NCBI RefSeq assembly: GCF_003815775.1
Contig: NZ_CP033926.1
Coordinates: 62,001 to 126,000, forward strand
Direction: 5' to 3'
Origin: Chryseobacterium joostei
GTDB taxonomy: Bacteria; Bacteroidota; Bacteroidia; Flavobacteriales; Weeksellaceae
Length of the DNA: 64,000 bases
Shown here: positions 1 to 64,000 of the stretch, piece by piece
Layout of the letters: each line of letters starts with the position of its first letter
How positions within the stretch are numbered: the first letter of the stretch is position 1
Program-made: the position numbers and the translations under genes
The notes under the pieces: model-generated
What the model was told of the DNA's origin: nothing
The model's input: only the letters and a program-made list of their open reading frames with translations
Database searches by the model: none

Positions 1-2411
1 ATATCCTGTATGTTGAATGAAAGTGTTCCATCACCTTTCCAGATCGTTTTAGATGCTCCAAAGTTGATGGCATACATATCTTTTCTGTCTTGGCTGGCTG
101 TTTTTTGTCCTCCTCTATAGAATCCTTGCAACTGTACACTTAATGTTTTATCAAGCTTAAAGGTTGTATTAAGACGTAGTCTTGTAGAAAAACCACTTCC
201 TGTAAAATCTAATGAACGCACCTGAGTCAATCCGTCTACATCTATTGTTTTATAAGTTGCAATTCCGGAAGTTTTGTATCCGAATAAATCTACACTACCC
301 ATGATTTTGAACCATGCAAAAGGATCGTATGTAAAGTTTAAATCCAAACCATAACGGTCGTCATTACCCAGGTTTTCAGGTTTTGTGTAGAATACTTTCT
401 GTCTTTCATCAGGTCTGTACACCAACATTTTTGTATCATCAGTTGCATGTCTGTAATATAAAGTAGGGTTGATGGTAAACTTCTTCTTAGTGATATTATA
501 ACCTACTTCATAAGAATCTACATAAGATGGATTCAGATCAATATTCCCCTCAAAAATATTCTGATTATTCGTGTAATTAGGGAAAGGAACCATGAAGAAT
601 GATCTAGGTCTGTCTATTCTACGAGAGTAGTTTACCAAGATCTGATTATTCTTAGAGATGTCATAACTTAAGAATACACTTGGAAACAAGTTGTTGTAAT
701 TCTTAGTTTTATTTAATGGTTCCTTATCAGGGTTTTGGCTAATATAATTGATCTTAACGTTTGAAATTTCGTCTCTTAATCCCAACTGATAACCAAAGTT
801 TCCTATTTTACTTCTAAACTGAAGATAGAATGCATTAAACATTTCCTTATAATCCGTATTGTTATTATAGTTCGGAATAAGAGGATTATTAGAAGTGCTG
901 CTTACAAAATTATCATAAGTATTATCATTGATATCCAATCTGTAACCTGCTTCAATTTTGGAATTTTCTCCTACCGGTAACTCATAATCAGCTTTTCCAA
1001 TTACAGTTTTGCTTACAGAATGTCTTCTGGTAATATCTTGTACAGAGGGTATATTGTCAACACTTTCCAGAATGTCAGCATTATTATTACTTCTGTTTCT
1101 TTGTAAACTTAAGGATAAGGATAAATTTTGTCCGTTATCATCAAACTTATGATCTAAGCCTAAATCCCCTTGAAATGCCAGATTGTTAAAAACACTTTTA
1201 GAATCTCTTAGCGTGTAAGGGTTCAATAATTTCCACGGCTCTGACGTTGCTCCAGTGTATTTATAAAAGGAATCGTAGGTATTTACAAGCTCATTTCCAT
1301 CTCCTTCAAATGTTCTTACCAATCCTGTTAAATTGACTGATGTTTTATCAGAAATGTCATACACAAAACCTGCGCTTACATTATAATTTTTATTATATGT
1401 TTTATTGACAGAGTTTTGATACTGGTGAACCGGGACATTAGGGACTTTTGCTATCTCTGCTGGTGTTGTTGGAATTGGATCTAGCGTTGGAAATTTAATA
1501 TCATGGTAGGTTGTTTCAGAATTATTTTTCGTCTTGTTTTCTGTATATCCGCCGCCACCGTTCACAAACCATGTCCAGTTATTCTTTCTCCAGCTTAAAT
1601 TGGCATTAAGGGCTGTTCTTGGAAAATATCCCAAAGTTCCAACTACACTACCATTAAAACCAATTTTCTTATTCTTTTTAAGAATGATATTCAAAATACC
1701 GGAAGTTCCGCTTGCTTCAAACTTTGAAGAAGGGTTGGTAATCACTTCAATTCTTTCGATCTGATCGGCAGGGATACTTTGCAGTGCATTGGCACCATCA
1801 TCAATTCCCAAAAGAGAAGACGGCTTTCCATTAATCAAGAATTTTACATTCGTACTTCCTCTCATGGAAACTGTTCCGTCCGTATCTACCGAAACAGAAG
1901 GTACATTACTCAGAACATCCTGAAGGTTTCCTCCTTTGCTGACAATATCCTGTGATGGATCATAAGTTCTTTTGTCAAGTTCTACTTTGTAGGGCTTAGC
2001 TGCTGATGCAGTAATAACAACACCTTGTAATTCCTTCGTTTTTCCATCTAGAGTAGAAGTTGCCTCTGCTTCTATGGATAATGCTCCAATGTTGCCGGCT
2101 CCGGTAATATTTTTATTAACTACACTTTTTTTGTAATCAATAGCTTCTACGGTAATGTCATAAGCTCCGGGAGTAAGCTGTAATTGGTACTGTCCTTTTT
2201 CATCTGTAAGTACAGCATCACTTAATGCAGTGTTGGCTTTATTACTAAAAGTTACAGACGCATAGGGAACCGGTTGGTTCTTCTTGTTGACAATGATCCC
2301 TGAAACCCCTGCTTTTTCCTGTGCGAAAGCCATTGCTGCCGCCGAAAGTACTAAAGTAAGTCCTAGTGTTTTTCTTGTGAAAATATTGACAATTTCTGTC
2401 TTATTCTTCAT
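1..2411 (-). CDS. Outer-membrane beta-barrel receptor, TonB-dependent type (partial, C-terminus outside window)
   Basis: The frame runs open from an ATG at 2411 to the window edge, giving about 803 residues without the C-terminal end. Residues 1-31 form a signal peptide ending AMAFAQ. A carboxypeptidase-regulatory-like beta-sandwich follows (about 32-110, starting VSGIIVNKKNQPVPYASV), then a plug-like region with SVDTDGTVSMRGSTNVKFL and IERIEVITNPSSKFEASG, then a long barrel rich in Asn, Tyr and Asp. This order is typical of the Bacteroidota OMP_b-brl_3 family of TonB-dependent-like receptors, which sit in the outer membrane. No SusD-like partner or other substrate clue is visible, so the ligand is unknown. 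The gene points away from mltG with a 132-base gap. I am sure of the family and unsure of the substrate. Confidence 0.9.
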   Translation of the reverse strand, partial: MKNKTEIVNIFTRKTLGLTLVLSAAAMAFAQEKAGVSGIIVNKKNQPVPYASVTFSNKANTALSDAVLTDEKGQYQLQLTPGAYDITVEAIDYKKSVVNKNITGAGNIGALSIEAEATSTLDGKTKELQGVVITASAAKPYKVELDKRTYDPSQDIVSKGGNLQDVLSNVPSVSVDTDGTVSMRGSTNVKFLINGKPSSLLGIDDGANALQSIPADQIERIEVITNPSSKFEASGTSGILNIILKKNKKIGFNGSVVGTLGYFPRTALNANLSWRKNNWTWFVNGGGGYTENKTKNNSETTYHDIKFPTLDPIPTTPAEIAKVPNVPVHQYQNSVNKTYNKNYNVSAGFVYDISDKTSVNLTGLVRTFEGDGNELVNTYDSFYKYTGATSEPWKLLNPYTLRDSKSVFNNLAFQGDLGLDHKFDDNGQNLSLSLSLQRNRSNNNADILESVDNIPSVQDITRRHSVSKTVIGKADYELPVGENSKIEAGYRLDINDNTYDNFVSSTSNNPLIPNYNNNTDYKEMFNAFYLQFRSKIGNFGYQLGLRDEISNVKINYISQNPDKEPLNKTKNYNNLFPSVFLSYDISKNNQILVNYSRRIDRPRSFFMVPFPNYTNNQNIFEGNIDLNPSYVDSYEVGYNITKKKFTINPTLYYRHATDDTKMLVYRPDERQKVFYTKPENLGNDDRYGLDLNFTYDPFAWFKIMGSVDLFGYKTSGIATYKTIDVDGLTQVRSLDFTGSGFSTRLRLNTTFKLDKTLSVQLQGFYRGGQKTASQDRKDMYAINFGASKTIWKGDGTLSFNIQD

Positions 2412-2543
2412 AGGTTATTTTTTTGTATAAAATCGTGAAAGGATAACCCTTAATATTTTAAAAGTTTATATCGGTTTGATTTTTAAAATATTATGATTTA
2501 TTTATTGTTTTTTAACTGTATAAATTTTAGATGCCTGCTTTGC

Positions 2544-3569
2544 CTATTTTATATTTTTTGAATTGAGCCAGTTTTGATAAGCTTTTGCATTTACAGCATG
2601 CTCTTCAGCACTTGCCGTAAACTTATGATAGCCGAATCTTGCAGGATCTGCACACATAAATATATAATTGTTGTTTTCTGCACTCAAAACAGCATCCACC
2701 GAATTCTTATCTACCACACAAATGGGTCCCGGAGGGATACCTGCATTGGCATATGTATTATAAGGAGATGGAGTAGACAAATGTTTATATAATACTCTTT
2801 TAATAGGTTCTTTAAAATTAGTCTGCTTATTAATTGCATAAATCACCGTAGGATCAGACTGAAGCTTCATGCCTTTTCTGTAACGGTTTAAATATAATCC
2901 TGCAATCGTTTTCATTTCATCTTTTTTTCCTCCGGATTCCTTATAAACAATGGAAGCAAGGGCATAAATTTGGTCCCTTGTTAACCCAGACTGCTGTTCT
3001 TTATTCTTTCTCTCACTTGTCCAGAAGTCATTGTACTGATCTTCAAATTTTGCGAAGAATTCTCTTGGGCTTACTGTCCAGAAGAAATTATAAGTATCAA
3101 TGAAGAAATATTTTTTTAAATCTTCAACGCTTTTGTATCCTTTTTCCTGAGCAACTCCATCCAGATCATTCACAAAGTGTAAAGAATCCAGTTCTGTTTT
3201 TTTGGTAACCTTGCCAATCATTTGGTACATATCTCCAAAATCTCCGATTCTGAAAGAATTTGCAGATTGATTACCAGCCTTAATCATGTTTACCAGGTCC
3301 GTATTGCCTTTACCGCTTTCAATATGATAACGTCCGGCTTTAAAGCTTGTATTAAGACCTTTATCCTTGGCTACAGACTCAAAAGATTCGCGGTCTTTAA
3401 TGTATGGAGCAATAGAGTCCAGGATCTGCTTAAATTCTGCCTTATGAGGGATCAAAATATAGCCGTCCTTTTTTACATTGTTTCCAAAGTATTTATTATA
3501 AAATCTCAAACCAAAAAATCCTGCGACTACAAAAACCAGCAGAATGATAATGAGAATAGCTTTTTTCAT
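2544..3569 (-). CDS. mltG: Endolytic murein transglycosylase MltG
   Basis: The 341-residue length fits the MltG/YceG family, which cleaves nascent glycan strands at the outer face of the inner membrane and ends their polymerisation. Residues 5-22 form one N-terminal membrane anchor. The catalytic domain shows LASIVYKESGG with the invariant Glu at about residue 211, followed by LNRYRKGMKLQSDPTVIYA and STPSPYNTYANAGIPPGPI, both hallmarks of the family. The residue two before the catalytic Glu, often Glu in proteobacteria, is Tyr here. It lies 33 bases downstream of dapF on the same strand and is probably cotranscribed with it. Confidence 0.95.
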   Translation of the reverse strand: MKKAILIIILLVFVVAGFFGLRFYNKYFGNNVKKDGYILIPHKAEFKQILDSIAPYIKDRESFESVAKDKGLNTSFKAGRYHIESGKGNTDLVNMIKAGNQSANSFRIGDFGDMYQMIGKVTKKTELDSLHFVNDLDGVAQEKGYKSVEDLKKYFFIDTYNFFWTVSPREFFAKFEDQYNDFWTSERKNKEQQSGLTRDQIYALASIVYKESGGKKDEMKTIAGLYLNRYRKGMKLQSDPTVIYAINKQTNFKEPIKRVLYKHLSTPSPYNTYANAGIPPGPICVVDKNSVDAVLSAENNNYIFMCADPARFGYHKFTASAEEHAVNAKAYQNWLNSKNIK

Positions 3570-3602
3570 TCTTAAATAATGTTGATTAAAAGTTTTTTGA
3601 TT

Positions 3603-4370
3603 TTAAAGAATATCTACTTTTCCTTTAAAAACTTGCTTTGCGGGTCCTTCCAGCCAAATGTTACAGAAAGAATCTCCACTTTTTTCAGCATATACCTTAA
3701 GATTTCCTCCCAGGGTTTTAACTTTTACAGAAGTTAGATTGTCTTTTTGAAGAAAAGTTAAAGCCGAAGCTGTAACTCCTGTGCCGCAGCTATAAGTTTC
3801 GTCCTCAACGCCTCGTTCATAGGTTCTTACAAAAATTTCATTATCGGAAATTTTTTCAATAAAGTTGACATTGATTCCTTTTTCCTTATAATTTTCTGAA
3901 TTTCTGATACCGTGACCTTCTGTATAAACGTCATAGTCTTTCAGATTTTCTACATATTTTACATAATGAGGAGAGCCTGTATTAAGAACAGAATCGTTTC
4001 CGTCATGTGAAATGGTGTTTACATCAATCATTTTTAGTTTAATGATCCCGTTATGAATTTCAGCATCATGTTCACCGTCTATTGCGATGAACTTACATTT
4101 GTCTTCAAAAACGTCTAGAAAAAATGCGAAGGCGACAAGACATCTTCCTCCGTTTCCGCACATGGTACTTTCACCACCGTCAGAATTATAGTAAACCATT
4201 TTAAAATCATAATCAGGATCATTCTCCAAAAGGATAAGCCCATCAGAACCTATTCCGAAGCGTCTGTCACATAATTTTTCAATGATATTTTTGTCTTTTG
4301 GAAACTGTAGATCACGGTTGTCTACCATTACAAAATCATTCCCAGTTCCCTGATATTTATAAAATTCCAT
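3603..4370 (-). CDS. dapF: Diaminopimelate epimerase
   Basis: DapF converts LL- to meso-diaminopimelate for lysine and peptidoglycan synthesis in the cytoplasm. Starting at MEFYKYQGTGNDF gives 255 residues, normal for the family. Both catalytic cysteines are present: C71 in MCGNGGRC and C195 in SCGTGVTAS. A longer in-frame start at 4397 exists, but I chose 4370 because a TAATTTTG minus-10-like element on the minus strand (4402 to 4395) would put the transcription start between the two. Pairing with mltG downstream makes a small cell-wall operon. Confidence 0.95.
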   Translation of the reverse strand: MEFYKYQGTGNDFVMVDNRDLQFPKDKNIIEKLCDRRFGIGSDGLILLENDPDYDFKMVYYNSDGGESTMCGNGGRCLVAFAFFLDVFEDKCKFIAIDGEHDAEIHNGIIKLKMIDVNTISHDGNDSVLNTGSPHYVKYVENLKDYDVYTEGHGIRNSENYKEKGINVNFIEKISDNEIFVRTYERGVEDETYSCGTGVTASALTFLQKDNLTSVKVKTLGGNLKVYAEKSGDSFCNIWLEGPAKQVFKGKVDIL

Positions 4371-4394
4371 ATATTTTTGTCTAAATTGAAGAGA

Positions 4395-4402
4395 CAAAAT
4401 TA
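4395..4402 (-). promoter_or_regulatory. Probable -7 promoter element of dapF
   Basis: The minus strand reads TAATTTTG here, matching the Bacteroidota TAnnTTTG element, about 25 bases before the dapF ATG. No convincing TTTG -33 element is visible at the usual spacing, so the call is tentative. Confidence 0.4.
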
Positions 4403-4409
4403 ATATATT

Positions 4410-4444
4410 TTAAATGAAAAACGAACAGTGTTAACTGTTCGTTT
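4410..4444 (-). terminator. Intrinsic terminator after the low-complexity lipoprotein gene
   Basis: An 11-base-pair stem (4434-4444 with 4419-4429, loop of 4) reads AAACGAACAGT / ACTGTTCGTTT on the minus strand and runs into TTTTTCATTT. It lies 18 bases past the stop of the lipoprotein gene and before dapF, separating the two transcription units. Confidence 0.8.
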
Positions 4445-4461
4445 CCTTATTTATAATCGTT

Positions 4462-5145
4462 TTATCTAAAGCCTCCGCTGCTGCTGTTCTGTCTGGTTGA
4501 AGTGCCAGAACTGCTACTTTGGGTGCCAGAGCTGTTTCTAAATCCACCGCTATTTGAAGATTCTGATCGGCTGGAGCTATTGCTAGTGCTTTCAGCATTT
4601 CTAAATCCATTGTTTTGGCTTCTGAATCCACCACTGCTTTGGTTGTTTTGGGTTCCCTGAGAACTGCTACTGCTCTGATTTCTGAATCCGCTACTGCTTT
4701 GGTTTCCTTGGTTACCACTACTTTGGTTTCTGAATCCGCTATTGTTATTACTTCCGCTGTTGGAGTTTCTATTGGAGCTGCCATTATTATAGTAGCCACC
4801 ATTGTTATATGAACCTCCATTATTTCGGAATCCGTTGTTTGGTCTTTGTGAAGTTACCGTAGTTCTTCTTTCTACGTATACTTTTCTTCTGGAGTTATTG
4901 TAATTATCATAATAGTAAGGAATACCATTATCATAATAATAATTAATGTTATTTCTATAATAATAGCCGTCATTACCATAGTATCCTCCATTTCCATAAT
5001 ACCCAGAAGGAGCATAGTAATATCCATTATTGTAGTATGGGTCTCCATAACCACCATTGCTGCCATATCCGTCTGTATATGCTAAACAAGATGTTAAACT
5101 GGTAATAGCAAAAATACTGACTGCTATTTTAAATAAATTTTTCAT
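4462..5145 (-). CDS. Low-complexity Gly/Asn/Ser/Tyr-rich lipoprotein
   Basis: This 227-residue protein begins with a lipoprotein signal peptide whose lipobox is SLTSC (Cys20). The mature part is two low-complexity zones: residues about 25-80 are Tyr/Gly/Asn rich (GGYGDPYYNNGYYY, YYGNGGYYGNDGYYY), and residues about 100-227 are Ser/Asn/Gln rich with at least six variants of the unit GFRNQSS or GFRN. A short charged segment (RRKVYVERRTTVTSQRP) separates them. No catalytic motif is present. It is 4 bases after pnuC and probably shares its transcript. Function is unknown; a surface-exposed disordered or adhesive role is only a guess from composition. Shadow frames through it are long because of the repeats. 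Confidence 0.8.
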   Translation of the reverse strand: MKNLFKIAVSIFAITSLTSCLAYTDGYGSNGGYGDPYYNNGYYYAPSGYYGNGGYYGNDGYYYRNNINYYYDNGIPYYYDNYNNSRRKVYVERRTTVTSQRPNNGFRNNGGSYNNGGYYNNGSSNRNSNSGSNNNSGFRNQSSGNQGNQSSSGFRNQSSSSSQGTQNNQSSGGFRSQNNGFRNAESTSNSSSRSESSNSGGFRNSSGTQSSSSGTSTRQNSSSGGFR

Positions 5146-5149
5146 GACT

Positions 5150-5821
5150 TTATTGTACTTTTTTTTCTTTAAAACTTTTTTTCCAACTAAGGTATCCTAA
5201 GATAGCCATTATAGTAAATACCAAATATTGAACCGAAGTGATACCAAGACCCTTAAAAATCATCATTGGCATGCAAATAAAATCTCCAATAATCCAGAAA
5301 ATCCAGTTCTCAATGCGCTGTTTGGCCATAAACCACATTCCTACTAAAAATATTGAAGTGGTAAAAATATCCATCCAATTAGCCCAATCCAAATGATATA
5401 ATCCAAGACTTGTACTTTCCATGGAAAACTTATTATCAATATAAGGCTTATAATAATAGATAGCGGTAACCAGTACAAGACTAAGGATAAAAAGTATGAC
5501 GGCATAGAGCCATTCTTTTTTCGTAGCCCAGGTAACTTCCACATGAACATGATCTTCAGAATTTTTTGCCCATAAAATCCAACCATACACACTCATCACA
5601 GAATAATACACATTGATAAGGCAGTCTCCCAATAAGCCAAAGTTGAAAAGAATATATACATAGATCAGTGTAGAGATGATGCCGGTGGGGTAAACCCATA
5701 TATTTTTTTTAATGGAAAAATATACGCTCAGAGTTCCGAAAATAGCACCCGATGCTTCAAGCATGATTTGTAGAAAATCATAGCTTTCATAAGGCTTTAC
5801 AAAAAGATCATATAAATTCAT
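5150..5821 (-). CDS. pnuC: PnuC-family nicotinamide riboside transporter
   Basis: About 223 residues with seven predicted hydrophobic segments, as in PnuC facilitators that bring nicotinamide riboside (or, in relatives, thiamine or riboflavin) through the inner membrane. Family-typical stretches are MSVYGWILWAKN and WIIGDFICMPMMIFKGL. Some Bacteroidota homologues serve thiamine, but those sit with thiamine genes and a TonB receptor, which are absent here. I chose the ATG at 5821 (MNLYDLF) over the one at 5839 because a minus-strand TATTTTTG element (5834 to 5827) overlaps the longer start. The lipoprotein gene follows after 4 bases. Confidence 0.85.
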   Translation of the reverse strand: MNLYDLFVKPYESYDFLQIMLEASGAIFGTLSVYFSIKKNIWVYPTGIISTLIYVYILFNFGLLGDCLINVYYSVMSVYGWILWAKNSEDHVHVEVTWATKKEWLYAVILFILSLVLVTAIYYYKPYIDNKFSMESTSLGLYHLDWANWMDIFTTSIFLVGMWFMAKQRIENWIFWIIGDFICMPMMIFKGLGITSVQYLVFTIMAILGYLSWKKSFKEKKVQ

Positions 5822-5985
5822 GCGATCAAAAATAAGCAAAAAAATGGACTTTTTAAAATGAATTAAATAATGTGTTGCTTAGGTTTTGGAGGCTTTAATG
5901 TAAAATAAATGATGAAAGTTTAACGATAAACGTGGGAGTTCCTAAATTTTTTATATTTTCGTAAATCCTTAATAAATAAAAAAAC

Positions 5986-7503
5986 ATGTCGAAAATTTGG
6001 GTTAAGAAACCACTAAGTGCCTATGAGGCAGATATGAAGAAAAGTGAGCTGAAAAAAGTCCTTGGAAAATGGAGTTTAACAGCAATTGGAGTAGGTGCTA
6101 TCATTGGAGGTGGAATCTTTGTTCTTACGGGAACGGGAGCCTATTACCACGCAGGACCAGCGCTTGCAATCTCCTTTATTATAGCAGGTATTGCCTGTGT
6201 TTTTGCAGCATTGTGCTATGCAGAGTTTGCCTCCATCATTCCTGTTGAAGGTTCAGCTTATGCCTATGCTTATGGAACAGTAGGAGAAATTTTTGCATGG
6301 GCCATGGGGTGGTGTCTCATCCTGGAGTATGCTATGGCCAGTATGGCTGTTTCTGTGAGTTGGTCCGGATATTTTACCAAATTTTTGAAGATCTTTGGCG
6401 TTCATCTACCAGGATATCTTACCTCGGATCCGTCAAGTTATACAGGTGATGGATTTTCTATGAACTTACCTGCTTTCATCCTTGTTTTATTGATTACTGC
6501 ATTGTTGGTAAAAGGGACAAAGGAAGCAGCAGGAGCAAATAACTTAATCGTTTTGATGAAGACTTCCGCGGTTATTTTTGTAATTATTGCCGGAGTTTAT
6601 ATTATTTTTTCCAATACTGATCTTTATAACGCTGTTGATGGTGTTAAAAACTGGAAGCCTTTTATTCCTGATCAGGTAAACATTAGAAATTCTGAAGGAG
6701 ATATGGTTTCTGCCTATGGCATTAAAGGGATTATTTCCGGAGCCGCCGCTATCTTCTTTGCTTATATTGGTTTCGATGCTGTTTCTACACAAGCAGGTGA
6801 AGCTATTAATCCTAAGAAAGATGTTCCTTTTGCTATTATTGTTTCATTGTTAGTTTGTACAGCATTATACATCTGTGTATCTCTTGTATTGACAGGAATG
6901 ATGCACTATACAGACTTTAATCCGGAAGGGAAATATCCTGATGCAATTAAAGCTCCTGTGGCTTATGCTTTTGAAATAGCAGGAAAGCACTGGGCAAGTA
7001 ATGTAGTAACAATTGCTGCCACCGTAGGATTGATTTCTGTAGTAATGGTAATGATGATGGGACAGTCCAGAATCTTTATCGGAATGGCAAAAGATGGTTT
7101 GATTCCTAGGTTCTTCGGAGAACTTCACCCAAAAACAAGAACTCCTTACAAAGGAATTATCCTTTTAGGTGTGGTAGTAGCATTTATTGCTGCATTTACA
7201 CCAATTTCTACATTGGCAGATATGACAAGTTTCGGAACTCTGTTTGCATTTACACTGGTTTGTATTGCAGTTTGGGTAATGAGAAAGAAAGAACCTAATT
7301 TGATCAGACCTTTCAAAGTTCCTGCTTACAAAATTGTTGTAGCATTAGGTGTATTTATTAATGTGTATTTAATATTTAACCTAAGTGCTCACGCATTGGA
7401 ACTTTCTGCTGTATGGCTTTTCCTAGGAGGTCTAGTATATTTCCTTTATGGAAAATCAAACAGTAAACTTAACAATCCTGAAAAATACAAGGAAATAGAT
7501 TAA
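5986..7503 (+). CDS. Amino acid permease, APC superfamily (cationic amino acid transporter-like)
   Basis: A 505-residue polytopic protein with about 12-13 membrane segments. The N-terminal GVGAIIGGGIFVLTG is the Gly-rich unwound helix of APC transporters, and the conserved YIGFDAVSTQAGEAINPKKDVP follows in the middle. The profile resembles YfnA/CAT-type proton-coupled amino-acid uptake systems in the inner membrane. It stands alone, with an intrinsic terminator 10 bases after its stop. Substrate cannot be read from sequence. Confidence 0.9.
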   Translation: MSKIWVKKPLSAYEADMKKSELKKVLGKWSLTAIGVGAIIGGGIFVLTGTGAYYHAGPALAISFIIAGIACVFAALCYAEFASIIPVEGSAYAYAYGTVGEIFAWAMGWCLILEYAMASMAVSVSWSGYFTKFLKIFGVHLPGYLTSDPSSYTGDGFSMNLPAFILVLLITALLVKGTKEAAGANNLIVLMKTSAVIFVIIAGVYIIFSNTDLYNAVDGVKNWKPFIPDQVNIRNSEGDMVSAYGIKGIISGAAAIFFAYIGFDAVSTQAGEAINPKKDVPFAIIVSLLVCTALYICVSLVLTGMMHYTDFNPEGKYPDAIKAPVAYAFEIAGKHWASNVVTIAATVGLISVVMVMMMGQSRIFIGMAKDGLIPRFFGELHPKTRTPYKGIILLGVVVAFIAAFTPISTLADMTSFGTLFAFTLVCIAVWVMRKKEPNLIRPFKVPAYKIVVALGVFINVYLIFNLSAHALELSAVWLFLGGLVYFLYGKSNSKLNNPEKYKEID

Positions 7504-7512
7504 TATTAATAT

Positions 7513-7534
7513 AAACCGCTTCGGCGGTTTTTTT
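7513..7534 (+). terminator. Intrinsic terminator after the permease gene
   Basis: The stem AAACCGC / GCGGTTT closes a TTCG tetraloop (7520-7523) and is followed by seven T residues. It is a textbook rho-independent terminator directly after the permease stop. Confidence 0.93.
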
Positions 7535-7548
7535 GTTGAATATATAGT

Positions 7549-8559
7549 ATGAAAAATATTTTGTCCATTGTATTCCTATCCGTAGGAATGACTGCATTTT
7601 CTCAACAGGTAGAAAATATAGAAACAATTCTTAATGATAAAATAAGCATCAGGGCACTTGAGGTTGATGACAGCAAGATTTGGTATAGCGGTACAGATTC
7701 CAAGTTTGGATTTGTAGATCTTAAGGATTATAAAAATCAAAAACAGATCAGGCTTTCTGAAGAAAAACTTCAGTTCAGAACGCTGGCACAGGATAAAAAT
7801 TCCTTTTATGCCATCAATATTGAAAGTCCGGGACGTTTCTTTAAGATTGATAAAAAAGATTTAAAGTCACAGATTGTTTTCACAGATACTACAAAAACGG
7901 CATTCTATGATGCTTTACATTTTGTAAATGATAAACTAGCCTATACATTCAGTGATGCAGACAAGGATCATTTGTTGAAATTAGCGGTGTATAGAGATGG
8001 AAGATGGGGAATGTTTAAAAACGATGTGTTATTAAACGATGGTGAAGCAGCCTTTGCAGCGAGCAATACCAATATATCTTCTACCAAAAAATATATGTGG
8101 ATAGCAACAGGAGGGAAAGCTTCGAGAATTCTGAGGTTGAATCTAAAAACTGAAAAACTGGAGATTTTCAAAACCCCTTTCATTCAGGGGGAATCTTCAC
8201 AGGGAATGTATTCCATTGATTTCAATGATGACCAATTCGGAATTGCAGTAGGTGGCGATTATACAAAGCAGGATGCTAATATCAATAATATTGCGACAAC
8301 TAATGATGGCGGAGAAACCTGGCAAATTCAGGCTTCAGGACACAATGCAGGATATATGACTTGTGTGAAAATAAAACCCGGCTCAAAAGGAAAAGAGATT
8401 ATAGCGGTAGGTGATCAGCATATCAGCTATTCTTCAGATTTTGGAAAGACTTGGAAGAAAATTTCCGATGAAAAAGGCTTGTATGTTTGCCAGTGGATTG
8501 ATGGAAATAGAGTAGTTCTTGCGGGGAAAGATAGAGTTGTGATGCTGAAGTTGAAATAG
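7549..8559 (+). CDS. Secreted beta-propeller protein with BNR/Ycf48-like repeats
   Basis: A 336-residue protein with an N-terminal signal peptide (cleavage likely after AFSQ, residue 19). The body is beta-rich with Asp-box-like turns: GGETWQIQASG and SSDFGKTWKKISDEKG. Such repeats form propellers in sialidase-like, Ycf48 and related exported proteins. No catalytic residues of sialidases are evident. It starts 15 bases after the permease terminator, so it needs its own promoter. Homologues are usually named oxidoreductase or hypothetical; a precise role cannot be assigned. Confidence 0.75.
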   Translation: MKNILSIVFLSVGMTAFSQQVENIETILNDKISIRALEVDDSKIWYSGTDSKFGFVDLKDYKNQKQIRLSEEKLQFRTLAQDKNSFYAINIESPGRFFKIDKKDLKSQIVFTDTTKTAFYDALHFVNDKLAYTFSDADKDHLLKLAVYRDGRWGMFKNDVLLNDGEAAFAASNTNISSTKKYMWIATGGKASRILRLNLKTEKLEIFKTPFIQGESSQGMYSIDFNDDQFGIAVGGDYTKQDANINNIATTNDGGETWQIQASGHNAGYMTCVKIKPGSKGKEIIAVGDQHISYSSDFGKTWKKISDEKGLYVCQWIDGNRVVLAGKDRVVMLKLK

Positions 8560-8698
8560 AAGATTTGAAGAAATACGTAAGATCAATAAAATAAATAGAA
8601 TTTATCATTATCTCTGTAATAGGTTTAAACAGTGTATTTAGACTCATTCTAAACTATAACCTAATATAATTCATAGGCAAAAATTCATAACTAATGGT

Positions 8699-8706
8699 TA
8701 ATTTTG
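8699..8706 (+). promoter_or_regulatory. Possible -7 promoter element upstream of hemN
   Basis: TAATTTTG matches the Bacteroidota TAnnTTTG element 59 bases before the hemN ATG. A -33 TTTG at normal spacing is not evident. The 205-base gap also holds a short hairpin, TTTAGA / TCTAAA, near 8636-8652. Confidence 0.35.
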
Positions 8707-8764
8707 TAGGATGGAATTTTAATGATGTTAAACTTCCTCACCTTATAAAATTTTATTTTTCAAA

Positions 8765-10123
8765 ATGAATTCTTTAATAGATAAGTATAATATTCCCGGA
8801 CCGCGTTACACTTCTTATCCTACCGTTCCGTATTGGGATGAATCTACATTTTCACCAGAAGGATGGAAGGAGAGCGTAATCAGGTCTTTTCATGAAAGCA
8901 ATGCAGAGGAGGGAATTTCTATTTATATCCATTTGCCTTTCTGCGAGGCGTTGTGTACATTCTGTGCATGCCATAAGCGTATAACAAAACAACACAGTGT
9001 TGAAGTTCCTTATTTGGAAAGCGTGTTAAAGGAATGGAAGCTTTATCTTGAGCTTTTTAATGAAAGACCAAAGCTGAAAGAATTGCATTTGGGAGGAGGT
9101 ACACCAACATTTTTCTCTCCGGAAAACTTAAAAACACTTCTGGAAGGAATTTTTGCAACCGTAGATATTGCAGAACATCCTGAGTTCTCATTTGAGGGAC
9201 ACCCTAATAATACAACGAGAGACCATCTTCGGACTTTATATGACTTGGGCTTCAGAAGAGTAAGCTTTGGAGTACAGGATTATGATCCTAAAGTACAAAA
9301 GGCAATCAACAGAATTCAGCCTTTTGAAAACGTGAAAAACGTAACAGAGTGGGCTAAGGAAATTGGTTACAGGGGGATTAGTCATGATTTGGTTTTTGGA
9401 CTTCCACACCAATCTTGGGAAGCAATGGAACATACCATTAGAAAGACAATGGAATTGAAGCCGGATAGACTGGCATTTTATTCCTATGCACACGTTCCAT
9501 GGGTAAAAGGTGTTGGGCAGAGAGGATTTGATGAAAATGACCTGCCGAGTGGTGAAGAAAAACGCCGCTTGTACGAAGATGGGAAAAAATTACTTCAGGA
9601 TCTTGGATATATTGAAGTTGGGATGGACCACTTTTCTCTGGAACATGATGATTTGTACCAGTCTCTGATTCATAAAAAACTTCACAGAAACTTTATGGGC
9701 TACACTTCAAGCAATACCCAATTGATGGTAGGACTTGGAATGTCGGCTATTTCAGATTCCTGGTATGCGTTTGCTCAAAATGTAAAAACCGTGGAAGACT
9801 ATCAAAAAATGGTGGAAGAGGGTGAAATCCCTGTGGTGAAAGGACATGTTCTGAATGAAGAAGATCTGATTGTAAGAAGACATATTCTGAATTTGATGTG
9901 TCAGCTGGAAACTACTTTTAGCACACATAATTCCTTTCCTGAATTGGAAAATGCACTGGATATGTTAAAAGAAATGGAAAATGACGGATTGGTTGAGATT
10001 AACGGCCATGAAGTTAAAATTACCGAAGCTGGTAGAGCATTCACCCGAAATGTAGCAATGGTATTTGACCTTAGAATGATGAGAAATAAGCCGGAAACGA
10101 GGATTTTCTCAATGACGATATAA
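8765..10123 (+). CDS. hemN: Oxygen-independent coproporphyrinogen III oxidase
   Basis: HemN is a radical SAM enzyme that converts coproporphyrinogen III to protoporphyrinogen IX in haem synthesis under low oxygen. The 452-residue length matches true HemN rather than the shorter HemW. The cluster motif is C60-x3-C64-x2-C67 followed by a fourth cysteine at 69 (HLPFCEALCTFCACH), as in E. coli HemN. Also visible are LHLGGGTPTF and the substrate-side GPRYTSYPT at the N-terminus. The gene is monocistronic, closed by a strong terminator. Confidence 0.96.
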   Translation: MNSLIDKYNIPGPRYTSYPTVPYWDESTFSPEGWKESVIRSFHESNAEEGISIYIHLPFCEALCTFCACHKRITKQHSVEVPYLESVLKEWKLYLELFNERPKLKELHLGGGTPTFFSPENLKTLLEGIFATVDIAEHPEFSFEGHPNNTTRDHLRTLYDLGFRRVSFGVQDYDPKVQKAINRIQPFENVKNVTEWAKEIGYRGISHDLVFGLPHQSWEAMEHTIRKTMELKPDRLAFYSYAHVPWVKGVGQRGFDENDLPSGEEKRRLYEDGKKLLQDLGYIEVGMDHFSLEHDDLYQSLIHKKLHRNFMGYTSSNTQLMVGLGMSAISDSWYAFAQNVKTVEDYQKMVEEGEIPVVKGHVLNEEDLIVRRHILNLMCQLETTFSTHNSFPELENALDMLKEMENDGLVEINGHEVKITEAGRAFTRNVAMVFDLRMMRNKPETRIFSMTI

Positions 10124-10127
10124 AGAG

Positions 10128-10156
10128 AAAGCGGTTCAGTCTTGAACCGCTTTTTT
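10128..10156 (+). terminator. Intrinsic terminator after hemN
   Basis: An 11-base-pair stem, AAAGCGGTTCA / TGAACCGCTTT with loop GTCT, ends in a run of T. It sits 4 bases after the hemN stop and could also serve the converging gene from the other side. Confidence 0.92.
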
Positions 10157-10238
10157 ATTTCACTTAAAATTTTAGTTTAGACACTCTATGCTCGAATGAT
10201 GTATTGGATACAATATTCATCTTTGTAAAAAATAGAAC

Positions 10239-11612
10239 TTACTCAATAACAAGTTTTTGACTAAAAGATTTTAAATTTCCAGATTTCACATTGATAAAAT
10301 ATACACCTGTTGGTATTTTGGAAATGTCTATTCTTTGCCCTTCTGTAATTAAGCCTGTTTCCAATACTTTCCGTCCTTCTGCGCTGATGATCTCTGCAGT
10401 TACATTTTTATCTTTAATTCCATTCACAAAAACCTCTTTTGATGCGGGGTTAGGATAGATTTTTATGGTTGCAAATTGATTAGTCTCCTGTGTACCCAGG
10501 GTTCCGGTTGTGATTTTAAAAATCTTTCCACTATTAACGGCGGCTACATATAATTCTTTTTGTGAGTTTTGTCCAAAAGTTGAAAAATTATTTCCGCTGT
10601 AGGGAGAAGTCCACACAATGGAATTATCAGGATTTAGGATTCCGATCTGGGTAGAGCAGTAGTCTGCAAAGAAATATTTCCCCTGAAGTGACGGATATTG
10701 AGTGCCTCTGTAAACATAGCCTCCTGTGATAGAGCATTTTCCTCCGGAGTGATCGTACACGGCAATAGGAAAGGTCATAGTAGAAGAGTTGGGGCAGCCA
10801 ACTGTTGTATTGTAAGCAGTATTGCCTTCATAGCAGCGCCATCCATAATTAAGTCCGGGTTGCGTTATGGGTATTTTATTGATTTCCTCAATAGCTCCCT
10901 GTCCTACATCGGCAATCCAAGCGTTTCCTGTATTCAAATCAAAAGAAAACTTCCATGCATTTCTTAGTCCATAGGCCCATACTTCATCAGCTCCATCTAC
11001 TGTAGCTCCTGCAAAAGGGTTGTCTGCGGGGATATTATAGGGTCCGGTAGCATCTACATCAATCCTCAGCATTTTACCCAGAAGCACATTTTTATTTTGA
11101 GCATTGTTGTTGGGATCTCCGCCACTTCCTCCATCACCGGTGATGATCCACAGCTTTCCGTCGGGAGCAAAATGAATGCTTCCGCCATTGTGATTACTGA
11201 ATGGTTTCGGGATATTCATTAAAATTTTTTCAGAATTGGGATCAGCTAAGTTAGGATCGGTAGTACTTACGTTATACCTTGCCACAATAATATTTCCGGC
11301 TGTGTTGTTATAATACACAAAAAAATACCCATTGGTAGAGTATTGTGGATGAAATGCAAGTCCCAGAAGTCCTCTTTCTCCACCATAGAGAATTTTTGTT
11401 GAAATATTCAGGAAATTGGTTGCATTGATGGCTCCATTAGGTTGAAGAATCTTGATCATTCCGTCTTGTTGTACAACAAACAATCTGCTGTCGTTGGCAT
11501 TCGTGATCTCTACGGGATTGGTAAGTCCACTGGCAAATTCTTCCAAATTAATGCTTTGAGAATTAACAATTAAGGAAGAAAAAATACTGATGATAAAAAG
11601 TTGTTTTTTCAT
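10239..11612 (-). CDS. Secreted PQQ-dependent sugar dehydrogenase-like protein with T9SS C-terminal tail
   Basis: A 457-residue exported protein. After a signal peptide (cleavage near NSQS, residue 20) comes a glucose/sorbosone dehydrogenase-type six-bladed propeller with GERGLLGLAFHPQY, NHNGGSIHFAPDGKLWI, GDGGSGGDP and EVWAYGLRNAWKFSFD. These are hallmarks of the soluble aldose dehydrogenase (YliI-like) family, which uses PQQ. Residues about 380-457 form a Por secretion tail (IKIYPNPASKEVFVNG ... GVYFINVKSG) that routes cargo through the type IX system to the surface or medium. No PQQ biosynthesis genes are in the window, so the cofactor source is open. Confidence 0.92.
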   Translation of the reverse strand: MKKQLFIISIFSSLIVNSQSINLEEFASGLTNPVEITNANDSRLFVVQQDGMIKILQPNGAINATNFLNISTKILYGGERGLLGLAFHPQYSTNGYFFVYYNNTAGNIIVARYNVSTTDPNLADPNSEKILMNIPKPFSNHNGGSIHFAPDGKLWIITGDGGSGGDPNNNAQNKNVLLGKMLRIDVDATGPYNIPADNPFAGATVDGADEVWAYGLRNAWKFSFDLNTGNAWIADVGQGAIEEINKIPITQPGLNYGWRCYEGNTAYNTTVGCPNSSTMTFPIAVYDHSGGKCSITGGYVYRGTQYPSLQGKYFFADYCSTQIGILNPDNSIVWTSPYSGNNFSTFGQNSQKELYVAAVNSGKIFKITTGTLGTQETNQFATIKIYPNPASKEVFVNGIKDKNVTAEIISAEGRKVLETGLITEGQRIDISKIPTGVYFINVKSGNLKSFSQKLVIE

Positions 11613-11791
11613 AATATTTTGATAGTTAGTGTGTTGATGTAGGAATGAAAATTTTATACCAATTAATTTTTGAAAACTTCACTAGGATACAGTAAAAAAA
11701 TTGTTAAATCTTAAATGTAAATCAGAATGCTGATATATCTGAAAATAAACCATTTCTGTTGTTAAAAATTCATAAAATACAAGAAAATCAT

Positions 11792-11799
11792 TATATTTG
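11792..11799 (+). promoter_or_regulatory. Probable -7 promoter element of secDF
   Basis: TATATTTG matches TAnnTTTG and lies 30 bases before the secDF ATG, a natural distance for the transcription start. The candidate TTG at 11759-11761 is too far upstream to be a normal -33 box. Confidence 0.5.
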
Positions 11800-11828
11800 C
11801 CGACTTAATTTAACGTAGTTATAACAAA

Positions 11829-14723
11829 ATGCAAGGAAAAGGACTTATTACAATTGTTGCTATTGTCCTGGGGTTGATTTGCTTAAACGAGCTATTGCCA
11901 ACCTGGTACGCCAGCAAAATTGAATCGCAGATAGAAGCTGCGAAAGGAAACGAGAAAGAGATCAAACGAATCAAGGAGGATACTCTTAATCTTGGGTATA
12001 CAAAGCTTTATTATTCAAAAGCTAAAGACAAGGAAATGAAACTTGGTCTTGACTTAAAAGGAGGGATCAACGTTCTATTGGAAATCAACCAGAGAGATTT
12101 GGTTAATGATTTAACCAATTATTCAACAAATCCTGTTCTTATTGATGCTTTGAACAAGACTGATGAAGCTCAGAAAAACTCAACAAAATCTTACATCGAC
12201 AACTTCTTTGAACAGTTCGATGCGGTTAACAAAGCAAAAGGTACCAACCTTAAGCTTGCTGATCCGGAACTTTTCGGAAACACAAACTTATCTGAAATCA
12301 AGTACAACACGACTGATGAGCAGGTAAAAAGTATTGTGAAAAGAAGAATTGATCTTTCTGTAGGAACAGCTTTCGAGGTAATCAGAACGAGAATTGATAA
12401 ACTTGGAGCAATCCAGCCAAACGTTCAGAGAGTACCGGGTACAGCTAGAATTTCTGTGGAAATGCCTGGTATGAAGGATATCGATAAGGTAAAGAAAATG
12501 CTTCAGACTTCTGCAAAACTTCAGTTCTGGGAAGTACAACAAGTTCCTGAAATTGCACCTTATTTCCAAACATTAACCACTATGGTTGCTGCAAAAGGAG
12601 ATTCTATGGGAGTTGCAAAAAATGTGAACTTCATCAACCTTTTACAGCTTGACAAATTAAGAACGAATGGTGTAGCTAACGTAAAATTATCTGATACTGC
12701 TGTTGTAAATAAAATTTTAAATAGCAAGGTAGGTTTGGCTTTACGTCCGGCAAACATTAAATATACGCAGTTTATGTGGGGTTACAAGCCTGAGGCTACA
12801 AGTCCTGATGATTTGGTATTGTATGCAATCAGAAGTAACATCAACCAAAAAGCTCCGGTAGACGGTGCTGTAGAAACTGCCAGCATTAGCTACGATGAAC
12901 TTGGAAGAGTAGTAGTAGACATGCAGATGGATTCTAAAGGTGCAAAAGACTGGAAAACTTTAACTGAGAAAAACGTAGGGAAGCCAGTTGCTGTAACACT
13001 TGATAACAGAGTGTACACTGCACCAAACGTTGTAAATGCTATTCCTAACGGTAGAACTCAAATCTCTGGTAACTTTTCTCAAGAGGAAGCTAAAGAATTG
13101 GTTGACGTTTTAGGAGCTGGTAAATTACCGGCGGGTGCAAAAGTAGTACAGGCGACTCAGGTAGGTCCGTCTCTTGGACAGGAATCTATCAACGCAGGGA
13201 TGATCTCATTTGCAATCGCATTCTTGATTATTATTGTTTATATCATTTTCTATTACGGTGGTGCCGGTGTGTACGCTGTAATTGCAATGGTAATTAACTT
13301 ATTCTATATTTTCGGAATTATGGATTCCGGTGACTTTACATTGACGCTTCCTGGTATCGCAGGTATCGTATTGACGATGGCGATGGCGGTAGATACAAAC
13401 GTAATTATCTACGAAAGAACGAAAGAAGAATTATTTGCAGGTAAGAGTATCTTAGAAGCTTATAAGGATGGTTTCAAACACGCATTAAGTGCAATTATCG
13501 ATGGTCACTCAACTACTTTATTGACGGCAGTTGTATTGTTCTTCTTCGGAACAGGACCTATCAAAGGATTTGCTTTGACATTGATGATTGGTATCGTAAT
13601 GACATTGTTTACTTCTGTATTACTTTCAAGAGTAATGATCTTTAGTAGATTAAATAAAGGTAAACACCTTTCTGTATGGACTCCACCAACGAAAAACCTA
13701 TTCAGAAATACTTGGATCGACTTTATTGGTAAGAGAAAGTATGCATATATTATCTCTGCTGTATTAACAGTGATCTGTATTTTCTCCATGGTTACTCATG
13801 GGTTTAAATATGGTATTGACTTCACAGGAGGTAGAAACTATGTGGTAAGATTTGACAAACCGGTAAATGCTAATGATGTAGAAGAGAAATTAGTAAAACT
13901 ATTCAAGACTGAAGACGGTAAGAACTCTTCTGTAGAAGCTAAGACTTTTGGAAATGCCAATCAGTTGAAAATCTCTACAGATTACCTAATCGAAGATGAG
14001 TCTTTAAAGGCTGACCAGACAATTGAACAGAAATTATATGAGGGGTTAAAAGGAGATCTTCCAGCTAACATTACATTACACGATTTCAAATCTGCAGATA
14101 AAGATCACGCTGGTATCATTTCTTCTGAAAAAGTAGGTCCTACTGTGGCAGACGATATTCAGACACACGGTATTCTTGCTGTAGTGGCTGCTTTAGGAGG
14201 TATTTTCTTATACATCTTATTCAGATTTAGAAAGTGGCAGTTCTCTTTAGGTGCTGTTGCGGCTCTATTCCACGATGCGGTTATTATTTTAGGAACGTAT
14301 TCATTGCTTCACAAATATATGCCGTTCAACATGGAGATCAACCAGGATTTCATCGCTGCAATCCTTACTGTATTAGGGTACTCAATTAACGATACTGTAA
14401 TTATCTTCGACAGAATTAGAGAATATTTAAGAGAGAAGAAATCATTAACATTAGCAGGATTATTTGATGACTCTATCTCAAGTACATTGGGTAGAACGTT
14501 CAACACGTCATTTACTACAATCTTGGTAATCCTTGCGATCTTCATCTTTGGAGGTGATAACCTTAGAGGATTTATGTTTGCAATGCTAATTGGTATTGGA
14601 TTCGGTACTTACTCATCTATCTTTATTGCATCGGCAATTGCTTATGACTTCCTTAAGAAAGGAAAAGAAGATGAAGTACATGGAAAAACTACTTCAGATA
14701 AAGAAGTACTTGCTTCAAAGTAA
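11829..14723 (+). CDS. secDF: Protein translocase subunit SecDF (fused SecD and SecF)
   Basis: SecDF uses the proton gradient to help SecYEG move proteins across the inner membrane. The 964 residues hold SecD (about 1-610) and SecF (about 625-950) in one chain, as is usual in Bacteroidota. Visible motifs are LGLDLKGGINVLLEI in the first periplasmic region, GIVLTMAMAVDTNVIIYER in SecD and YGIDFTGGRNYVVRF plus VLGYSINDTVIIFDRIRE in SecF. The SecD periplasmic part is longer than in E. coli. It is a single-gene unit with its own promoter element and terminator. Confidence 0.97.
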   Translation: MQGKGLITIVAIVLGLICLNELLPTWYASKIESQIEAAKGNEKEIKRIKEDTLNLGYTKLYYSKAKDKEMKLGLDLKGGINVLLEINQRDLVNDLTNYSTNPVLIDALNKTDEAQKNSTKSYIDNFFEQFDAVNKAKGTNLKLADPELFGNTNLSEIKYNTTDEQVKSIVKRRIDLSVGTAFEVIRTRIDKLGAIQPNVQRVPGTARISVEMPGMKDIDKVKKMLQTSAKLQFWEVQQVPEIAPYFQTLTTMVAAKGDSMGVAKNVNFINLLQLDKLRTNGVANVKLSDTAVVNKILNSKVGLALRPANIKYTQFMWGYKPEATSPDDLVLYAIRSNINQKAPVDGAVETASISYDELGRVVVDMQMDSKGAKDWKTLTEKNVGKPVAVTLDNRVYTAPNVVNAIPNGRTQISGNFSQEEAKELVDVLGAGKLPAGAKVVQATQVGPSLGQESINAGMISFAIAFLIIIVYIIFYYGGAGVYAVIAMVINLFYIFGIMDSGDFTLTLPGIAGIVLTMAMAVDTNVIIYERTKEELFAGKSILEAYKDGFKHALSAIIDGHSTTLLTAVVLFFFGTGPIKGFALTLMIGIVMTLFTSVLLSRVMIFSRLNKGKHLSVWTPPTKNLFRNTWIDFIGKRKYAYIISAVLTVICIFSMVTHGFKYGIDFTGGRNYVVRFDKPVNANDVEEKLVKLFKTEDGKNSSVEAKTFGNANQLKISTDYLIEDESLKADQTIEQKLYEGLKGDLPANITLHDFKSADKDHAGIISSEKVGPTVADDIQTHGILAVVAALGGIFLYILFRFRKWQFSLGAVAALFHDAVIILGTYSLLHKYMPFNMEINQDFIAAILTVLGYSINDTVIIFDRIREYLREKKSLTLAGLFDDSISSTLGRTFNTSFTTILVILAIFIFGGDNLRGFMFAMLIGIGFGTYSSIFIASAIAYDFLKKGKEDEVHGKTTSDKEVLASK

Positions 14724-14745
14724 AACAAACTACAATAAATTAGTA

Positions 14746-14773
14746 AAAGCCTTTCGAAAGAAAGGCTTTTTTG
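14746..14773 (+). terminator. Intrinsic terminator after secDF
   Basis: Stem AAAGCCTTTC / GAAAGGCTTT with a GAAA loop, followed by a T run. It lies 23 bases after the secDF stop. Confidence 0.92.
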
Positions 14774-14938
14774 TTATCTGAATTTAAAATTTGTTTCAAG
14801 CATTTTGTAACATCTTGTTTTGAGGTTTATTATTGTATACACCATTAAAATAAATTGTTTTTTTAATAGTATTCTGTTATTCAATATTATACTTCTTTAA
14901 TATAATGAAATTTAGAATCATTATTTTTAAGATTTGAT

Positions 14939-14946
14939 TAATTTTG
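14939..14946 (+). promoter_or_regulatory. Possible -7 promoter element of the TetA-like gene
   Basis: TAATTTTG matches TAnnTTTG but is only 7 bases before the ATG at 14954, implying an almost leaderless mRNA. No -33 element is clear. Confidence 0.4.
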
Positions 14947-14953
14947 CACCATC

Positions 14954-16174
14954 ATGGAAAATTCAAAGAAAAAAGCGGCCATAGGCTTTATATTTATAAC
15001 CTTACTGATTGATATTACGGGATGGGGAATCATTATCCCTGTTGTTCCCAAATTGATTGAAGAATTGATTCATGCAGACATCAGTGAAGCAGCAAAATAT
15101 GGTGGCTGGCTAGGATTTGCCTATGCATTTACGCAGTTTATTTTTTCTCCTCTTGTAGGAAATTTAAGTGATAAATACGGACGAAGACCTGTTATTTTGA
15201 TTTCGCTTTTCGGATTTGCAGTAGACTATATTTTCCTGGCATTGGCCCCCACAATCTGGTGGCTGTTTTTGGGAAGAGTTATTGCAGGGGTTACCGGAGC
15301 AAGTGTAACTACAGCCAGTGCCTATATTGCAGATATTTCAAATGATGAAGACAGAGCAAAGAACTTTGGTCTGATTGGGGCAGCATTTGGTTTAGGATTT
15401 ATTATAGGGCCTGTTTTAGGCGGTGTTCTGGGACATTATGGTGCCAGAGTCCCTTTCTATGCGGCAGCAGGTTTATGTTTACTTAACTTCCTTTATGGAT
15501 ACTTCATTCTTCCCGAAAGTTTAGATAAAGATAAAAGAAGAGAATTTGACTGGAAGAGAGCTAATCCAGTAGGATCTTTTAAATTTTTAGGAAAACACCC
15601 TGAGATTTCAGGACTTATTGCTGCACTAATATTAATCTACATTGCAGGGCATGCTGTACAAAGTAACTGGAGTTTCTTTACCATGTATAAGTTTGGATGG
15701 ACAGAAAGAATGGTTGGGATTTCTTTAGGAGTTGTAGGCTTGTTGGTTGGTTTGGTACAAGGGCTTTTGATCCGATGGACAACGCCAAGGCTGGGTGAAC
15801 AGAAAAGTATTTATTATGGACTTGCCCTATATGCGCTAGGTCTTTTGTTGTTTGCATTTGCTTCTGAAGGGTGGATGATGTTTGCTTTTTTGATACCCTA
15901 CTGTTTAGGAGGAATCTGTGGACCGGCTTTACAGTCTGTGATTACGAAAAGTGTTCCTTCCAATGAGCAAGGTGAACTTCAGGGAGCATTAACCAGTTTA
16001 ATGAGCGCTACTTCCATTATCGGACCTCCAATGATGACGAATCTGTTCTACTTTTTCACGCATGATGAAGCACCATTTAAGTTTTCAGGAGCGCCTTTCT
16101 TCCTTGCATTTATTTTAATGGCAATCAGCGTTGTAATTACCTATTCTGCTTTTAAGAAAAAAGGGAAAATTTAA
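14954..16174 (+). CDS. MFS efflux transporter, TetA/DHA1-like
   Basis: A 406-residue protein with 12 predicted membrane helices. It carries the MFS motif A in loop 2-3 ([14 protein letters not shown]) and the drug-efflux motif C-like [12 protein letters not shown] in helix 5, placing it in the TCR/Tet branch of proton-driven multidrug exporters. Chromosomal flavobacterial members of this branch are common and usually do not confer clinical tetracycline resistance, so I give no tet symbol. There is no repressor nearby. It is monocistronic and converges on the next gene across a bidirectional terminator. Confidence 0.85.
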
Positions 16175-16241
16175 GCAGTTATAGGCCAAGGAAGAGAAAA
16201 GATTCAATAATGACAGAATGAAAACACTAGTGTAAAATATA

Positions 16242-16267
16242 AAGGGAAGCCCATATAGGCTTCCCTT
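16242..16267. terminator. Bidirectional intrinsic terminator between convergent genes
   Basis: Stem AAGGGAAGCC / GGCTTCCCTT with a six-base loop. It lies between the stop of the MFS gene (16174) and the stop of the minus-strand lipoprotein gene (16299), but the T tracts on either side are short. Confidence 0.75.
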
Positions 16268-16298
16268 ACTGTTTGAAAAATTTTATATTCTATGAAAA

Positions 16299-17246
16299 TT
16301 AAGGGTAGAGAGATTTTACCCCATTATTCACAACATTGCTTCCCAATCCTGAGAATGAAACGGAGAAATTACTGGAATTAAAGCTTAAAGAACCTGTAGG
16401 AGTACAAAGCCCTAACGCATAACGACACTGTCCATAAGCTCCTGTATTTTTTGTAATCTTACTCTCACTTTTTGCTTTGCCTAAACTGATATAAGCCCAG
16501 TCATTTACATCCGTATTGGATACTGTTGATCCTGTATAGTAAACAGTGATCTGGTACCCCGCTTCACCTCTTTTAGATCCCCAAAGCCAGTTGGCGGTCC
16601 ACCATTGCTTATACCATTTAGAAGCAACCCTTGCAGACTCATTGCCGGTAGAACTTTCGCTGGTTCCTCTTGTATCCATCATCACCAAGCCACCAAGAAT
16701 ATTATCCCATACAATTCCCGAATCATTATAAAAACAAAGCGTAGTGAACTTTCCGTTTTTGCTGCTCCAAATGATTTCCATTACATTGATGCCTGTTTTT
16801 ATTTCTTCAGTAGCCATTTCTTTTAATCCGTTTTGGGCAATGGTAAGATCGTCTCCCGTATAAAGATCCCCAATTCTTCCCATTTTTACAGAAGAAAGAT
16901 CCAAAAGATTTCCAAGGGCTATAAACTGATCCTTATCAGAAATCAGGTTTTGAGAAATTTCGATACCCTTTTGAGTTGAAATTTTTCCGATTACGTCGAC
17001 TCCTGCAAATTGTAAATCACTTTTTAAATACTTTTCAAGACTCTTTTGAGATTCATTCAGTTGTGACTGTACAATCTCCGGAACCGCCTGTGAAATAGAG
17101 GTTACTTCCTTTTTCAGATCAGCAGTGGTTACTTTAGCCTGAATTGTTTCCTGTTTAGAAATTTCATTGTTATCATCACGACAGCTGTTGAGTGTCAATA
17201 CTGATAATACGGCCAGAATTTTAAAGCCGGTAATTAATTTTTTCAT
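16299..17246 (-). CDS. Lipoprotein of unknown function
   Basis: A 315-residue protein with a lipoprotein signal (TLNSC, Cys22), so it is probably anchored in a membrane facing the periplasm or surface. Residues 35-130 look helical and charged. The C-terminal half is aromatic and Gly/Ser rich (KWYKQWWTANWLWGSKRG), then has a two-cysteine segment YGQCRYALGLC and a Ser/Asn-rich beta-like end. I recognise no family. It is divergent from tatA with a 267-base spacer, and no partner gene is adjacent. Confidence 0.75.
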   Translation of the reverse strand: MKKLITGFKILAVLSVLTLNSCRDDNNEISKQETIQAKVTTADLKKEVTSISQAVPEIVQSQLNESQKSLEKYLKSDLQFAGVDVIGKISTQKGIEISQNLISDKDQFIALGNLLDLSSVKMGRIGDLYTGDDLTIAQNGLKEMATEEIKTGINVMEIIWSSKNGKFTTLCFYNDSGIVWDNILGGLVMMDTRGTSESSTGNESARVASKWYKQWWTANWLWGSKRGEAGYQITVYYTGSTVSNTDVNDWAYISLGKAKSESKITKNTGAYGQCRYALGLCTPTGSLSFNSSNFSVSFSGLGSNVVNNGVKSLYP

Positions 17247-17513
17247 AATAAATATTTATTTGGTTGTGTATTGTAAATATACTTAAATACTGTTTAATTC
17301 TCAATAAATTGAATTAATTATTTATTAATTGATAAATTTATATTGAAAATATTAAGCTATAGAGGATTAAACGGTTTGCTGTTTTGTGAGAATATTTACG
17401 ATCAAACCTGTTTTTTAAGCTTTACCATTTGAGTATTATTTATAAAATCTTAAAATTTGTTTAAATTTTTAGTTTACCGTAAATAAATGTATAATCTTTT
17501 GTAATTTTACACC

Positions 17514-17852
17514 ATGGAATTAAGCATTGGAGAAATGGCATTGATTGCAGTGGCAATCGTTGTATTATTCGGTCCGGATAAATTGCCTCAGATTGCGCGT
17601 GACTTAGGTGCAGGCGTTAGAAAAATGCGTGGAGCAGTAGAAGATATCAAAACTGAGATCATGAAAGAAACAGATAATCCTGTTTCTGAGATTAAACGTG
17701 AAATTGAGAAAGTAAAAGATGCTGCAAAGGATTTCAATCCGATGAAGGATATTGAAAAAGATATTCTTACAGATCCGGCTTCCACTACCAATGAACCTCC
17801 AAAACCAAAGCCCGCCGATGATGAAACCTACGAGGGGCCTGTAAGCAGATAA
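17514..17852 (+). CDS. tatA: Sec-independent translocase subunit TatA/TatB-like
   Basis: TatA-family proteins form the pore part of the twin-arginine pathway for folded proteins. The 112 residues have one N-terminal membrane helix (about 3-20), the hinge FGPDKLPQIARDLG, an amphipathic helix and a charged helical tail (about 45-80) longer than a minimal TatA, which gives it some TatB character. tatC is not nearby. It opens a three-gene run: the PAP2 gene starts 3 bases after its stop. Confidence 0.9.
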   Translation: MELSIGEMALIAVAIVVLFGPDKLPQIARDLGAGVRKMRGAVEDIKTEIMKETDNPVSEIKREIEKVKDAAKDFNPMKDIEKDILTDPASTTNEPPKPKPADDETYEGPVSR

Positions 17853-17855
17853 TGT

Positions 17856-18422
17856 ATGGAGGAAATTATTCAGGAAGACAAACAGGTATTTTTATACCTT
17901 AATAATTTAGGAGACCCTGCCTTTGACCAGTTTTGGATGTTGATATCCAGTACATGGATCTGGGTACCTCTTTATATTATATTCCTTTATTTTTTATACA
18001 AAAACTATAAACTAAAATCCTTAGTTTTTATTCTTATATTTTTAGCACTTGGAGCAACGGTTTCAGATCAGTTGGCAAGTGTTTTCAAATATGGTGTGGC
18101 AAGGTTAAGGCCCTGTCATGATCCCACATTGGAACATTACATGAGAATTGTAAAATGTGGCGGGCAGTTTGGATTTTATTCCGCTCATGCCTCTAACACG
18201 TTCTTTTTGGCATCTTTTTTAAGTATCTTACTGAAAAATAAGCTTAAATGGTTTCCATATGCTATATTTGTGTGGGCTATAGTGGTTTCCTACAGCCGAA
18301 TATATTTAGGAGTGCATTTTCCAATTGATATTTTGGTGGGGGCGTTTGTTGGATCTTTATTGGGAGTGATATTTGGTGCACTCGCCAAAAAAGTGATCAA
18401 TAAACAAAATATAACTTCATGA
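17856..18422 (+). CDS. PAP2-superfamily membrane phosphatase
   Basis: A 188-residue protein with five or six membrane helices and the three acid-phosphatase signatures: KYGVARLRP, then YSAHASN (the usual PSGH block appears as SAHA), then SRIYLGVHFPIDI. Such enzymes remove phosphate from lipid phosphates such as undecaprenyl pyrophosphate or phosphatidylglycerol phosphate at the membrane surface. The exact lipid is not readable. Its stop overlaps the next start (ATGA), implying translational coupling. Confidence 0.88.
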   Translation: MEEIIQEDKQVFLYLNNLGDPAFDQFWMLISSTWIWVPLYIIFLYFLYKNYKLKSLVFILIFLALGATVSDQLASVFKYGVARLRPCHDPTLEHYMRIVKCGGQFGFYSAHASNTFFLASFLSILLKNKLKWFPYAIFVWAIVVSYSRIYLGVHFPIDILVGAFVGSLLGVIFGALAKKVINKQNITS

Positions 18423-19234
18423 AAAAATCTTTATTACTCTTAGCATCCATCAGTCTTTTTTCGTTGAATATCTACGGTCAGGACAAGAAAACGGCCGAAG
18501 AATGTTTTAAAAAGGCAGATTATAAATGTGCTGAAGAACAGTATTCCCAATTGGCGGAAAAAGAACAGATTCAAAAATTTAAGTCAGAATATTACAATTA
18601 TCTGGGAACAGCCCAAAGAAGACTTGGAAAAACGGATTTTGCTTTTAAATCTTATGAAAAGGCATTAAAGACTGATCCTAGGTCAGCTTCCGTATATGTA
18701 AACTTAGCCTCATTACACAGCCAGAAAGGAGACAAGACAAAAGCATTGGAGTACATTGAAAATGGACTTAAGCTGGATGCTGAAAATCCTGATTTCTATC
18801 TGATGCGATCTAAGATTTATGATAGTCAGGGTAAAAAAGAACTGGCAATGAAAGATCTTAATCAGATTCTGAGCTTTGCACCGGATAATATTTTTGCAAA
18901 AACCGGATTGGCCAATTTGAAGAAAAACAATGATGATCTTGAAGGGGCTTTAAAGGATTACAACAAACTTATTGCCGAAAAACCTGAATCATTATTATAT
19001 AACGGAAGAGCGGATGTTTACTTGAAAATGAAGAAAACTAAGGAAGCCCTTGCAGATGTTTCCAAAGCTATTTCCATTGATCCTAAATTTGCGCAATCCT
19101 TTGTGACCAAGGCAATGATTTTATTTGAAATGGCTAAACCCAAGGAAGCTTGTGATAATCTTAATAAAGCAGTAGGGCTGGGCTATGAAAAGGCTATACT
19201 AGCGGATTACTTTGCTAAATGTACTAAGAAATAA
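18419..19234 (+). CDS. Exported tetratricopeptide-repeat protein
   Basis: A 271-residue protein with a signal peptide (to about residue 20, ending NIYGQ) and about six TPR units. These include YNYLGTAQRRLGKTDFAFKS, ASVYVNLASLHSQKGDKT and SLLYNGRADVYLKMKKTKEA. TPRs act as scaffolds for protein contacts, here in the periplasm. It overlaps the PAP2 gene by 4 bases and ends the tatA operon. No enzymatic domain is present. Confidence 0.9.
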   Translation: MKKSLLLLASISLFSLNIYGQDKKTAEECFKKADYKCAEEQYSQLAEKEQIQKFKSEYYNYLGTAQRRLGKTDFAFKSYEKALKTDPRSASVYVNLASLHSQKGDKTKALEYIENGLKLDAENPDFYLMRSKIYDSQGKKELAMKDLNQILSFAPDNIFAKTGLANLKKNNDDLEGALKDYNKLIAEKPESLLYNGRADVYLKMKKTKEALADVSKAISIDPKFAQSFVTKAMILFEMAKPKEACDNLNKAVGLGYEKAILADYFAKCTKK

Positions 19235-19322
19235 CAGATCTGATATAAACTTTTCTTCTGATAAAGTACTGAACAATAAACAGGACTATTTTAAAGGGGA
19301 AATTTATTATTAATCATAAATA

Positions 19323-19368
19323 AAGAACAGTTAAATGTAGCATATGCCTTACTTTAGCTGTTTTTTTT
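19323..19368 (+). terminator. Likely intrinsic terminator of the tatA-PAP2-TPR operon
   Basis: An imperfect stem is centred on GCATATGC near 19343. Its outer arms are AACAGTTAAA and TTTAGCTGTT, followed by a run of eight T. The stem has mismatches, so confidence is moderate. Confidence 0.65.
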
Positions 19369-19388
19369 AATTCATATAAAAGATATAC

Positions 19389-19844
19389 ATGTTAAATATT
19401 GTTCTTGTAGAACCTGAAATACCTAATAATACAGGAAATATTGGGCGTCTGTGTGTGGGTACAGAGTCTAGACTACACTTAGTTCATCCCTTTGGATTTG
19501 TAATTAATGACAAAAATCTGAAAAGATCCGGATTAGATTACTGGGTACATCTTGATGTTTCCGAATATGCAAATGTAGAAGAATGGATAAAAAGTATTCC
19601 GGACCCATCAAGGGTTTTCTTAATGAGCTCACATGCGGAAAAATCATATCTGGAAAATGATTTCCAAGATGGAGATTGGCTGGTTTTTGGAAAAGAGAGT
19701 GTAGGGCTGAGTAAGGAAGTTCTGGATCAGTTTGAAAATCATTTAACCATTCCGATGTCAAAATTAATCCGAAGCTTTAATATTGCCAATTCAGTTGCTT
19801 TTGTAGTAGGAGAAGCTAAAAGGCAGATCGGGTTAAAAATATAA
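19389..19844 (+). CDS. trmL: tRNA (cytidine/uridine-34-2'-O)-methyltransferase TrmL
   Basis: TrmL methylates the wobble ribose of certain leucine tRNAs. The 151-residue minimal SPOUT domain fits exactly. It begins LNIVLVEPEIPNNTGNIGRLC, the family signature, and has the knot-region motifs FGKESVGLS and IPMSKLIRSFNIANSVAFVVGEA. It converges on rlmH, another SPOUT RNA methyltransferase, 54 bases away. Confidence 0.93.
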   Translation: MLNIVLVEPEIPNNTGNIGRLCVGTESRLHLVHPFGFVINDKNLKRSGLDYWVHLDVSEYANVEEWIKSIPDPSRVFLMSSHAEKSYLENDFQDGDWLVFGKESVGLSKEVLDQFENHLTIPMSKLIRSFNIANSVAFVVGEAKRQIGLKI

Positions 19845-19898
19845 CCCATCATTTACAATACTTTTTAAAGGTATCTGAGATTTTAAAATAATTTCCCT

Positions 19899-20372
19899 TT
19901 AATCATTATGATAGGGTTTCCCCTGTAGGATCTGATCAGCACGATAAAGCTGCTCTACAATGAACAATCGAATCATCTGATGCGTAAATGTCATTTTGGA
20001 TAATGACATTTTTTCATTGGCTCTGCTATACATGTCTTCAGAAAAACCATAGGCACCTCCAATCAGTATATGAACTTTTTTCACAGAAGAATTCATCCAT
20101 GTATCTATTTTCTGGGAAAATTCGCGGCTGGTAAACTGCTTTCCTTTTTCATCGAGGATTACAACAAGATCGTTTTTATCAATGTGATTAAGGAATAGTT
20201 TGGCTTCCTCTTTTTTAAGCAGATCAGCAGACAGGTTTTTTGCATTCTTAACATCCGGAATTTCGGTAATTTCAAAATTCCAGTGTTTAGGAAGACGATT
20301 AAGGTAGTAATTGATTAAAGAAGTAATTTCCTTATCGTCTGTTTTTCCGATACAAAGTAAACTGATTCGCAT
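19899..20372 (-). CDS. rlmH: 23S rRNA (pseudouridine-1915-N3)-methyltransferase RlmH
   Basis: RlmH methylates pseudouridine 1915 in helix 69 of 23S rRNA on assembled ribosomes. From the ATG at 20372 (MRISLLCIGKT) the protein is 157 residues, the normal length, with the SAM-binding knot LIGGAYGFSEDMYSRA and the C-terminal FTHQMIRLFIVEQLYRA and GKPYH. An in-frame Met at 20486 would add 38 residues with no family match and is rejected. Confidence 0.95.
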   Translation of the reverse strand: MRISLLCIGKTDDKEITSLINYYLNRLPKHWNFEITEIPDVKNAKNLSADLLKKEEAKLFLNHIDKNDLVVILDEKGKQFTSREFSQKIDTWMNSSVKKVHILIGGAYGFSEDMYSRANEKMSLSKMTFTHQMIRLFIVEQLYRADQILQGKPYHND

Positions 20373-20607
20373 TATTTGATAATTTTCAGTCGGCAAAGAT
20401 AGGAATTTTTTAACGGTTAAGATTAACACAGATGCCTCATCAAAGGCAGTCATGTAAGAGTTTCCGGGCAAAATATATATAAACAAGCTTAATTTTGATT
20501 ATTTTTAATTGTTTACGATTAATTTAAATAGGATCATACCGATAAAAGAGAAAACATTAGAATTTTTGTTATTCTTGTTCCTCCACCTCAATTCTATATA
20601 ATTTTCG

Positions 20608-20641
20608 TTGAGAAAGAGGAGAGGGAAAATGTTTATATTTG
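20608..20641 (+). promoter_or_regulatory. Probable promoter upstream of the YihY-family gene
   Basis: TTG at 20608-20610 and TATATTTG at 20634-20641 are separated by 23 bases, at the upper limit for a Bacteroidota -33/-7 pair. Transcription would start near 20646. The remaining 364-base spacer between rlmH and yihY shows only this promoter and a doubtful 40-codon ORF at 20664-20786. Confidence 0.5.
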
Positions 20642-20736
20642 TAAGAGAGATAGAGAAAATATCATGAAAAAAAGCTCTTTTAATTGGAGTTATCTGATAT
20701 TTGATCTTGTAGCTAATGAAGAAACTACAACAATAG

Positions 20737-21750
20737 ATGAGTGTAACAGTTCCCAAATTTATCCTGAAAATTCAGGAGTTTTTTGATGACATACATATTC
20801 CTGTTTTGGGAATATCGCTTTGGCAGATGTTTCAGATCTATATCTCAGGGATTTTTAAGGGAAAGATAGGACGAAAGGCTGCTGCTATTTCCTGGAGCTT
20901 TACCATCAGTTTATTTCCGTTTATTTTGTTTCTTCTTTCTGTACTGCCTTATATGCCGCATTACGACAAATTACAGTTTTATATTTTTGATGTATTGATG
21001 CATAATGTATTCCCGTCCAATATGGAAGGTGATGTAAGAGGCTATATAGAAACGAATATCATTCCTAATATGAAAGGAATCAGTAATCTGACGATTGTCT
21101 TGGCGCTTATATTTGCCACGAACGGTACTTTTTCTCTTATCAACGGGTTTAATGAAAATACAGAAGAAAAACTGAGTGATGTAAAGGAGTTTATTCTTTC
21201 ATTTTTTATAACAATAGGCTTTATTACCATTGTGTTTTTAGCGCTTTTTGGAGTGTACTATGTAGAGGTTGTTATGAAACTGTTTACTCCTGCGTATGAT
21301 GTCTCATGGCTGGTAGATAACCTTTCCAGTATCATTGGTTTCGTCTCGTTTCCGTTGTTTTATTTTATTCTTCTGACTCTTTTTTACTGGTTGGGAACAG
21401 TGAAAATTACCAGATTCAGACAGGCTATTCCGGGTGCGGTTCTCACAACTATATTGTTTGTGGTCACAACGTATATCTTTGCTATTTATGTAAAGGATAT
21501 TGCCCGATATAACGTTCTTTACGGTTCCATAGGAAGTATGATTCTGCTGATGGTTTGGGTGAATGTGAATGTATATCTCCTGTTATTCGGAAATGAACTG
21601 AATATGGCTATCAGAAAGCTCAGAATAGAAAAACTATTGTCTGACGAGATTCAAAAGGAAACAGTCCACTACCATTCTCAAATTACAGAACCCAACTTTG
21701 ACAGTGATGAAGAACATCAAAGAAAGCTGGGTAATCTGAAAAAAGATTAA
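20737..21750 (+). CDS. YihY/BrkB-family inner-membrane protein
   Basis: A 337-residue protein with six predicted membrane helices and family stretches RKAAAISWSFTISLFPFILFLLSVLPY, FATNGTFSLINGFNE and YGSIGSMILLMVWVNVNVYLLLFGNELN. The family, once wrongly called ribonuclease BN, is widespread and of uncertain role; envelope transport or integrity is suggested in the literature. The C-terminal 35 residues are charged and cytoplasmic. Its stop overlaps the nhaA stop by 4 bases in convergent orientation, leaving no room for a terminator. Confidence 0.9.
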   Translation: MSVTVPKFILKIQEFFDDIHIPVLGISLWQMFQIYISGIFKGKIGRKAAAISWSFTISLFPFILFLLSVLPYMPHYDKLQFYIFDVLMHNVFPSNMEGDVRGYIETNIIPNMKGISNLTIVLALIFATNGTFSLINGFNENTEEKLSDVKEFILSFFITIGFITIVFLALFGVYYVEVVMKLFTPAYDVSWLVDNLSSIIGFVSFPLFYFILLTLFYWLGTVKITRFRQAIPGAVLTTILFVVTTYIFAIYVKDIARYNVLYGSIGSMILLMVWVNVNVYLLLFGNELNMAIRKLRIEKLLSDEIQKETVHYHSQITEPNFDSDEEHQRKLGNLKKD

Positions 21751-22925
21751 TCTTCTTCCGGTACTGTATTTCCTCTGGAACTTAAGCTTAAGATCGTAAA
21801 GCCTAAGATAGCTGCAACAAATGAAGCGATCAGAATGGCAAATTTAGCTTCATCCTGAATAATAATTTCCCCTTTGAAAGATAGTAAAGCGATAAAAATG
21901 GACATGGTAAAACCAATTCCGGCAAGTAAGCCTACACCAATCATTTGAAGCCAGTTACTGTTTTGTGGTAAAGAGCTAAGCTTTAATTTGATAGCAATTA
22001 AGGAGAATAAGTTAATCCCAATCAGTTTTCCAATGATTAATCCGAAGATAATCCCTAATCCTAACGTACTTGTAACGCCTGCAACCATTTCATTTGAAAA
22101 GGTAATATTGGTATTCGTTAAGGCAAATATTGGCATAATTAGAAAGCTTACGGGAACATGAAGCTGATGTTCCAGTTTTTCCAGTGGTGAAATTTCCACA
22201 TTGGAAGCATTGGTAGGAATTGAAAAGGCCAGTAAAACTCCTGCTATTGTTGCATGTATTCCGGAATGATGCAGGAAATACCATAAAAAGATCCCCGGAA
22301 TAATGTAGAATATCGTTTTGGTAACTTTTAAAAAATTTAAAATAAACAGCAGAGCAGTCACTCCCAAAGATAGCAGAAGATAGCTCCAATGGATCTGTTC
22401 AGTATAAAAAATGGCAATTACAAGGATAGCTCCAAGGTCATCTACGATTGCTAATGCCGCCAGGAATATCTTAATTGAATTGGGAATCTTCTTACCCAAC
22501 ATCGAAATAATGGCTAAAGAAAATGCAATATCCGTTGCCATCGGAATTCCCCAACCATTGCTGTACTCGGTTCCTGCGTTAAATATGCTGTAAATAACTG
22601 CCGGAACAAGCATTCCGCCCACGGCTGCAAAAATAGGCAGGGATGCATTTTTAAAAGATGAAAGCTCACCCTCTACCAGTTCCCTTTTTATTTCAAGACC
22701 TACCAAGAGGAAGAAAACCGCCATAAGACCATCATTGATCCAGATGCTGACAGGATACTCCAGTTGGAATAGGTGAGTACCTACTTCCTTGTCTAAAAAC
22801 TGCTGAAAACTTTCTGCAGCAGATGAGTTGGCAATAAGTAATGAAATAAGCACACAGAAAATAAGAATAATTCCTGAGGCCTGACTGTTGTTGAAAAATT
22901 TTTTAAAATAAAGTGATAAATTCAT
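21747..22925 (-). CDS. nhaA: Na+/H+ antiporter NhaA
   Basis: NhaA exchanges internal sodium for two protons and protects against salt and alkali. The 392-residue length and multiple helices are standard. The paired ion-binding aspartates are present in ALAIVDDLGAILVIA, and MATDIAFSLAIISMLG and GIGFTMSIFIALLSF are family motifs. The start lies just 2 bases after the spoT stop, so it is almost surely the second gene of a spoT-nhaA operon. Confidence 0.96.
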   Translation of the reverse strand: MNLSLYFKKFFNNSQASGIILIFCVLISLLIANSSAAESFQQFLDKEVGTHLFQLEYPVSIWINDGLMAVFFLLVGLEIKRELVEGELSSFKNASLPIFAAVGGMLVPAVIYSIFNAGTEYSNGWGIPMATDIAFSLAIISMLGKKIPNSIKIFLAALAIVDDLGAILVIAIFYTEQIHWSYLLLSLGVTALLFILNFLKVTKTIFYIIPGIFLWYFLHHSGIHATIAGVLLAFSIPTNASNVEISPLEKLEHQLHVPVSFLIMPIFALTNTNITFSNEMVAGVTSTLGLGIIFGLIIGKLIGINLFSLIAIKLKLSSLPQNSNWLQMIGVGLLAGIGFTMSIFIALLSFKGEIIIQDEAKFAILIASFVAAILGFTILSLSSRGNTVPEED

Positions 22926-22927
22926 AT

Positions 22928-25138
22928 TTACGATTGTAGTCGTCTCACCCTCGAGACTCCATTAATATTCTTGAGCTTTTTGAAAGTTTCTTCCAATTGC
23001 CCCTTATTTTTGACTTCGAGATTGATATTTCCCATAAAGACTCCGTTATTGGACTCAATAGACATACTTTTCATATCCATTCCCATACTTCCACTAATGA
23101 CAGTAGTAATGTCATTAATCATACCCATTCTGTCAAGGCCTTCAATTTCAATTTTTACTCTGTTCTTGAAGCTTTCTGCGTTCACCCACTTGGCAGGAAT
23201 GACACGATAGTCATACTGTGCTCTAAGGTTGATAGCATTTGGGCAGCTGTCACTATGGACCTTGATTCCGTCAGAAATAGTGATAAATCCGAAGATTTTA
23301 TCTCCAGGAATTACTGTACAGCATTTTGCATAGCTGTAGTTTAGCTTTTCTTCATCCTTTCCGAAGACAATCATGTCTAGGTTTTGCTCCTTAGGTTCCT
23401 CGAAGCGAAGATTTTTTGTAGGAGACTTTCTAAATCTTGAAAGCAGGTTGTTGAATACGTTTTTACTTTCAATATATTTTCTTAAACTGCTTGCATCCAG
23501 TTCGTTGGTCTGGAATTTAAGGAACAGTTCCTGTGAAGACTTTAAATTAAAGAATTTCTGAAGCTTATTAACTTCCTCATCGTTGAAATTGATTTTCGCA
23601 TGACGAAGTTTTCTTTGTAAAGTTTCCTTGCCTTCTTCTACCAATTGGTTTTTCTGGGAATTCAGGTAGCTTTTAATCTTGGATTTGGCCTTTGATGTAA
23701 CTACAAATTCCAGCCAGTCAGATTTTGGCTTCTGATTCTGAGAAGAAAGAATATCTATCTGATCTCCGTTTTGAAGAATATAGGAAATGGGAACCAATTT
23801 TCCATTAATTTTAGCGCCCAAACACTTCATTCCCAAATCGGAGTGAACGGAAAAGGCAAAATCCAGTGCCGTTGCATTGGTTGGTAAAATTTTAATTTCC
23901 CCTTTTGGGGTAAATACAAACACCTCTTTTGAATAAAGATTAAGTTTGATATTGTCTAAAAGTTCTGAGGTAGAAAGGTTCTGTTGCTGTTCAAGAACTT
24001 CACGAATTTCTGTTACCCATTTTTCAAAGTTTCGGTCATCAGAACTTTGTTTATAGCCTTCCTTGTATTTGTAGTGGGCCGCAACTCCTTTTTCTGCAAT
24101 CTCGTCCATACGCTCTGAACGAATCTGTACTTCAATCCACTTTCTATCAGGGCCTAAAACTGTTAAGTGTAAACTTTCATATCCTGTAGAACGAGGCTGG
24201 GTGATCCAGTCACGCATCCTTGATGGGTTACTGTGGTAAACATCTGTAACAATGGAGTAGATTTTCCATGCAAGAAACTTTTCATTCTTGGCGTCAGATT
24301 TATAGATAATTCTGATGGCATAGTTATCAAAAACTTCCTCAAAGGAAACTCCCTGCTTCAGCATTTTTCTGTAAATGGAAGAAATTGCCTTTGCGCGGCC
24401 CTTGATTTTAAAGTTTAATCCTTCTTCACGAAGTCTTTCCGATGCTTCTTTTTTGAATTCCTCAATATACCTTTCACGGCTTTCCTTAGCGAGTTCCAAT
24501 TTCTCTGTAATCTCATTATAGACTTCAGGGCTGTTGTACTTTAAGGAAAGATCTTCTAATTCGGATTTGATGTTATATAGCCCAAGACGGTGTGCCATTG
24601 GGGCGTAGATGTAAACGGTTTCCGAAGCAATTTTCTTCTGCTTATCCGGAGCCATGCTTTCCAACGTCCTCATATTGTGAAGACGGTCTGCAATTTTGAT
24701 AAGAATTACCCTGAAATCCTCAGACAGTGTCAACAGTAATTTTCTGTAATTTTCTGATTGTACAGAGATATTCTGATGATTCATGATGGAGATCTTAGTC
24801 AATCCATTCACAATATTGGCAATCTTTTCTCCAAAGATCTTTTTAAGATCTTCATAAGTGTAGTCGGAATCTTCAATTACATCATGCAAAAGCGCACAGG
24901 CAATGGAAGTAGCTCCCAAACCAATCTCTGTTGCTACAATTTTGGCTACAGCGATAGGGTGGTAGATGTAGGGTTCACCAGATTTTCTCCTTTGATCTTT
25001 GTGGGCATCCAATGCAATGTCGAATGCCTTTCGGATGAGTTTGTTATTTTCCTCATCCAATGTTCTGTATGTGTTAGAAATCAGGTCCTTATATCTGGCA
25101 AGGATCTCTTTATTCTCTTGTTCTAGATCGTAACTCAT
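22928..25138 (-). CDS. spoT: Bifunctional (p)ppGpp synthetase/hydrolase (RelA/SpoT family)
   Basis: This enzyme makes and destroys the stringent-response alarmone. The 736 residues follow the long RSH order. First is an N-terminal HD hydrolase domain (about 45-200) with intact HDVIED. Next is the synthetase domain (about 230-370) with RDWITQPRSTGYESLH and EVQIRSERMDEIAEKG. A TGS domain (about 395-460, VFVFTPKGEIKILP), a conserved cysteine region (YAKCCTVIPGD) and a C-terminal ACT domain follow. Both active sites look intact, so a bifunctional enzyme is expected. nhaA follows immediately. Confidence 0.96.
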   Translation of the reverse strand: MSYDLEQENKEILARYKDLISNTYRTLDEENNKLIRKAFDIALDAHKDQRRKSGEPYIYHPIAVAKIVATEIGLGATSIACALLHDVIEDSDYTYEDLKKIFGEKIANIVNGLTKISIMNHQNISVQSENYRKLLLTLSEDFRVILIKIADRLHNMRTLESMAPDKQKKIASETVYIYAPMAHRLGLYNIKSELEDLSLKYNSPEVYNEITEKLELAKESRERYIEEFKKEASERLREEGLNFKIKGRAKAISSIYRKMLKQGVSFEEVFDNYAIRIIYKSDAKNEKFLAWKIYSIVTDVYHSNPSRMRDWITQPRSTGYESLHLTVLGPDRKWIEVQIRSERMDEIAEKGVAAHYKYKEGYKQSSDDRNFEKWVTEIREVLEQQQNLSTSELLDNIKLNLYSKEVFVFTPKGEIKILPTNATALDFAFSVHSDLGMKCLGAKINGKLVPISYILQNGDQIDILSSQNQKPKSDWLEFVVTSKAKSKIKSYLNSQKNQLVEEGKETLQRKLRHAKINFNDEEVNKLQKFFNLKSSQELFLKFQTNELDASSLRKYIESKNVFNNLLSRFRKSPTKNLRFEEPKEQNLDMIVFGKDEEKLNYSYAKCCTVIPGDKIFGFITISDGIKVHSDSCPNAINLRAQYDYRVIPAKWVNAESFKNRVKIEIEGLDRMGMINDITTVISGSMGMDMKSMSIESNNGVFMGNINLEVKNKGQLEETFKKLKNINGVSRVRRLQS

Positions 25139-25194
25139 TTGTGTAGATGCCTATATTTAGACGAAAATACGAAAATTTTTAGTTTTTTCAAACA

Positions 25195-25222
25195 TAAAAA
25201 TCCGTAGTTTGTACTACGGATT
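25195..25222 (-). terminator. Intrinsic terminator after the 121-residue stress-like gene
   Basis: A perfect 10-base-pair stem AATCCGTAGT / ACTACGGATT (25199-25208 with 25213-25222) is followed on the minus strand by TTTTTATG. It lies 24 bases after the stop at 25247. Confidence 0.88.
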
Positions 25223-25246
25223 CTCGGTTACTAGATTTTATATTGA

Positions 25247-25612
25247 TTAGAATTTTACTTCTGAATTCATCCCGTCACTTGACGTTTTGATTTTAATGTC
25301 GGGGCTATTGTGAATTTCAGCCCTATTTCTTGCATCAATATACTTTTTAATCGTTTCATAATTGGCTTGATCAATGCTCATGTTTTCGAACAAATAGGTT
25401 TTTATAACTGTATTTTGTGTGAAAATACTCCGGGCAGTATCCAGCTGCTCCATATCTTTTACCGCAACACTGGCCAGGTATTGTGTATTGTCCGTTTCAT
25501 TATTAAGGTATATGATGTAATCTGAATTTTGGAATCCGGAATCCTCCAGATCACTTTCAAGCTTTTTGTAATTGCTATGGTGCTCAAATAGCCCAGCTAA
25601 TATATTTGACAT
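25247..25612 (-). CDS. Small soluble protein, possibly general-stress/YflT-like
   Basis: A 121-residue protein without signal peptide. The N-terminal ILAGLFEHHSNYKKLESDLEDSGF resembles the start of small stress proteins that carry a beta-alpha ferredoxin-like fold, followed by an alternating beta/alpha pattern (DYIIYLNN, YLASVAVKD, AVIKTYLF-like strands). The tail (residues 95-121) is polar. I recognise no catalytic motif. It has its own terminator and sits alone upstream of spoT on the same strand. The stress assignment is an inference from general resemblance only. Confidence 0.7.
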   Translation of the reverse strand: MSNILAGLFEHHSNYKKLESDLEDSGFQNSDYIIYLNNETDNTQYLASVAVKDMEQLDTARSIFTQNTVIKTYLFENMSIDQANYETIKKYIDARNRAEIHNSPDIKIKTSSDGMNSEVKF

Positions 25613-25879
25613 AATTAATGGGTTTTAAAGTTGTGATTAAAGTTAGTAAAAAAAAACTTATTTTTTATTATAAATTTAATAAAATTAACCTATTAATATT
25701 TTATCTATATAATAATGTTAAAATACTTGAGTATATCTATCAAACATATGATTGATTTTTTGAATTAAATAAATGGACTTATAATTCTATTCATTTAATC
25801 TGTTTCTTTAATATAAAGATATTGAGAGAAGTGGCACTATTTTAACTCTAACTTTTTCTTTGATATTTCTGACTCGAAT
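25613..25879. other. AT-rich intergenic region without gene
   Basis: Between the small stress-like gene and the acs terminator the sequence is very AT-rich and has no ORF I would defend. It must hold the promoter of the minus-strand gene at 25612, but I see no clean TAnnTTTG on that strand. Confidence 0.6.
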
Positions 25880-25917
25880 AAAAAATAAAAGCCTTAGAAA
25901 TAATTACTTCTAAGGCT
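25880..25917 (-). terminator. Intrinsic terminator after acs
   Basis: Stem AGCCTTAGAA / TTCTAAGGCT (25890-25899 with 25908-25917, eight-base loop) is followed on the minus strand by TTTTATTTTTT. It lies 24 bases past the acs stop. Confidence 0.9.
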
Positions 25918-25941
25918 CTTTCTTGTTATTTTAAAACGTAA

Positions 25942-27849
25942 TTAGATTCTTTCGTTTTTAATTTCTTCTACAATTTCCGGATTCAATAATGTGCTGATGT
26001 CTCCAAAGTTACTAAAGTCTCCCTCAGCAATTTTTCTTAATATTCTACGCATGATTTTACCTGAACGTGTTTTCGGAAGACCTGAAACGAATTGTATTTT
26101 ATCCAGTTTGGCAATAGGTCCTATTTGATCTGCAATCAACTGATTTATTTCTTTTTTCAGATTATCTTTATCACGGCTTTCTCCGGTTTCCTTAAGTGTT
26201 ACATAGCCATATAAAGCATTTCCTTTAATATCATGCGGATAGCCTACAATTGCAGATTCTGCTACGGCAGGATGCTGATTAATACTGTCTTCAATAGGAG
26301 CTGTTCCTAAATTGTGTCCTGAAACAATAATGACATCATCCACACGCCCTGTAATTCTGTAATAACCTACTTCGTCCCTTAAGGCGCCATCACCGGTAAA
26401 ATATTTTCCGGGGAAAGCTGTAAAATAAGTCTCCTTGTATCTTTGGTGATCTCTCCAGATTGTTCTTGCAATTCCCGGCCACGGAAAACGGATACAAAGG
26501 TTTCCTGTAACCTGATTTCCTGTGATTTCATTACGCTTGTCGTCCATCAATACTGGCTGTATGCCAGGTAAAGGCAGGGTAGCATAGGTCGGTTTTGTAG
26601 GCGTAACAAAAGGAAGAGGCGAAATCATAATTCCTCCTGTTTCAGTTTGCCACCATGTGTCTACAATAGGACATTTTTTCTTTCCAACGTGATCGTTGAA
26701 CCAATGCCATGCTTCGTCATTGATAGGTTCTCCTACAGAACCAATTACTTTTAAAGAACTCAGGTCATGTTTGTCTACCCATTCTGTACTTTCCTTGGCT
26801 AGCGAGCGGATGGCAGTAGGAGCGGTGTAAAACTGAGTAATTTTATGTTTTTCAATTACTTCCCAGAAACGATCCGGTTCAGGATAGGTAGGAACTCCCT
26901 CAAAAATTACAGTTGTAGCTCCGTTCAATAATGGTCCGTAAAGAATATAAGAGTGTCCTGTGATCCATCCTATATCAGCGGTGCACCAATAGATATCATT
27001 TTCCTTATAGTTGAAAACATTTTTAAAAGTGTAGGCAGTATACACCATATAACCGGCACAGGTATGAAGCATCCCCTTTGGTTTTCCTGTAGAACCGGAT
27101 GTGTACAGAATGAACAGCGGGTCTTCAGAATCCATGATGACTGTAACGAAATCCGGAGAAGCTTTTTCGTAAAGATCAGCCAGCCAGTAATCTCTTCCTT
27201 CCTTCATCTTGATTTCGTTGTGGGTTCTCTTTACCACCAAGACTTTTTCAACAGTTGGCGTTTTTTCCAGCGCTTCATCTACGATGCTTTTCAGGTCCAA
27301 AACCTTGCTTCCTCTATAGCTTCCATCAGATGTAATCACCATTTTAGCCTCACAGTCATTCACTCTTGAAGAAACAGCAGAGGCAGAGAATCCGGCAAAT
27401 ATAACGGAGTGAACGGCTCCCAATTTAGCACAAGCCAGCATGGTAACAGCCAGTTCAGGGATCATGGGAAGATAGATACATACTCTGTCTCCTTTTTCAA
27501 TTCCCATATCGCGCAGAACGTTTGCTGTTTTGTTGACACGGGTGTATAATTCGTTGTAAGAAATATGCTGAGCTTCTTCTTTGGGGTCGTTAGGTTCCCA
27601 AATAATGGCTGTTTTATCTCCTCTTATGGCAAGATGCCTGTCGATACAGTTTTTTGTGATATTGAGCTTGGCATTTTTGAACCATGTAATCTTCGCTTCA
27701 TTCATATCATACTTAACAACCTTGCTCCATCTTTGGTACCACACAAAGTTTTGATCGGCTACCTTATCCCAGAATTTCTTTGGGTTTTTGATAGACTTTT
27801 TATAATCTTCAAAGTATTGTGGTAAATCTTCTATTAAGTAATTTCTCAT
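25942..27849 (-). CDS. acs: Acetyl-CoA synthetase
   Basis: Acs activates acetate with ATP and CoA to acetyl-CoA via acetyl-AMP, allowing growth on low acetate. The 635 residues are the normal size. Motifs are the P-loop-like YTSGSTGKPKGMLH, WWQTETGG, the hinge region YYRITGRVDDVI and the C-terminal LPKTRSGKIMRR, whose Lys is the acylation-controlled catalytic residue. It is the last gene of the module that begins near 36.5 kb, 186 bases after prpE, and may also have its own promoter in that gap. Confidence 0.96.
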   Translation of the reverse strand: MRNYLIEDLPQYFEDYKKSIKNPKKFWDKVADQNFVWYQRWSKVVKYDMNEAKITWFKNAKLNITKNCIDRHLAIRGDKTAIIWEPNDPKEEAQHISYNELYTRVNKTANVLRDMGIEKGDRVCIYLPMIPELAVTMLACAKLGAVHSVIFAGFSASAVSSRVNDCEAKMVITSDGSYRGSKVLDLKSIVDEALEKTPTVEKVLVVKRTHNEIKMKEGRDYWLADLYEKASPDFVTVIMDSEDPLFILYTSGSTGKPKGMLHTCAGYMVYTAYTFKNVFNYKENDIYWCTADIGWITGHSYILYGPLLNGATTVIFEGVPTYPEPDRFWEVIEKHKITQFYTAPTAIRSLAKESTEWVDKHDLSSLKVIGSVGEPINDEAWHWFNDHVGKKKCPIVDTWWQTETGGIMISPLPFVTPTKPTYATLPLPGIQPVLMDDKRNEITGNQVTGNLCIRFPWPGIARTIWRDHQRYKETYFTAFPGKYFTGDGALRDEVGYYRITGRVDDVIIVSGHNLGTAPIEDSINQHPAVAESAIVGYPHDIKGNALYGYVTLKETGESRDKDNLKKEINQLIADQIGPIAKLDKIQFVSGLPKTRSGKIMRRILRKIAEGDFSNFGDISTLLNPEIVEEIKNERI

Positions 27850-27956
27850 ATCCCTTTCGTTTTTTGAAATTTGAATTGTATTGATAATTTGTTGATTGTC
27901 TTTTGCTTATGTGGTCTTAAAGTTTAAACTGTTTAAGTTTTAAAAATTAAGTAATA

Positions 27957-27998
27957 GAAAGTGCTTAGAACTTTCCTTTCTTTTGTCGTTTAAAACGA
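27957..27998. promoter_or_regulatory. Palindromes in the acs upstream region (candidate operators)
   Basis: The 186-base gap before acs contains a near-palindrome GAAAGTGCTTAGAACTTTC (27957-27975, 16 of 19 positions symmetric) and a shorter one around CGTTTAAAACG (27987-27997). They could bind a regulator of acs or form a weak prpE terminator. No protein can be assigned. Confidence 0.35.
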
Positions 27999-28035
27999 TT
28001 AAAAATGATATTTAAATATATGTTTAATTTTTCGT

Positions 28036-29922
28036 CTAGGCCCTATATTCATTGATTTTTTCCTGAATTTCTTCAATGATTTTCTCATCATCAATGGTGG
28101 ATGGAATCTGAAAATCCTTTCCGTCTAATAATGTTCGGATTAATTTTCTTAGAATCTTTCCGGAGCGTGTTTTTGGAAGCCTTTTTACCACCATTACGCT
28201 TTTCAAAAAAGCAACAGCTCCTATTTTTTCTCTGACTTTCAGAATGATTTCTTTTTCTACATTTTCTTCTGAAATTTCGGACCCATTTTTCAAAACGACG
28301 GTGGCAAAAGGAACTTGTCCCCGTAAATCGTCATCAATGCCTACTACCGCACATTCGGCAACATCAGGGTGTGAGGAAACAATTTCTTCCATTTCAGAAG
28401 TAGAAAGCCTGTGTCCGGCAACGTTAATCACGTCATCCACTCTTCCTGTAATGAAAATATAGCCGTCTTCATCCTGTATGGCGCCATCTCCTGAAAAATA
28501 GTAGCCTTTATATTGTGATAAGTAACTGTTTTCAAAACGGTCATGGTCTTTCCAGATTCCAAGAAGTGCCCCTGGAGGGAGAGGAAGTTTGATTACCAGA
28601 TAGCCTTCATGATGTGGGTTGAGTTCCAGTCCGTTTTCATCAAAAATTTTAATATCATATCCTGGAATTGGTTTTCCTGCGGAAGCTCTTTTTATTTTGT
28701 ACTGATCATCAAAAGTCATTAATCCCAGCATCGGCCATCCTGATTCGGTTTGCCACCAATGGTCAATCGCGGGAACCCCTATGTGTTCTTCAAACCAATC
28801 CAATGTGGCAACATCGCACCTTTCGCCTGCTAAAAATTGCTTTTTAAAATGTGACAGGTCATATTTTTTAACCAATTCTCCATTGGGATCTTCTTTTTTG
28901 ATGGCCCTGATCGCTGTCGGAGCAGTGAACATTACAGAAACCTTGTATTCCGAAATAATTCTCCAGAAAGTTCCTGCGTCAGGAGTCATGATTGGTTTTC
29001 CTTCAAAAATAATCGTGGTATTTCTGTTGATTAGTGGCCCGTACACTGAAAAACTATGTCCAACGGCCCATCCAAAATCTGATGCTGCCCAATAGGTTTC
29101 TCCGGGATCCACGCCATAGATATATTTCATGGAATACTTTAATGCCGTGGCGTATCCTCCGGTATCACGAACAATTCCTTTAGGCTTACCTGTAGTTCCC
29201 GAGGTATAAAGAAGATAAAGTGGGTGAGTAGACTCAACGGAAATACAGTCTGCGGGTTCTGACTTTTGAACCAGCTCTTCATAGTCAATTAATCCATCAA
29301 ACATTTCATGTTGGTTATCTACTAATTTTCTATTGTAAACAATGATGTTGGCCACTTTGTCCTGTGCGAGTTCAATTGCTTTTTCTACCAAAGGAAGATA
29401 GGGGATTCTTTTTGCGATTTCTATTCCTGCGGTTGCCGTGATTAAGACTTTAGGTTTACAGTCATCAATTCTTACCACCAGTTCATGAGGGGCAAATCCT
29501 CCAAAAACGACATTATGAATCACACCAATTCTTGCACAAGCTAACATGGCAAAAAGAGTCTGCGGAATCATGGGCATATAAATAACTGCTGTGTCTCCCT
29601 TTTTCAGTCCCAAAGAAGCAAGCCCGCCTGCAAGTTTTGAAATTTCTTCCTTTGCCTGATTGAAAGTGTAGGTTTTCTTCTGACCCGTTACAGGAGAATC
29701 ATACACAATCGCATTCTGCTCTCCAAAGCCATCTTCAATATGTTTATCAATGCATAAATAACACATGTTAAGCTTGCCATCCGAAAACCATTGTGGGTAA
29801 TCTTTGATGTCTTTAGAGAGAATCTGCTGTGGAAATTCAAACCACTGTATTTCTGCAGCCTGTTCTTTCCAGAAATCCTCCTTGTTTTCTATGCTATGTT
29901 TAAATTGAATATCTGCATTCAT
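28036..29922 (-). CDS. prpE: Propionyl-CoA synthetase-like acyl-CoA synthetase
   Basis: A 628-residue ANL-family ligase of the PrpE subgroup, which activates propionate (and often acetate) to the CoA thioester. Motifs are YTSGTTGKPKGIVRDTGGY, where the RDTGG extension is typical of PrpE, then WWQTESGWP, FITGRVDDVINVAGH and the C-terminal LPKTRSGKILRK with the catalytic Lys. It begins 22 bases after the response-regulator gene, so it belongs to the sensor operon. Paired with acs downstream it covers the two main short-chain acids. Confidence 0.9.
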   Translation of the reverse strand: MNADIQFKHSIENKEDFWKEQAAEIQWFEFPQQILSKDIKDYPQWFSDGKLNMCYLCIDKHIEDGFGEQNAIVYDSPVTGQKKTYTFNQAKEEISKLAGGLASLGLKKGDTAVIYMPMIPQTLFAMLACARIGVIHNVVFGGFAPHELVVRIDDCKPKVLITATAGIEIAKRIPYLPLVEKAIELAQDKVANIIVYNRKLVDNQHEMFDGLIDYEELVQKSEPADCISVESTHPLYLLYTSGTTGKPKGIVRDTGGYATALKYSMKYIYGVDPGETYWAASDFGWAVGHSFSVYGPLINRNTTIIFEGKPIMTPDAGTFWRIISEYKVSVMFTAPTAIRAIKKEDPNGELVKKYDLSHFKKQFLAGERCDVATLDWFEEHIGVPAIDHWWQTESGWPMLGLMTFDDQYKIKRASAGKPIPGYDIKIFDENGLELNPHHEGYLVIKLPLPPGALLGIWKDHDRFENSYLSQYKGYYFSGDGAIQDEDGYIFITGRVDDVINVAGHRLSTSEMEEIVSSHPDVAECAVVGIDDDLRGQVPFATVVLKNGSEISEENVEKEIILKVREKIGAVAFLKSVMVVKRLPKTRSGKILRKLIRTLLDGKDFQIPSTIDDEKIIEEIQEKINEYRA

Positions 29923-29944
29923 GTTAATATCGTATTAGTGTTTT

Positions 29945-30310
29945 TTATTCTCCAAAAATTTCCTCAATCTGCTGTATCAGTTTTTTTATCGAATAAGGTT
30001 TTGTTACATAGGCATCAGCGCCCATTTCCAATCCTTTTTCAATGTCTCTTGGGTTGTTTTTTGCACTCAGGAAAATAACTTTTACATCTTTTAGTTTTTC
30101 ATCCTGTCTGATGATGTCTAATGTACTGTAGCCATCAAGGTTAGGCATCATAATGTCGAGAAGAATGACATCAGGAACCATTGTTTTTAAAAAATCGAGT
30201 ACCTCCGTTCCGTCCCGGGCAATATACACATCATAGCCGTTCTTTTTAAAGCTGTATTCCAGTGACATTAGTATTTTGTGTTCGTCATCTGCAATGATTA
30301 TCTTTCTCAT
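29945..30310 (-). CDS. Single-domain (CheY-like) response regulator of the acetate-sensing system
   Basis: A 121-residue receiver domain with the acidic pocket D8/D9, the phospho-acceptor D52 in VILLDIMMPNLDGY, the switch Ser82 and the conserved Lys104 in VTKPYS. There is no DNA-binding output domain, unlike CrbR of Vibrio and Pseudomonas, which ends in a LuxR-type helix-turn-helix. It sits 9 bases after the symporter-kinase gene and is surely its partner. The signal must therefore pass to another protein. Confidence 0.93.
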   Translation of the reverse strand: MRKIIIADDEHKILMSLEYSFKKNGYDVYIARDGTEVLDFLKTMVPDVILLDIMMPNLDGYSTLDIIRQDEKLKDVKVIFLSAKNNPRDIEKGLEMGADAYVTKPYSIKKLIQQIEEIFGE

Positions 30311-30319
30311 AAATGCTTT

Positions 30320-33025
30320 TTAAAGTTGTTCAACTTCATTTTTAATCTCGTTAATTGTTTTTCCAGGAAAGCTGATGGTGAAAGTTACACCAAGACCACT
30401 ATTTTCAGCTTTTATGCTTCCATTGTGAGCCTGTATTATCTTTTTTGAAATAGCCAGCCCAAGTCCGCTTCCTGTCGGTTTTAAAATATTCTGATTTTTG
30501 GATTGATAAAACTTGTCGAAGATCATTTCCAGATCCTCCTCAGGAATATGCTTTCCTGTATTGAAAATGGTAATAATCAATTGGTCATCCTTTTCAAATA
30601 ATTTAGTTTGTATCGTTCCCTGTTCATCTGTAAATTTTAAGGCATTTCCCCAAATATTCTGAAACAGCTGAATCATTCTTGCTTCATCATACTCAAATAT
30701 AAACTGATTCAAAAGATTGACCTCGCTTAAATGAATATTTTTCTGCTGGATCAGGTGGAGAAGTGGGCTAAGGGCCTTTTTATAGGTTTCAAGAATATTA
30801 TTTTGTTGAATATTTAACGAGATTTCGCCATGCTGTAACTTGTCAAGATAAAGAATATCATTGATGATTTCGCTTAATCTGTCTGATTCTGTGATGATGT
30901 TATTCAAAAATTCCTGCTTAATGTCAAAAGGAATATCATCATCGTCTGCCAAGATTTCTCCTGCTGACCGGATTGCAGTGATCGGGGTCCTCAATTCATG
31001 GGCAACGGAATCCAGAAAGTCGTCTTTCTGACGATCTTTAACAATAAGGTTTTCGTTGGCTGTTCTTAGGTCATCCGAAAGCTTTTGTAATTCTTCAGAC
31101 TGTTCCGTAAGTTTTTTATTGATGCTGATATTTTCCTTGGATTCTTCAAGGATATTTAATACTTCTTTTAAGGATATTTTATCTTCTTTGGTTACCCCCT
31201 CAATTAAAATCTTGGCTGATGCTGTACCAATTCTTCCTGCCAAAAGGTTCTCTGAAAACTTTATGAATCTTGAATCGGCTGTTTCGGTTTTGGAATCGAT
31301 ATTATATTTTAAATTAAAGATTCTTAAAGCCTGCTCAGTTTTGTTTTTGCCTAAAAATCTTTCCAAAATATTTTGAATATCAGAAATATAAGCTGTTCCT
31401 CGCCAGATGAACGCATTCTCGTGGTTCTGAATGTATTTGTCAATATCTACATACAGTTCTGCAAAGTTTCTTTCACGATAATTCCCTTTTGTACTGACTG
31501 AAATAACAGTGAATAAACCCGTATTTACCAACAGTGACCAAAAGAAAATCTGTGGAATTTTTGCCAGATAAGGAATGGTGAAGAAGTCAAAGGAATTGTA
31601 CATATCTCTTAAAACTCCTTTGAATTCCTGATTATACGAGAAGTAATACTGTGGAATAATCAATCCGAAATAGCAGATTGCCAATCCAGCCGCAAGCCCA
31701 ACAACGGCACCTTTGTAGCTCCCTCTTCTCCAGAATATAGCTCCGAAAAATGCGGGTGCCAACTGGGCAATCACTACAAAGGAAATCAGTCCTACAGAAT
31801 CCAGTGAAGTTTTCAAAATAAAGTATTTGTAGAAAACAAATGCCATGATAATCAAAGCGAAAATGCTGAATTTTCTGATATTGGTAATGTTTCTTGTATT
31901 TTGCTCTTCATTTTCAGACTTAAATTTTCCAAGCAATCCATATGGAATAATAAGGTTGTTGGAAAGCATGATAGACAATGTAATGGCAGAAATAATGATC
32001 ATGGAAATGCATGAGCTTAGTCCTCCAAGAAAAACCAAAACAGTAATCAGTGTATTGTCAAAATGTTGTGGAATCAGGATAGAGTAGAACTCCGGGTTTA
32101 CTTTTTGACCATCAAAAATTAATCTTCCTCCCCATGCTATGGGAAAGATAAAGACTGTAAATATCAAAAGATAAAGTGGGAAAAACCAGATTGCGGTTCT
32201 GATATGCTTTTCCTGTCTGTTTTCAACAATGGCTGTATGGAACTGTCTTGGCAAAATACAAATGGCTGTAGCGGAAATCATGCATAAAACCATCCAGTTC
32301 ATGGCGCCCTCAACTCCGTTAAATGTATTTTTTTCTTTAAAATCTTCAAACTGACTCGCTTTCTGATAAATGTCTGAGAAACCATCAAATACATAATAGA
32401 TTACAAACAGCCCAAGAATGATGATGAAAAACAGCTTTAAAAAACTTTCAAGGGCAATAGCTGAAATAATGCCTAAACGCTTTTCCGAAGCATCTACATA
32501 ACGGGTTCCATAGTAAGACGAAAATAATGCAATGAGAACTACAACAAAAGTAGCATTATCCGTTAAAATATCCTTAGACAGTGGAGTTTCTGTCACCAAA
32601 TGAAAAGTTTCAGAAATCGCCTTAATCTGTAGCCCGATGTAAGGAACAATGGCCAGAAGACAGACTATCGTGATGATGGCACTAAGGCTTCTGCTGTTTC
32701 CGTATCGAAGAGAAATAAAATCTGCAAGACTACTGATTTTATTAACCCTGGAAATTCTTACAATTCTTGTGTTAATGTAGATCCAGGCTGGGATAATCAT
32801 AATGGGACCAATGTAGATGGGTAGATAGTTTAATCCGCTTGTAGCAGCCACACCAATACTTCCGTAATAAGTCCATGCCGTACAATACACAGCCAAAGAC
32901 AGTGCATAAATGTAAGGATTGTTGATCCAGAGCTTACTTCTTTTCTTCTCTGCCAGATGAGCAACTAAGAATAAAAGAGCCAGGTAAAACAGAACTACGA
33001 AAAATAATGCAAAACTACTCATCAT
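30320..33025 (-). CDS. Sodium/solute symporter fused to histidine kinase (CrbS/CbrA-type, SLC5-STAC-HK)
   Basis: A 901-residue sensor. Residues 1-525 form about 13 membrane helices of the SLC5 sodium:solute symporter fold. Residues about 535-640 match a STAC domain (FIKFSENLLAGRIGTASAKIL). A coiled linker (about 640-668) leads to the kinase core with H676 in SVAHELRTPITAI, the N box QNIWGNALKF, and ATP-lid motifs GSGLGLAISKK. The same architecture (CrbS, CbrA) controls acs in gamma-proteobacteria; here acs, prpE and a receiver protein lie directly downstream, which supports short-chain acid sensing. The start overlaps the small gene upstream by 11 bases. Confidence 0.93.
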   Translation of the reverse strand: MMSSFALFFVVLFYLALLFLVAHLAEKKRSKLWINNPYIYALSLAVYCTAWTYYGSIGVAATSGLNYLPIYIGPIMIIPAWIYINTRIVRISRVNKISSLADFISLRYGNSRSLSAIITIVCLLAIVPYIGLQIKAISETFHLVTETPLSKDILTDNATFVVVLIALFSSYYGTRYVDASEKRLGIISAIALESFLKLFFIIILGLFVIYYVFDGFSDIYQKASQFEDFKEKNTFNGVEGAMNWMVLCMISATAICILPRQFHTAIVENRQEKHIRTAIWFFPLYLLIFTVFIFPIAWGGRLIFDGQKVNPEFYSILIPQHFDNTLITVLVFLGGLSSCISMIIISAITLSIMLSNNLIIPYGLLGKFKSENEEQNTRNITNIRKFSIFALIIMAFVFYKYFILKTSLDSVGLISFVVIAQLAPAFFGAIFWRRGSYKGAVVGLAAGLAICYFGLIIPQYYFSYNQEFKGVLRDMYNSFDFFTIPYLAKIPQIFFWSLLVNTGLFTVISVSTKGNYRERNFAELYVDIDKYIQNHENAFIWRGTAYISDIQNILERFLGKNKTEQALRIFNLKYNIDSKTETADSRFIKFSENLLAGRIGTASAKILIEGVTKEDKISLKEVLNILEESKENISINKKLTEQSEELQKLSDDLRTANENLIVKDRQKDDFLDSVAHELRTPITAIRSAGEILADDDDIPFDIKQEFLNNIITESDRLSEIINDILYLDKLQHGEISLNIQQNNILETYKKALSPLLHLIQQKNIHLSEVNLLNQFIFEYDEARMIQLFQNIWGNALKFTDEQGTIQTKLFEKDDQLIITIFNTGKHIPEEDLEMIFDKFYQSKNQNILKPTGSGLGLAISKKIIQAHNGSIKAENSGLGVTFTISFPGKTINEIKNEVEQL

Positions 33026-33209
33026 ATTTTTTTACGATTACAAAAGAAATGATGATGGAGGTCATCCAGACAGCGAACAGGTAGATCAAGATCATTGGAT
33101 ACCCTAAAACTTCCCGGTCACTGTTGAAAAGCAATGATATGGGAATACTGAAAGCAATCATCAGTCCGATGCTCAGGATAACCAGTTTTTGTTCGTGTCT
33201 TTTTTTCAT
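33015..33209 (-). CDS. Small two-helix membrane protein, likely symporter accessory subunit
   Basis: A 64-residue protein with two hydrophobic segments (about 9-28 and 38-58) and a charged C-terminus KKYDE. It overlaps the symporter-kinase gene by 11 bases in another frame, which indicates coupled translation. Small proteins of this shape (compare YjcH/DUF485, which precede ActP-type acetate symporters) accompany SLC5 transporters, so a role in assembly or stability of the sensor is likely, though no partner interaction can be read from sequence. Confidence 0.8.
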   Translation of the reverse strand: MKKRHEQKLVILSIGLMIAFSIPISLLFNSDREVLGYPMILIYLFAVWMTSIIISFVIVKKYDE

Positions 33210-33284
33210 AGATGATGGTTTGTAAAAGATAATTGATGAATGGATATTGGTGTATCATTCATCAATTATCACTTATTTTTATAA

Positions 33285-33512
33285 CTATATTTTGTCGTCA
33301 GAATATTCTCCTGTTAAAGCATAATATCCGAAGATGGCCATTCCGCCTGAGATAATAGGCATTAGTACAAATAAGATAATGATCCCGAAAACCAAATCTT
33401 CCTGCTTTCCTGAGGTGATCTTTGGAATTCCCAGTACTGTAATTCCGAAATATCCTACAACCGCCGCTATTACGATCCAGAGAATGCCTAATATTTTTTT
33501 TAGTCTGTTCAT
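33285..33512 (-). CDS. Small membrane protein (DUF6814-like)
   Basis: A 75-residue protein with a basic N-terminus (MNRLKKIL) and two hydrophobic segments (about 6-28 and 41-66), plus an acidic tail. It lies between the MHS transporter and the symporter accessory gene on the same strand (43 and 75 base gaps). The family is seen next to MHS-type transporters in Bacteroidota as far as I recall; its function is unknown. Confidence 0.75.
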   Translation of the reverse strand: MNRLKKILGILWIVIAAVVGYFGITVLGIPKITSGKQEDLVFGIIILFVLMPIISGGMAIFGYYALTGEYSDDKI

Positions 33513-33555
33513 TTTAGTAGTTTTAAAATTAATAAAAATTTGAGTGATTTAATGA

Positions 33556-35136
33556 TTAATCATGAAGATTATTGTTCTTATTTTTAAGATAAAATAACCC
33601 GATGATCAAACATACTGCTGCAACTCCAATCGGATACCAAAGTCCCTCAAGGTACCACGTTGCATGTCCTGCTTCCTTGCCCGTGGTTACAAGATAGGTG
33701 GCTACTGCCGGAAGAAGTCCTCCAAACACCCCGTTTCCAATGTGATAAGGTAAAGACATTGAGGTGTATCGGATTCTCACAGGGAACATTTCAACAAGGA
33801 ATGCTGCGATAGGTCCGTAAACCATGGTTACAAAAATGACCTGAATAAATACAAGGAACACCAAATACCATTTTGTATCATCACTTAGTTTTAAAGTTTG
33901 GGATACTTTCGGTTCTTCAGCTTTTCCATCTTTCATTACAGGTCCGCTCGGAGACCAGTGGATAATACTGTCTTTTTTGATTAAAGTTCCATCAGTATAA
34001 AGAGTTTCCTTGTGGAAAGTAACCAAACTGTCTGTTGCGATGTCGTTATGGATTTTTGCTATTCTTTTTTCGGTAATTCCGTTGGAAGCAATCGTTTTAT
34101 TCTCAAGATTAACACTTTTAAACATGCTGTCATAAATAGGCCTGTAAGCCAAGATAGCAATCAGCATTCCCGTCATCATAACGGCTTTTCTTCCGATCTT
34201 ATCAGATAGCCAACCGAAAAATACAAAGAATGGCGTCCCTAAAAATAAGGCAGTGGCCATTAAATAATCTACCTGCATAGAATCTACATTCATTACCTTT
34301 TGCAGGAAGCTCATGGCGTAGAATTGTCCTGTATACCAGATTACCCCTTGTCCCATTGCGGCTCCAAACAAGGCCAGAAGAACAAATTTAAAGTTATATT
34401 TATTACCGAAGCTTTCCTTTAAAGGGTTTTTAGAAGTTTTCCCTTCACTTTTAGCCTTTGCAAAAAGTGGAGATTCTTTCATGTTTTTTCTGATGATATA
34501 AGAAACACCTACCATCAAAATAGAGATCCAGAAAGGAACCCTCCAGCCCCAGTTGTCAAATTCTTCCGGAGAAAGTGAGGTTTTTGTAATTAAAATAACA
34601 ATCAGTGAAATGAAAAGTCCTGCCGTAGCGGTGGTTTGGATCCATGAAGTCCAGTAGCCTCTTCGATGAGGTTGTGCATATTCTGCAACATAGGTTGCGG
34701 CACCTCCGTATTCACCTCCAAGAGCTAATCCTTGTAACAATCTTAGGATTAAAACCAAAACAGGAGCCATAAACCCAATGGTTTTATAACTTGGGATACA
34801 TCCGATAAGGAATGTAGAGAATCCCATGATGAGTAACGTAACAAGAAATGTATATTTTCTTCCGATAATGTCTCCCAGCCGTCCAAAGAACAAGGCGCCA
34901 AAAGGCCTTACAACAAATCCTGCTGCAAAGGTGGCTAGTGTAGATAAAAATGCTGCTGTAGGATTATCTGCAGGGAAAAACTTTGTGGCTAAAACAATGG
35001 CCAAACTCCCAAAAATATAGAAGTCATACCATTCTATCAATGTTCCGAGAGATGAAGCAGTGATCACGCTCCAAATGGTGCGGTTTTTCTGCTTATCGGT
35101 CATATTCTCGTAGCTTTCGTGATGATTTTCGCTCAT
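33556..35136 (-). CDS. MHS-family (metabolite:H+ symporter) MFS transporter with periplasmic insertion
   Basis: A 526-residue 12-helix protein of the KgtP/ProP/ShiA branch. Helix 1 reads SLGTLIEWYDFYIFG, motif A is FGRLGDIIGRK, and helix 4-5 has LRLLQGLALGGEYGGA, all typical of proton-coupled uptake of organic acids or betaines. It is about 80 residues longer than usual because of a hydrophilic block between helices 9 and 10 (about residues 345-425), predicted to face the periplasm. Its place in the acs module suggests a carboxylate substrate. Confidence 0.88.
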   Translation of the reverse strand: MSENHHESYENMTDKQKNRTIWSVITASSLGTLIEWYDFYIFGSLAIVLATKFFPADNPTAAFLSTLATFAAGFVVRPFGALFFGRLGDIIGRKYTFLVTLLIMGFSTFLIGCIPSYKTIGFMAPVLVLILRLLQGLALGGEYGGAATYVAEYAQPHRRGYWTSWIQTTATAGLFISLIVILITKTSLSPEEFDNWGWRVPFWISILMVGVSYIIRKNMKESPLFAKAKSEGKTSKNPLKESFGNKYNFKFVLLALFGAAMGQGVIWYTGQFYAMSFLQKVMNVDSMQVDYLMATALFLGTPFFVFFGWLSDKIGRKAVMMTGMLIAILAYRPIYDSMFKSVNLENKTIASNGITEKRIAKIHNDIATDSLVTFHKETLYTDGTLIKKDSIIHWSPSGPVMKDGKAEEPKVSQTLKLSDDTKWYLVFLVFIQVIFVTMVYGPIAAFLVEMFPVRIRYTSMSLPYHIGNGVFGGLLPAVATYLVTTGKEAGHATWYLEGLWYPIGVAAVCLIIGLFYLKNKNNNLHD

Positions 35137-35188
35137 ATTGATTAGTTTTTGATGTTAGTAGAAAATGATAATTGAATCCATTTCCGGA

Positions 35189-36568
35189 TTATAGGTAAAT
35201 CTGAAACTGTAGAATGAATTCTCCTTTTGAGGATGGACTTTCTGTAGGGCTAGTGTAAACCGGCCTTGTGGAATATTGTGTAGTGATTTTTGCGTGATGT
35301 CCGTCTATAAACCAGTTGGCTCCTATGTCAAACTGTGAAGAAGATTTGTCGAATGCTTCAAAGCTTTTATGAGTGTACGCAGCAAATGGCTGTATCCTGA
35401 TTTTTGGCTTTTCTGCCTGACTTGGTAATAGTAAACCGGCCTGTGCGTAGATAATATTACCTGTTCCGATGGTTGGCTGTAGATTTCCCGGACCTGCTAT
35501 GGCTTTGTTTCCGATGAAATTAGGATCAGAAGCTGCAATGTTCATGGTTCCCAGATTTCTTACATAATTAGGTCCAAAATTATAGTTGTAATATCCGGCG
35601 TAGGCAGAAACTGCCATTTTGTTTTTTGCTTCTCCCAATGGTATATCTGCAAAAGCATCTACAGCAAAAAGAGTAATATCATGCTTTTCAATATTGGAAT
35701 TAACAGAGGTTCTTGTTCCATCGGCTTGATGATAAAACCCTGCACCAACATTGAATACTTTTTTAGTTCCCAGATAAGATCCTACTTTGAATGGGAGTGT
35801 ATTAGATTCTTCATCAAGGAATTGATACTCTACATATCCAGCCTTTGAAAAACTGGGATTTCCGTTATTGTCTACGGCTACAGCTCTTGAAGGGTCAGTT
35901 ACATTTACTGGTGTAAGGTCTGTTGCAAATGGTTTGTTTAAGCTGAAACGATATTCAAGCTTTCCGTATTTACCCTTTGCAAACATTCCGAGCTGCCTTG
36001 CAAACTGATCAGAATTATCAATTAAAGGCCATGAGAAAACAGGAGAATCAACCGTAAGGAAATTAAGTGTGGAAGCCATGGTCATACGGGAAAGTCCCAT
36101 GTAGTAATGAAGCCCCGCTCCTAAAGATAAACTGAATTTTCCCGCTTCTCCAGGTAAAATAACTGCGTACTCATTCCAGGCATCATGAAAAAACAGTTGG
36201 GTTTTCTTTCCGTTTCCATAGCCTCCCGTTCCTGAAGTTCCCGTAGCACCACCATTGATGAAAGTCTGATTGTTGATTCCAAAATGGAGGAGGATCATGT
36301 ATCTTTTAGAGATCTGTGCATATGTTAAAGCTCGTAACCTTCTATTTCCTATGCTCCAGGAGTTATCCGTAGGCTCACCTCCAACCATACTTCCGGGATT
36401 CATGGAGGTGTTTCTTAGCCAAAGCTGGTCCCATAAAATAAATCTGATGAATTTGTCTCCCTCAGGATTGAGGTTTACTTTCAGTCCGCTGCCATAATCA
36501 GGAGAACCCTGCGAATACATTGATCCGCTGATTAAGGCTAATCCAATAAATGTAAGTAATTTCTTCAT
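35189..36568 (-). CDS. Outer-membrane porin
   Basis: A 459-residue protein with a signal peptide (cleavage after MYSQ, residue 20) and a barrel-like pattern of alternating strands ending in FILQFQIYL, a typical C-terminal strand. The N-terminal mature part has FIRFILWDQLWLRNTSMNPG. It lacks plug and TonB box, so it is a passive porin rather than a receptor. It is the first gene of the minus-strand module with MHS transporter, symporter-kinase and acyl-CoA synthetases, so it probably admits small organic acids. Confidence 0.82.
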   Translation of the reverse strand: MKKLLTFIGLALISGSMYSQGSPDYGSGLKVNLNPEGDKFIRFILWDQLWLRNTSMNPGSMVGGEPTDNSWSIGNRRLRALTYAQISKRYMILLHFGINNQTFINGGATGTSGTGGYGNGKKTQLFFHDAWNEYAVILPGEAGKFSLSLGAGLHYYMGLSRMTMASTLNFLTVDSPVFSWPLIDNSDQFARQLGMFAKGKYGKLEYRFSLNKPFATDLTPVNVTDPSRAVAVDNNGNPSFSKAGYVEYQFLDEESNTLPFKVGSYLGTKKVFNVGAGFYHQADGTRTSVNSNIEKHDITLFAVDAFADIPLGEAKNKMAVSAYAGYYNYNFGPNYVRNLGTMNIAASDPNFIGNKAIAGPGNLQPTIGTGNIIYAQAGLLLPSQAEKPKIRIQPFAAYTHKSFEAFDKSSSQFDIGANWFIDGHHAKITTQYSTRPVYTSPTESPSSKGEFILQFQIYL

Positions 36569-36739
36569 AAATTATCAATTTTTGGCGTTGTTTTTTGTGA
36601 AAGCCAAATTGTAATTAATAATTTATTTATGAAAATTTAATATATATTATTGCTAATAGTATAGTTACATTAATATTATTGTTGATTATCAGTTAGTTAT
36701 TGAGTTATTTGAGATTTATTTTATGTCTATTTTTTTGAA

Positions 36740-36777
36740 GTCTGATGTCTGAAGTCTTGATTCTTAAATCTAAGTTT
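36740..36777. repeat. Degenerate 7-base repeat array (TCTnnnn)
   Basis: Five consecutive heptads starting with TCT (TCTGATG, TCTGAAG, TCTTGAT, TCTTAAA, TCTAAGT) run from 36741. They lie just downstream of the InsA-like gene. The same unit and period bracket the four-helix-bundle gene at 49.5-49.95 kb. Confidence 0.7.
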
Positions 36778-36783
36778 CATTAT

Positions 36784-37200
36784 CTATTTCTTAAACCTTT
36801 CCCATTTAATCAGCATGTATTTATCAGCGAATTGGGTAATAATAATCCCGGAATTTTTAATGTTCTCTTCCTGAGCTATATATTCAATTAGTTCATTTTG
36901 TTTTAATATTTTATATACAGGATGAAACTCGGAATGAGGGGGTCTTGTAATGTTGTATTTTTTGATCCATGAACTTATAGTAACATGTGAAACGCCAATA
37001 ATTCTCTCAATTTCACGATAACTTAGACCTTCAAGATAGAGTTGAAGAGCCTTGGTTACATAATAATCATCAATTTGTTTCCCGAGTTTTTTAACGGTAA
37101 AATAATAGTTGCAGTTCTTGCAGTGGAAGCGTTGCTTTTCATTGATAATGCCACTTTTAACTACTTTGTCGCTCTGGCATTTAGGACATGTATTTTCCAT
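36784..37200 (-). CDS. Stand-alone IS1 InsA-like zinc-ribbon/helix-turn-helix protein
   Basis: A 138-residue protein. Residues 5-33 hold a four-cysteine zinc ribbon (CPKC ... CKNC) as in the IS1 InsA N-terminus, and residues about 50-85 a helix-turn-helix (YLEGLSYREIERIIGVSHVTISSWIKKY). No InsB-like DDE partner or terminal repeats are near, so it is not an active insertion sequence. The C-terminal 50 residues have no transposase feature. It lies between the porin gene and the divergent arginine cluster and could be a domesticated transcription factor. Minus-strand TATATTTG (37224 to 37217) and TACATTTG (37243 to 37236) are promoter candidates. Confidence 0.8.
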   Translation of the reverse strand: MENTCPKCQSDKVVKSGIINEKQRFHCKNCNYYFTVKKLGKQIDDYYVTKALQLYLEGLSYREIERIIGVSHVTISSWIKKYNITRPPHSEFHPVYKILKQNELIEYIAQEENIKNSGIIITQFADKYMLIKWERFKK

Positions 37201-37307
37201 AACTATATTATTTTAGCAAATATATTATAAATTAGCAAATGTATATTTTCCAATAAAGATAATTTTACCTGTATAAATTTTTAAAACAAAAAAAAATATC
37301 TTTTTTA

Positions 37308-37340
37308 TTTGGTTTTTAAAGTAATTATATTTTAAATTTG
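37308..37340 (+). promoter_or_regulatory. Promoter of the arginine cluster
   Basis: TTTG at 37308-37311 and TAAATTTG at 37333-37340 are separated by 21 bases, a good Bacteroidota -33/-7 pair. The predicted start near 37346 leaves about 16 bases before the GNAT ATG. Confidence 0.7.
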
Positions 37341-37361
37341 CCAAAAAAATTAGATAAATAA

Positions 37362-37958
37362 ATGGAAATAGAAGTTTCCTCATGCGAACATCTAATGTAT
37401 GTGAGTGAAATACAGCAGGAAATGTATGATTCTGCACAGCGTAGAGGAACGGGAATCGCAAAACGTTCCATCGAATATTTGAGTAAAAAGATTTCAGAGG
37501 GCAATGCTGTGGTAGCCACTGAAAACGGGGAGTGGGTAGGTTTCTGTTATATAGAAACGTGGTCACATGGGAAATTTGTTGCCAATTCGGGTTTGATTGT
37601 TTCGCCCAAATTCAGGAACGGAGGTGTTGCTACTCAAATCAAGCATAAGGTTTTCCAATTATCTAGAGAAAAATATCCGGAAGCCAAGGTATTCGGATTA
37701 ACAACAGGGCTTGCCGTAATGAAAATCAATAGTGATTTGGGATATAAGCCGGTGATTTATTCAGAACTGACTCAGGACGAGGAATTCTGGAACGGCTGCA
37801 AGAACTGTGTGAATTATGAAATATTAATGAAAAAGGAACGTAAAAACTGTCTTTGTACAGCTATGTTATTTGTTCCGGACAATATAAAAGGAAATGAGGC
37901 TGTCAACAATCAGCCTGAAAATAAATATTATGAAGAAAAAAGTCATCTTAGCGTTTAG
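37362..37958 (+). CDS. GNAT acyltransferase, candidate N-acylglutamate synthase of arginine synthesis
   Basis: A 198-residue GNAT-fold protein with the acyl-CoA loop region SGLIVSPKFRNGGVATQIK and the following FGLTTGLAVMKINSDLGYKP. It is the first gene behind the arginine promoter and its last 29 bases overlap argG, so it is translated together with the pathway. No argA, argJ or ArgA-like kinase fusion is in the cluster. It is thus the best candidate for the first step, transfer of an acetyl or succinyl group to glutamate. The sequence shows the fold; the substrate is inferred from position. Confidence 0.8.
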   Translation: MEIEVSSCEHLMYVSEIQQEMYDSAQRRGTGIAKRSIEYLSKKISEGNAVVATENGEWVGFCYIETWSHGKFVANSGLIVSPKFRNGGVATQIKHKVFQLSREKYPEAKVFGLTTGLAVMKINSDLGYKPVIYSELTQDEEFWNGCKNCVNYEILMKKERKNCLCTAMLFVPDNIKGNEAVNNQPENKYYEEKSHLSV

Positions 37959-39126
37959 TGGAGGTCTGGATACTTCCTATTGTGCTAAATATCTTAGTGA
38001 AACACTGGGATATGATGTGTATGCAGTTACTGTAAATACCGGAGGTTTTTCTAAGGAAGAGGAAAAAGAGTTGGAGAGAAAAGCTTTAAATCTTGGGGTA
38101 AAGGAGTACAGGTGCGTAGATGCTCAGGAGGACTACTATAATTCTTGTGTGAAGTATTTAATTTTCGGGAATGTGTTGAAAAATAACACTTATCCTCTTT
38201 CTGTAAGTGCTGAACGTACGATTCAGGCGCAGGAAATCGCAAAATATGCCCTTGAAGTAAAGGCTGATGCCATTGCTCACGGAAGTACAGGTGCCGGAAA
38301 TGATCAGGTTCGTTTTGATTTGATTTTCCAAGTGATGTGTCCTAATATTGAGATCATTACGCCTATTCGTGATATGGCCTTATCCCGAGAGGAAGAAATT
38401 GAGTTCCTGAAAGGTCATGGCTATGAAATGGAATTCCATAAAGCACAATATTCAGTGAATAAAGGACTTTGGGGAACTTCTGTAGGAGGAAAAGAGACTT
38501 TAACTTCAAGAAATTACCTGCCGGAAGAAGCATTTCCATCGCAAATTAAGGAAACTCAACCATCAGAATTGGAGATTGAATTTAAAAATGGAGAAGTGGT
38601 TGCTGTAAACGGAGAAAGTTTTGAACATTCCGTATATGCGATTCAAAAAATAGAAGAATTGGCTTCTGCTTACGGTATTGGGCGTGATATTCATGTAGGA
38701 GATACCATTGTAGGAATTAAAGGAAGAGTAGGATTTGAAGCAGCAGCGGCCTCAGTGATTATCAAAGCCCATCATTTATTGGAAAAACATACGCTTTCAA
38801 AATATCAGCAAATGATGAAGTCTCAATTATCCGACTGGTACGGAAACTGGCTTCACGAAGCGCTTTTCCTGGATCCTGTGATGAGAAATATTGAGTCTTT
38901 CCTAGGAGATTCCCAGAAAACGGTAAGTGGAAAAGTATTCGTAACCCTTCACCCGTACAGATTTATCTTAAACGGAATTGAATCTGATCACGACCTGATG
39001 TCTGATAAATTCGGGAGTTATGGAGAGGCGAACAGAGCATGGACAGGAGATGATGTGAAAGGGTATACAAAAATTGTAAGCAATTCCTTAAATATATATC
39101 ATCAGATTAACCAAAATATCAACTAG
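37930..39126 (+). CDS. argG: Argininosuccinate synthase
   Basis: ArgG joins citrulline and aspartate with ATP. From the ATG at 37930 (MKKKVILAFSGGLDTSYC) it has 398 residues, with the PP-loop SGGLDTS, HGSTGAGNDQVRF and the later GRVGFEAAAASVII. An upstream in-frame codon at 37894 would add 12 residues and precede the conserved first strand, so it is rejected. The first 29 bases overlap the GNAT gene in a different frame. In this pathway the substrate citrulline is released from acylcitrulline by ArgE'. Confidence 0.97.
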   Translation: MKKKVILAFSGGLDTSYCAKYLSETLGYDVYAVTVNTGGFSKEEEKELERKALNLGVKEYRCVDAQEDYYNSCVKYLIFGNVLKNNTYPLSVSAERTIQAQEIAKYALEVKADAIAHGSTGAGNDQVRFDLIFQVMCPNIEIITPIRDMALSREEEIEFLKGHGYEMEFHKAQYSVNKGLWGTSVGGKETLTSRNYLPEEAFPSQIKETQPSELEIEFKNGEVVAVNGESFEHSVYAIQKIEELASAYGIGRDIHVGDTIVGIKGRVGFEAAAASVIIKAHHLLEKHTLSKYQQMMKSQLSDWYGNWLHEALFLDPVMRNIESFLGDSQKTVSGKVFVTLHPYRFILNGIESDHDLMSDKFGSYGEANRAWTGDDVKGYTKIVSNSLNIYHQINQNIN

Positions 39127-39177
39127 TTCCGAAGGGACGATTTAATAAAAGATAGGACAAGTCCTATTGATTAAAAT

Positions 39178-40143
39178 ATGAAGAAAACAGTAGGAATTGT
39201 AGGAGCCAATGGCTATACAGGAAGTGAGTTGATACGCTTACTGGCTTTTCATCCCCATGTGACATTGAGTTTTTTATATAGTCGTTCAAATTCGGGAACA
39301 AAAATTTCGGATCTGTACCCGGATTTAACGACGGTTTGTGAAAAGGTGTTGACGGATAAGCCTGAAGAGGTAGATATTCTTTTTCTATGTCTTCCCCATA
39401 AGGAAAGTCAGAATTGGTTAACCCAAAATCCGGTTAAGGATGAAACAGTAGTAATTGATTTGGGAAATGATTTCCGTTTGGATGGAAATTTTGAAAACAG
39501 AGATTTTATCTACGGACTGCCTGAAATTAATAAAAAACAACTGAAAGGTGCAAAAAGTATTGCAAATCCGGGATGTTTCGCAACAGCCATTCAGTTAGCA
39601 TTGCTTCCATTGGCGGAAAAAGGGTTGTTGGATGAGGTTTTCACCACAGGGATCACGGGTTCTACAGGAGCCGGACAATCCCTGCAGCCAACCACTCATT
39701 TTACCTGGAGAAATGATAATGTTTCAGCTTATAAAACTTTGACGCATCAGCATGTGGATGAGATTTTACAACAGCTGATTTCATTTAATAATAAAGAAGT
39801 AAACCTGAATTTTGTTCCATGGAGAGGAGATTTTGCAAGAGGGATTTTTACAAGCTCTACAGTGAAAACAAATTTGGAGCTAGAGGAAATAGAGCAATTG
39901 TATCAGGATTTTTATGCAGAGGAGCCTTTTGTTACCATCAGTGAAAGGGCAATGGACCTAAAACAGGTTGTCAATACCAATCGCTGTGTGATTCAGATTG
40001 AAAAGAGTGGAAATGTTGTTGTTATTCACTCAGCGATTGACAATTTGTTAAAAGGAGCTTCAGGGCAGGCAGTACAGAATATGAATATTGCGATGAACTG
40101 GGAAGAAAATGCAGGATTAAACTTAAAACCTATTGCATTTTAA
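39178..40143 (+). CDS. argC: N-acyl-gamma-glutamyl-phosphate reductase
   Basis: ArgC reduces acylglutamyl phosphate to the semialdehyde using NADPH. The 321 residues include the nucleotide fold GIVGANGYTGSELIRLL and the catalytic Cys133 in ANPGCFATA, then TGITGSTGAGQS. It follows argG by 51 bases. The acyl group may be succinyl rather than acetyl, judging from the transcarbamylase downstream. Confidence 0.97.
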   Translation: MKKTVGIVGANGYTGSELIRLLAFHPHVTLSFLYSRSNSGTKISDLYPDLTTVCEKVLTDKPEEVDILFLCLPHKESQNWLTQNPVKDETVVIDLGNDFRLDGNFENRDFIYGLPEINKKQLKGAKSIANPGCFATAIQLALLPLAEKGLLDEVFTTGITGSTGAGQSLQPTTHFTWRNDNVSAYKTLTHQHVDEILQQLISFNNKEVNLNFVPWRGDFARGIFTSSTVKTNLELEEIEQLYQDFYAEEPFVTISERAMDLKQVVNTNRCVIQIEKSGNVVVIHSAIDNLLKGASGQAVQNMNIAMNWEENAGLNLKPIAF

Positions 40144-40426
40144 AAGAAAACTTAAAAGTCAATTGTCAATAAGCTAATCGTGAATTTTTAAAGCTTAATC
40201 AAAGTCGACCTAGGAAAATGGAGCGTTAAGAAAAATAATTTTGTGAATGTTAAGAAAATTCTACTGTTCGAAGTGCGACAAAAATGTCGAACCGAAGAAC
40301 AAATGCCGATTTCGCACAAGTTTTAGAATTTTTAGAGAACAAAAATATTTTTTAGCGAAAGTTTCCACGTCTTGAACTTTTGTTTCTTTTGTTTCAAGAC
40401 AAAAGAAAAATATAAAAAAATAAAAA
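40144..40426. repeat. argC-argD spacer with inverted repeats
   Basis: This 283-base gap has no gene. It contains a nested hairpin region at 40266-40300 (GTTCG / CGAAC enclosing CGACA / TGTCG) and a hairpin GTCTTGAA / TTCAAGAC at 40369-40400 next to TTTTGTTTC repeats. These look like dispersed intergenic elements rather than terminators, since the cluster continues. Confidence 0.5.
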
Positions 40427-41566
40427 ATGAATTTATTCAACGTATATCCATTATTTAATATCAATCCGGTTAAAGCTCAGGGATCTTTTCTTTGGGATGA
40501 TAAAGGAGAACAATATCTTGATTTTTACGGTGGTCACGCAGTAATTTCCATCGGACATAATCATCCGCATTATCAGAATAAACTTAAAGAGCAATTAGAA
40601 AAAATTTCTTTCTATTCCAACTCTGTTCAGAATGAATTGCAGGCTGAATTGGCTGAGAAATTAGGACAACTTTCAGGATATGAAGAGTATAACCTTTTCT
40701 TGTGTAACTCAGGAGCTGAAGCCAACGAAAATGCCTTAAAACTGGCTTCTTTTCATAATGGAAAAAGTAAGGTCCTTTACTTCTCGGGTTCATTTCACGG
40801 AAGAACATCTGCTGCAGTTTCTGTAACGGATAACCCAAAAATTGTGGCTCCTGTCAACTTTTCAGAAAGATTCATCAAATCTGAATGGAATAATATTGAA
40901 CAGCTTGAAGAAACTTTTGCAGTGCATGGAAGCGAAATTTCCTCCATCATCATTGAGGGAATTCAGGGAGTGGGAGGAATCATGATTCCTACTGTAGCAT
41001 TTCTATCTAAGATTAAAGAATTGTGTGAAAAATATGATGTTGTTTTGATCTTAGATGAAGTACAATCAGGATACGGAAGAAGCGGATATTTCTTTGCTCA
41101 CCAGGAATTCGGAGTAGAAGCAGATATCATTACAACTGCGAAAGGAATGGGGAATGGCTTTCCGGTTGGCGGAGTGCTAATCAGTCCAAAATTTCAGGCA
41201 AGTAATGGCTTGTTAGGAACTACTTTTGGAGGAAATCATCTGGCATGTGCGGCTTCAATTGCTGTGCTGGATGTGATGAAAGATGAAAGTCTCATCGAAA
41301 ATGCTCAGAAAATGGGCGAATATATTGAAAATGAAATTAAAGATTTACCACATATTAAATCAATCCGAAGGAAAGGACTGATGATCGGGATAGAACTTGA
41401 CAGGGACTGTTCGGAAGTAAGGAGTAGTTTACTTTACGATCATCATATTTTCACAGGAAACTCTAATGATAAAAGTGTCTTAAGGATTCTTCCGGCACTT
41501 AATATCAAAAAAGAGGAAACTGATCTTTTCATCAATGCTCTGAAAACAGTATTGGAGAAAATTTAA
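40427..41566 (+). CDS. argD: N-acylornithine aminotransferase (PLP class III)
   Basis: The enzyme transaminates acylglutamate semialdehyde to acylornithine. It has 379 residues, with FLCNSGAEANENALKLA, FHGRTSAAVS, LILDEVQSGYGRSG and the PLP lysine K239 in TTAKGMGNGFPVGG. Position in the cluster makes a biosynthetic role certain, although the family also includes catabolic AstC-type enzymes. Confidence 0.95.
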   Translation: MNLFNVYPLFNINPVKAQGSFLWDDKGEQYLDFYGGHAVISIGHNHPHYQNKLKEQLEKISFYSNSVQNELQAELAEKLGQLSGYEEYNLFLCNSGAEANENALKLASFHNGKSKVLYFSGSFHGRTSAAVSVTDNPKIVAPVNFSERFIKSEWNNIEQLEETFAVHGSEISSIIIEGIQGVGGIMIPTVAFLSKIKELCEKYDVVLILDEVQSGYGRSGYFFAHQEFGVEADIITTAKGMGNGFPVGGVLISPKFQASNGLLGTTFGGNHLACAASIAVLDVMKDESLIENAQKMGEYIENEIKDLPHIKSIRRKGLMIGIELDRDCSEVRSSLLYDHHIFTGNSNDKSVLRILPALNIKKEETDLFINALKTVLEKI

Positions 41567-41793
41567 ACCACAAAAGTCACAAAAGAGTTTAAACACTTAG
41601 GTGATTGTAAGAAAATACTAAGTGCTTAAAGAGTGCACTAAAGTTTTTGAAAATCTTTGATTTTCATCTTATGTGAGCTTACATATTTTCAAAATAATAA
41701 ACTTTGAAAACTAAGTGTTCTAAAGTGTTTTAATAAAAATTGGGGTTAAAACAACAATTAATGTGTAAACAAAATCTTTAAAATCAATTTAAA
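41567..41793. repeat. argD-argF' spacer with palindromic repeat
   Basis: No gene is present. A hairpin GAAAATC-TTT-GATTTTC lies at 41649-41665, flanked by repeated words related to AAGTGTTTAAA and CACAAAAG. The palindrome matches one at 46616-46632 after argH. Confidence 0.55.
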
Positions 41794-42747
41794 ATGAAAA
41801 ATTTTACCGCTGTAAGTGATGTTGAAAACTTACAGGAAATCATAAAAAAAGCTTTACAAATAAAAGAAAACCCTCTTTCCGAAACGGAAAAAGGAAAAGG
41901 AAAAACAATAGGTCTGGTATTCTTAAACTCAAGTCTGAGAACCCGTTTGAGCAGCCAGATTGCAGCACAAAACCTAGGATTGAATGTATTGACTTTAAAT
42001 GCAGCACAGGAAGCCTGGAATCTTGAATTTGCTGATGGAGCTGTGATGAACGGAGATACAGTAGAGCACATTAAGGATGCTATTGAAGTGTTGAATCAAT
42101 ACTGTGATATTATTGCAGTACGTTGTTTTGCAGGAATGAAGAGCAAAGAAGATGATGTGAATGAAAGTATTCTAAGTCAATTTGAAAAGCATGCAAAAGT
42201 TCCTGTTATTTCCTTGGAATCAGCAACCCGTCACCCGTTGCAAAGTCTGGCAGACTGTATCACCATTACAGAAAACTGGAAAAAAGATCATAAACCCAAA
42301 GTGGTTTTAACCTGGGCTCCCCATATTAAGCCAATTGCTCATGCTGTAGGAAATTCATTTGCAGAATGGATGCAGGAAATGGATGTTGAACTGGTAATTG
42401 CTAATCCTGAGGGATATGATCTTGATAAGAACTTTACGAAAGACGTACAAGTAATCCACGATCAGGATGAGGCTTTAAAAGATGCAGACTTTATCTATGT
42501 GAAAAACTGGTCTTCATTTGATGATTATGCCGCAATGCCCGAAGTAAAAGGGGACTGGATGCTGACGAATGAAAAATTAGCGAACACCAATCAGGCAAAA
42601 GTAATGCACTGCCTTCCTGTTCGTCGTAATGTTGAACTAAGCGATGAGGTAATGGATGGGGAAAACTCAATCATCTACCAGCAGGCAAAGAACCGTATTT
42701 TCTCGGCACAAGCAGTGTTTAGTGAAATATTAGATAATATAAAGTAG
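41794..42747 (+). CDS. argF': N-acylornithine (probably N-succinylornithine) carbamoyltransferase
   Basis: A 317-residue transcarbamylase of the acylornithine type known from Bacteroides and Xanthomonas. The carbamoyl-phosphate loop is FLNSSLRTRLS, followed by LESATRHPLQSLAD and the C-terminal MHCLPVRRNVE. The residue that separates acetyl- from succinyl-ornithine enzymes (Glu92 in Xanthomonas, Pro90 in Bacteroides) aligns with Val90 here in MNGDTVEHIK. Published mutation of that Glu to Val gives succinylornithine activity, so a succinyl pathway is the better guess. The product is acylcitrulline. Confidence 0.93.
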   Translation: MKNFTAVSDVENLQEIIKKALQIKENPLSETEKGKGKTIGLVFLNSSLRTRLSSQIAAQNLGLNVLTLNAAQEAWNLEFADGAVMNGDTVEHIKDAIEVLNQYCDIIAVRCFAGMKSKEDDVNESILSQFEKHAKVPVISLESATRHPLQSLADCITITENWKKDHKPKVVLTWAPHIKPIAHAVGNSFAEWMQEMDVELVIANPEGYDLDKNFTKDVQVIHDQDEALKDADFIYVKNWSSFDDYAAMPEVKGDWMLTNEKLANTNQAKVMHCLPVRRNVELSDEVMDGENSIIYQQAKNRIFSAQAVFSEILDNIK

Positions 42748-42838
42748 TAATTGAATCAGGTGATAACCATTTAATCCATTGTATAAAACGCGTTTTTGAA
42801 TAATAAAATAAGACGCATCTATTAAATCCTTTAATCTT

Positions 42839-43633
42839 ATGAAAAATAAAATGTACATCATAAAAATAGGCGGAGCGCTCATTGATGATGAACGATTACT
42901 GGATCAGTTTTTAGATCAGTTTTCCCAGATAAAAGAAAAGAAAATCCTTGTTCATGGCGGAGGAAAATTAGCTACAGAATTGGCAGCTAGGCTTGGCATG
43001 GAGCAAAAGATGATCAACGGAAGGAGGATTACGGATAAAGATACATTGGATATTGTAACAATGGTGTATGCAGGAGGAATCAATAAGAATGTTGTTGAAA
43101 AATTACAGCAAAAAAAATGCAATGCCATAGGATTTTCCGGTGCAGACGGGAATTTGATCAAGGCTAAGAAAAGAGAACATCCGGAAATAGATTTTGGATT
43201 TGTAGGGGACATTGATAAAAAAAGTGTGAATAAGAAACTGCTTTCAAAATTAATTAAGCTTAACCTTGTTCCTGTGTTTTCTGCCATTACTCATGATAAA
43301 AAGGGAAATCTCTTCAATACCAATGCAGATACCATTGCATCAGTAATGGCACAGGCATTATCATCCAAATATGAAGTAGAGTTGTTGTATTGTTTTGATA
43401 AGGTGGGAGTGCTGGAAAATGTTGACGATCCCGAATCCCTTATTAAAAGTATTTCCGAAGAGGACTTTACTGTTTTAAAACAAAAAGGAAAGCTGCACAA
43501 AGGGATTTTGCCCAAACTTGAAAATGCTCTTGGAGCAATAAAGAATAATGTAAATAAAGTGTTTCTTATTAAAGAAACCGAATTGAAAAACCATATAGAG
43601 AGTCATCATGCAGGAACTGAAATCTGTTTATAA
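42839..43633 (+). CDS. argB: N-acylglutamate kinase
   Basis: ArgB phosphorylates acylglutamate. The 264-residue amino-acid-kinase fold shows IIKIGGALID, LVHGGGKLATELA and the substrate region FNTNADTIASVMAQAL. A second Met at position 5 (MYIIKIGG) could be the real start. Its 3' end overlaps argE' by 26 bases, indicating coupling. No N-terminal helix of the hexameric arginine-inhibited type is seen, so feedback inhibition is uncertain. Confidence 0.93.
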   Translation: MKNKMYIIKIGGALIDDERLLDQFLDQFSQIKEKKILVHGGGKLATELAARLGMEQKMINGRRITDKDTLDIVTMVYAGGINKNVVEKLQQKKCNAIGFSGADGNLIKAKKREHPEIDFGFVGDIDKKSVNKKLLSKLIKLNLVPVFSAITHDKKGNLFNTNADTIASVMAQALSSKYEVELLYCFDKVGVLENVDDPESLIKSISEEDFTVLKQKGKLHKGILPKLENALGAIKNNVNKVFLIKETELKNHIESHHAGTEICL

Positions 43634-44690
43634 TAAAGAAGAATTGTTGAATAATGCGGTGGGATTGCTTAAAAATTTGATTGAAATTCCTTCATTCAGT
43701 AAAGATGAATTCAATACATCTGTAGAGATTGAGAATTTTTTCAAAAAGCATCAGATCCCGACAAAGCGTTTCAAGAATAATATTTGGGCGGTCAATAAGA
43801 ACTTTGATGTTTTCAAACCCTCTGTTCTGCTGAATACGCATCATGATACAGTGAAGCCCAACAAAGCTTACACTTTGGATCCGTTTGTTCCAATAGAAAA
43901 AGACGGAAAGCTGTATGGATTGGGAAGTAATGATGCCGGGGCCTCTTTGGTTTCTATGGCGCAGGTTTTTCTGCACTTTTATGATAAAGAAGATTTAAAA
44001 TATAATTTAGTGATTGCTTTGACGGCAGAGGAGGAGATTTCAGGTTTTGACGGAATTGAGGCCCTGTTTCCACAACTACCTAATATAGAATTCGCCATTG
44101 TAGGAGAACCCACGCAGATGAATCTGGCGATTGCAGAAAAAGGATTGCTTGTGATAGACGGGGAAATGAAAGGAACTCCTTCTCATGCTGCTCATCCCAA
44201 TGATGATAATTCGATTGTAAAATGTATGCAGGATCTTCAGAATATCTTAGACTTTAAATTTCCAAAGGTTTCAGAATATCTGGGTGAAGTTAAAATTACC
44301 CTGTCAGGAATTCATGCCGGAGTACAGCATAACGTAGTTCCTGAGTCATGTAATTTTACACTGGATGTAAGAGTAACAGATGCTTATTCTAATAAAGAAG
44401 CCTTTGAAATCATTCAGTCGCAAATGAAGTCAACACTTACTGCAAGGTCTTTCAGGCTGAATTCCTCAAAAATAGAAATGGATCATCCATTTGTAAAGGC
44501 CGGGATTGAAATAGGAAGGACAACATACGGTTCGCCAACCTCTTCAGATCAGGCAATTATTCCATGCACATCAGTGAAAATGGGACCTGGAGACAGTAGG
44601 CGCTCCCATACAGCGGATGAATTCATCTATATTAATGAAATAGAAGAAGGGATTGATATCTACATCCAAACTTTGGGAAAAGTGTTATAA
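43608..44690 (+). CDS. argE': M20-family deacylase, N-acylcitrulline/acylornithine type
   Basis: A 360-residue zinc peptidase-fold enzyme with the metal ligands in LNTHHDTVKP and GLGSNDAGASLVS, the catalytic AEEEISG, and a dimerisation domain about residues 170-280. In pathways with an acylornithine transcarbamylase, this enzyme removes the acyl group from acylcitrulline to give citrulline for ArgG. It overlaps argB by 26 bases. Specificity for acetyl or succinyl cannot be read. Confidence 0.92.
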   Translation: MQELKSVYNKEELLNNAVGLLKNLIEIPSFSKDEFNTSVEIENFFKKHQIPTKRFKNNIWAVNKNFDVFKPSVLLNTHHDTVKPNKAYTLDPFVPIEKDGKLYGLGSNDAGASLVSMAQVFLHFYDKEDLKYNLVIALTAEEEISGFDGIEALFPQLPNIEFAIVGEPTQMNLAIAEKGLLVIDGEMKGTPSHAAHPNDDNSIVKCMQDLQNILDFKFPKVSEYLGEVKITLSGIHAGVQHNVVPESCNFTLDVRVTDAYSNKEAFEIIQSQMKSTLTARSFRLNSSKIEMDHPFVKAGIEIGRTTYGSPTSSDQAIIPCTSVKMGPGDSRRSHTADEFIYINEIEEGIDIYIQTLGKVL

Positions 44691-44734
44691 AAGAGGGCTT
44701 AGAAACTTTTAATAGCTAACCTCTGAAATATATA

Positions 44735-44881
44735 TTTTGACTACGCTCAGCAGGCATTAAAGTTTACGTTTTTAATAAGGATTTATGCAAAAAAGAATAA
44801 TTAGAAACAACGACTTTACATTAAGGACATGTTTTTTTATAGTTAATAGTAATAAGGATCGCCTCGCTGGGCATGTCAAAA
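44735..44881. repeat. MITE-like inverted repeat element between argE' and argH
   Basis: The arm at 44735-44755 (beginning TTTTGACTACGCTCAGC) and the arm at 44861-44881 (GCCTCGCTGGGCATGTCAAA plus one A) are imperfect inverted copies enclosing about 105 bases with no ORF. The spacer 44691-44958 contains nothing else of note. Confidence 0.55.
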
Positions 44882-44958
44882 TCAATCAAATATTTTAAAT
44901 CAGATCATTGTGAAGCCGTTACAAGGTTGTAGATGATCTCAGAAAAATCAATAATAAT

Positions 44959-46263
44959 ATGAAAAAGATATGGCAAAAGGACGACCTGGCCACCAATATA
45001 TTAGTCAATAACTTTACAGTAGGAAAGGATCTTGACTTTGATGAACGTTTGGCAAAATATGATGTCAAAGGTTCCATGGCGCACTGCAAAATGCTTGCAG
45101 AAACCGGAATTATCTCCAACGAAGAATCAGAACAGATGCTATCTGTACTGAATGATATTTTAAATAAAATTGAAGATGGGAGTTTTGAAATTGATAAAGA
45201 TGCTGAGGATATCCATTCTCAGATAGAAGCAATCCTAATTGCAGAATTAGGAGATACAGGAAAGAAAATCCACACCGCAAGATCGAGAAATGATCAGGTT
45301 TTGTTGGATATTAAACTGTACCTATTAGATGAAATTCGTGAAATAACAGCGCTTACTGATGAGTTTTTCCAGATTTTAATTCAGTTGGCAGACCAGCATA
45401 AAAATGTTCTGCTTCCAGGATATACCCACTTGCAGATTGCTATGCCATCATCCTTTGGATTATGGTTTGGAGCTTATGCAGAAGCTCTTTTGGATGATGT
45501 GGAAATGCTGTTTTCAATAAAAAATATCATCAACAAAAACCCATTGGGATCTGCTGCAGGATATGGTTCGTCTTTCCCTATTAATCGTGAAAGTACTACC
45601 TATAACCTGGGATTTCAGTCGATGAATTATAATTCGGTATATGCCCAGATGACCCGTGGAAAGTCAGAAAAATTACTGGCGATGTCAATGGCTACCTTAG
45701 CTGGAACACTGGGGAAATTTGCCTATGATGTGTGCTTGTATTTGAATCAAAATTTTGATTTTATAAGCTTTCCAAAGGAGTTTACAACAGGAAGCAGCAT
45801 TATGCCACATAAAAAGAACCCGGATATCTTTGAACTGGTTCGTGCACGATGCAACAGAATCCAGTCCTTACCAAATGAGTTAATCCTATTGACCAACAAT
45901 CTTCCGTCAGGATATCACAGAGATGTACAATTGACCAAGGAAATTCTCTTCCCTGCAATAGATTCCCTGAAGGAATGTCTGGAGATCTTAAGCTATACTT
46001 TGCCGAATATTCAGGTAAAGGATGGTATTCTGGAGGATGAAAAGTACAAATACCTTTTCAGCGTAGAGAAGATTAATGAAGAAGTGAAAAATGGAAGTTC
46101 TTTCCGTGATGCTTATGTAAAAGTAGGACAGGAGATTGAAAACAATGAGTTTGACTTTGAGCTAGGAAACTTAGATCATACCCACCAGGGAAGTATAGGA
46201 AATCTTTGCCTGGATAAAATAGAATATCAGTTCAATAAATTGAAAAATAAATTATTGGGCTAA
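44959..46263 (+). CDS. argH: Argininosuccinate lyase
   Basis: ArgH splits argininosuccinate to arginine and fumarate, the last step. The 434 residues contain HTARSRNDQVLLD and the superfamily signature GSSIMPHKKNPD with its catalytic Ser. It is somewhat shorter than E. coli ArgH (457) but complete. It ends the cluster and is followed by a likely terminator. Confidence 0.96.
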   Translation: MKKIWQKDDLATNILVNNFTVGKDLDFDERLAKYDVKGSMAHCKMLAETGIISNEESEQMLSVLNDILNKIEDGSFEIDKDAEDIHSQIEAILIAELGDTGKKIHTARSRNDQVLLDIKLYLLDEIREITALTDEFFQILIQLADQHKNVLLPGYTHLQIAMPSSFGLWFGAYAEALLDDVEMLFSIKNIINKNPLGSAAGYGSSFPINRESTTYNLGFQSMNYNSVYAQMTRGKSEKLLAMSMATLAGTLGKFAYDVCLYLNQNFDFISFPKEFTTGSSIMPHKKNPDIFELVRARCNRIQSLPNELILLTNNLPSGYHRDVQLTKEILFPAIDSLKECLEILSYTLPNIQVKDGILEDEKYKYLFSVEKINEEVKNGSSFRDAYVKVGQEIENNEFDFELGNLDHTHQGSIGNLCLDKIEYQFNKLKNKLLG

Positions 46264-46285
46264 AACATAAACCATTAAGATAATA

Positions 46286-46342
46286 AAAGGCCTGAGTAGA
46301 CATACAATCTAAAATTACTTTTAGATCACGCCTTATTTTTTT
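46286..46342 (+). terminator. Likely terminator of the arginine cluster
   Basis: An inner stem ATCTAAAA / TTTTAGAT with loop TTAC (46307-46326) sits inside an outer AAGGC / GCCTT pair and is followed by ATTTTTTT. Confidence 0.7.
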
Positions 46343-46676
46343 ATCGTTTGTAAATCCTTAATCTTATTTATTTAGGCTGTCTTAATGGTTTTTTATTCCG
46401 CTCTTTGAATTTGATGATTGATAAATTGAACTATTAAGTGGATGAAGACTTGAAGGTAAGTTAAGAAAATCTTCTGCATACAATTTTATCAGAGATAAAA
46501 TCTTTGCGCCTTAAAGCATAAAGTTTATAATTTTCTTTTGCGTCTTTGCGTTTTTCTAATAAAATAAAAGATCAGAAAAAACTGTTGGAAAACGCAAAGC
46601 ATTTTCAAAACGCAAGAAAATCTAAGATTTTCAGCAAGTGAAATAGGAATTAATAATGAGTTTAAAATAAAAGGGA
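46343..46676. repeat. Gene-free region with inverted repeats
   Basis: The stretch holds CTTTGCGTTTT (46544-46554) and its complement AAAACGCAAAG (46589-46599), and the perfect palindrome GAAAATCT-A-AGATTTTC at 46616-46632. Words such as TTGCGTCTTTGCG recur. They resemble dispersed flavobacterial intergenic repeats. I see no gene. Confidence 0.55.
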
Positions 46677-47138
46677 TTATTCCAGATCAATCTTGAACTT
46701 GGTAGATTTTTTTACCTCATGCAAAACTATGGAACTGTGGTATTGCCCAATGTTTGGAAGATTGGAAATCACATTAACCGCAAATTCATTATAAGAGTTG
46801 ATGTCTTTTGCAATAATCTTTAACATATAATCGTACTCTCCGGAAAGACTGATGATTTCCTGTACTTCATCATGACTTCCAATATGTTTTTCAAAGGTTT
46901 CCAATACTTTCTTGGATTGTTCCTTGAGACGAACGTTACAGTAGACTACAATATTTAAACCCAGTTTTTCACGGTTTAAGAGGCCAACATACTTTTCAAT
47001 GATCCCGTGCTTCTCCAATTGTTTGATTCTTTCATACGTTGGAGTAAAGGTAAGACCAATCTTTTCTGAAATTTCCTTAACAGATAAAGTGGAGTCTTCC
47101 TGTATAATGCTGAGAATCATTTTGTCTTTTAAATCCAT
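46677..47138 (-). CDS. Lrp/AsnC-family transcriptional regulator
   Basis: A 153-residue protein with an N-terminal winged helix-turn-helix (STLSVKEISEKIGLTFTPTYERIKQLEKHGII) and a C-terminal RAM ligand domain (EVQEIISLSGEYDYMLKIIA). These octameric feast/famine regulators respond to amino acids. It is placed between argH and the pyrimidine operon and divergent from the latter, so arginine or carbamoyl-phosphate genes are plausible targets. A minus-strand TATTTTTG (47166 to 47159) is a promoter candidate. Confidence 0.93.
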   Translation of the reverse strand: MDLKDKMILSIIQEDSTLSVKEISEKIGLTFTPTYERIKQLEKHGIIEKYVGLLNREKLGLNIVVYCNVRLKEQSKKVLETFEKHIGSHDEVQEIISLSGEYDYMLKIIAKDINSYNEFAVNVISNLPNIGQYHSSIVLHEVKKSTKFKIDLE

Positions 47139-47224
47139 AAAACTAATTTGAGTTTTAACAAAAATATCACTTTTAAATGAGAATAAGAAAATACCAAAGG
47201 TTTTAATTTATTTGAAACTTTGAT

Positions 47225-47255
47225 TTTGTAGGTTCATAAAATTTCTGTATCTTTG
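47225..47255 (+). promoter_or_regulatory. Promoter of the pyrB-carA-carB operon
   Basis: TTTG at 47225-47228 and TATCTTTG at 47248-47255 are 19 bases apart, a full match to the Bacteroidota -33/-7 consensus and the best promoter in the window. Transcription should start near 47260, almost at the leader-peptide ATG (47262). Confidence 0.85.
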
Positions 47256-47261
47256 CACCTA

Positions 47262-47333
47262 ATGAATAAAAAAGCATTTATATCATTAGATTTACCGGGC
47301 GAAAGCGCCCTTTACGATATTTATTGTTATTAG
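47262..47333 (+). CDS. Putative leader peptide of the pyrB attenuator
   Basis: A 23-codon ORF (MNKKAFISLDLPGESALYDI then YCY, stop TAG) begins 6 bases after the promoter -7 element and ends exactly where the terminator stem starts: the TAG at 47331-47333 shares two bases with it. No amino acid is enriched, so it does not look like an amino-acid attenuator. Its role would be to let a ribosome that keeps pace with RNA polymerase block terminator folding, as pyrL does in E. coli. The start is nearly leaderless. It is too short to be recognised by homology. Confidence 0.65.
   Translation: MNKKAFISLDLPGESALYDIYCY
47297..47310 (+). promoter_or_regulatory. Candidate transcription pause hairpin in the pyrB leader
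   Basis: GGGCG-AAAG-CGCCC is a five-pair all-GC stem in otherwise AT-rich DNA. The next 21 bases (47311-47331) contain 13 T, giving a U-rich transcript where polymerase would slow when UTP is scarce. This order matches the E. coli pyrBI leader. Confidence 0.65.
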
Positions 47334-47359
47334 CGAAGATTGTTGTCTTCGCTTTTTTT
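47332..47359 (+). terminator. Attenuator terminator upstream of pyrB
   Basis: Stem AGCGAAGA / TCTTCGCT with loop TTGTTG (47340-47345) is followed by seven T (47353-47359). It stands between the promoter and pyrB, 19 bases before the pyrB ATG, so transcription must pass it to express the operon. Confidence 0.85.
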
Positions 47360-47378
47360 ATGCCCAAAAATTAGAATT

Positions 47379-48269
47379 ATGTTTACGATTACAGAACTAA
47401 GTACCGAGAGAATCAACAGTATACTGACAGAAGCACTAGCTTTTGCAAACGGGAAAACTGCTAAAATTGAAGGAGAAGTTTTTTGCTCAAACCTTTTCTT
47501 CGAAGACAGTACAAGAACAAAGACAAGCTTTGATATTGCAGAAAGAAAACTGGGACTTCAGGTTGTTCCATTTGATGCTTCGCACAGTTCTGTAAATAAA
47601 GGAGAAAGTCTTTATGATACCGTGAAGACCATTGAAAGCCTGGGAGTAAATTTGGTTGTCATCCGTGATAAAAAGGACAGATACTTCGAGGAATTAAAGA
47701 ATATTAAGATTCCTGTGATCAATGGAGGAGACGGAACTGGAAATCATCCATCGCAATGTATGCTGGATTTGATGACGATCTATCAGGAGTTTGGAAAATT
47801 TGAGGGGTTAAAAGTAGGAATTGTAGGAGATGTAAAACACAGTCGTGTAGCCAATTCAAACGCTGAGGCCTTAAGAAGATTAGGAGCTAAGGTATACTTC
47901 TCGGGACCGGAACACTGGTTTGATGAGGGAGCTTTAATCAACGGAACTTACCTTGCGCTTGATGAGCTTATTGCTGAAGTAGATGTTCTGATGCTATTAA
48001 GAATCCAACATGAGAGACATGATGCGGCAATGAGTTTTACTGCATCTGAATATCATAAAAGATACGGCTTGACTAAAGAAAGAGAGCAGGCGATGAAGAA
48101 ACAAGCAATCATCATGCACCCGGCGCCTATCAACAGAGGGGTAGAAATAGATTCTGATCTGGTGGAATGTGAACGTTCAAGAGTTTTCAAGCAAATGGAA
48201 AACGGAGTCTTTGCAAGAATGGCAATCTTGAAAGAAGCGTTAGAAGAAAAAGGGTTTACGTTTAAGTAA
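47379..48269 (+). CDS. pyrB: Aspartate carbamoyltransferase catalytic subunit
   Basis: PyrB joins carbamoyl phosphate and aspartate in pyrimidine synthesis. From MFTITELS the protein has 296 residues. The phosphate loop is [13 protein letters not shown] (Lys in place of the usual second Arg), with [17 protein letters not shown] and [10 protein letters not shown] as later motifs. An in-frame extension to 47340 would translate through the attenuator and is rejected. No pyrI regulatory subunit follows; carA starts after 167 bases. Confidence 0.95.
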
Positions 48270-48315
48270 ATTGTAAAAAGTATAGTGTAAAAAGTACAAG
48301 ATACAAATCGGGGCG

Positions 48316-48413
48316 AAGTACATTGTACATCCGACATTATAAAAAAAAGAATAGTAAAAGTACAGCAGGCAGGTAAGATACATTTTACAGCTGACATTGT
48401 ACAAAAAGAAAAT
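48316..48413 (+). repeat. Imperfect 60-base direct repeat between pyrB and carA
   Basis: Two copies of a unit of about 40 bases, exact spacing 60 bases, start near 48316 and 48376 (for example CATTGTACATCCGACATTAT at 48321 against CATTTTACAGCTGACATTGT at 48381). The 48270-48436 gap has no other feature. Confidence 0.65.
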
Positions 48414-48436
48414 AATAGAAAATCTAATTTTTAAAA

Positions 48437-49510
48437 ATGAAGAAAAAATTAATACTGGAGTCCGGTGAAGTGTTTCATGGAGAAGGTTTCGGCGCAGAAT
48501 TGGAAACTGCAGGAGAAGTAGTTTTCAATACCGGAATGACAGGGTATCAGGAATTGATTTCTGACCCATCGTATTGTGGTCAGATAGTTTGTATGACCTA
48601 TCCGCTTATCGGAAATTATGGTATTAACCGTGATGATTATGAAAGTATCGAGCCGGCAATCAAGGGGCTTATCGTAAAAGAACTTTGCGATCTTCCTTCC
48701 AATTTCCGTACTCAGATTACTTTAGATGAATTATTTAAAAAGAAAAACCTTTCAGGAATTTCAGGAATTGATACAAGAAGACTGACAAGAATTCTTCGTA
48801 ACTCTGGAGTAGTAAAAGGAAAAATTGTAAACGCTGATGCTGATGAAACTGCAGTAGCTTCTGAGCTGAAGTCTACAAGTTTCCCAACCAATCAGGTAGA
48901 GGAGGTTTCTACAAAAACTCCTTATGCAAACCCAAACAGAGGTTTCAAGGTAGTATTGGTAGACTTCGGTGCAAAACTGGGAATCATCAGAGAATTATCA
49001 CAAAGAAACTGTGATATCATTGTAGTGTCTCATGATACAACAGCAGAAGAAATCCTATTGATGAATCCAGACGGGATCATGCTTTCAAACGGTCCTGGAG
49101 ATCCGGAAGATGTACCACATGCTTTAGATATGATCAGAGGCTTACTAGGAAAAGTTCCAATTTTTGGAATCTGCTTAGGACACCAATTGATCGGTCTTGC
49201 TTGCGGTGCAAAAACTTTCAAATTGAAATTCGGACACAGAGGAGGAAACCACCCGGTATTGGATCTGGAGAAAAATACAGTAGCAATAACTTCTCAAAAC
49301 CACGGTTATGCGGTAGATCAGGAAAGCTTAAAAGGAACAGACCTTATCGAAACGCACATCGCGCTGAACGACAGAACAAACGAAGGTCTAAAACATAAGA
49401 TTCATCCTTGCTTCTCTGTTCAGTATCACCCTGAAGCTAGCCCAGGTCCAGAGGACGCAAACTACCTGTTTGATGAATTTATTCAAATGATGGAAGACTT
49501 TAAAAAGTAA
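48437..49510 (+). CDS. carA: Carbamoyl-phosphate synthase small (glutaminase) subunit
   Basis: CarA hydrolyses glutamine and feeds ammonia to CarB. The 357 residues have the N-terminal CPSase small-chain domain (NTGMTGYQELISDPSY) and a class I amidotransferase domain with nucleophile Cys in FGICLGHQLIGLA and the His-Glu pair in YHPEASPGP. It is separated from its partner carB by a four-helix-bundle gene, an unusual interruption. Confidence 0.97.
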   Translation: MKKKLILESGEVFHGEGFGAELETAGEVVFNTGMTGYQELISDPSYCGQIVCMTYPLIGNYGINRDDYESIEPAIKGLIVKELCDLPSNFRTQITLDELFKKKNLSGISGIDTRRLTRILRNSGVVKGKIVNADADETAVASELKSTSFPTNQVEEVSTKTPYANPNRGFKVVLVDFGAKLGIIRELSQRNCDIIVVSHDTTAEEILLMNPDGIMLSNGPGDPEDVPHALDMIRGLLGKVPIFGICLGHQLIGLACGAKTFKLKFGHRGGNHPVLDLEKNTVAITSQNHGYAVDQESLKGTDLIETHIALNDRTNEGLKHKIHPCFSVQYHPEASPGPEDANYLFDEFIQMMEDFKK

Positions 49511-49518
49511 GAAAGACT

Positions 49519-49951
49519 TCAGATATTAGACATCAGATAACAGACTCTATCATGCATAACTTTGAGAAATTAGTTTTTTGGCAAAAATCGATTGAACTTG
49601 CAAAACAGGTTTATATCATTTGTTTAGAATTACCCAAAGATGAAAAGTTTGGTTTGATTTCTCAAATTAAAAGATCTGCAATCTCCATTCCTTCAAATAT
49701 AGCGGAAGGCGCAGGAAGAAATAATGATACAGAATTTTATCATTTTCTTGGTATTGCAAATGCTTCCTCTTTTGAGTTGCAGACCCAGTTAATTTTAACT
49801 AGAGAATTAAATTTACTTGATGTAGAAAAAGTTAACAGTTTAATATCAAACCTGAATGAAATTCAAAGAATGATTTATACATTCAAATCTAATTTAAAAA
49901 AGTAAAACATCCTGTTGGATGTCTGAAATCTGACATCTAACATCTTGTATC
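49519..49951. mobile_element. Putative mobile cassette: four-helix-bundle gene flanked by inverted heptad-repeat arrays
   Basis: The left array (49521-49545, heptads AGATATT, AGACATC, AGATAAC, AGAC) and the right array (49921-49945, TCTGAAA, TCTGACA, TCTAACA, TCT) are inverted copies, 20 of 25 positions matching. They bracket a complete ORF at 49552-49905 that interrupts the normally adjacent carA and carB. A small hairpin CATCC-TGTT-GGATG lies at 49908-49921. No transposase is encoded. Confidence 0.55.
49552..49905 (+). CDS. Four-helix-bundle protein (23S rRNA intervening-sequence/S23 family)
   Basis: A 117-residue protein of the TIGR02436/PF05635 type, beginning FEKLVFWQKSIELAKQVY, with SQIKRSAISIPSNIAEGAGR and FYHFLGIANASSFELQTQL, all diagnostic. 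Members form pentameric barrels of helical bundles; they occur inside 23S rRNA intervening sequences, as accessory proteins (Avd) of diversity-generating retroelements, and as scattered orphans whose function is unknown. No reverse transcriptase or rRNA is near. It is in line with carA and carB (41 and 59 base gaps) and must be cotranscribed. Confidence 0.92.
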   Translation: MHNFEKLVFWQKSIELAKQVYIICLELPKDEKFGLISQIKRSAISIPSNIAEGAGRNNDTEFYHFLGIANASSFELQTQLILTRELNLLDVEKVNSLISNLNEIQRMIYTFKSNLKK

Positions 49952-49964
49952 TAAAAAAAGAAAA

Positions 49965-52900
49965 ATGGCAAAACGTACAGATATAAAAACAATTTTAGTA
50001 ATCGGTTCAGGACCTATCATTATTGGTCAGGCAGCTGAATTTGATTACGCAGGAACGCAGGCTTGTCTGTCTTTAAAGGAAGAAGGCTACAAGGTAATTT
50101 TGATCAATTCAAACCCTGCAACAATCATGACGGATGTGGAAATCGCTGATAAAGTATACATCGAGCCGATTTCATTACAGTTTGTAAGCCACATCATCAG
50201 AAAAGAGCGTCCGGATGCATTATTACCAACACTTGGAGGTCAGACTGGTCTGAACATGGCGGTTGAGTTGGAAAAATCAGGAATTCTTGAAGAATGTAAA
50301 GTGGAGGTATTAGGAACCAAGCTTTCCGCAATCAACAGAGCAGAAGACAGAGACCTTTTCCGTGAACTGATGAGAGAATTGAACGAACCGGTTCCTGAGT
50401 CTGATATTGTAAACACAGTAGAAGGAGCTATTGCCTTTGCTGATGAGATTGGTTATCCTGTAATTGTTCGTCCTGCCTTTACAATGGGAGGTACCGGAGG
50501 TGGTATTGCTTCTACAGAGGCAGAATTAAAGGAAATTGCTGAACTTGGTTTGAAATACAGCCCTGTTACACAATGTCTTATTGAAAAATCAATCGCAGGT
50601 TTCAAGGAAATTGAATACGAAGTAATGCGTGATGCAAATGACAATGCGATTGTGGTTTGTAACATGGAAAATATAGATCCTGTAGGAGTTCACACAGGAG
50701 ACTCAATTGTAGTGGCACCCTCTCAGACACTTTCAGACAGAGAGTATCAGTTACTGAGAAATGCTTCTCTTAAAATTATCAGAGCCCTTGGAATTGAGGG
50801 TGGATGTAACGTACAGTTGGCTTTAGATCCACACTCTTTCGAATATTATATCATTGAGGTGAATCCAAGAGTTTCCCGTTCATCAGCGCTGGCGAGTAAA
50901 GCAACAGGGTATCCGATTGCAAAGATCGCTGCAAAAATTGCGGTAGGATTAACACTGGATGAAATCATGAACCCGGTAACAGGAAAAACATACGCATGTT
51001 TCGAACCTGCTCTGGATTATGTGGTAACTAAGTTCCCAAGATTCCCATTTGATAAATTCGAAACTGCGGACAGAAGACTTTCTACCCAAATGAAAGCAAC
51101 GGGTGAAGTAATGGCAATTGGAAGAAACTTTGAAGAGTCTTTACAAAAAGCAATCCGTTCTTTAGAAACAGGAATCAAGCACTTAGGATTAAAAACAAAA
51201 CAAGCTCAGGCACTTACTGCTGAAGAAATCGAAAGAAGAATCAGAGTTTGTGATGATGAGAGATTATTCATCATTGGCGATGCCTTAAGAAGAGGTTACG
51301 ACTGGGAACAGATTGTAGAATGGAGTAAAATTGATAAATTCTTCATCTGGAAACTGAAAAAACTAGTTGACTTCGAAAAAGTAATTGCTGAAAATAAATT
51401 TGATAAAGAAACGCTGATCCAAGCTAAAAAGTTAGGATTTGCAGATATCAACATTGCTGTTCTTTGGGATGTAAAAGAACGTGAAATTTTCAACTTCAGA
51501 AAAGAAAACGGAGTGATGCCGGTTTACAAAATGGTAGACACTTGTGCTGCTGAATTTGAAAGTGAAACACCATACTTCTACGGAACATACGAGGAAGAAA
51601 ACGAAAGTGTAGTTTCAGATAAAGAAAAAATCATTGTACTAGGTTCAGGGCCAATCAGAATCGGACAAGGAGTTGAATTTGACTACGCAACAGTTCATTC
51701 AGTTTGGGCAATCAAAGAAATGGGGTACGAAGCAATCATCATCAATAACAACCCTGAAACGGTTTCCACAGACTTCTCAATCTCAGATAAACTATACTTC
51801 GAGCCTCTTACAGAAGAAGATGTAATGAATATCATCGATCTTGAAAAGCCAAAAGGAGTGGTGGTTCAGTTTGGAGGACAAACTGCAATTAACCTTGCAG
51901 ATAAATTGGCTTCTCACGGAGTACAGATTCTGGGAACTTCTCTGGAAGACCTTGACAGAGCTGAAAACAGAGATAAATTTGAAAAAGCCCTGCAGGAGAT
52001 GGGAATTCCTCAGCCAAAAGGAAGAACATCCACTTCTAAGGAAGAAGCTATAAAAATTGCCAACGAAATTGGTTATCCCGTATTGGTTCGTCCAAGCTAC
52101 GTTCTTGGAGGTAGAGCAATGGAAATTGTATACGCAGAAGCAGAACTGGCTCACTATATGGAGAATGCAGTAGATGCAAGTCCTGAACACCCTGTTTTGG
52201 TTGACAAATACATGGTAGGAAAGGAAATTGAAGTAGATGCAATCTGCGACGGTGAAACAGTGGTAATCCCTGGGATTATGGAGCATATCGAAAGAGCGGG
52301 AGTTCACTCCGGAGACTCTATCGCAGTATATCCGCCACAGAATATTTCACAAAGCGAAATTGATACTTTAGTAGATTATACAAGAAGACTGGCAAAAGGC
52401 CTTAAGGTTATTGGATTGATGAACATTCAATACGTACTTTTTGAAGGAAACGTATATGTAATCGAAGTGAACCCACGTTCTTCAAGAACAGTTCCTTTCT
52501 TATCCAAAATTACAGAGGTTCCAATGGCTAACCTTGCTACAAAAGCAATCTTAGGTCAGAAACTTGCAGATCTAGGCTATAAAGACGGGTTAGTACCAAA
52601 CAAAGAGGGTGTTTTTGTAAAAGTACCGGTATTCTCTTTCTCAAAACTAACAAAAGTTGATATCTCTTTAGGACCAGAAATGAAGTCTACAGGAGAAGTT
52701 ATGGGGAAAGATACAACCCTTGAAAAAGCGCTTTACAAAGGTCTTGTAGCAGCAGGAAGAAAAGTTCCTATGCACGGATCTATCCTTTTCACAGTGGCAG
52801 ATAAGCATAAAGAAGAAGCGGCTGACTTAGCAGCAAGATTCCATGAAGTAGGATTCAGAATCTGGGCTACAGAAGGAACAGCGAAATTCTTTGGAGAAAA

Positions 52901-53147
52901 AGGAATCCCTTGCAAAATCGGATACAAAATAGGAGAAGAAAGTGTAAACCTTATCGATCTGATCCAGAAAGGAAAAGTTCAGTATGTTGTGAATACCACT
53001 ACAAAGGGGAAGCAAGCTGAAAGAGACGGATTCCAGATCAGAAGAATGAGTGTTGAAAACGGTGTTCCTTGTCTAACGTCAATGGATACTGTAGAAGCAA
53101 TCTTAAAAGTAATTGAAAGCATGAGCTTCAAAATGGAGACGATGTAA
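49965..53147 (+). CDS. carB: Carbamoyl-phosphate synthase large subunit
   Basis: CarB makes carbamoyl phosphate from bicarbonate, ammonia and two ATP for both arginine and pyrimidine routes. The 1060 residues contain two homologous ATP-grasp halves, each opening with the same motif ([20 protein letters not shown] and [19 protein letters not shown]), and a C-terminal allosteric MGS-like domain (from about residue 930). It is the last gene of the operon and has a strong terminator 27 bases later. Confidence 0.97.
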
Positions 53148-53171
53148 TTTCGAATACAAAATAAATAGTAT

Positions 53172-53202
53172 AAGCCCCGTAAGTTTTCTTGCGGGGTTTT
53201 TT
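53172..53202 (+). terminator. Intrinsic terminator of the pyrB-carA-carB operon
   Basis: Stem CCCCGTAAG / CTTGCGGGG (one G-T pair, loop TTTT) is followed by six T. Confidence 0.92.
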
Positions 53203-53268
53203 ATCAATTAATCCGGGAAAACAAAGAATTGTGTTTACTTTTGCAAAAGCCATTTAAACTTCAATACA

Positions 53269-53454
53269 ATGAGGATAAAGTCAATTACTATAGGATTTTT
53301 AAGTTTTATTTTCATAATAGAACTTGCAGAATGTTCTTGACTAACTGATTTTTATATTTAAAACCTGACTGGCTCTAAAAAATTAATAAAGATCAATTAC
53401 AGTTATCCCATCTCAAAAGCAATTTATAATGAATCCGTCAGCTTTGGATTTTAA
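53269..53454 (+). pseudogene. Possible decayed small lipoprotein gene
   Basis: A frame of 62 codons starts MRIKSITIGFLSFIFIIELA followed by ECS and a TGA. That beginning looks like a lipoprotein signal peptide with a lipobox. The same frame continues after two stops (53338-53340 and 53359-53361) with a further 30 open codons. A TACTTTTG promoter-like element lies at 53236-53243. Either this is a relic or a chance resemblance; there is no homologue I can name. Confidence 0.35.
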
Positions 53455-53473
53455 AATTAATTAGGCGTTTAAT

Positions 53474-53932
53474 ATGAATTCTTATTTAAAAATAAAACAG
53501 ACTTTTCTAAAAAGCGTAATAGCGTTCATTCTTATTGCTTGTTTTCAGGCAAAAGCTCAAAAATCCCAGTTTAACATTGTAGGAAGCTGGGAATCCATTG
53601 ATTACTGGAAGAGTAAAGGCAAAGCAGGCTTTACAAAAGATGGATATGTATCCATTACAATTAATGGGGAAGAGATTGACGGCAAGAATTTTATCATCCA
53701 CGGAGGTCCTAATAATGGACAGAAAGGAGAACTGAAATATAAAATTGATATAGATAAAACGCCAATTGAGATTGATTTTATTGCATTAAAAGATAATCAG
53801 GAAAAAGGAAGACTGTTAGGAATTATCGTTCCGGTTAACGATTCAAAATTCCTTATGCTGATAAACATGAATGGGAAACGGCCTGATAGTATAGATCATG
53901 ATGAAACAATGACACTAACAAAGATTGAATAA
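53474..53932 (+). CDS. Small exported protein of unknown function, lipocalin-like
   Basis: A 152-residue protein with a long signal peptide (cleavage near QAKAQ, residue 29). The mature start FNIVGSWESIDYW and the regular short strands after it resemble the 'GxW' beginning of lipocalin-like small beta-barrels found in many Bacteroidota secreted proteins. No binding residues can be picked out. It has its own terminator and no obvious partner. Confidence 0.7.
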   Translation: MNSYLKIKQTFLKSVIAFILIACFQAKAQKSQFNIVGSWESIDYWKSKGKAGFTKDGYVSITINGEEIDGKNFIIHGGPNNGQKGELKYKIDIDKTPIEIDFIALKDNQEKGRLLGIIVPVNDSKFLMLINMNGKRPDSIDHDETMTLTKIE

Positions 53933-53952
53933 AATTGATCTGAAAATAATTT

Positions 53953-53988
53953 AAACCTCATAGATCGCCGAAATCTATGAGGTTTTTT
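53953..53988 (+). terminator. Intrinsic terminator after the 152-residue exported protein
   Basis: A 13-base-pair perfect stem AAACCTCATAGAT / ATCTATGAGGTTT with a seven-base loop ends in a run of six T. Confidence 0.93.
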
Positions 53989-54061
53989 CTATATAAATTC
54001 TATAATTTAGGGCAGTAAATATTTCGATTAAAAATAATATCGTGACATTCTTAATTATTCT

Positions 54062-54433
54062 ATGAAAAAAATACTTTTTGCACTCACTTTTGTATTAGGA
54101 GTTGTATTTATTCTCAATATCAATTTTCCATTAAAAAAGCAGGATATCTATGGAAAATATATTAACATGAATTTTGATGAGCCAATTTGCTGTGTAGAAG
54201 CTCCTCATACCGCTGATACTTTAGTTTTATATGAAGACAATACATTTAAAAGTAAGTTTTATGGAATGAGTACATATAAATTATATAATGGATTAAATCC
54301 TGAAATAGAACTTCATTATACAGATTTTGGTCAGCCAGCTGTTTATAAAACCTATTTTTTAAATGGTTTTTTTGAAAAACCTAAGATTATTCTAAATGCA
54401 GATTCAAATCATTATTATGAAAAACTTGATTGA
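54062..54433 (+). CDS. Small membrane-anchored or exported hypothetical protein
   Basis: A 123-residue protein with one N-terminal hydrophobic helix (residues 4-20), no clear cleavage site, then a soluble beta-rich part with an adjacent Cys pair (PICCVEAPH) and several aromatic residues. The segment DTLVLYEDNTFKSKFYG resembles a beta-hairpin of lipocalin-like domains. No family recognised. It is preceded by a terminator and followed by a 157-base gap. Confidence 0.65.
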   Translation: MKKILFALTFVLGVVFILNINFPLKKQDIYGKYINMNFDEPICCVEAPHTADTLVLYEDNTFKSKFYGMSTYKLYNGLNPEIELHYTDFGQPAVYKTYFLNGFFEKPKIILNADSNHYYEKLD

Positions 54434-54590
54434 AAAAAGCATAACTCCCAACTCATTATCAAGTATTTTTATCACACCAGCTTAAAAATACATTTATTTT
54501 TACCGAATTATTTATAAATTAGAGCGTTAAAATTCAGGTTGTTATTATTTTTAAAGACTAATAAAAATTCCACCAAATTAAAATATAACC

Positions 54591-55091
54591 ATGGCAGAAT
54601 ATTATGCAAAATCAAACAATTCCTTGAATTTTGAAGTTACAAATGATGATAAATTAATAGGAACGCTTTCTTACAAGAATTGGTTTAAGTTTAATGCAAT
54701 AATAGATATTGCGGCTTATAAAAGCTATCAGGTAGAGCCAAAGGGATTTTGGGGAACAACTATTGAATTAAAAGATGGCGAAAAAGTTCTCTTGAAATTC
54801 AGAATGAACTGGAATGGAGAAATTATTGTGCAGACCTATTTTGATGGAGTAAAAGAAAGTTATGTTTTTAAGCATAGAGGAATTTTTAAAGAATCATTTG
54901 TTTTAACAGACAAAATAGGTTCTGAATTGGTGATTATGAAGCCAAACTTTAAATGGAATTTAATGGGTAATGAATATCAGATGATAACCTCCGACACCTT
55001 TGAAAATTTATCCAATAAGGAAGTATTAATGATGACTTCACTGCATTGTGCCAACTATTATATGTCAATGATGAGCGCTGCAATAGTATAA
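54591..55091 (+). CDS. Hypothetical cytoplasmic protein, LURP-one/Tubby-like pattern
   Basis: A 166-residue protein without signal peptide. It is a succession of short strands with a final hydrophobic helix (residues about 145-165, SLHCANYYMSMMSAAIV). The order 'strand, Gly/Asp turn, FRMNWNGEIIVQTYFDG, then a C-terminal helix' resembles the beta-barrel with central helix of LURP-one/Tubby-like proteins, but this is pattern resemblance only. It is closed by a strong terminator and has no clear partner. Confidence 0.65.
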   Translation: MAEYYAKSNNSLNFEVTNDDKLIGTLSYKNWFKFNAIIDIAAYKSYQVEPKGFWGTTIELKDGEKVLLKFRMNWNGEIIVQTYFDGVKESYVFKHRGIFKESFVLTDKIGSELVIMKPNFKWNLMGNEYQMITSDTFENLSNKEVLMMTSLHCANYYMSMMSAAIV

Positions 55092-55170
55092 GAAAATTTG
55101 CGCTGATTTTTATGAAAAATGTAAAGTATTTAGGTAGATATTCAACCTAAAAATATCATACTTTGAGGAG

Positions 55171-55204
55171 ATAAAGGGTTTTCGATTATTCGGAAACCCT
55201 TTAT
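55171..55204 (+). terminator. Intrinsic terminator after the 166-residue hypothetical gene
   Basis: A 14-pair stem (55171-55184 with 55191-55204, one G-T pair, loop ATTATT) ends in a weak T-rich tail. It lies 79 bases after the stop. Confidence 0.75.
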
Positions 55205-55276
55205 TTATGGACTTTTTTTCATTAACACATTTTATGATTTGTGTCATATTTTTATTTAGAATCAATAAAAATAAAT

Positions 55277-55284
55277 TAATTTTG
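55277..55284 (+). promoter_or_regulatory. Probable -7 promoter element of the siderophore receptor gene
   Basis: TAATTTTG matches TAnnTTTG 22 bases before the ATG. No Fur-box palindrome is obvious nearby. Confidence 0.5.
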
Positions 55285-55306
55285 CAACACAAGCTTAATT
55301 ATAAAA

Positions 55307-57481
55307 ATGAAAAAAACTATTATTTCTGCATCTTTATTGGCGGTAACCATGCTCTATGCACAGGAAAGTGATACCCTAAAAGTGGCTGAGATCCAGTCCG
55401 TATCACTTCAGGGAACTCATAACTACAGAACCAAAAAATCCGAATCAGTGGCAAGGCTTCCACTGGAAAACCTTGAAAATCCAACCGTTTACAATCTGGT
55501 CCCAAAAGAAATTATCAGTGAAATGGGCGCTACAGATTTCAACACGGCAATGGCTTCAGCGCCGGGAGTGGTAGTAAGTAACAGTGTGAATGACAGTGGA
55601 AATGATGTCTTTTTGAGAGGTTTTAGTTCTAATGCAAGCTTCAGAAACGGATTGACTCAAAACCCAAGAGTCCAGTCGGAAATTGCCAATATTGAAAGAG
55701 TAGAAGTAATTAAAGGACCATCAGGAACCTTATTTGGAGGAACCTTGGCAAACTATGGTGGTGTGGTGAATGTGGTGACCAAAAAACCACAGGAAAACTT
55801 CGGTGGAATCATCAACTATACGACAGGAAGTTGGGGAATGAACAGAATTACAGCAGATGTAAATACGCCTTTAAATAAAGAAAAAACAGCCTTGGCGAGA
55901 TTTAATGTGGCAGCTTATTCTCAAGATTCTTTTCAGGATGCGGGATATAACAAAGGTCTGTTTTTCTCAGGAAGTATTTTATACAAGGTAAGCGATAAAA
56001 CAACGGTAACATTGGATACCGAGTTTCATTCACCGGAAAAAACACTGAATGCTTTTGTAAGACAATCTGAAAAACTGACACTGCATTCTATGAAAGACCT
56101 TGCAGGAGCACATGACAGATCATTTACAAGTAACGACATTGGATCAAAAAGAACCAATTTTGTAACAATGGCTGAAGTTACCCATAAATTCAATGAGCAA
56201 TGGACTTCCAGAACATCGTATCAAAGAGGTGAAGCTAATGAAAACGGATCAATATTTCTTGTATTAAGTTACATTGATAATAATACGGTAAGCAGAGGAA
56301 TTCGTCCTTTTGACAGCTATAAAATTACAACAGATAATATTCAGCAGAACTTTATAGGAGACTTTAAAATAGGAAATCTTAGAAATCGTCTGGTGGTAGG
56401 GTTAGATTACTACCAGCAGACCACTAAAAATCAGTATGGGATGTTTAAGACTTCAAAAGATGACACAAAAGGATCTGTTTTTGCTCCCTACGACACCATT
56501 AAGCTGAACGAGTCTTCACCATGGCAGCCAATATCAAGAAGTTTAGTAGAAAACCTGGAAAGAATTCCCAACGATCCAAATAGCCTTATAAAACCTACAA
56601 ACTACGATGTTACCCAATCCAGTACATTCAGCGTATATGCCTCTGACGTTCTTAATATTACAGATAACCTATTGGTGATGGCGAGTTTAAGAATGGATAA
56701 CTATAAAAATAACAATATCATTACCAATGGGGTAGAAGGTAAGGGGGAATACACACAAACTCAATTTGCTCCGAAATTTGGTTTAGTTTATGAGATCGTT
56801 AAAAATGAAATTTCATTCTTTGCAAATTATGTAAACGGTTTTAAAAACGTAGCTCCTACAAGGGATTCAAGAGACAAATCAGGAAACACTTTCATTGAAT
56901 ATAAACCAGAACAAGGGAATCAGTTTGAAGCAGGTTTTAAAGTTGATTTATTTGGAAAAAAACTTTTAACCACGGTAAGTTATTATAACATGAGAATTAA
57001 AAATCGTCTGATTGCTGATCCATCAGGAATTACCGGACTTTATATTCAAGATGGAAATATCAAAAACCAAGGTTTTGAGATAGATCTTGTAGCAAATCCT
57101 GTTAAGGGATGGAATATTGTTGCCGGTTATGGTTATAACGACAATAAATTTGATGACAGAAGCAAAGATGCAGGAAAAAGAAGTGCATGGACGCCTAAGC
57201 ATGTGGCCAACTTCTGGACGAGTTATAAAATAATGAATGGAGCTTTTGAAGGGCTTGGTTTAGGGGCAGGATTTAATTTTGTCGATAAAACGTATATCAA
57301 CATTGGAAACCATTTTCTGGCACCTTCATACACTTCCGTGGGAGCCACTATTTTCTATGACAAGAAAAAATACAGAATCGGTTTGAAGATGAACAATGCC
57401 TTGAATGAGATGTACTGGAACTTCTATGGCCAGCCACAGAAACCAAGAGAAATTCTTGCCAATTTCGCATTCAAATTTTAA
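55307..57481 (+). CDS. TonB-dependent siderophore receptor
   Basis: A 724-residue outer-membrane receptor. The signal peptide ends at MLYAQ (residue 19). The plug domain (about 55-170) has NTAMASAPGVVVSN, VFLRGFSSNASFRNG and IERVEVIKGPSGTLFGG, and the 22-strand barrel ends in the typical LANFAFKF. The profile is that of FhuA/FpvA-like ferric-siderophore receptors. Downstream lie a PepSY membrane protein and an esterase of the kind that processes ferric siderophores, so import of a foreign or own hydroxamate or catecholate siderophore is likely. Confidence 0.92.
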   Translation: MKKTIISASLLAVTMLYAQESDTLKVAEIQSVSLQGTHNYRTKKSESVARLPLENLENPTVYNLVPKEIISEMGATDFNTAMASAPGVVVSNSVNDSGNDVFLRGFSSNASFRNGLTQNPRVQSEIANIERVEVIKGPSGTLFGGTLANYGGVVNVVTKKPQENFGGIINYTTGSWGMNRITADVNTPLNKEKTALARFNVAAYSQDSFQDAGYNKGLFFSGSILYKVSDKTTVTLDTEFHSPEKTLNAFVRQSEKLTLHSMKDLAGAHDRSFTSNDIGSKRTNFVTMAEVTHKFNEQWTSRTSYQRGEANENGSIFLVLSYIDNNTVSRGIRPFDSYKITTDNIQQNFIGDFKIGNLRNRLVVGLDYYQQTTKNQYGMFKTSKDDTKGSVFAPYDTIKLNESSPWQPISRSLVENLERIPNDPNSLIKPTNYDVTQSSTFSVYASDVLNITDNLLVMASLRMDNYKNNNIITNGVEGKGEYTQTQFAPKFGLVYEIVKNEISFFANYVNGFKNVAPTRDSRDKSGNTFIEYKPEQGNQFEAGFKVDLFGKKLLTTVSYYNMRIKNRLIADPSGITGLYIQDGNIKNQGFEIDLVANPVKGWNIVAGYGYNDNKFDDRSKDAGKRSAWTPKHVANFWTSYKIMNGAFEGLGLGAGFNFVDKTYINIGNHFLAPSYTSVGATIFYDKKKYRIGLKMNNALNEMYWNFYGQPQKPREILANFAFKF

Positions 57482-57724
57482 AAAAACTTAAAAACAAAAA
57501 AAATATTTTTTCAAAATAACTATGTGCTGGAGAACGCAAAGCCGTTGAGATGATTATAACGTTTTTAAGGTGTAAGAAAATCAAATACTTTTAATAATTA
57601 GATTTTTAACACGCATTCATAAATTTGATCAATTTCAGATTCTTGCATCTTATAACTCAATGTTATTAATACTTTTTAACTTCTTTGCGTATATCCGGCA
57701 TACATCAATCTTTTAGTGATCGGT

Positions 57725-57732
57725 TACTTTTG
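57725..57732 (+). promoter_or_regulatory. Probable -7 promoter element of the PepSY gene
   Basis: TACTTTTG lies 21 bases before the ATG at 57754, and inside the longer alternative ORF, which supports the shorter start. The 272-base gap before it (57482-57753) otherwise shows only an ACGCAAAG word seen in other intergenic repeats. Confidence 0.45.
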
Positions 57733-57753
57733 AAATTATTTACAAAACTGGAT

Positions 57754-59022
57754 ATGGAAAACAAAAAAACTAATACAAAGAAAAAACAGGGAAAGTCTCT
57801 CACCAAAAGAATCACAGGATGGCTGCATCTCTGGCTCGGGCTAGTTTCCGGAATCATTGTGCTTACTGTAACACTTTCAGGAACTGTATTTGTCTTCTGT
57901 GATGAAATCATTGACTTGTGCGGTGGAAGTGCAAAATACGTTCAGGCTCCGGCCAACGCAAAAAAAATGTCACCCGAACAGCTGTTGGCACAATTTCATC
58001 AGCAGGTTCCGGACAGAAAAGCTTTTTACTTTGATACCTATAAGGAAGCAAACAGAACTTTTAGGGTAGCATCGGCAACCAAACCACCTAAGGATAAAAA
58101 TGCAGATAAAGCAGCAAAACCAAAAGAACGAGGCCCAAGAGGAGTTTTCGCTTATCATTATCTTGATCCATACACAGGAAAAGTGATGGGTTCTACCAAA
58201 AGCTATGAATTTTTCTACGTGGTCGCTCACATTCATGCTCAATTATTGGCTGGTAAATTCGGGAAAACAGTGGTGGGAGTAGCATCCATCATCTTTTTTG
58301 TTCAATTGATTGGCGGTCTGATTCTTTGGTGGCCAAAAAAATGGAACAAAACAACGAGAACTACCGCATTTAAAATTAAATCAGGAACAAAATGGCGTAG
58401 AAAAAACTATGATTTTCATAATGTCTTCGGATTCTATTCATTATTACCGGCAGTATTTATTACCATTACAGGATTAATTATGGCCTATAAGGTTTTAACA
58501 GACCTTACTCAGGAAGCTTTCGGAGGAGTTGCAGACCCTCATAAGATTGCAGAAAAGTATGAACCTAAATTTGATCCTGATAAAAAGGCGTTGTCTTTTA
58601 CTGACTTTATTGACAGAGGTTTTAAAGAAATCCCTCAGGCAAAGCAGATCAGAATGAGTGTCCCACGAAAAGATTCCACGACGGTTTACAATGTGATTGC
58701 CGCTAAGTTTATAGGTTTAAAAAGCATTTCTGACGGGAAAAGTAAAGAAGTCAGTAAATATACGGGAGATGAAATCAACTATCCGAAGGAGGTTCAGATG
58801 CATGAAGTGATTGAACACATGAATTTCGATCTGCATGTAGGCTATTGGGGCGGAATGTTTGGGAAAATCTTCACATTCGTCATCGGAATTATCTGTACCA
58901 GTCTTCCGGTTACCGGATTCCTGATCTGGTGGGGAAGACGAAATAAGTCAACTAAAAAAGGAAAAGAAATTAATAATATTCATCAATACAGAAAAGAATC
59001 ACACCATGAACAATTGGTTTAA
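57754..59022 (+). CDS. PepSY-associated TM helix protein, putative ferric-siderophore reductase
   Basis: About 422 residues from MENKKTN with four membrane helices. The first contains WLHLWLGLVSGIIVLTVTLSG, and later ones VGVASIIFFVQLIGGLILWWP, FHNVFGFYSLLPAVFITITGLIMAY and the terminal FTFVIGIICTSLPVTGFLIWWGRR. Conserved His residues in helices 1 and 3 could bind haem. Large periplasmic loops hold PepSY-like domains. Such proteins, next to TonB receptors, are thought to reduce ferric siderophores (FoxB/PiuB-like). It overlaps the esterase gene by 17 bases. A longer start at 57685 is less likely. Confidence 0.87.
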   Translation: MENKKTNTKKKQGKSLTKRITGWLHLWLGLVSGIIVLTVTLSGTVFVFCDEIIDLCGGSAKYVQAPANAKKMSPEQLLAQFHQQVPDRKAFYFDTYKEANRTFRVASATKPPKDKNADKAAKPKERGPRGVFAYHYLDPYTGKVMGSTKSYEFFYVVAHIHAQLLAGKFGKTVVGVASIIFFVQLIGGLILWWPKKWNKTTRTTAFKIKSGTKWRRKNYDFHNVFGFYSLLPAVFITITGLIMAYKVLTDLTQEAFGGVADPHKIAEKYEPKFDPDKKALSFTDFIDRGFKEIPQAKQIRMSVPRKDSTTVYNVIAAKFIGLKSISDGKSKEVSKYTGDEINYPKEVQMHEVIEHMNFDLHVGYWGGMFGKIFTFVIGIICTSLPVTGFLIWWGRRNKSTKKGKEINNIHQYRKESHHEQLV

Positions 59023-60060
59023 AATTTTATATCTATCTCTATTTTCATTCTTTACACTTGGGAATGCACAGGAAAAAATTGTAATAGGAGAGAAACAAAC
59101 TCTATTTTCAAAGATTTTAAATGAAAACAGAGAAATTTCAGTTCATCTTCCAAAAACCTATAATGATCATACAATAAGCCCCGCAAAGTATCCCGTAATC
59201 TATCTTTTAGACGGAGAGATCAACTTTGAATATTACACAGGGATGGCAGATTTTATAGCAAGAACTCCCTATGCAGATATTCCGGAGTGTATCGTTGTAG
59301 GAATTAAAAATACAGAACGAACAAGGGATCTTACCCCTACAAAGGCTGGAAAAAAAGTCCTGTGAATCCTAATATAACCCTTTTTGCTGACAGTGGGGGA
59401 AGTGAAAATTTTGTAAAATTCATGCAGGAAGAACTAAAACCGTTTATCAGTAAAAACTATAGAACTCAGGATTATTCTGTGTTGGTGGGACACTCATTCG
59501 GTGGTCTTTTTGCCATCAATGTTTTCCTTGCCTATCCGGATTACTTTAATGCCTATGTAGCCAATGATCCAAGCTTATGGTGGGATAATAAAGTTACCAT
59601 CTCAAGAACAAAAGATTATTTGGAAAAGAATAAGAAATTTCCTGCCAATAAATCCCTCTATGTCTCTCAGGCCGACAATGAAGAACAACAGAAAAACTGG
59701 AACTCAGATATGACACAAGCCATTGAAGAATTTAAGGGAATTGTAGAGAAAAACGGAACTCTGAACTATAAGCACCACTTTTTTGAGGGAGAAGTACATG
59801 GAACAGTTTCATATCCGGGGAATTATGAAGCCTTAAAGTTTATATTTAAAGGGTTCCGAACAGATATTAAGCAGCTTGCCAAAAATCCGGGCTTACTGGA
59901 AGAAGACTATAAAAAGTTCTCTGGGAAAATGGGTGCGGAATTTACTCCGTCAGAAGCCTATCTGAATGTAGTTCTTAAGTTCATGAAAAGCAACGACTTT
60001 AAACAGTCCGAAGCCTATTTCATAAACCTGAAAAACAAGCTTTATCCTAAGATTAAATAA
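59006..60060 (+). pseudogene. Alpha/beta-hydrolase siderophore esterase (IroE/BesA-like) interrupted by a -1 frameshift
   Basis: Two consecutive ORFs, 59006-59365 (119 codons, signal peptide to GNAQ) and 59362-60060 (232 codons from a GTG), together make one esterase of normal size. The first carries YPVIYLLDGEINFEYY; the second carries the nucleophile in VGHSFGGLFAIN. The break is at a run of seven A (59350-59356). One more A, or a -1 slip there, joins TRDLTPTKAGKK to SPVNPNITLFADSGG in a single frame. It may be a sequencing error, a true mutation, or transcriptional or ribosomal slippage. It overlaps the PepSY gene by 17 bases. Confidence 0.85.
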
Positions 60061-60088
60061 TTGAAATGCTATAAATAGGATGGAAAGT

Positions 60089-60126
60089 GGGGTAGATTGG
60101 TATTATTCAATCTGCCCCATAATTTT
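60089..60126 (+). terminator. Intrinsic terminator after the siderophore esterase
   Basis: Stem GGGGTAGATTG / CAATCTGCCCC (one G-T pair, eight-base loop) is followed by ATAATTTTT. Confidence 0.8.
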
Positions 60127-60138
60127 TAAGGCGATAAT

Positions 60139-60177
60139 AAAAAAGCAAATCTGTAAATAGTACAGATTTGCTTTTTT
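60139..60177. terminator. Bidirectional terminator between convergent units
   Basis: A stem of at least 15 pairs, AAAAGCAAATCTGTA / TACAGATTTGCTTTT with loop AATAG, has A and T runs on both sides. It can stop both the siderophore operon and the minus-strand lipoprotein gene. Confidence 0.85.
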
Positions 60178-60265
60178 GATGTTTTATGTATTTTTTTAAG
60201 AAAAAAGTATAGATTTTAGCTAGGTAGTTAAAGTCTACCCCATGATCTTTTCTTTTTTTGTCTGA

Positions 60266-61273
60266 TTAATGTCTATTGTCACAATTAACACTCAGCTCGG
60301 TCTTTTCCTTATCTATAAATGTAATGACAGGGCAACCAAAAGATGGAGAAATGAAACCAAAGACTACAGGAGCTTTTCCTTTAAAAAGATGACCGGTCCA
60401 TTGTGCATAATTATGGGCTTCATCATTTTCCATTTTCTCAAGAGGATTGAATTCTGTGCCATCATCCATGGAAAAGGTTTTTTCAAATATTTTTTCATTC
60501 TGATCATTGATGACCAATAGTTTACGTTCCTGGGTTCCATACTCTTCAAGAAGATCCTGCACATAATAAGTCATGTTGTCATATTTAGCCTGGAAAGTAC
60601 CCCCATATCTAAGCTTAGAACCCGAGAAATATTTTTTCTGAACATCAGTTCCTGCTTTTTCCCATTTAATCATCTTCATCTTATTTTCTACAAATGGATT
60701 CTTGTTTCCAAAATAAGCAACAACGTTCGCATACTTATCAAAAATCTCATTGCTTTTCTGGCTGTCAATCTGGAAGCCCAGCATATAAGAACCTGCATCA
60801 ATTTCTTCCCCTTCAGTGGTGTAAGGAGATAAATAGGCAACGGCTTTTAACTGACGTACAGGAAGTTTTTGCAGCTTATTAGACCCATAGTTGTAAAGAT
60901 ACAAAGAGTCATTTTCAGTGAGGTGAATTCCTGCAAGCATCTTTTGCTTGTGCTGCTCATCCAGCTCAAGATAAGAAAGCTTATCAAAAGGAAGTTCTTT
61001 TTGCTTTTTAAGGATATCAGCCGGAACAGATTGAGAATCACTGTAAATATCAGATACAGAGATAAAGGTGTCCATCAGCTCATTACGCTGCATGGTAGAA
61101 ACATTGAAAATGTGAAAATTCTTAAAATCTATTTCATCTTCTTTCTTCGCTACTGTTTTTGTAGAATCACTTGGTACATTGTTTTGATTCTGAACAGGTT
61201 GTTTTTCATCTTTTTTACAACTGATAATAATCAGTGGTAACGATAAAAGCACTAAGGCTGTATTAACTTTCAT
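60266..61273 (-). CDS. Lipoprotein of unknown function
   Basis: A 335-residue lipoprotein (lipobox IIISC, Cys19) followed by a 25-residue polar linker rich in Asn, Gln and Lys. The rest is mixed alpha/beta without repeats. It ends with two cysteines (FGCPVITF and SVNCDN) that could form a disulfide. No family recognised. It is followed on the same strand after 29 bases by nothing but the terminator, and preceded by the retropepsin-like gene, with which it probably forms an operon. Confidence 0.72.
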   Translation of the reverse strand: MKVNTALVLLSLPLIIISCKKDEKQPVQNQNNVPSDSTKTVAKKEDEIDFKNFHIFNVSTMQRNELMDTFISVSDIYSDSQSVPADILKKQKELPFDKLSYLELDEQHKQKMLAGIHLTENDSLYLYNYGSNKLQKLPVRQLKAVAYLSPYTTEGEEIDAGSYMLGFQIDSQKSNEIFDKYANVVAYFGNKNPFVENKMKMIKWEKAGTDVQKKYFSGSKLRYGGTFQAKYDNMTYYVQDLLEEYGTQERKLLVINDQNEKIFEKTFSMDDGTEFNPLEKMENDEAHNYAQWTGHLFKGKAPVVFGFISPSFGCPVITFIDKEKTELSVNCDNRH

Positions 61274-61302
61274 TATTAAGATTTTTTTGAATATCGTAAG
61301 TT

Positions 61303-62157
61303 TTAATTGATCTTATAATAGGGTTCTGAATAGTATTTACTTGGTTTAATATAGGCCATTTCTTTATCTGCATCAAAGATCCAGATGAATCTACGGAGCA
61401 TATCAGCCCCAAAATAACTGGTGTTCTGTGTTTTCAATTCTCCTGTGAAAAATCCAACAGACGCATCTTTAAAAACGAAATTACCAAGCTTAAAAAAAGG
61501 AAGAACACCTTGTTTAATTACCAATTTTTCTGCACTTGAATTTTTGAGTGTTTTTTCTCCTGAAATCTTCAGTTTATCATTTAATTGGTGTTTTTCGGCA
61601 AATTCATTACTATATAAAACTCCTCCAGAATATCCGGATTGGAGTAAAAAATAAGCTTCTTGTTGTTGATCTCCGTCAATGATATTATCCCCTGAAATAT
61701 AAAAAGCCTGTTGGTTCATAAGAATTTTAACCGGTTGAAATCCTGTAAGGTCAGGGATTTTATCATAAATAACAAACTGGTTGTTATCATAATCAATTTT
61801 GAAAATCTTTCTTTCAAAAAGCCCTGTTCCAATCTTTCCATCTGCTTCATGGCCCGTTAATTCATTATCAAAAAAACGAATATCTTTCCAGTGTAGAGTT
61901 CCAATATTGATCGTATTATGATCACTTATTTTATCCTTATTGAAAATGATATGATCAGCTTTTTGCTTTCGTTCCGGAGAAAGAGAACCATCTTTCATGG
62001 CAATCTGAAACATAAGATTCAAAGAATCTTTTTCGTTAACAAGCGTTTTTACAATAATATTATTATATTTTGTCATCCGAAAGGGGATGGTTTTTTGAGC
62101 TTTCACAATGGAAAACCCGATGGAAAACAGAAATAAAAGACTGATCTTTTTGAGCAT
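61303..62157 (-). CDS. Exported retropepsin-like protein lacking catalytic aspartates
   Basis: A 284-residue protein with a signal peptide (to VKAQ, residue 21). The pattern resembles the two-lobed aspartyl-protease-like family of Bacteroidota: a repeated 'strand, turn, strand' block and DGKIGTGLFERKIFKIDYDNNQFVIYD, ending FGADMLRRFIWIFDADKEMAYI. The expected D[ST]G motifs read AMKDGS in the first lobe and LQSGYSGG in the second, so peptidase activity is doubtful. It is 29 bases upstream of the lipoprotein gene and divergent from the Crp-like gene. Confidence 0.7.
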   Translation of the reverse strand: MLKKISLLFLFSIGFSIVKAQKTIPFRMTKYNNIIVKTLVNEKDSLNLMFQIAMKDGSLSPERKQKADHIIFNKDKISDHNTINIGTLHWKDIRFFDNELTGHEADGKIGTGLFERKIFKIDYDNNQFVIYDKIPDLTGFQPVKILMNQQAFYISGDNIIDGDQQQEAYFLLQSGYSGGVLYSNEFAEKHQLNDKLKISGEKTLKNSSAEKLVIKQGVLPFFKLGNFVFKDASVGFFTGELKTQNTSYFGADMLRRFIWIFDADKEMAYIKPSKYYSEPYYKIN

Positions 62158-62195
62158 TATTCGTGATGAGTGTTTAAACCATTAAAATTACCCAT

Positions 62196-62203
62196 TATCT
62201 TTG
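62196..62203 (+). promoter_or_regulatory. Probable -7 promoter element of the Crp-family gene
   Basis: TATCTTTG matches TAnnTTTG 22 bases before the ATG. A weak -33 (TTTA, 62173-62176) is 19 bases upstream. Confidence 0.5.
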
Positions 62204-62225
62204 GAACACCAAATAATAAAGCGAA

Positions 62226-62744
62226 ATGATTGAAAAATTACTTCAAAGTGGAATTCATTGGTTACCTAAGGAATTCAAGCGAAATGAATTTCTGAAGACT
62301 TCAGGAAGTACGGATACTTCTATTTATTTTATAGAAAAAGGAAGTGTAAGGATCTTCATGATGGATGAAAATGAAGAAAGGATCATCCGTTTTGGCTATA
62401 CAGAGAATATAATTGTTTCTCTGGATTCTTTTCTTTCAGGAAAACCATCGGATCTTTATATTCAGGCAATAAAGAAAACAACAGTAAAAGTGGCTTCAAA
62501 AAAGGATTTCTATGAATTTATTCAATCTCATGAAGAGCATATGAAATTTTGGATGCACACTTTAGAAGATCTCGTATTACAGCAGCTTGAAAGAGAGAAA
62601 GATCTGTTGATCAATTCACCAAAAGAGCGATTAGAAAGAGTATTAAGACGAAGCCCAAAGCTATTTCAGGAAGTCCCCAATAAATATATTGCCAATTATC
62701 TCAGAATGTCTCCGGAAACCTTGTCCAGGCTCAAAAAATCTTGA
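62226..62744 (+). CDS. Crp/Fnr-family transcriptional regulator
   Basis: A 172-residue protein with an N-terminal cyclic-nucleotide-binding-like barrel (residues 15-110, containing IYFIEKGSVRIFMMDENEERIIRFG) and a shortened C-terminal helix-turn-helix (VPNKYIANYLRMSPETLSRLKKS). There are no Fnr-type cysteines and the Crp phosphate-binding Arg-Ser motif is not clear, so the effector is unknown. The 'YIANYLRMSPETLSRL' type is common in Bacteroidota regulators next to transport or resistance genes. Confidence 0.9.
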   Translation: MIEKLLQSGIHWLPKEFKRNEFLKTSGSTDTSIYFIEKGSVRIFMMDENEERIIRFGYTENIIVSLDSFLSGKPSDLYIQAIKKTTVKVASKKDFYEFIQSHEEHMKFWMHTLEDLVLQQLEREKDLLINSPKERLERVLRRSPKLFQEVPNKYIANYLRMSPETLSRLKKS

Positions 62745-62864
62745 GTTCAATCAATATTTAAGAACCTGTCAATTCTGAAATTTGCATAAAAAGCAACAAT
62801 GGAATAATATACCGTAATGATATGCTCAGTTCCATTTTCCTTTTAAAAATGTAAAAATAAACAG

Positions 62865-63413
62865 ATGAAAATTTCAACCACACAATTATTAGAAGAGTTA
62901 AAAGATAGAACCGAAAATCATTTACAATATGCCCAAACACTTTTGCAAAAGCCGGAAAATGAATTAAACTTCAGAATCTCTACAGACAGCTGGAGTGTAT
63001 TGGAATGTCTGGAACACCTTAACCGCTACGGAGATTTTTACATTCCGGAAATCAGTCACAGAATATCTTCTTCCGCCACTTCCCCCCAAGCCACTTTCAA
63101 ACCAGGGATTTTAGGGAACTATTTTGCTAAAAGCATGCTTCCCAAGGAAAAACTGAACAAGATGAAGACCCTAAAAGCAATGAATCCTATCCATAGCCAA
63201 TTGAATAAGGATGTTTTGAATGAATTTGTTAAACAGCAGCAACTTTTACTGGAACTATTGGAAAAAGCTCAGCACATTGATTTGGAAAAAACAAAAACAG
63301 CCATCAGTATTTCTAAATTAATCACTTTAAAATTAGGCGACACTTTCCGTTTTGTTATTTATCATAATGAGAGGCACATAGCCCAGGTAGAAAGAATTTT
63401 GAATAATATTTAA
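62865..63413 (+). CDS. DinB-superfamily protein
   Basis: A 182-residue four-helix protein of the DinB/YfiT type, with the metal-site histidines in WSVLECLEHLNRY and in the C-terminal YHNERHIAQVERIL. The fold is shared by metal-dependent thiol (bacillithiol, mycothiol) transferases and damage-inducible proteins. Substrate unknown. It starts 121 bases after the Crp-like gene and leads into ogt with a 42-base gap, so both may share a promoter. Confidence 0.85.
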   Translation: MKISTTQLLEELKDRTENHLQYAQTLLQKPENELNFRISTDSWSVLECLEHLNRYGDFYIPEISHRISSSATSPQATFKPGILGNYFAKSMLPKEKLNKMKTLKAMNPIHSQLNKDVLNEFVKQQQLLLELLEKAQHIDLEKTKTAISISKLITLKLGDTFRFVIYHNERHIAQVERILNNI

Positions 63414-63455
63414 AAGCAGCGAATATGAATTCCAAAAAACACTAATTTTATATTG

Positions 63456-63968
63456 ATGGAAATCATATACCAAAAAACAATACAAACTCCATTGGGAGAG
63501 ATGATAGCGTGTGCCGTAGACCAAGGTATCTGCCTTCTGGAATTTACAGACCGGAAGAATATGGAGAAACAGTTCAAATCTTTATCAAAGGCATTGAACG
63601 CTGAAATTGTACAAAAAGAACACCTCCATTTTAAGCAGTTGGAAGAAGAACTTACAGAATATTTTGATGGTAAAAGAGGTCATTTTGAAGTTCCCTTATT
63701 TACTACAGGAACAGAGTTTCAGGAAAAGGTATGGCAGCTTCTTCGCGAGATTCCGATGGGAGAGACCAGAACCTATAAGCAACAGTCAGAATTTCTTGGT
63801 AATCCCAAGGCAATACGTGCTGTAGGAACAGCCAATGGCATTAATAAGATTGCTATTTTAATTCCGTGCCATCGGGTGATTGGATCCAATGGTGAATTGG
63901 TGGGCTATGCAGGCGGAATCTGGAGAAAACAAAAATTATTGGAGTTAGAGAAAGCTATTTTGTTTTGA
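63456..63968 (+). CDS. ogt: Methylated-DNA-protein-cysteine methyltransferase
   Basis: Ogt repairs O6-methylguanine by moving the methyl group to its own cysteine and is used once. From the ATG at 63456 the protein has 170 residues. The acceptor is Cys138 in the signature IPCHRVIGSNG, and the DNA-binding helix contains REIPMGETRTYKQQ and NPKAIRAVGTANG. An alternative TTG start three bases earlier adds only one residue. It closes the window, next to a DinB-like gene. Confidence 0.95.
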   Translation: MEIIYQKTIQTPLGEMIACAVDQGICLLEFTDRKNMEKQFKSLSKALNAEIVQKEHLHFKQLEEELTEYFDGKRGHFEVPLFTTGTEFQEKVWQLLREIPMGETRTYKQQSEFLGNPKAIRAVGTANGINKIAILIPCHRVIGSNGELVGYAGGIWRKQKLLELEKAILF

Positions 63969-64000
63969 TTTTTGTAATTTTAAACAAAAATTTACACGTG

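Follow-up and report, generated by a model that had tools for sequence, protein, structure and literature searches.

Short leader ORFs followed by a hairpin and a terminator make up the trp and his attenuators, and PyrR systems control pyrimidine genes at an intrinsic terminator. Where a hairpin stabilises a pause of the polymerase, it lies about 10-12 nt from the end of the RNA. The described leader that the present one resembles is pyrL, in front of E. coli pyrBI: in both we find a leader ORF, a hairpin, a U-run 10-11 nt past the hairpin and an intrinsic terminator, and in both the target is pyrB. One source (PMC4824070) reports that, terminators in E. coli reporters are almost fully repressed when the stop lies a few bases 5' of them, and are relieved past about 27-30 nt; that the distance between stop and terminator in amino-acid leaders is greater than 20 bp; and that a ribosome is unlikely, without pausing, to reach the polymerase within the first 100 bp, pausing being what couples both in pyrBI. 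PyrR motifs are treated in PMC3766115, and short ORFs within long 5' UTRs in PMC7366714. A search of the open-access literature, by titles and beginnings of abstracts, returned among the matches listed no report of UTP-sensitive attenuation, or of attenuation at pyrB, in Bacteroidota.

The locus studied here lies in a window of 64,000 nucleotides, the whole stretch of DNA that was analysed, which is part of the 4.89-Mb genome of Chryseobacterium joostei; the family of Chryseobacterium is Weeksellaceae (PMC7660247). In front of pyrB, the first-pass annotation had proposed a UTP-sensitive attenuator of the pyrBI type. We consider it likely that the element is indeed a UTP-sensitive, translation-coupled attenuator, pyrBI-like in its working, and that it controls pyrB-carA-carB. 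Its features are collected in Table 1.

Table 1. Features of the pyrB leader and of the genes that follow it (window coordinates)
Feature	Position	Strand	Basis
-33 element TTTTG (TTTG 47225-47228)	47224..47228	+	direct sequence reading
-7 box TATCTTTG	47248..47255	+	direct sequence reading; then six bases CACCTA, ATG 47262
Transcription start (+1) as predicted, to within 1-2 bases	47260	+	-7 box placement as in PMC9723704
5' stem: CTAATG 47259-47264 (contains start codon) with CATTAG 47284-47289	47259..47289	+	sequence, genus conservation
Near-leaderless leader ORF, 23 codons, stop TAG 47331-47333	47262..47333	+	direct sequence reading
Presumed pause hairpin GGGCG-AAAG-CGCCC, five pairs	47297..47310	+	sequence, genus conservation
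U-rich tract, 21 bases, 13 T	47311..47331	+	direct sequence reading
Intrinsic terminator: stem-loop 47332-47353, T-run to 47359	47332..47359	+	sequence, terminator scan, conservation
pyrB, aspartate carbamoyltransferase catalytic subunit	47379..48269	+	NF002032 357 bits, cut-off 263
carA, carbamoyl-phosphate synthase small subunit	48437..49510	+	NF009475 489 bits
carB, carbamoyl-phosphate synthase large subunit	49965..53147	+	NF003671 1632 bits

Two further genes lie close by. Between carA and carB, at 49552-49905, is encoded a 117-aa four-helix-bundle protein (PF05635, the 23S rRNA intervening-sequence protein family; TIGR02436). The minus strand carries, at 46677-47138, the gene of an Lrp/AsnC-type regulator, whose transcription is directed away from pyrB; on one side of it are arginine genes, recognised by eye, and on the other pyrB-carAB, two pathways that share carbamoyl phosphate.

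Every structural element that had been claimed for the leader is borne out: the -33/-7 promoter, the ORF beginning about two bases past the expected start, the GC hairpin inside that ORF, the T-rich tract, and a terminator whose first arm shares two bases with the leader stop and whose T-run ends 19 bases before the ATG of pyrB. The position of the start depends on the -7 box of Flavobacterium psychrophilum, which spans -12 to -5 (PMC9723704): with the box of the window set likewise, the leader ATG is predicted at +3. Within the phylum, 5' ends as short as this form a minority, with 5.5% leaderless given for F. psychrophilum (PMC9723704) and about 3.7% of 5' UTRs shorter than 10 nt for Bacteroides thetaiotaomicron (PMC7366714). 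Compared with shuffles, the leader of the window folds with z = -2.74. A generic terminator scan of positions 46000-49000 returns the leader terminator as the sole terminator-like site; since 1.5 sites are expected by chance, the terminator alone is without significance in one sequence, and its weight comes from conservation. Rfam yields no family at its gathering score across the window, and the sub-threshold matches in 47150-47500 are all far under their gathering scores. Elsewhere in the same genome, the upstream regions of pyrE and pyrD have a -7 box near the gene, without such a leader; the pyrE match (C1:2359540) lies within an open frame of 461 aa, perhaps a fusion with pyrF.

Within the genus, 80 loci were retained from the pyrB search, all of them Chryseobacterium (80 of the 142 loci encoding a relative; top identity 98%). 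With the window they make 81 leaders, and the set contains 42 distinct ones. All 81 have TAnnTTTG followed by 6 nt and ATG, a TTG or TTTG 17-26 nt 5' of the -7 box, the hairpin stem GGGCG/CGCCC, with ten different loops, and, by sequence, a terminator. Where the leader ORF stops relative to the terminator is conserved in these relatives as well: the stop ends between -2 and +2 of the first terminator base in 79 of the 81, and in the two exceptions the ORF runs into the terminator (L052, stop ending 11 nt inside) or beyond it (L075, 41 nt on). We conclude that the leader arrangement is real, and beyond chance.

The codons of the genus leaders fall in two classes. Codons 6-9, 11-13 and 16-21 are near-invariant, including at synonymous positions (the exceptions are one codon 9 and two codons 19), and codons 3-5, 10, 14-15 and 22-23 are variable, mostly with a change of amino acid, 14-15 being the codons of the loop. 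Since synonymous sites are near-invariant while variable codons mostly change the amino acid, the RNA is held more than the peptide. This bears on the possibility of nascent-peptide arrest, in which the ribosome is halted by the leader peptide that it is making: a similar peptide core is indeed found within Chryseobacterium and genus g32, but the held codons are fixed at synonymous sites, and leader peptides differ among genera. On these two grounds we set the arrest peptide aside, and find it scarcely credible.

Outside the genus, a search of 197 family genomes gave a pyrB match in 163. The other 34 have none at 1e-30, among them the whole of 7 of the 33 genera, and may have lost pyrimidine synthesis. 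From the 113 non-Chryseobacterium family genomes with pyrB, 60 upstream stretches in 23 other genera were picked by hand; genera g17 and g30 were examined separately. Of the -7 boxes in a stretch that lie 40 nt or more 5' of the terminator, the one nearest to it is used, and the first ATG that follows is taken as the start codon. With this rule, TAnnTTTG, an ATG 5-7 nt on and a terminator are present in 60/60 loci, the gap being 6 nt in 52. An ORF counts as open here unless it has a stop that ends over 15 nt short of the terminator. By this measure the ORF is open in 60/60 loci and 23/23 genera, where dinucleotide shuffles would give 7.6 genera; the joint shuffle probability of 5e-12 overstates independence, the genera being related. 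Conservation of the ORF stop thus reaches beyond the genus, with 0/60 loci stopping earlier than this limit. In the control frames, an early stop occurs in 59/60 loci for frame +1 and in 39/58 for frame +2. The leader stop lies within 25 nt before the centre of the terminator loop in 49 of 59 loci; in 9 it lies past the centre, and in one (L144) it comes sooner. The locus missing from the 59, L140, has no stop within its stretch. Leader ORFs of the family are mostly 19-26 codons long, and the phase from ATG to terminator varies among loci, but shifts with the choice of stem boundary and is given no weight here.

For the structural comparison, 56 of the 60 loci were kept (L164 and the duplicates L115, L126 and L131 are out), and 55 of these (L161 out) were aligned with the window and three Chryseobacterium loci, for a total of 59 leaders. 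Terminator pairing is nearly perfect, at 99.6% of cells, and the terminator is the only structure that RNAalifold predicts from the whole alignment. The MAFFT alignment sets the hairpins of Chryseobacterium and g32 out of register, and a structure specified by hand was therefore counted instead: in the main hairpin helix only 78.5% of cells pair, some genera being out of register, and the four counted pairs out of four are changed on both sides, in a compensatory manner.

A leader model (R1) was then searched in 100 family genomes. At E<=1e-3 it matches 64 of them, with 65 matches, many of which are the model's own training sequences, in related genera; 64 of the 65 lie directly 5' of pyrB on the same strand (no pyrB coordinate is listed for genome G045). 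Among the 73 searched genomes that have pyrB, the nine without a match are seven of g17, G015 (E 0.02) and G057 (partial pyrB); at the same threshold there are zero matches in the 27 genomes without pyrB. In 148 genomes of the phylum, at E<=0.1, the model matches three family members and, weakly, three genomes of one distant genus (G324, G335 and G391, family f35, genus g117, E 0.03-0.08). The family genomes also contain 29 secondary matches (E 0.002 to 0.75), 20 of which were read: one resembles a second leader, and the others were rejected as chance terminators by their appearance. Among the latter, a weak match recurs in four g23 genomes (L216-L219), by eye a terminator behind a coding end.

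Two variants deserve description. In G052 (genus g2), carA and carB are split by two ORFs, and carB is preceded by a separate -7 box with an ATG 6 nt on, a 31-codon ORF that passes the terminator, a model match with E 0.003, and no clear hairpin; this stretch looks like a genuine second leader. In three of the six g17 genomes (L240, L241 and L243), an ORF of 64-80 codons started by TTG runs, by eye, through the terminator, and its stop begins 2-24 nt before a divergent pyrB, an arrangement nearer to that of E. coli; for the remaining three genomes, the start of pyrB was not located by the script.

The distance between the end of the best leader hairpin and the terminator is 16-27 nt in 58 of the 60 other-genus loci, and 31 and 42 nt in L143 and L164. 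Compared with codon shuffles, the hairpin has a median p <0.05 in 12 of 23 genera and <0.1 in 15; the median is >=0.05 in 11, the weak cases including L125, L136, L143, L164 and L166. Past the hairpin, the T fraction is still 0.33 at +9 but 0.68 at +10 (56 loci in 22 genera, with the window added and L125, L126, L136, L143 and L164, whose hairpins are doubtful, left out). From +10 to +19, T stands at 0.55-0.85, and C accounts for 0-5% and G for 0-9% of the bases; in the part of the ORF that precedes the hairpin, the T fraction is 0.33. As the tract begins at about +10 and pause hairpins sit 10-12 nt back, the next bases to be added at the putative pause would be mostly U. The scarcity of C in the tract fits UTP better than CTP; the tract is G-poor as well as C-poor, within an A+T-rich leader.

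One reading in which the leader does not sense UTP has a fixed partial terminator and a short ORF that shift the expression of pyrB, for example by re-initiation, and leader genes have been proposed to boost expression in this way (PMC4833913); the response of our leader to UTP is, so far, one that we infer. However, a fixed terminator leaves both the narrow range of hairpin distances and the C-poor U-tract at about +10 unexplained, and we hold it to be improbable. In another reading, the hairpin or the 5' stem binds a metabolite or some protein, and the ORF is incidental. The near-invariant nucleotides that flank the hairpin within Chryseobacterium speak for it, but stem and loop sequences differ across genera, the openness of the ORF in all 23 genera is left unexplained, and the searches found neither an Rfam family in the window nor a PyrR gene in the 197 family genomes. 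A riboswitch or protein site, rejected on the differing stems and loops together with the lack of an Rfam match, is thus quite unlikely.

The likeness to pyrBI is one of geometry alone, and we do not claim descent from the enteric leader. Measured alike, the U-run of pyrL is at +11 and the tract of the family at about +10. Several features differ: pyrL, with 44 codons, reaches 47 nt beyond the first terminator base, whereas the family ORF ends at the terminator edge; the hairpin of pyrL ends 38 nt before the terminator, well outside the range of the family; and the family leader is near-leaderless and followed by carA-carB, where E. coli has pyrI instead. The near-leaderless start would make the leader a variant of the pyrBI type, and by its sequence it is neither a PyrR leader nor a known Rfam element: attenuation by PyrR (Bacillus type; RF00515) differs in that no PyrR was found in the 197 family genomes and no Rfam match in the window. 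The trp and his attenuators differ as well, with a stop more than 20 bp from the terminator (PMC4824070), while the family stop is at its edge, without a strongly repeated codon.

The last comparison matters for the idea that a ribosome stalls, for lack of charged tRNA, at Tyr, Ile, Asn or Phe codons, and switches the terminator as in amino-acid operons. The tail of the leader is rich in these four residues; in 16 genera the tract falls in the same reading frame, and Asn-Ile-Tyr/Phe tails therefore recur. Moreover, signs of leader-peptide attenuation are reported at amino-acid operons of F. psychrophilum (PMC9723704), and the 5' arm of the terminator, before its 3' arm is made, has a probability of 0.67 of pairing upstream in the window, where the leader may thus, on this folding prediction, contain an antiterminator. 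This pairing varies among genera, however, with genus means of 0.08-0.67 and a mean of 0.37 (the pairing partners were not compared). The tract is clearly in other frames in g23 (L114), g11 (L151) and g7 (L165), and only there; the most frequent residue, Phe, accounts for 11.3% of leader-peptide residues (genus-weighted), with no run of codons for a single residue; the stop is nearer the terminator than in the amino-acid leaders of PMC4824070; and the product of the operon is pyrimidines. On stop distance, reading frames and residues, we set amino-acid attenuation aside as very unlikely, even though the leader may contain an antiterminator.

We now turn to PyrR. The absence of PyrR, which had been noted for the window, extends to the whole genome, where the best match to NF003549 has 31 bits for a cut-off of 138, and to the family, with 0/197 genomes at E<=1e-10. 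In the order, PyrR is above cut-off in 76 of 119 genomes, and none of the 14 family members is among them, so that PyrR is usual in the other families. Outside the family, 29 genomes have no match above cut-off, and 14 of these are no larger than 0.6 Mb. A PyrR gene lies 5' of pyrB in 19 of 20 hand-picked stretches from outside the family, with a small ORF between them in L183, and none is seen in L188; 13 of the 20 are backed also by the profile search of the order genomes, and the remainder by eye. Among the matches listed, identity of PyrB to the query is 62-100% in the family (51-53% in g17) and at most 46% outside. The distribution points to an exchange of regulators, with PyrR 5' of pyrB in other families and the leader in Weeksellaceae: PyrR would have been lost, and the leader gained in its place.

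A last element of the leader is the 5' stem, which contains the start codon. The stem CTAATG/CATTAG is present in all 81 Chryseobacterium leaders, identical in 79 and with a G-U pair in two. It is patchy elsewhere: the seven bases ending in ATG can form at least 5 contiguous pairs in 41 of 61 leaders, many with p 0.03-0.15 against shuffles. Examples are CCAATG with CATTGG in L117 and L156, and stems with a four-base loop in L118 (g12), L114 (g23) and L154 (g24). The predicted pairing of the AUG is 0.65, compared with 0.41 in codon shuffles (genus means), and its median p is <=0.05 in 7 of 24 genera and <=0.1 in 9. The stem may let no ribosome load after the first, or may shield the 5' end.

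From the parts, their spacing and their conservation, we infer a mechanism that involves pausing, a UTP signal, translation of the leader, and coupling of ribosome and polymerase. Transcription would start about two bases 5' of the leader ATG. At low UTP, RNA polymerase would pause with the hairpin just out of the enzyme and mostly U to add; the ribosome on the leader ORF would then catch up and get to the stop at the edge of the terminator, where it would cover the 5' arm, and transcription would enter pyrB. When UTP is ample, the polymerase would stay ahead of the ribosome, the terminator would fold, and transcription would end. These leaders appear, by their sequences, to combine a short stop distance with a pause-like element.

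The attenuator is favoured by the openness of the ORF, the spacing of the hairpin, the onset of the U-tract, the differing peptides and the absence of PyrR; conservation of the stop, absence of PyrR and a U-tract close to the E. coli position are also what supports the initial proposal of UTP-sensitive attenuation. Against it, one can put the weak hairpins, the tract read mostly in one frame, the scarcity of G as well as C in the tract and its place in an A+T-rich leader, the upstream pairing of 0.67, the layout of g17, and pyrE and pyrD without such a leader. A broader conjecture, which we offer tentatively and with more doubt than belief, is that PyrR was replaced across the family by a gauge of UTP made of ribosomes on a virtually leaderless mRNA, with tight coupling needed, and that in several genera the 5' stem acts as a kinetic gate: by capturing the start codon, it would restrict loading to the short time before the stem forms.

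If the attenuator works as proposed, Chryseobacterium and its relatives would set their pyrimidine synthesis by UTP, through the coupling of ribosome and polymerase, with a leader that is probably independent of the enteric pyrBI leader and yet has a nearly equal spacing from hairpin to U-run. It would also provide a compact natural reporter for tight coupling of transcription and translation in Bacteroidota, and for whether near-leaderless AUGs load fast enough to matter.
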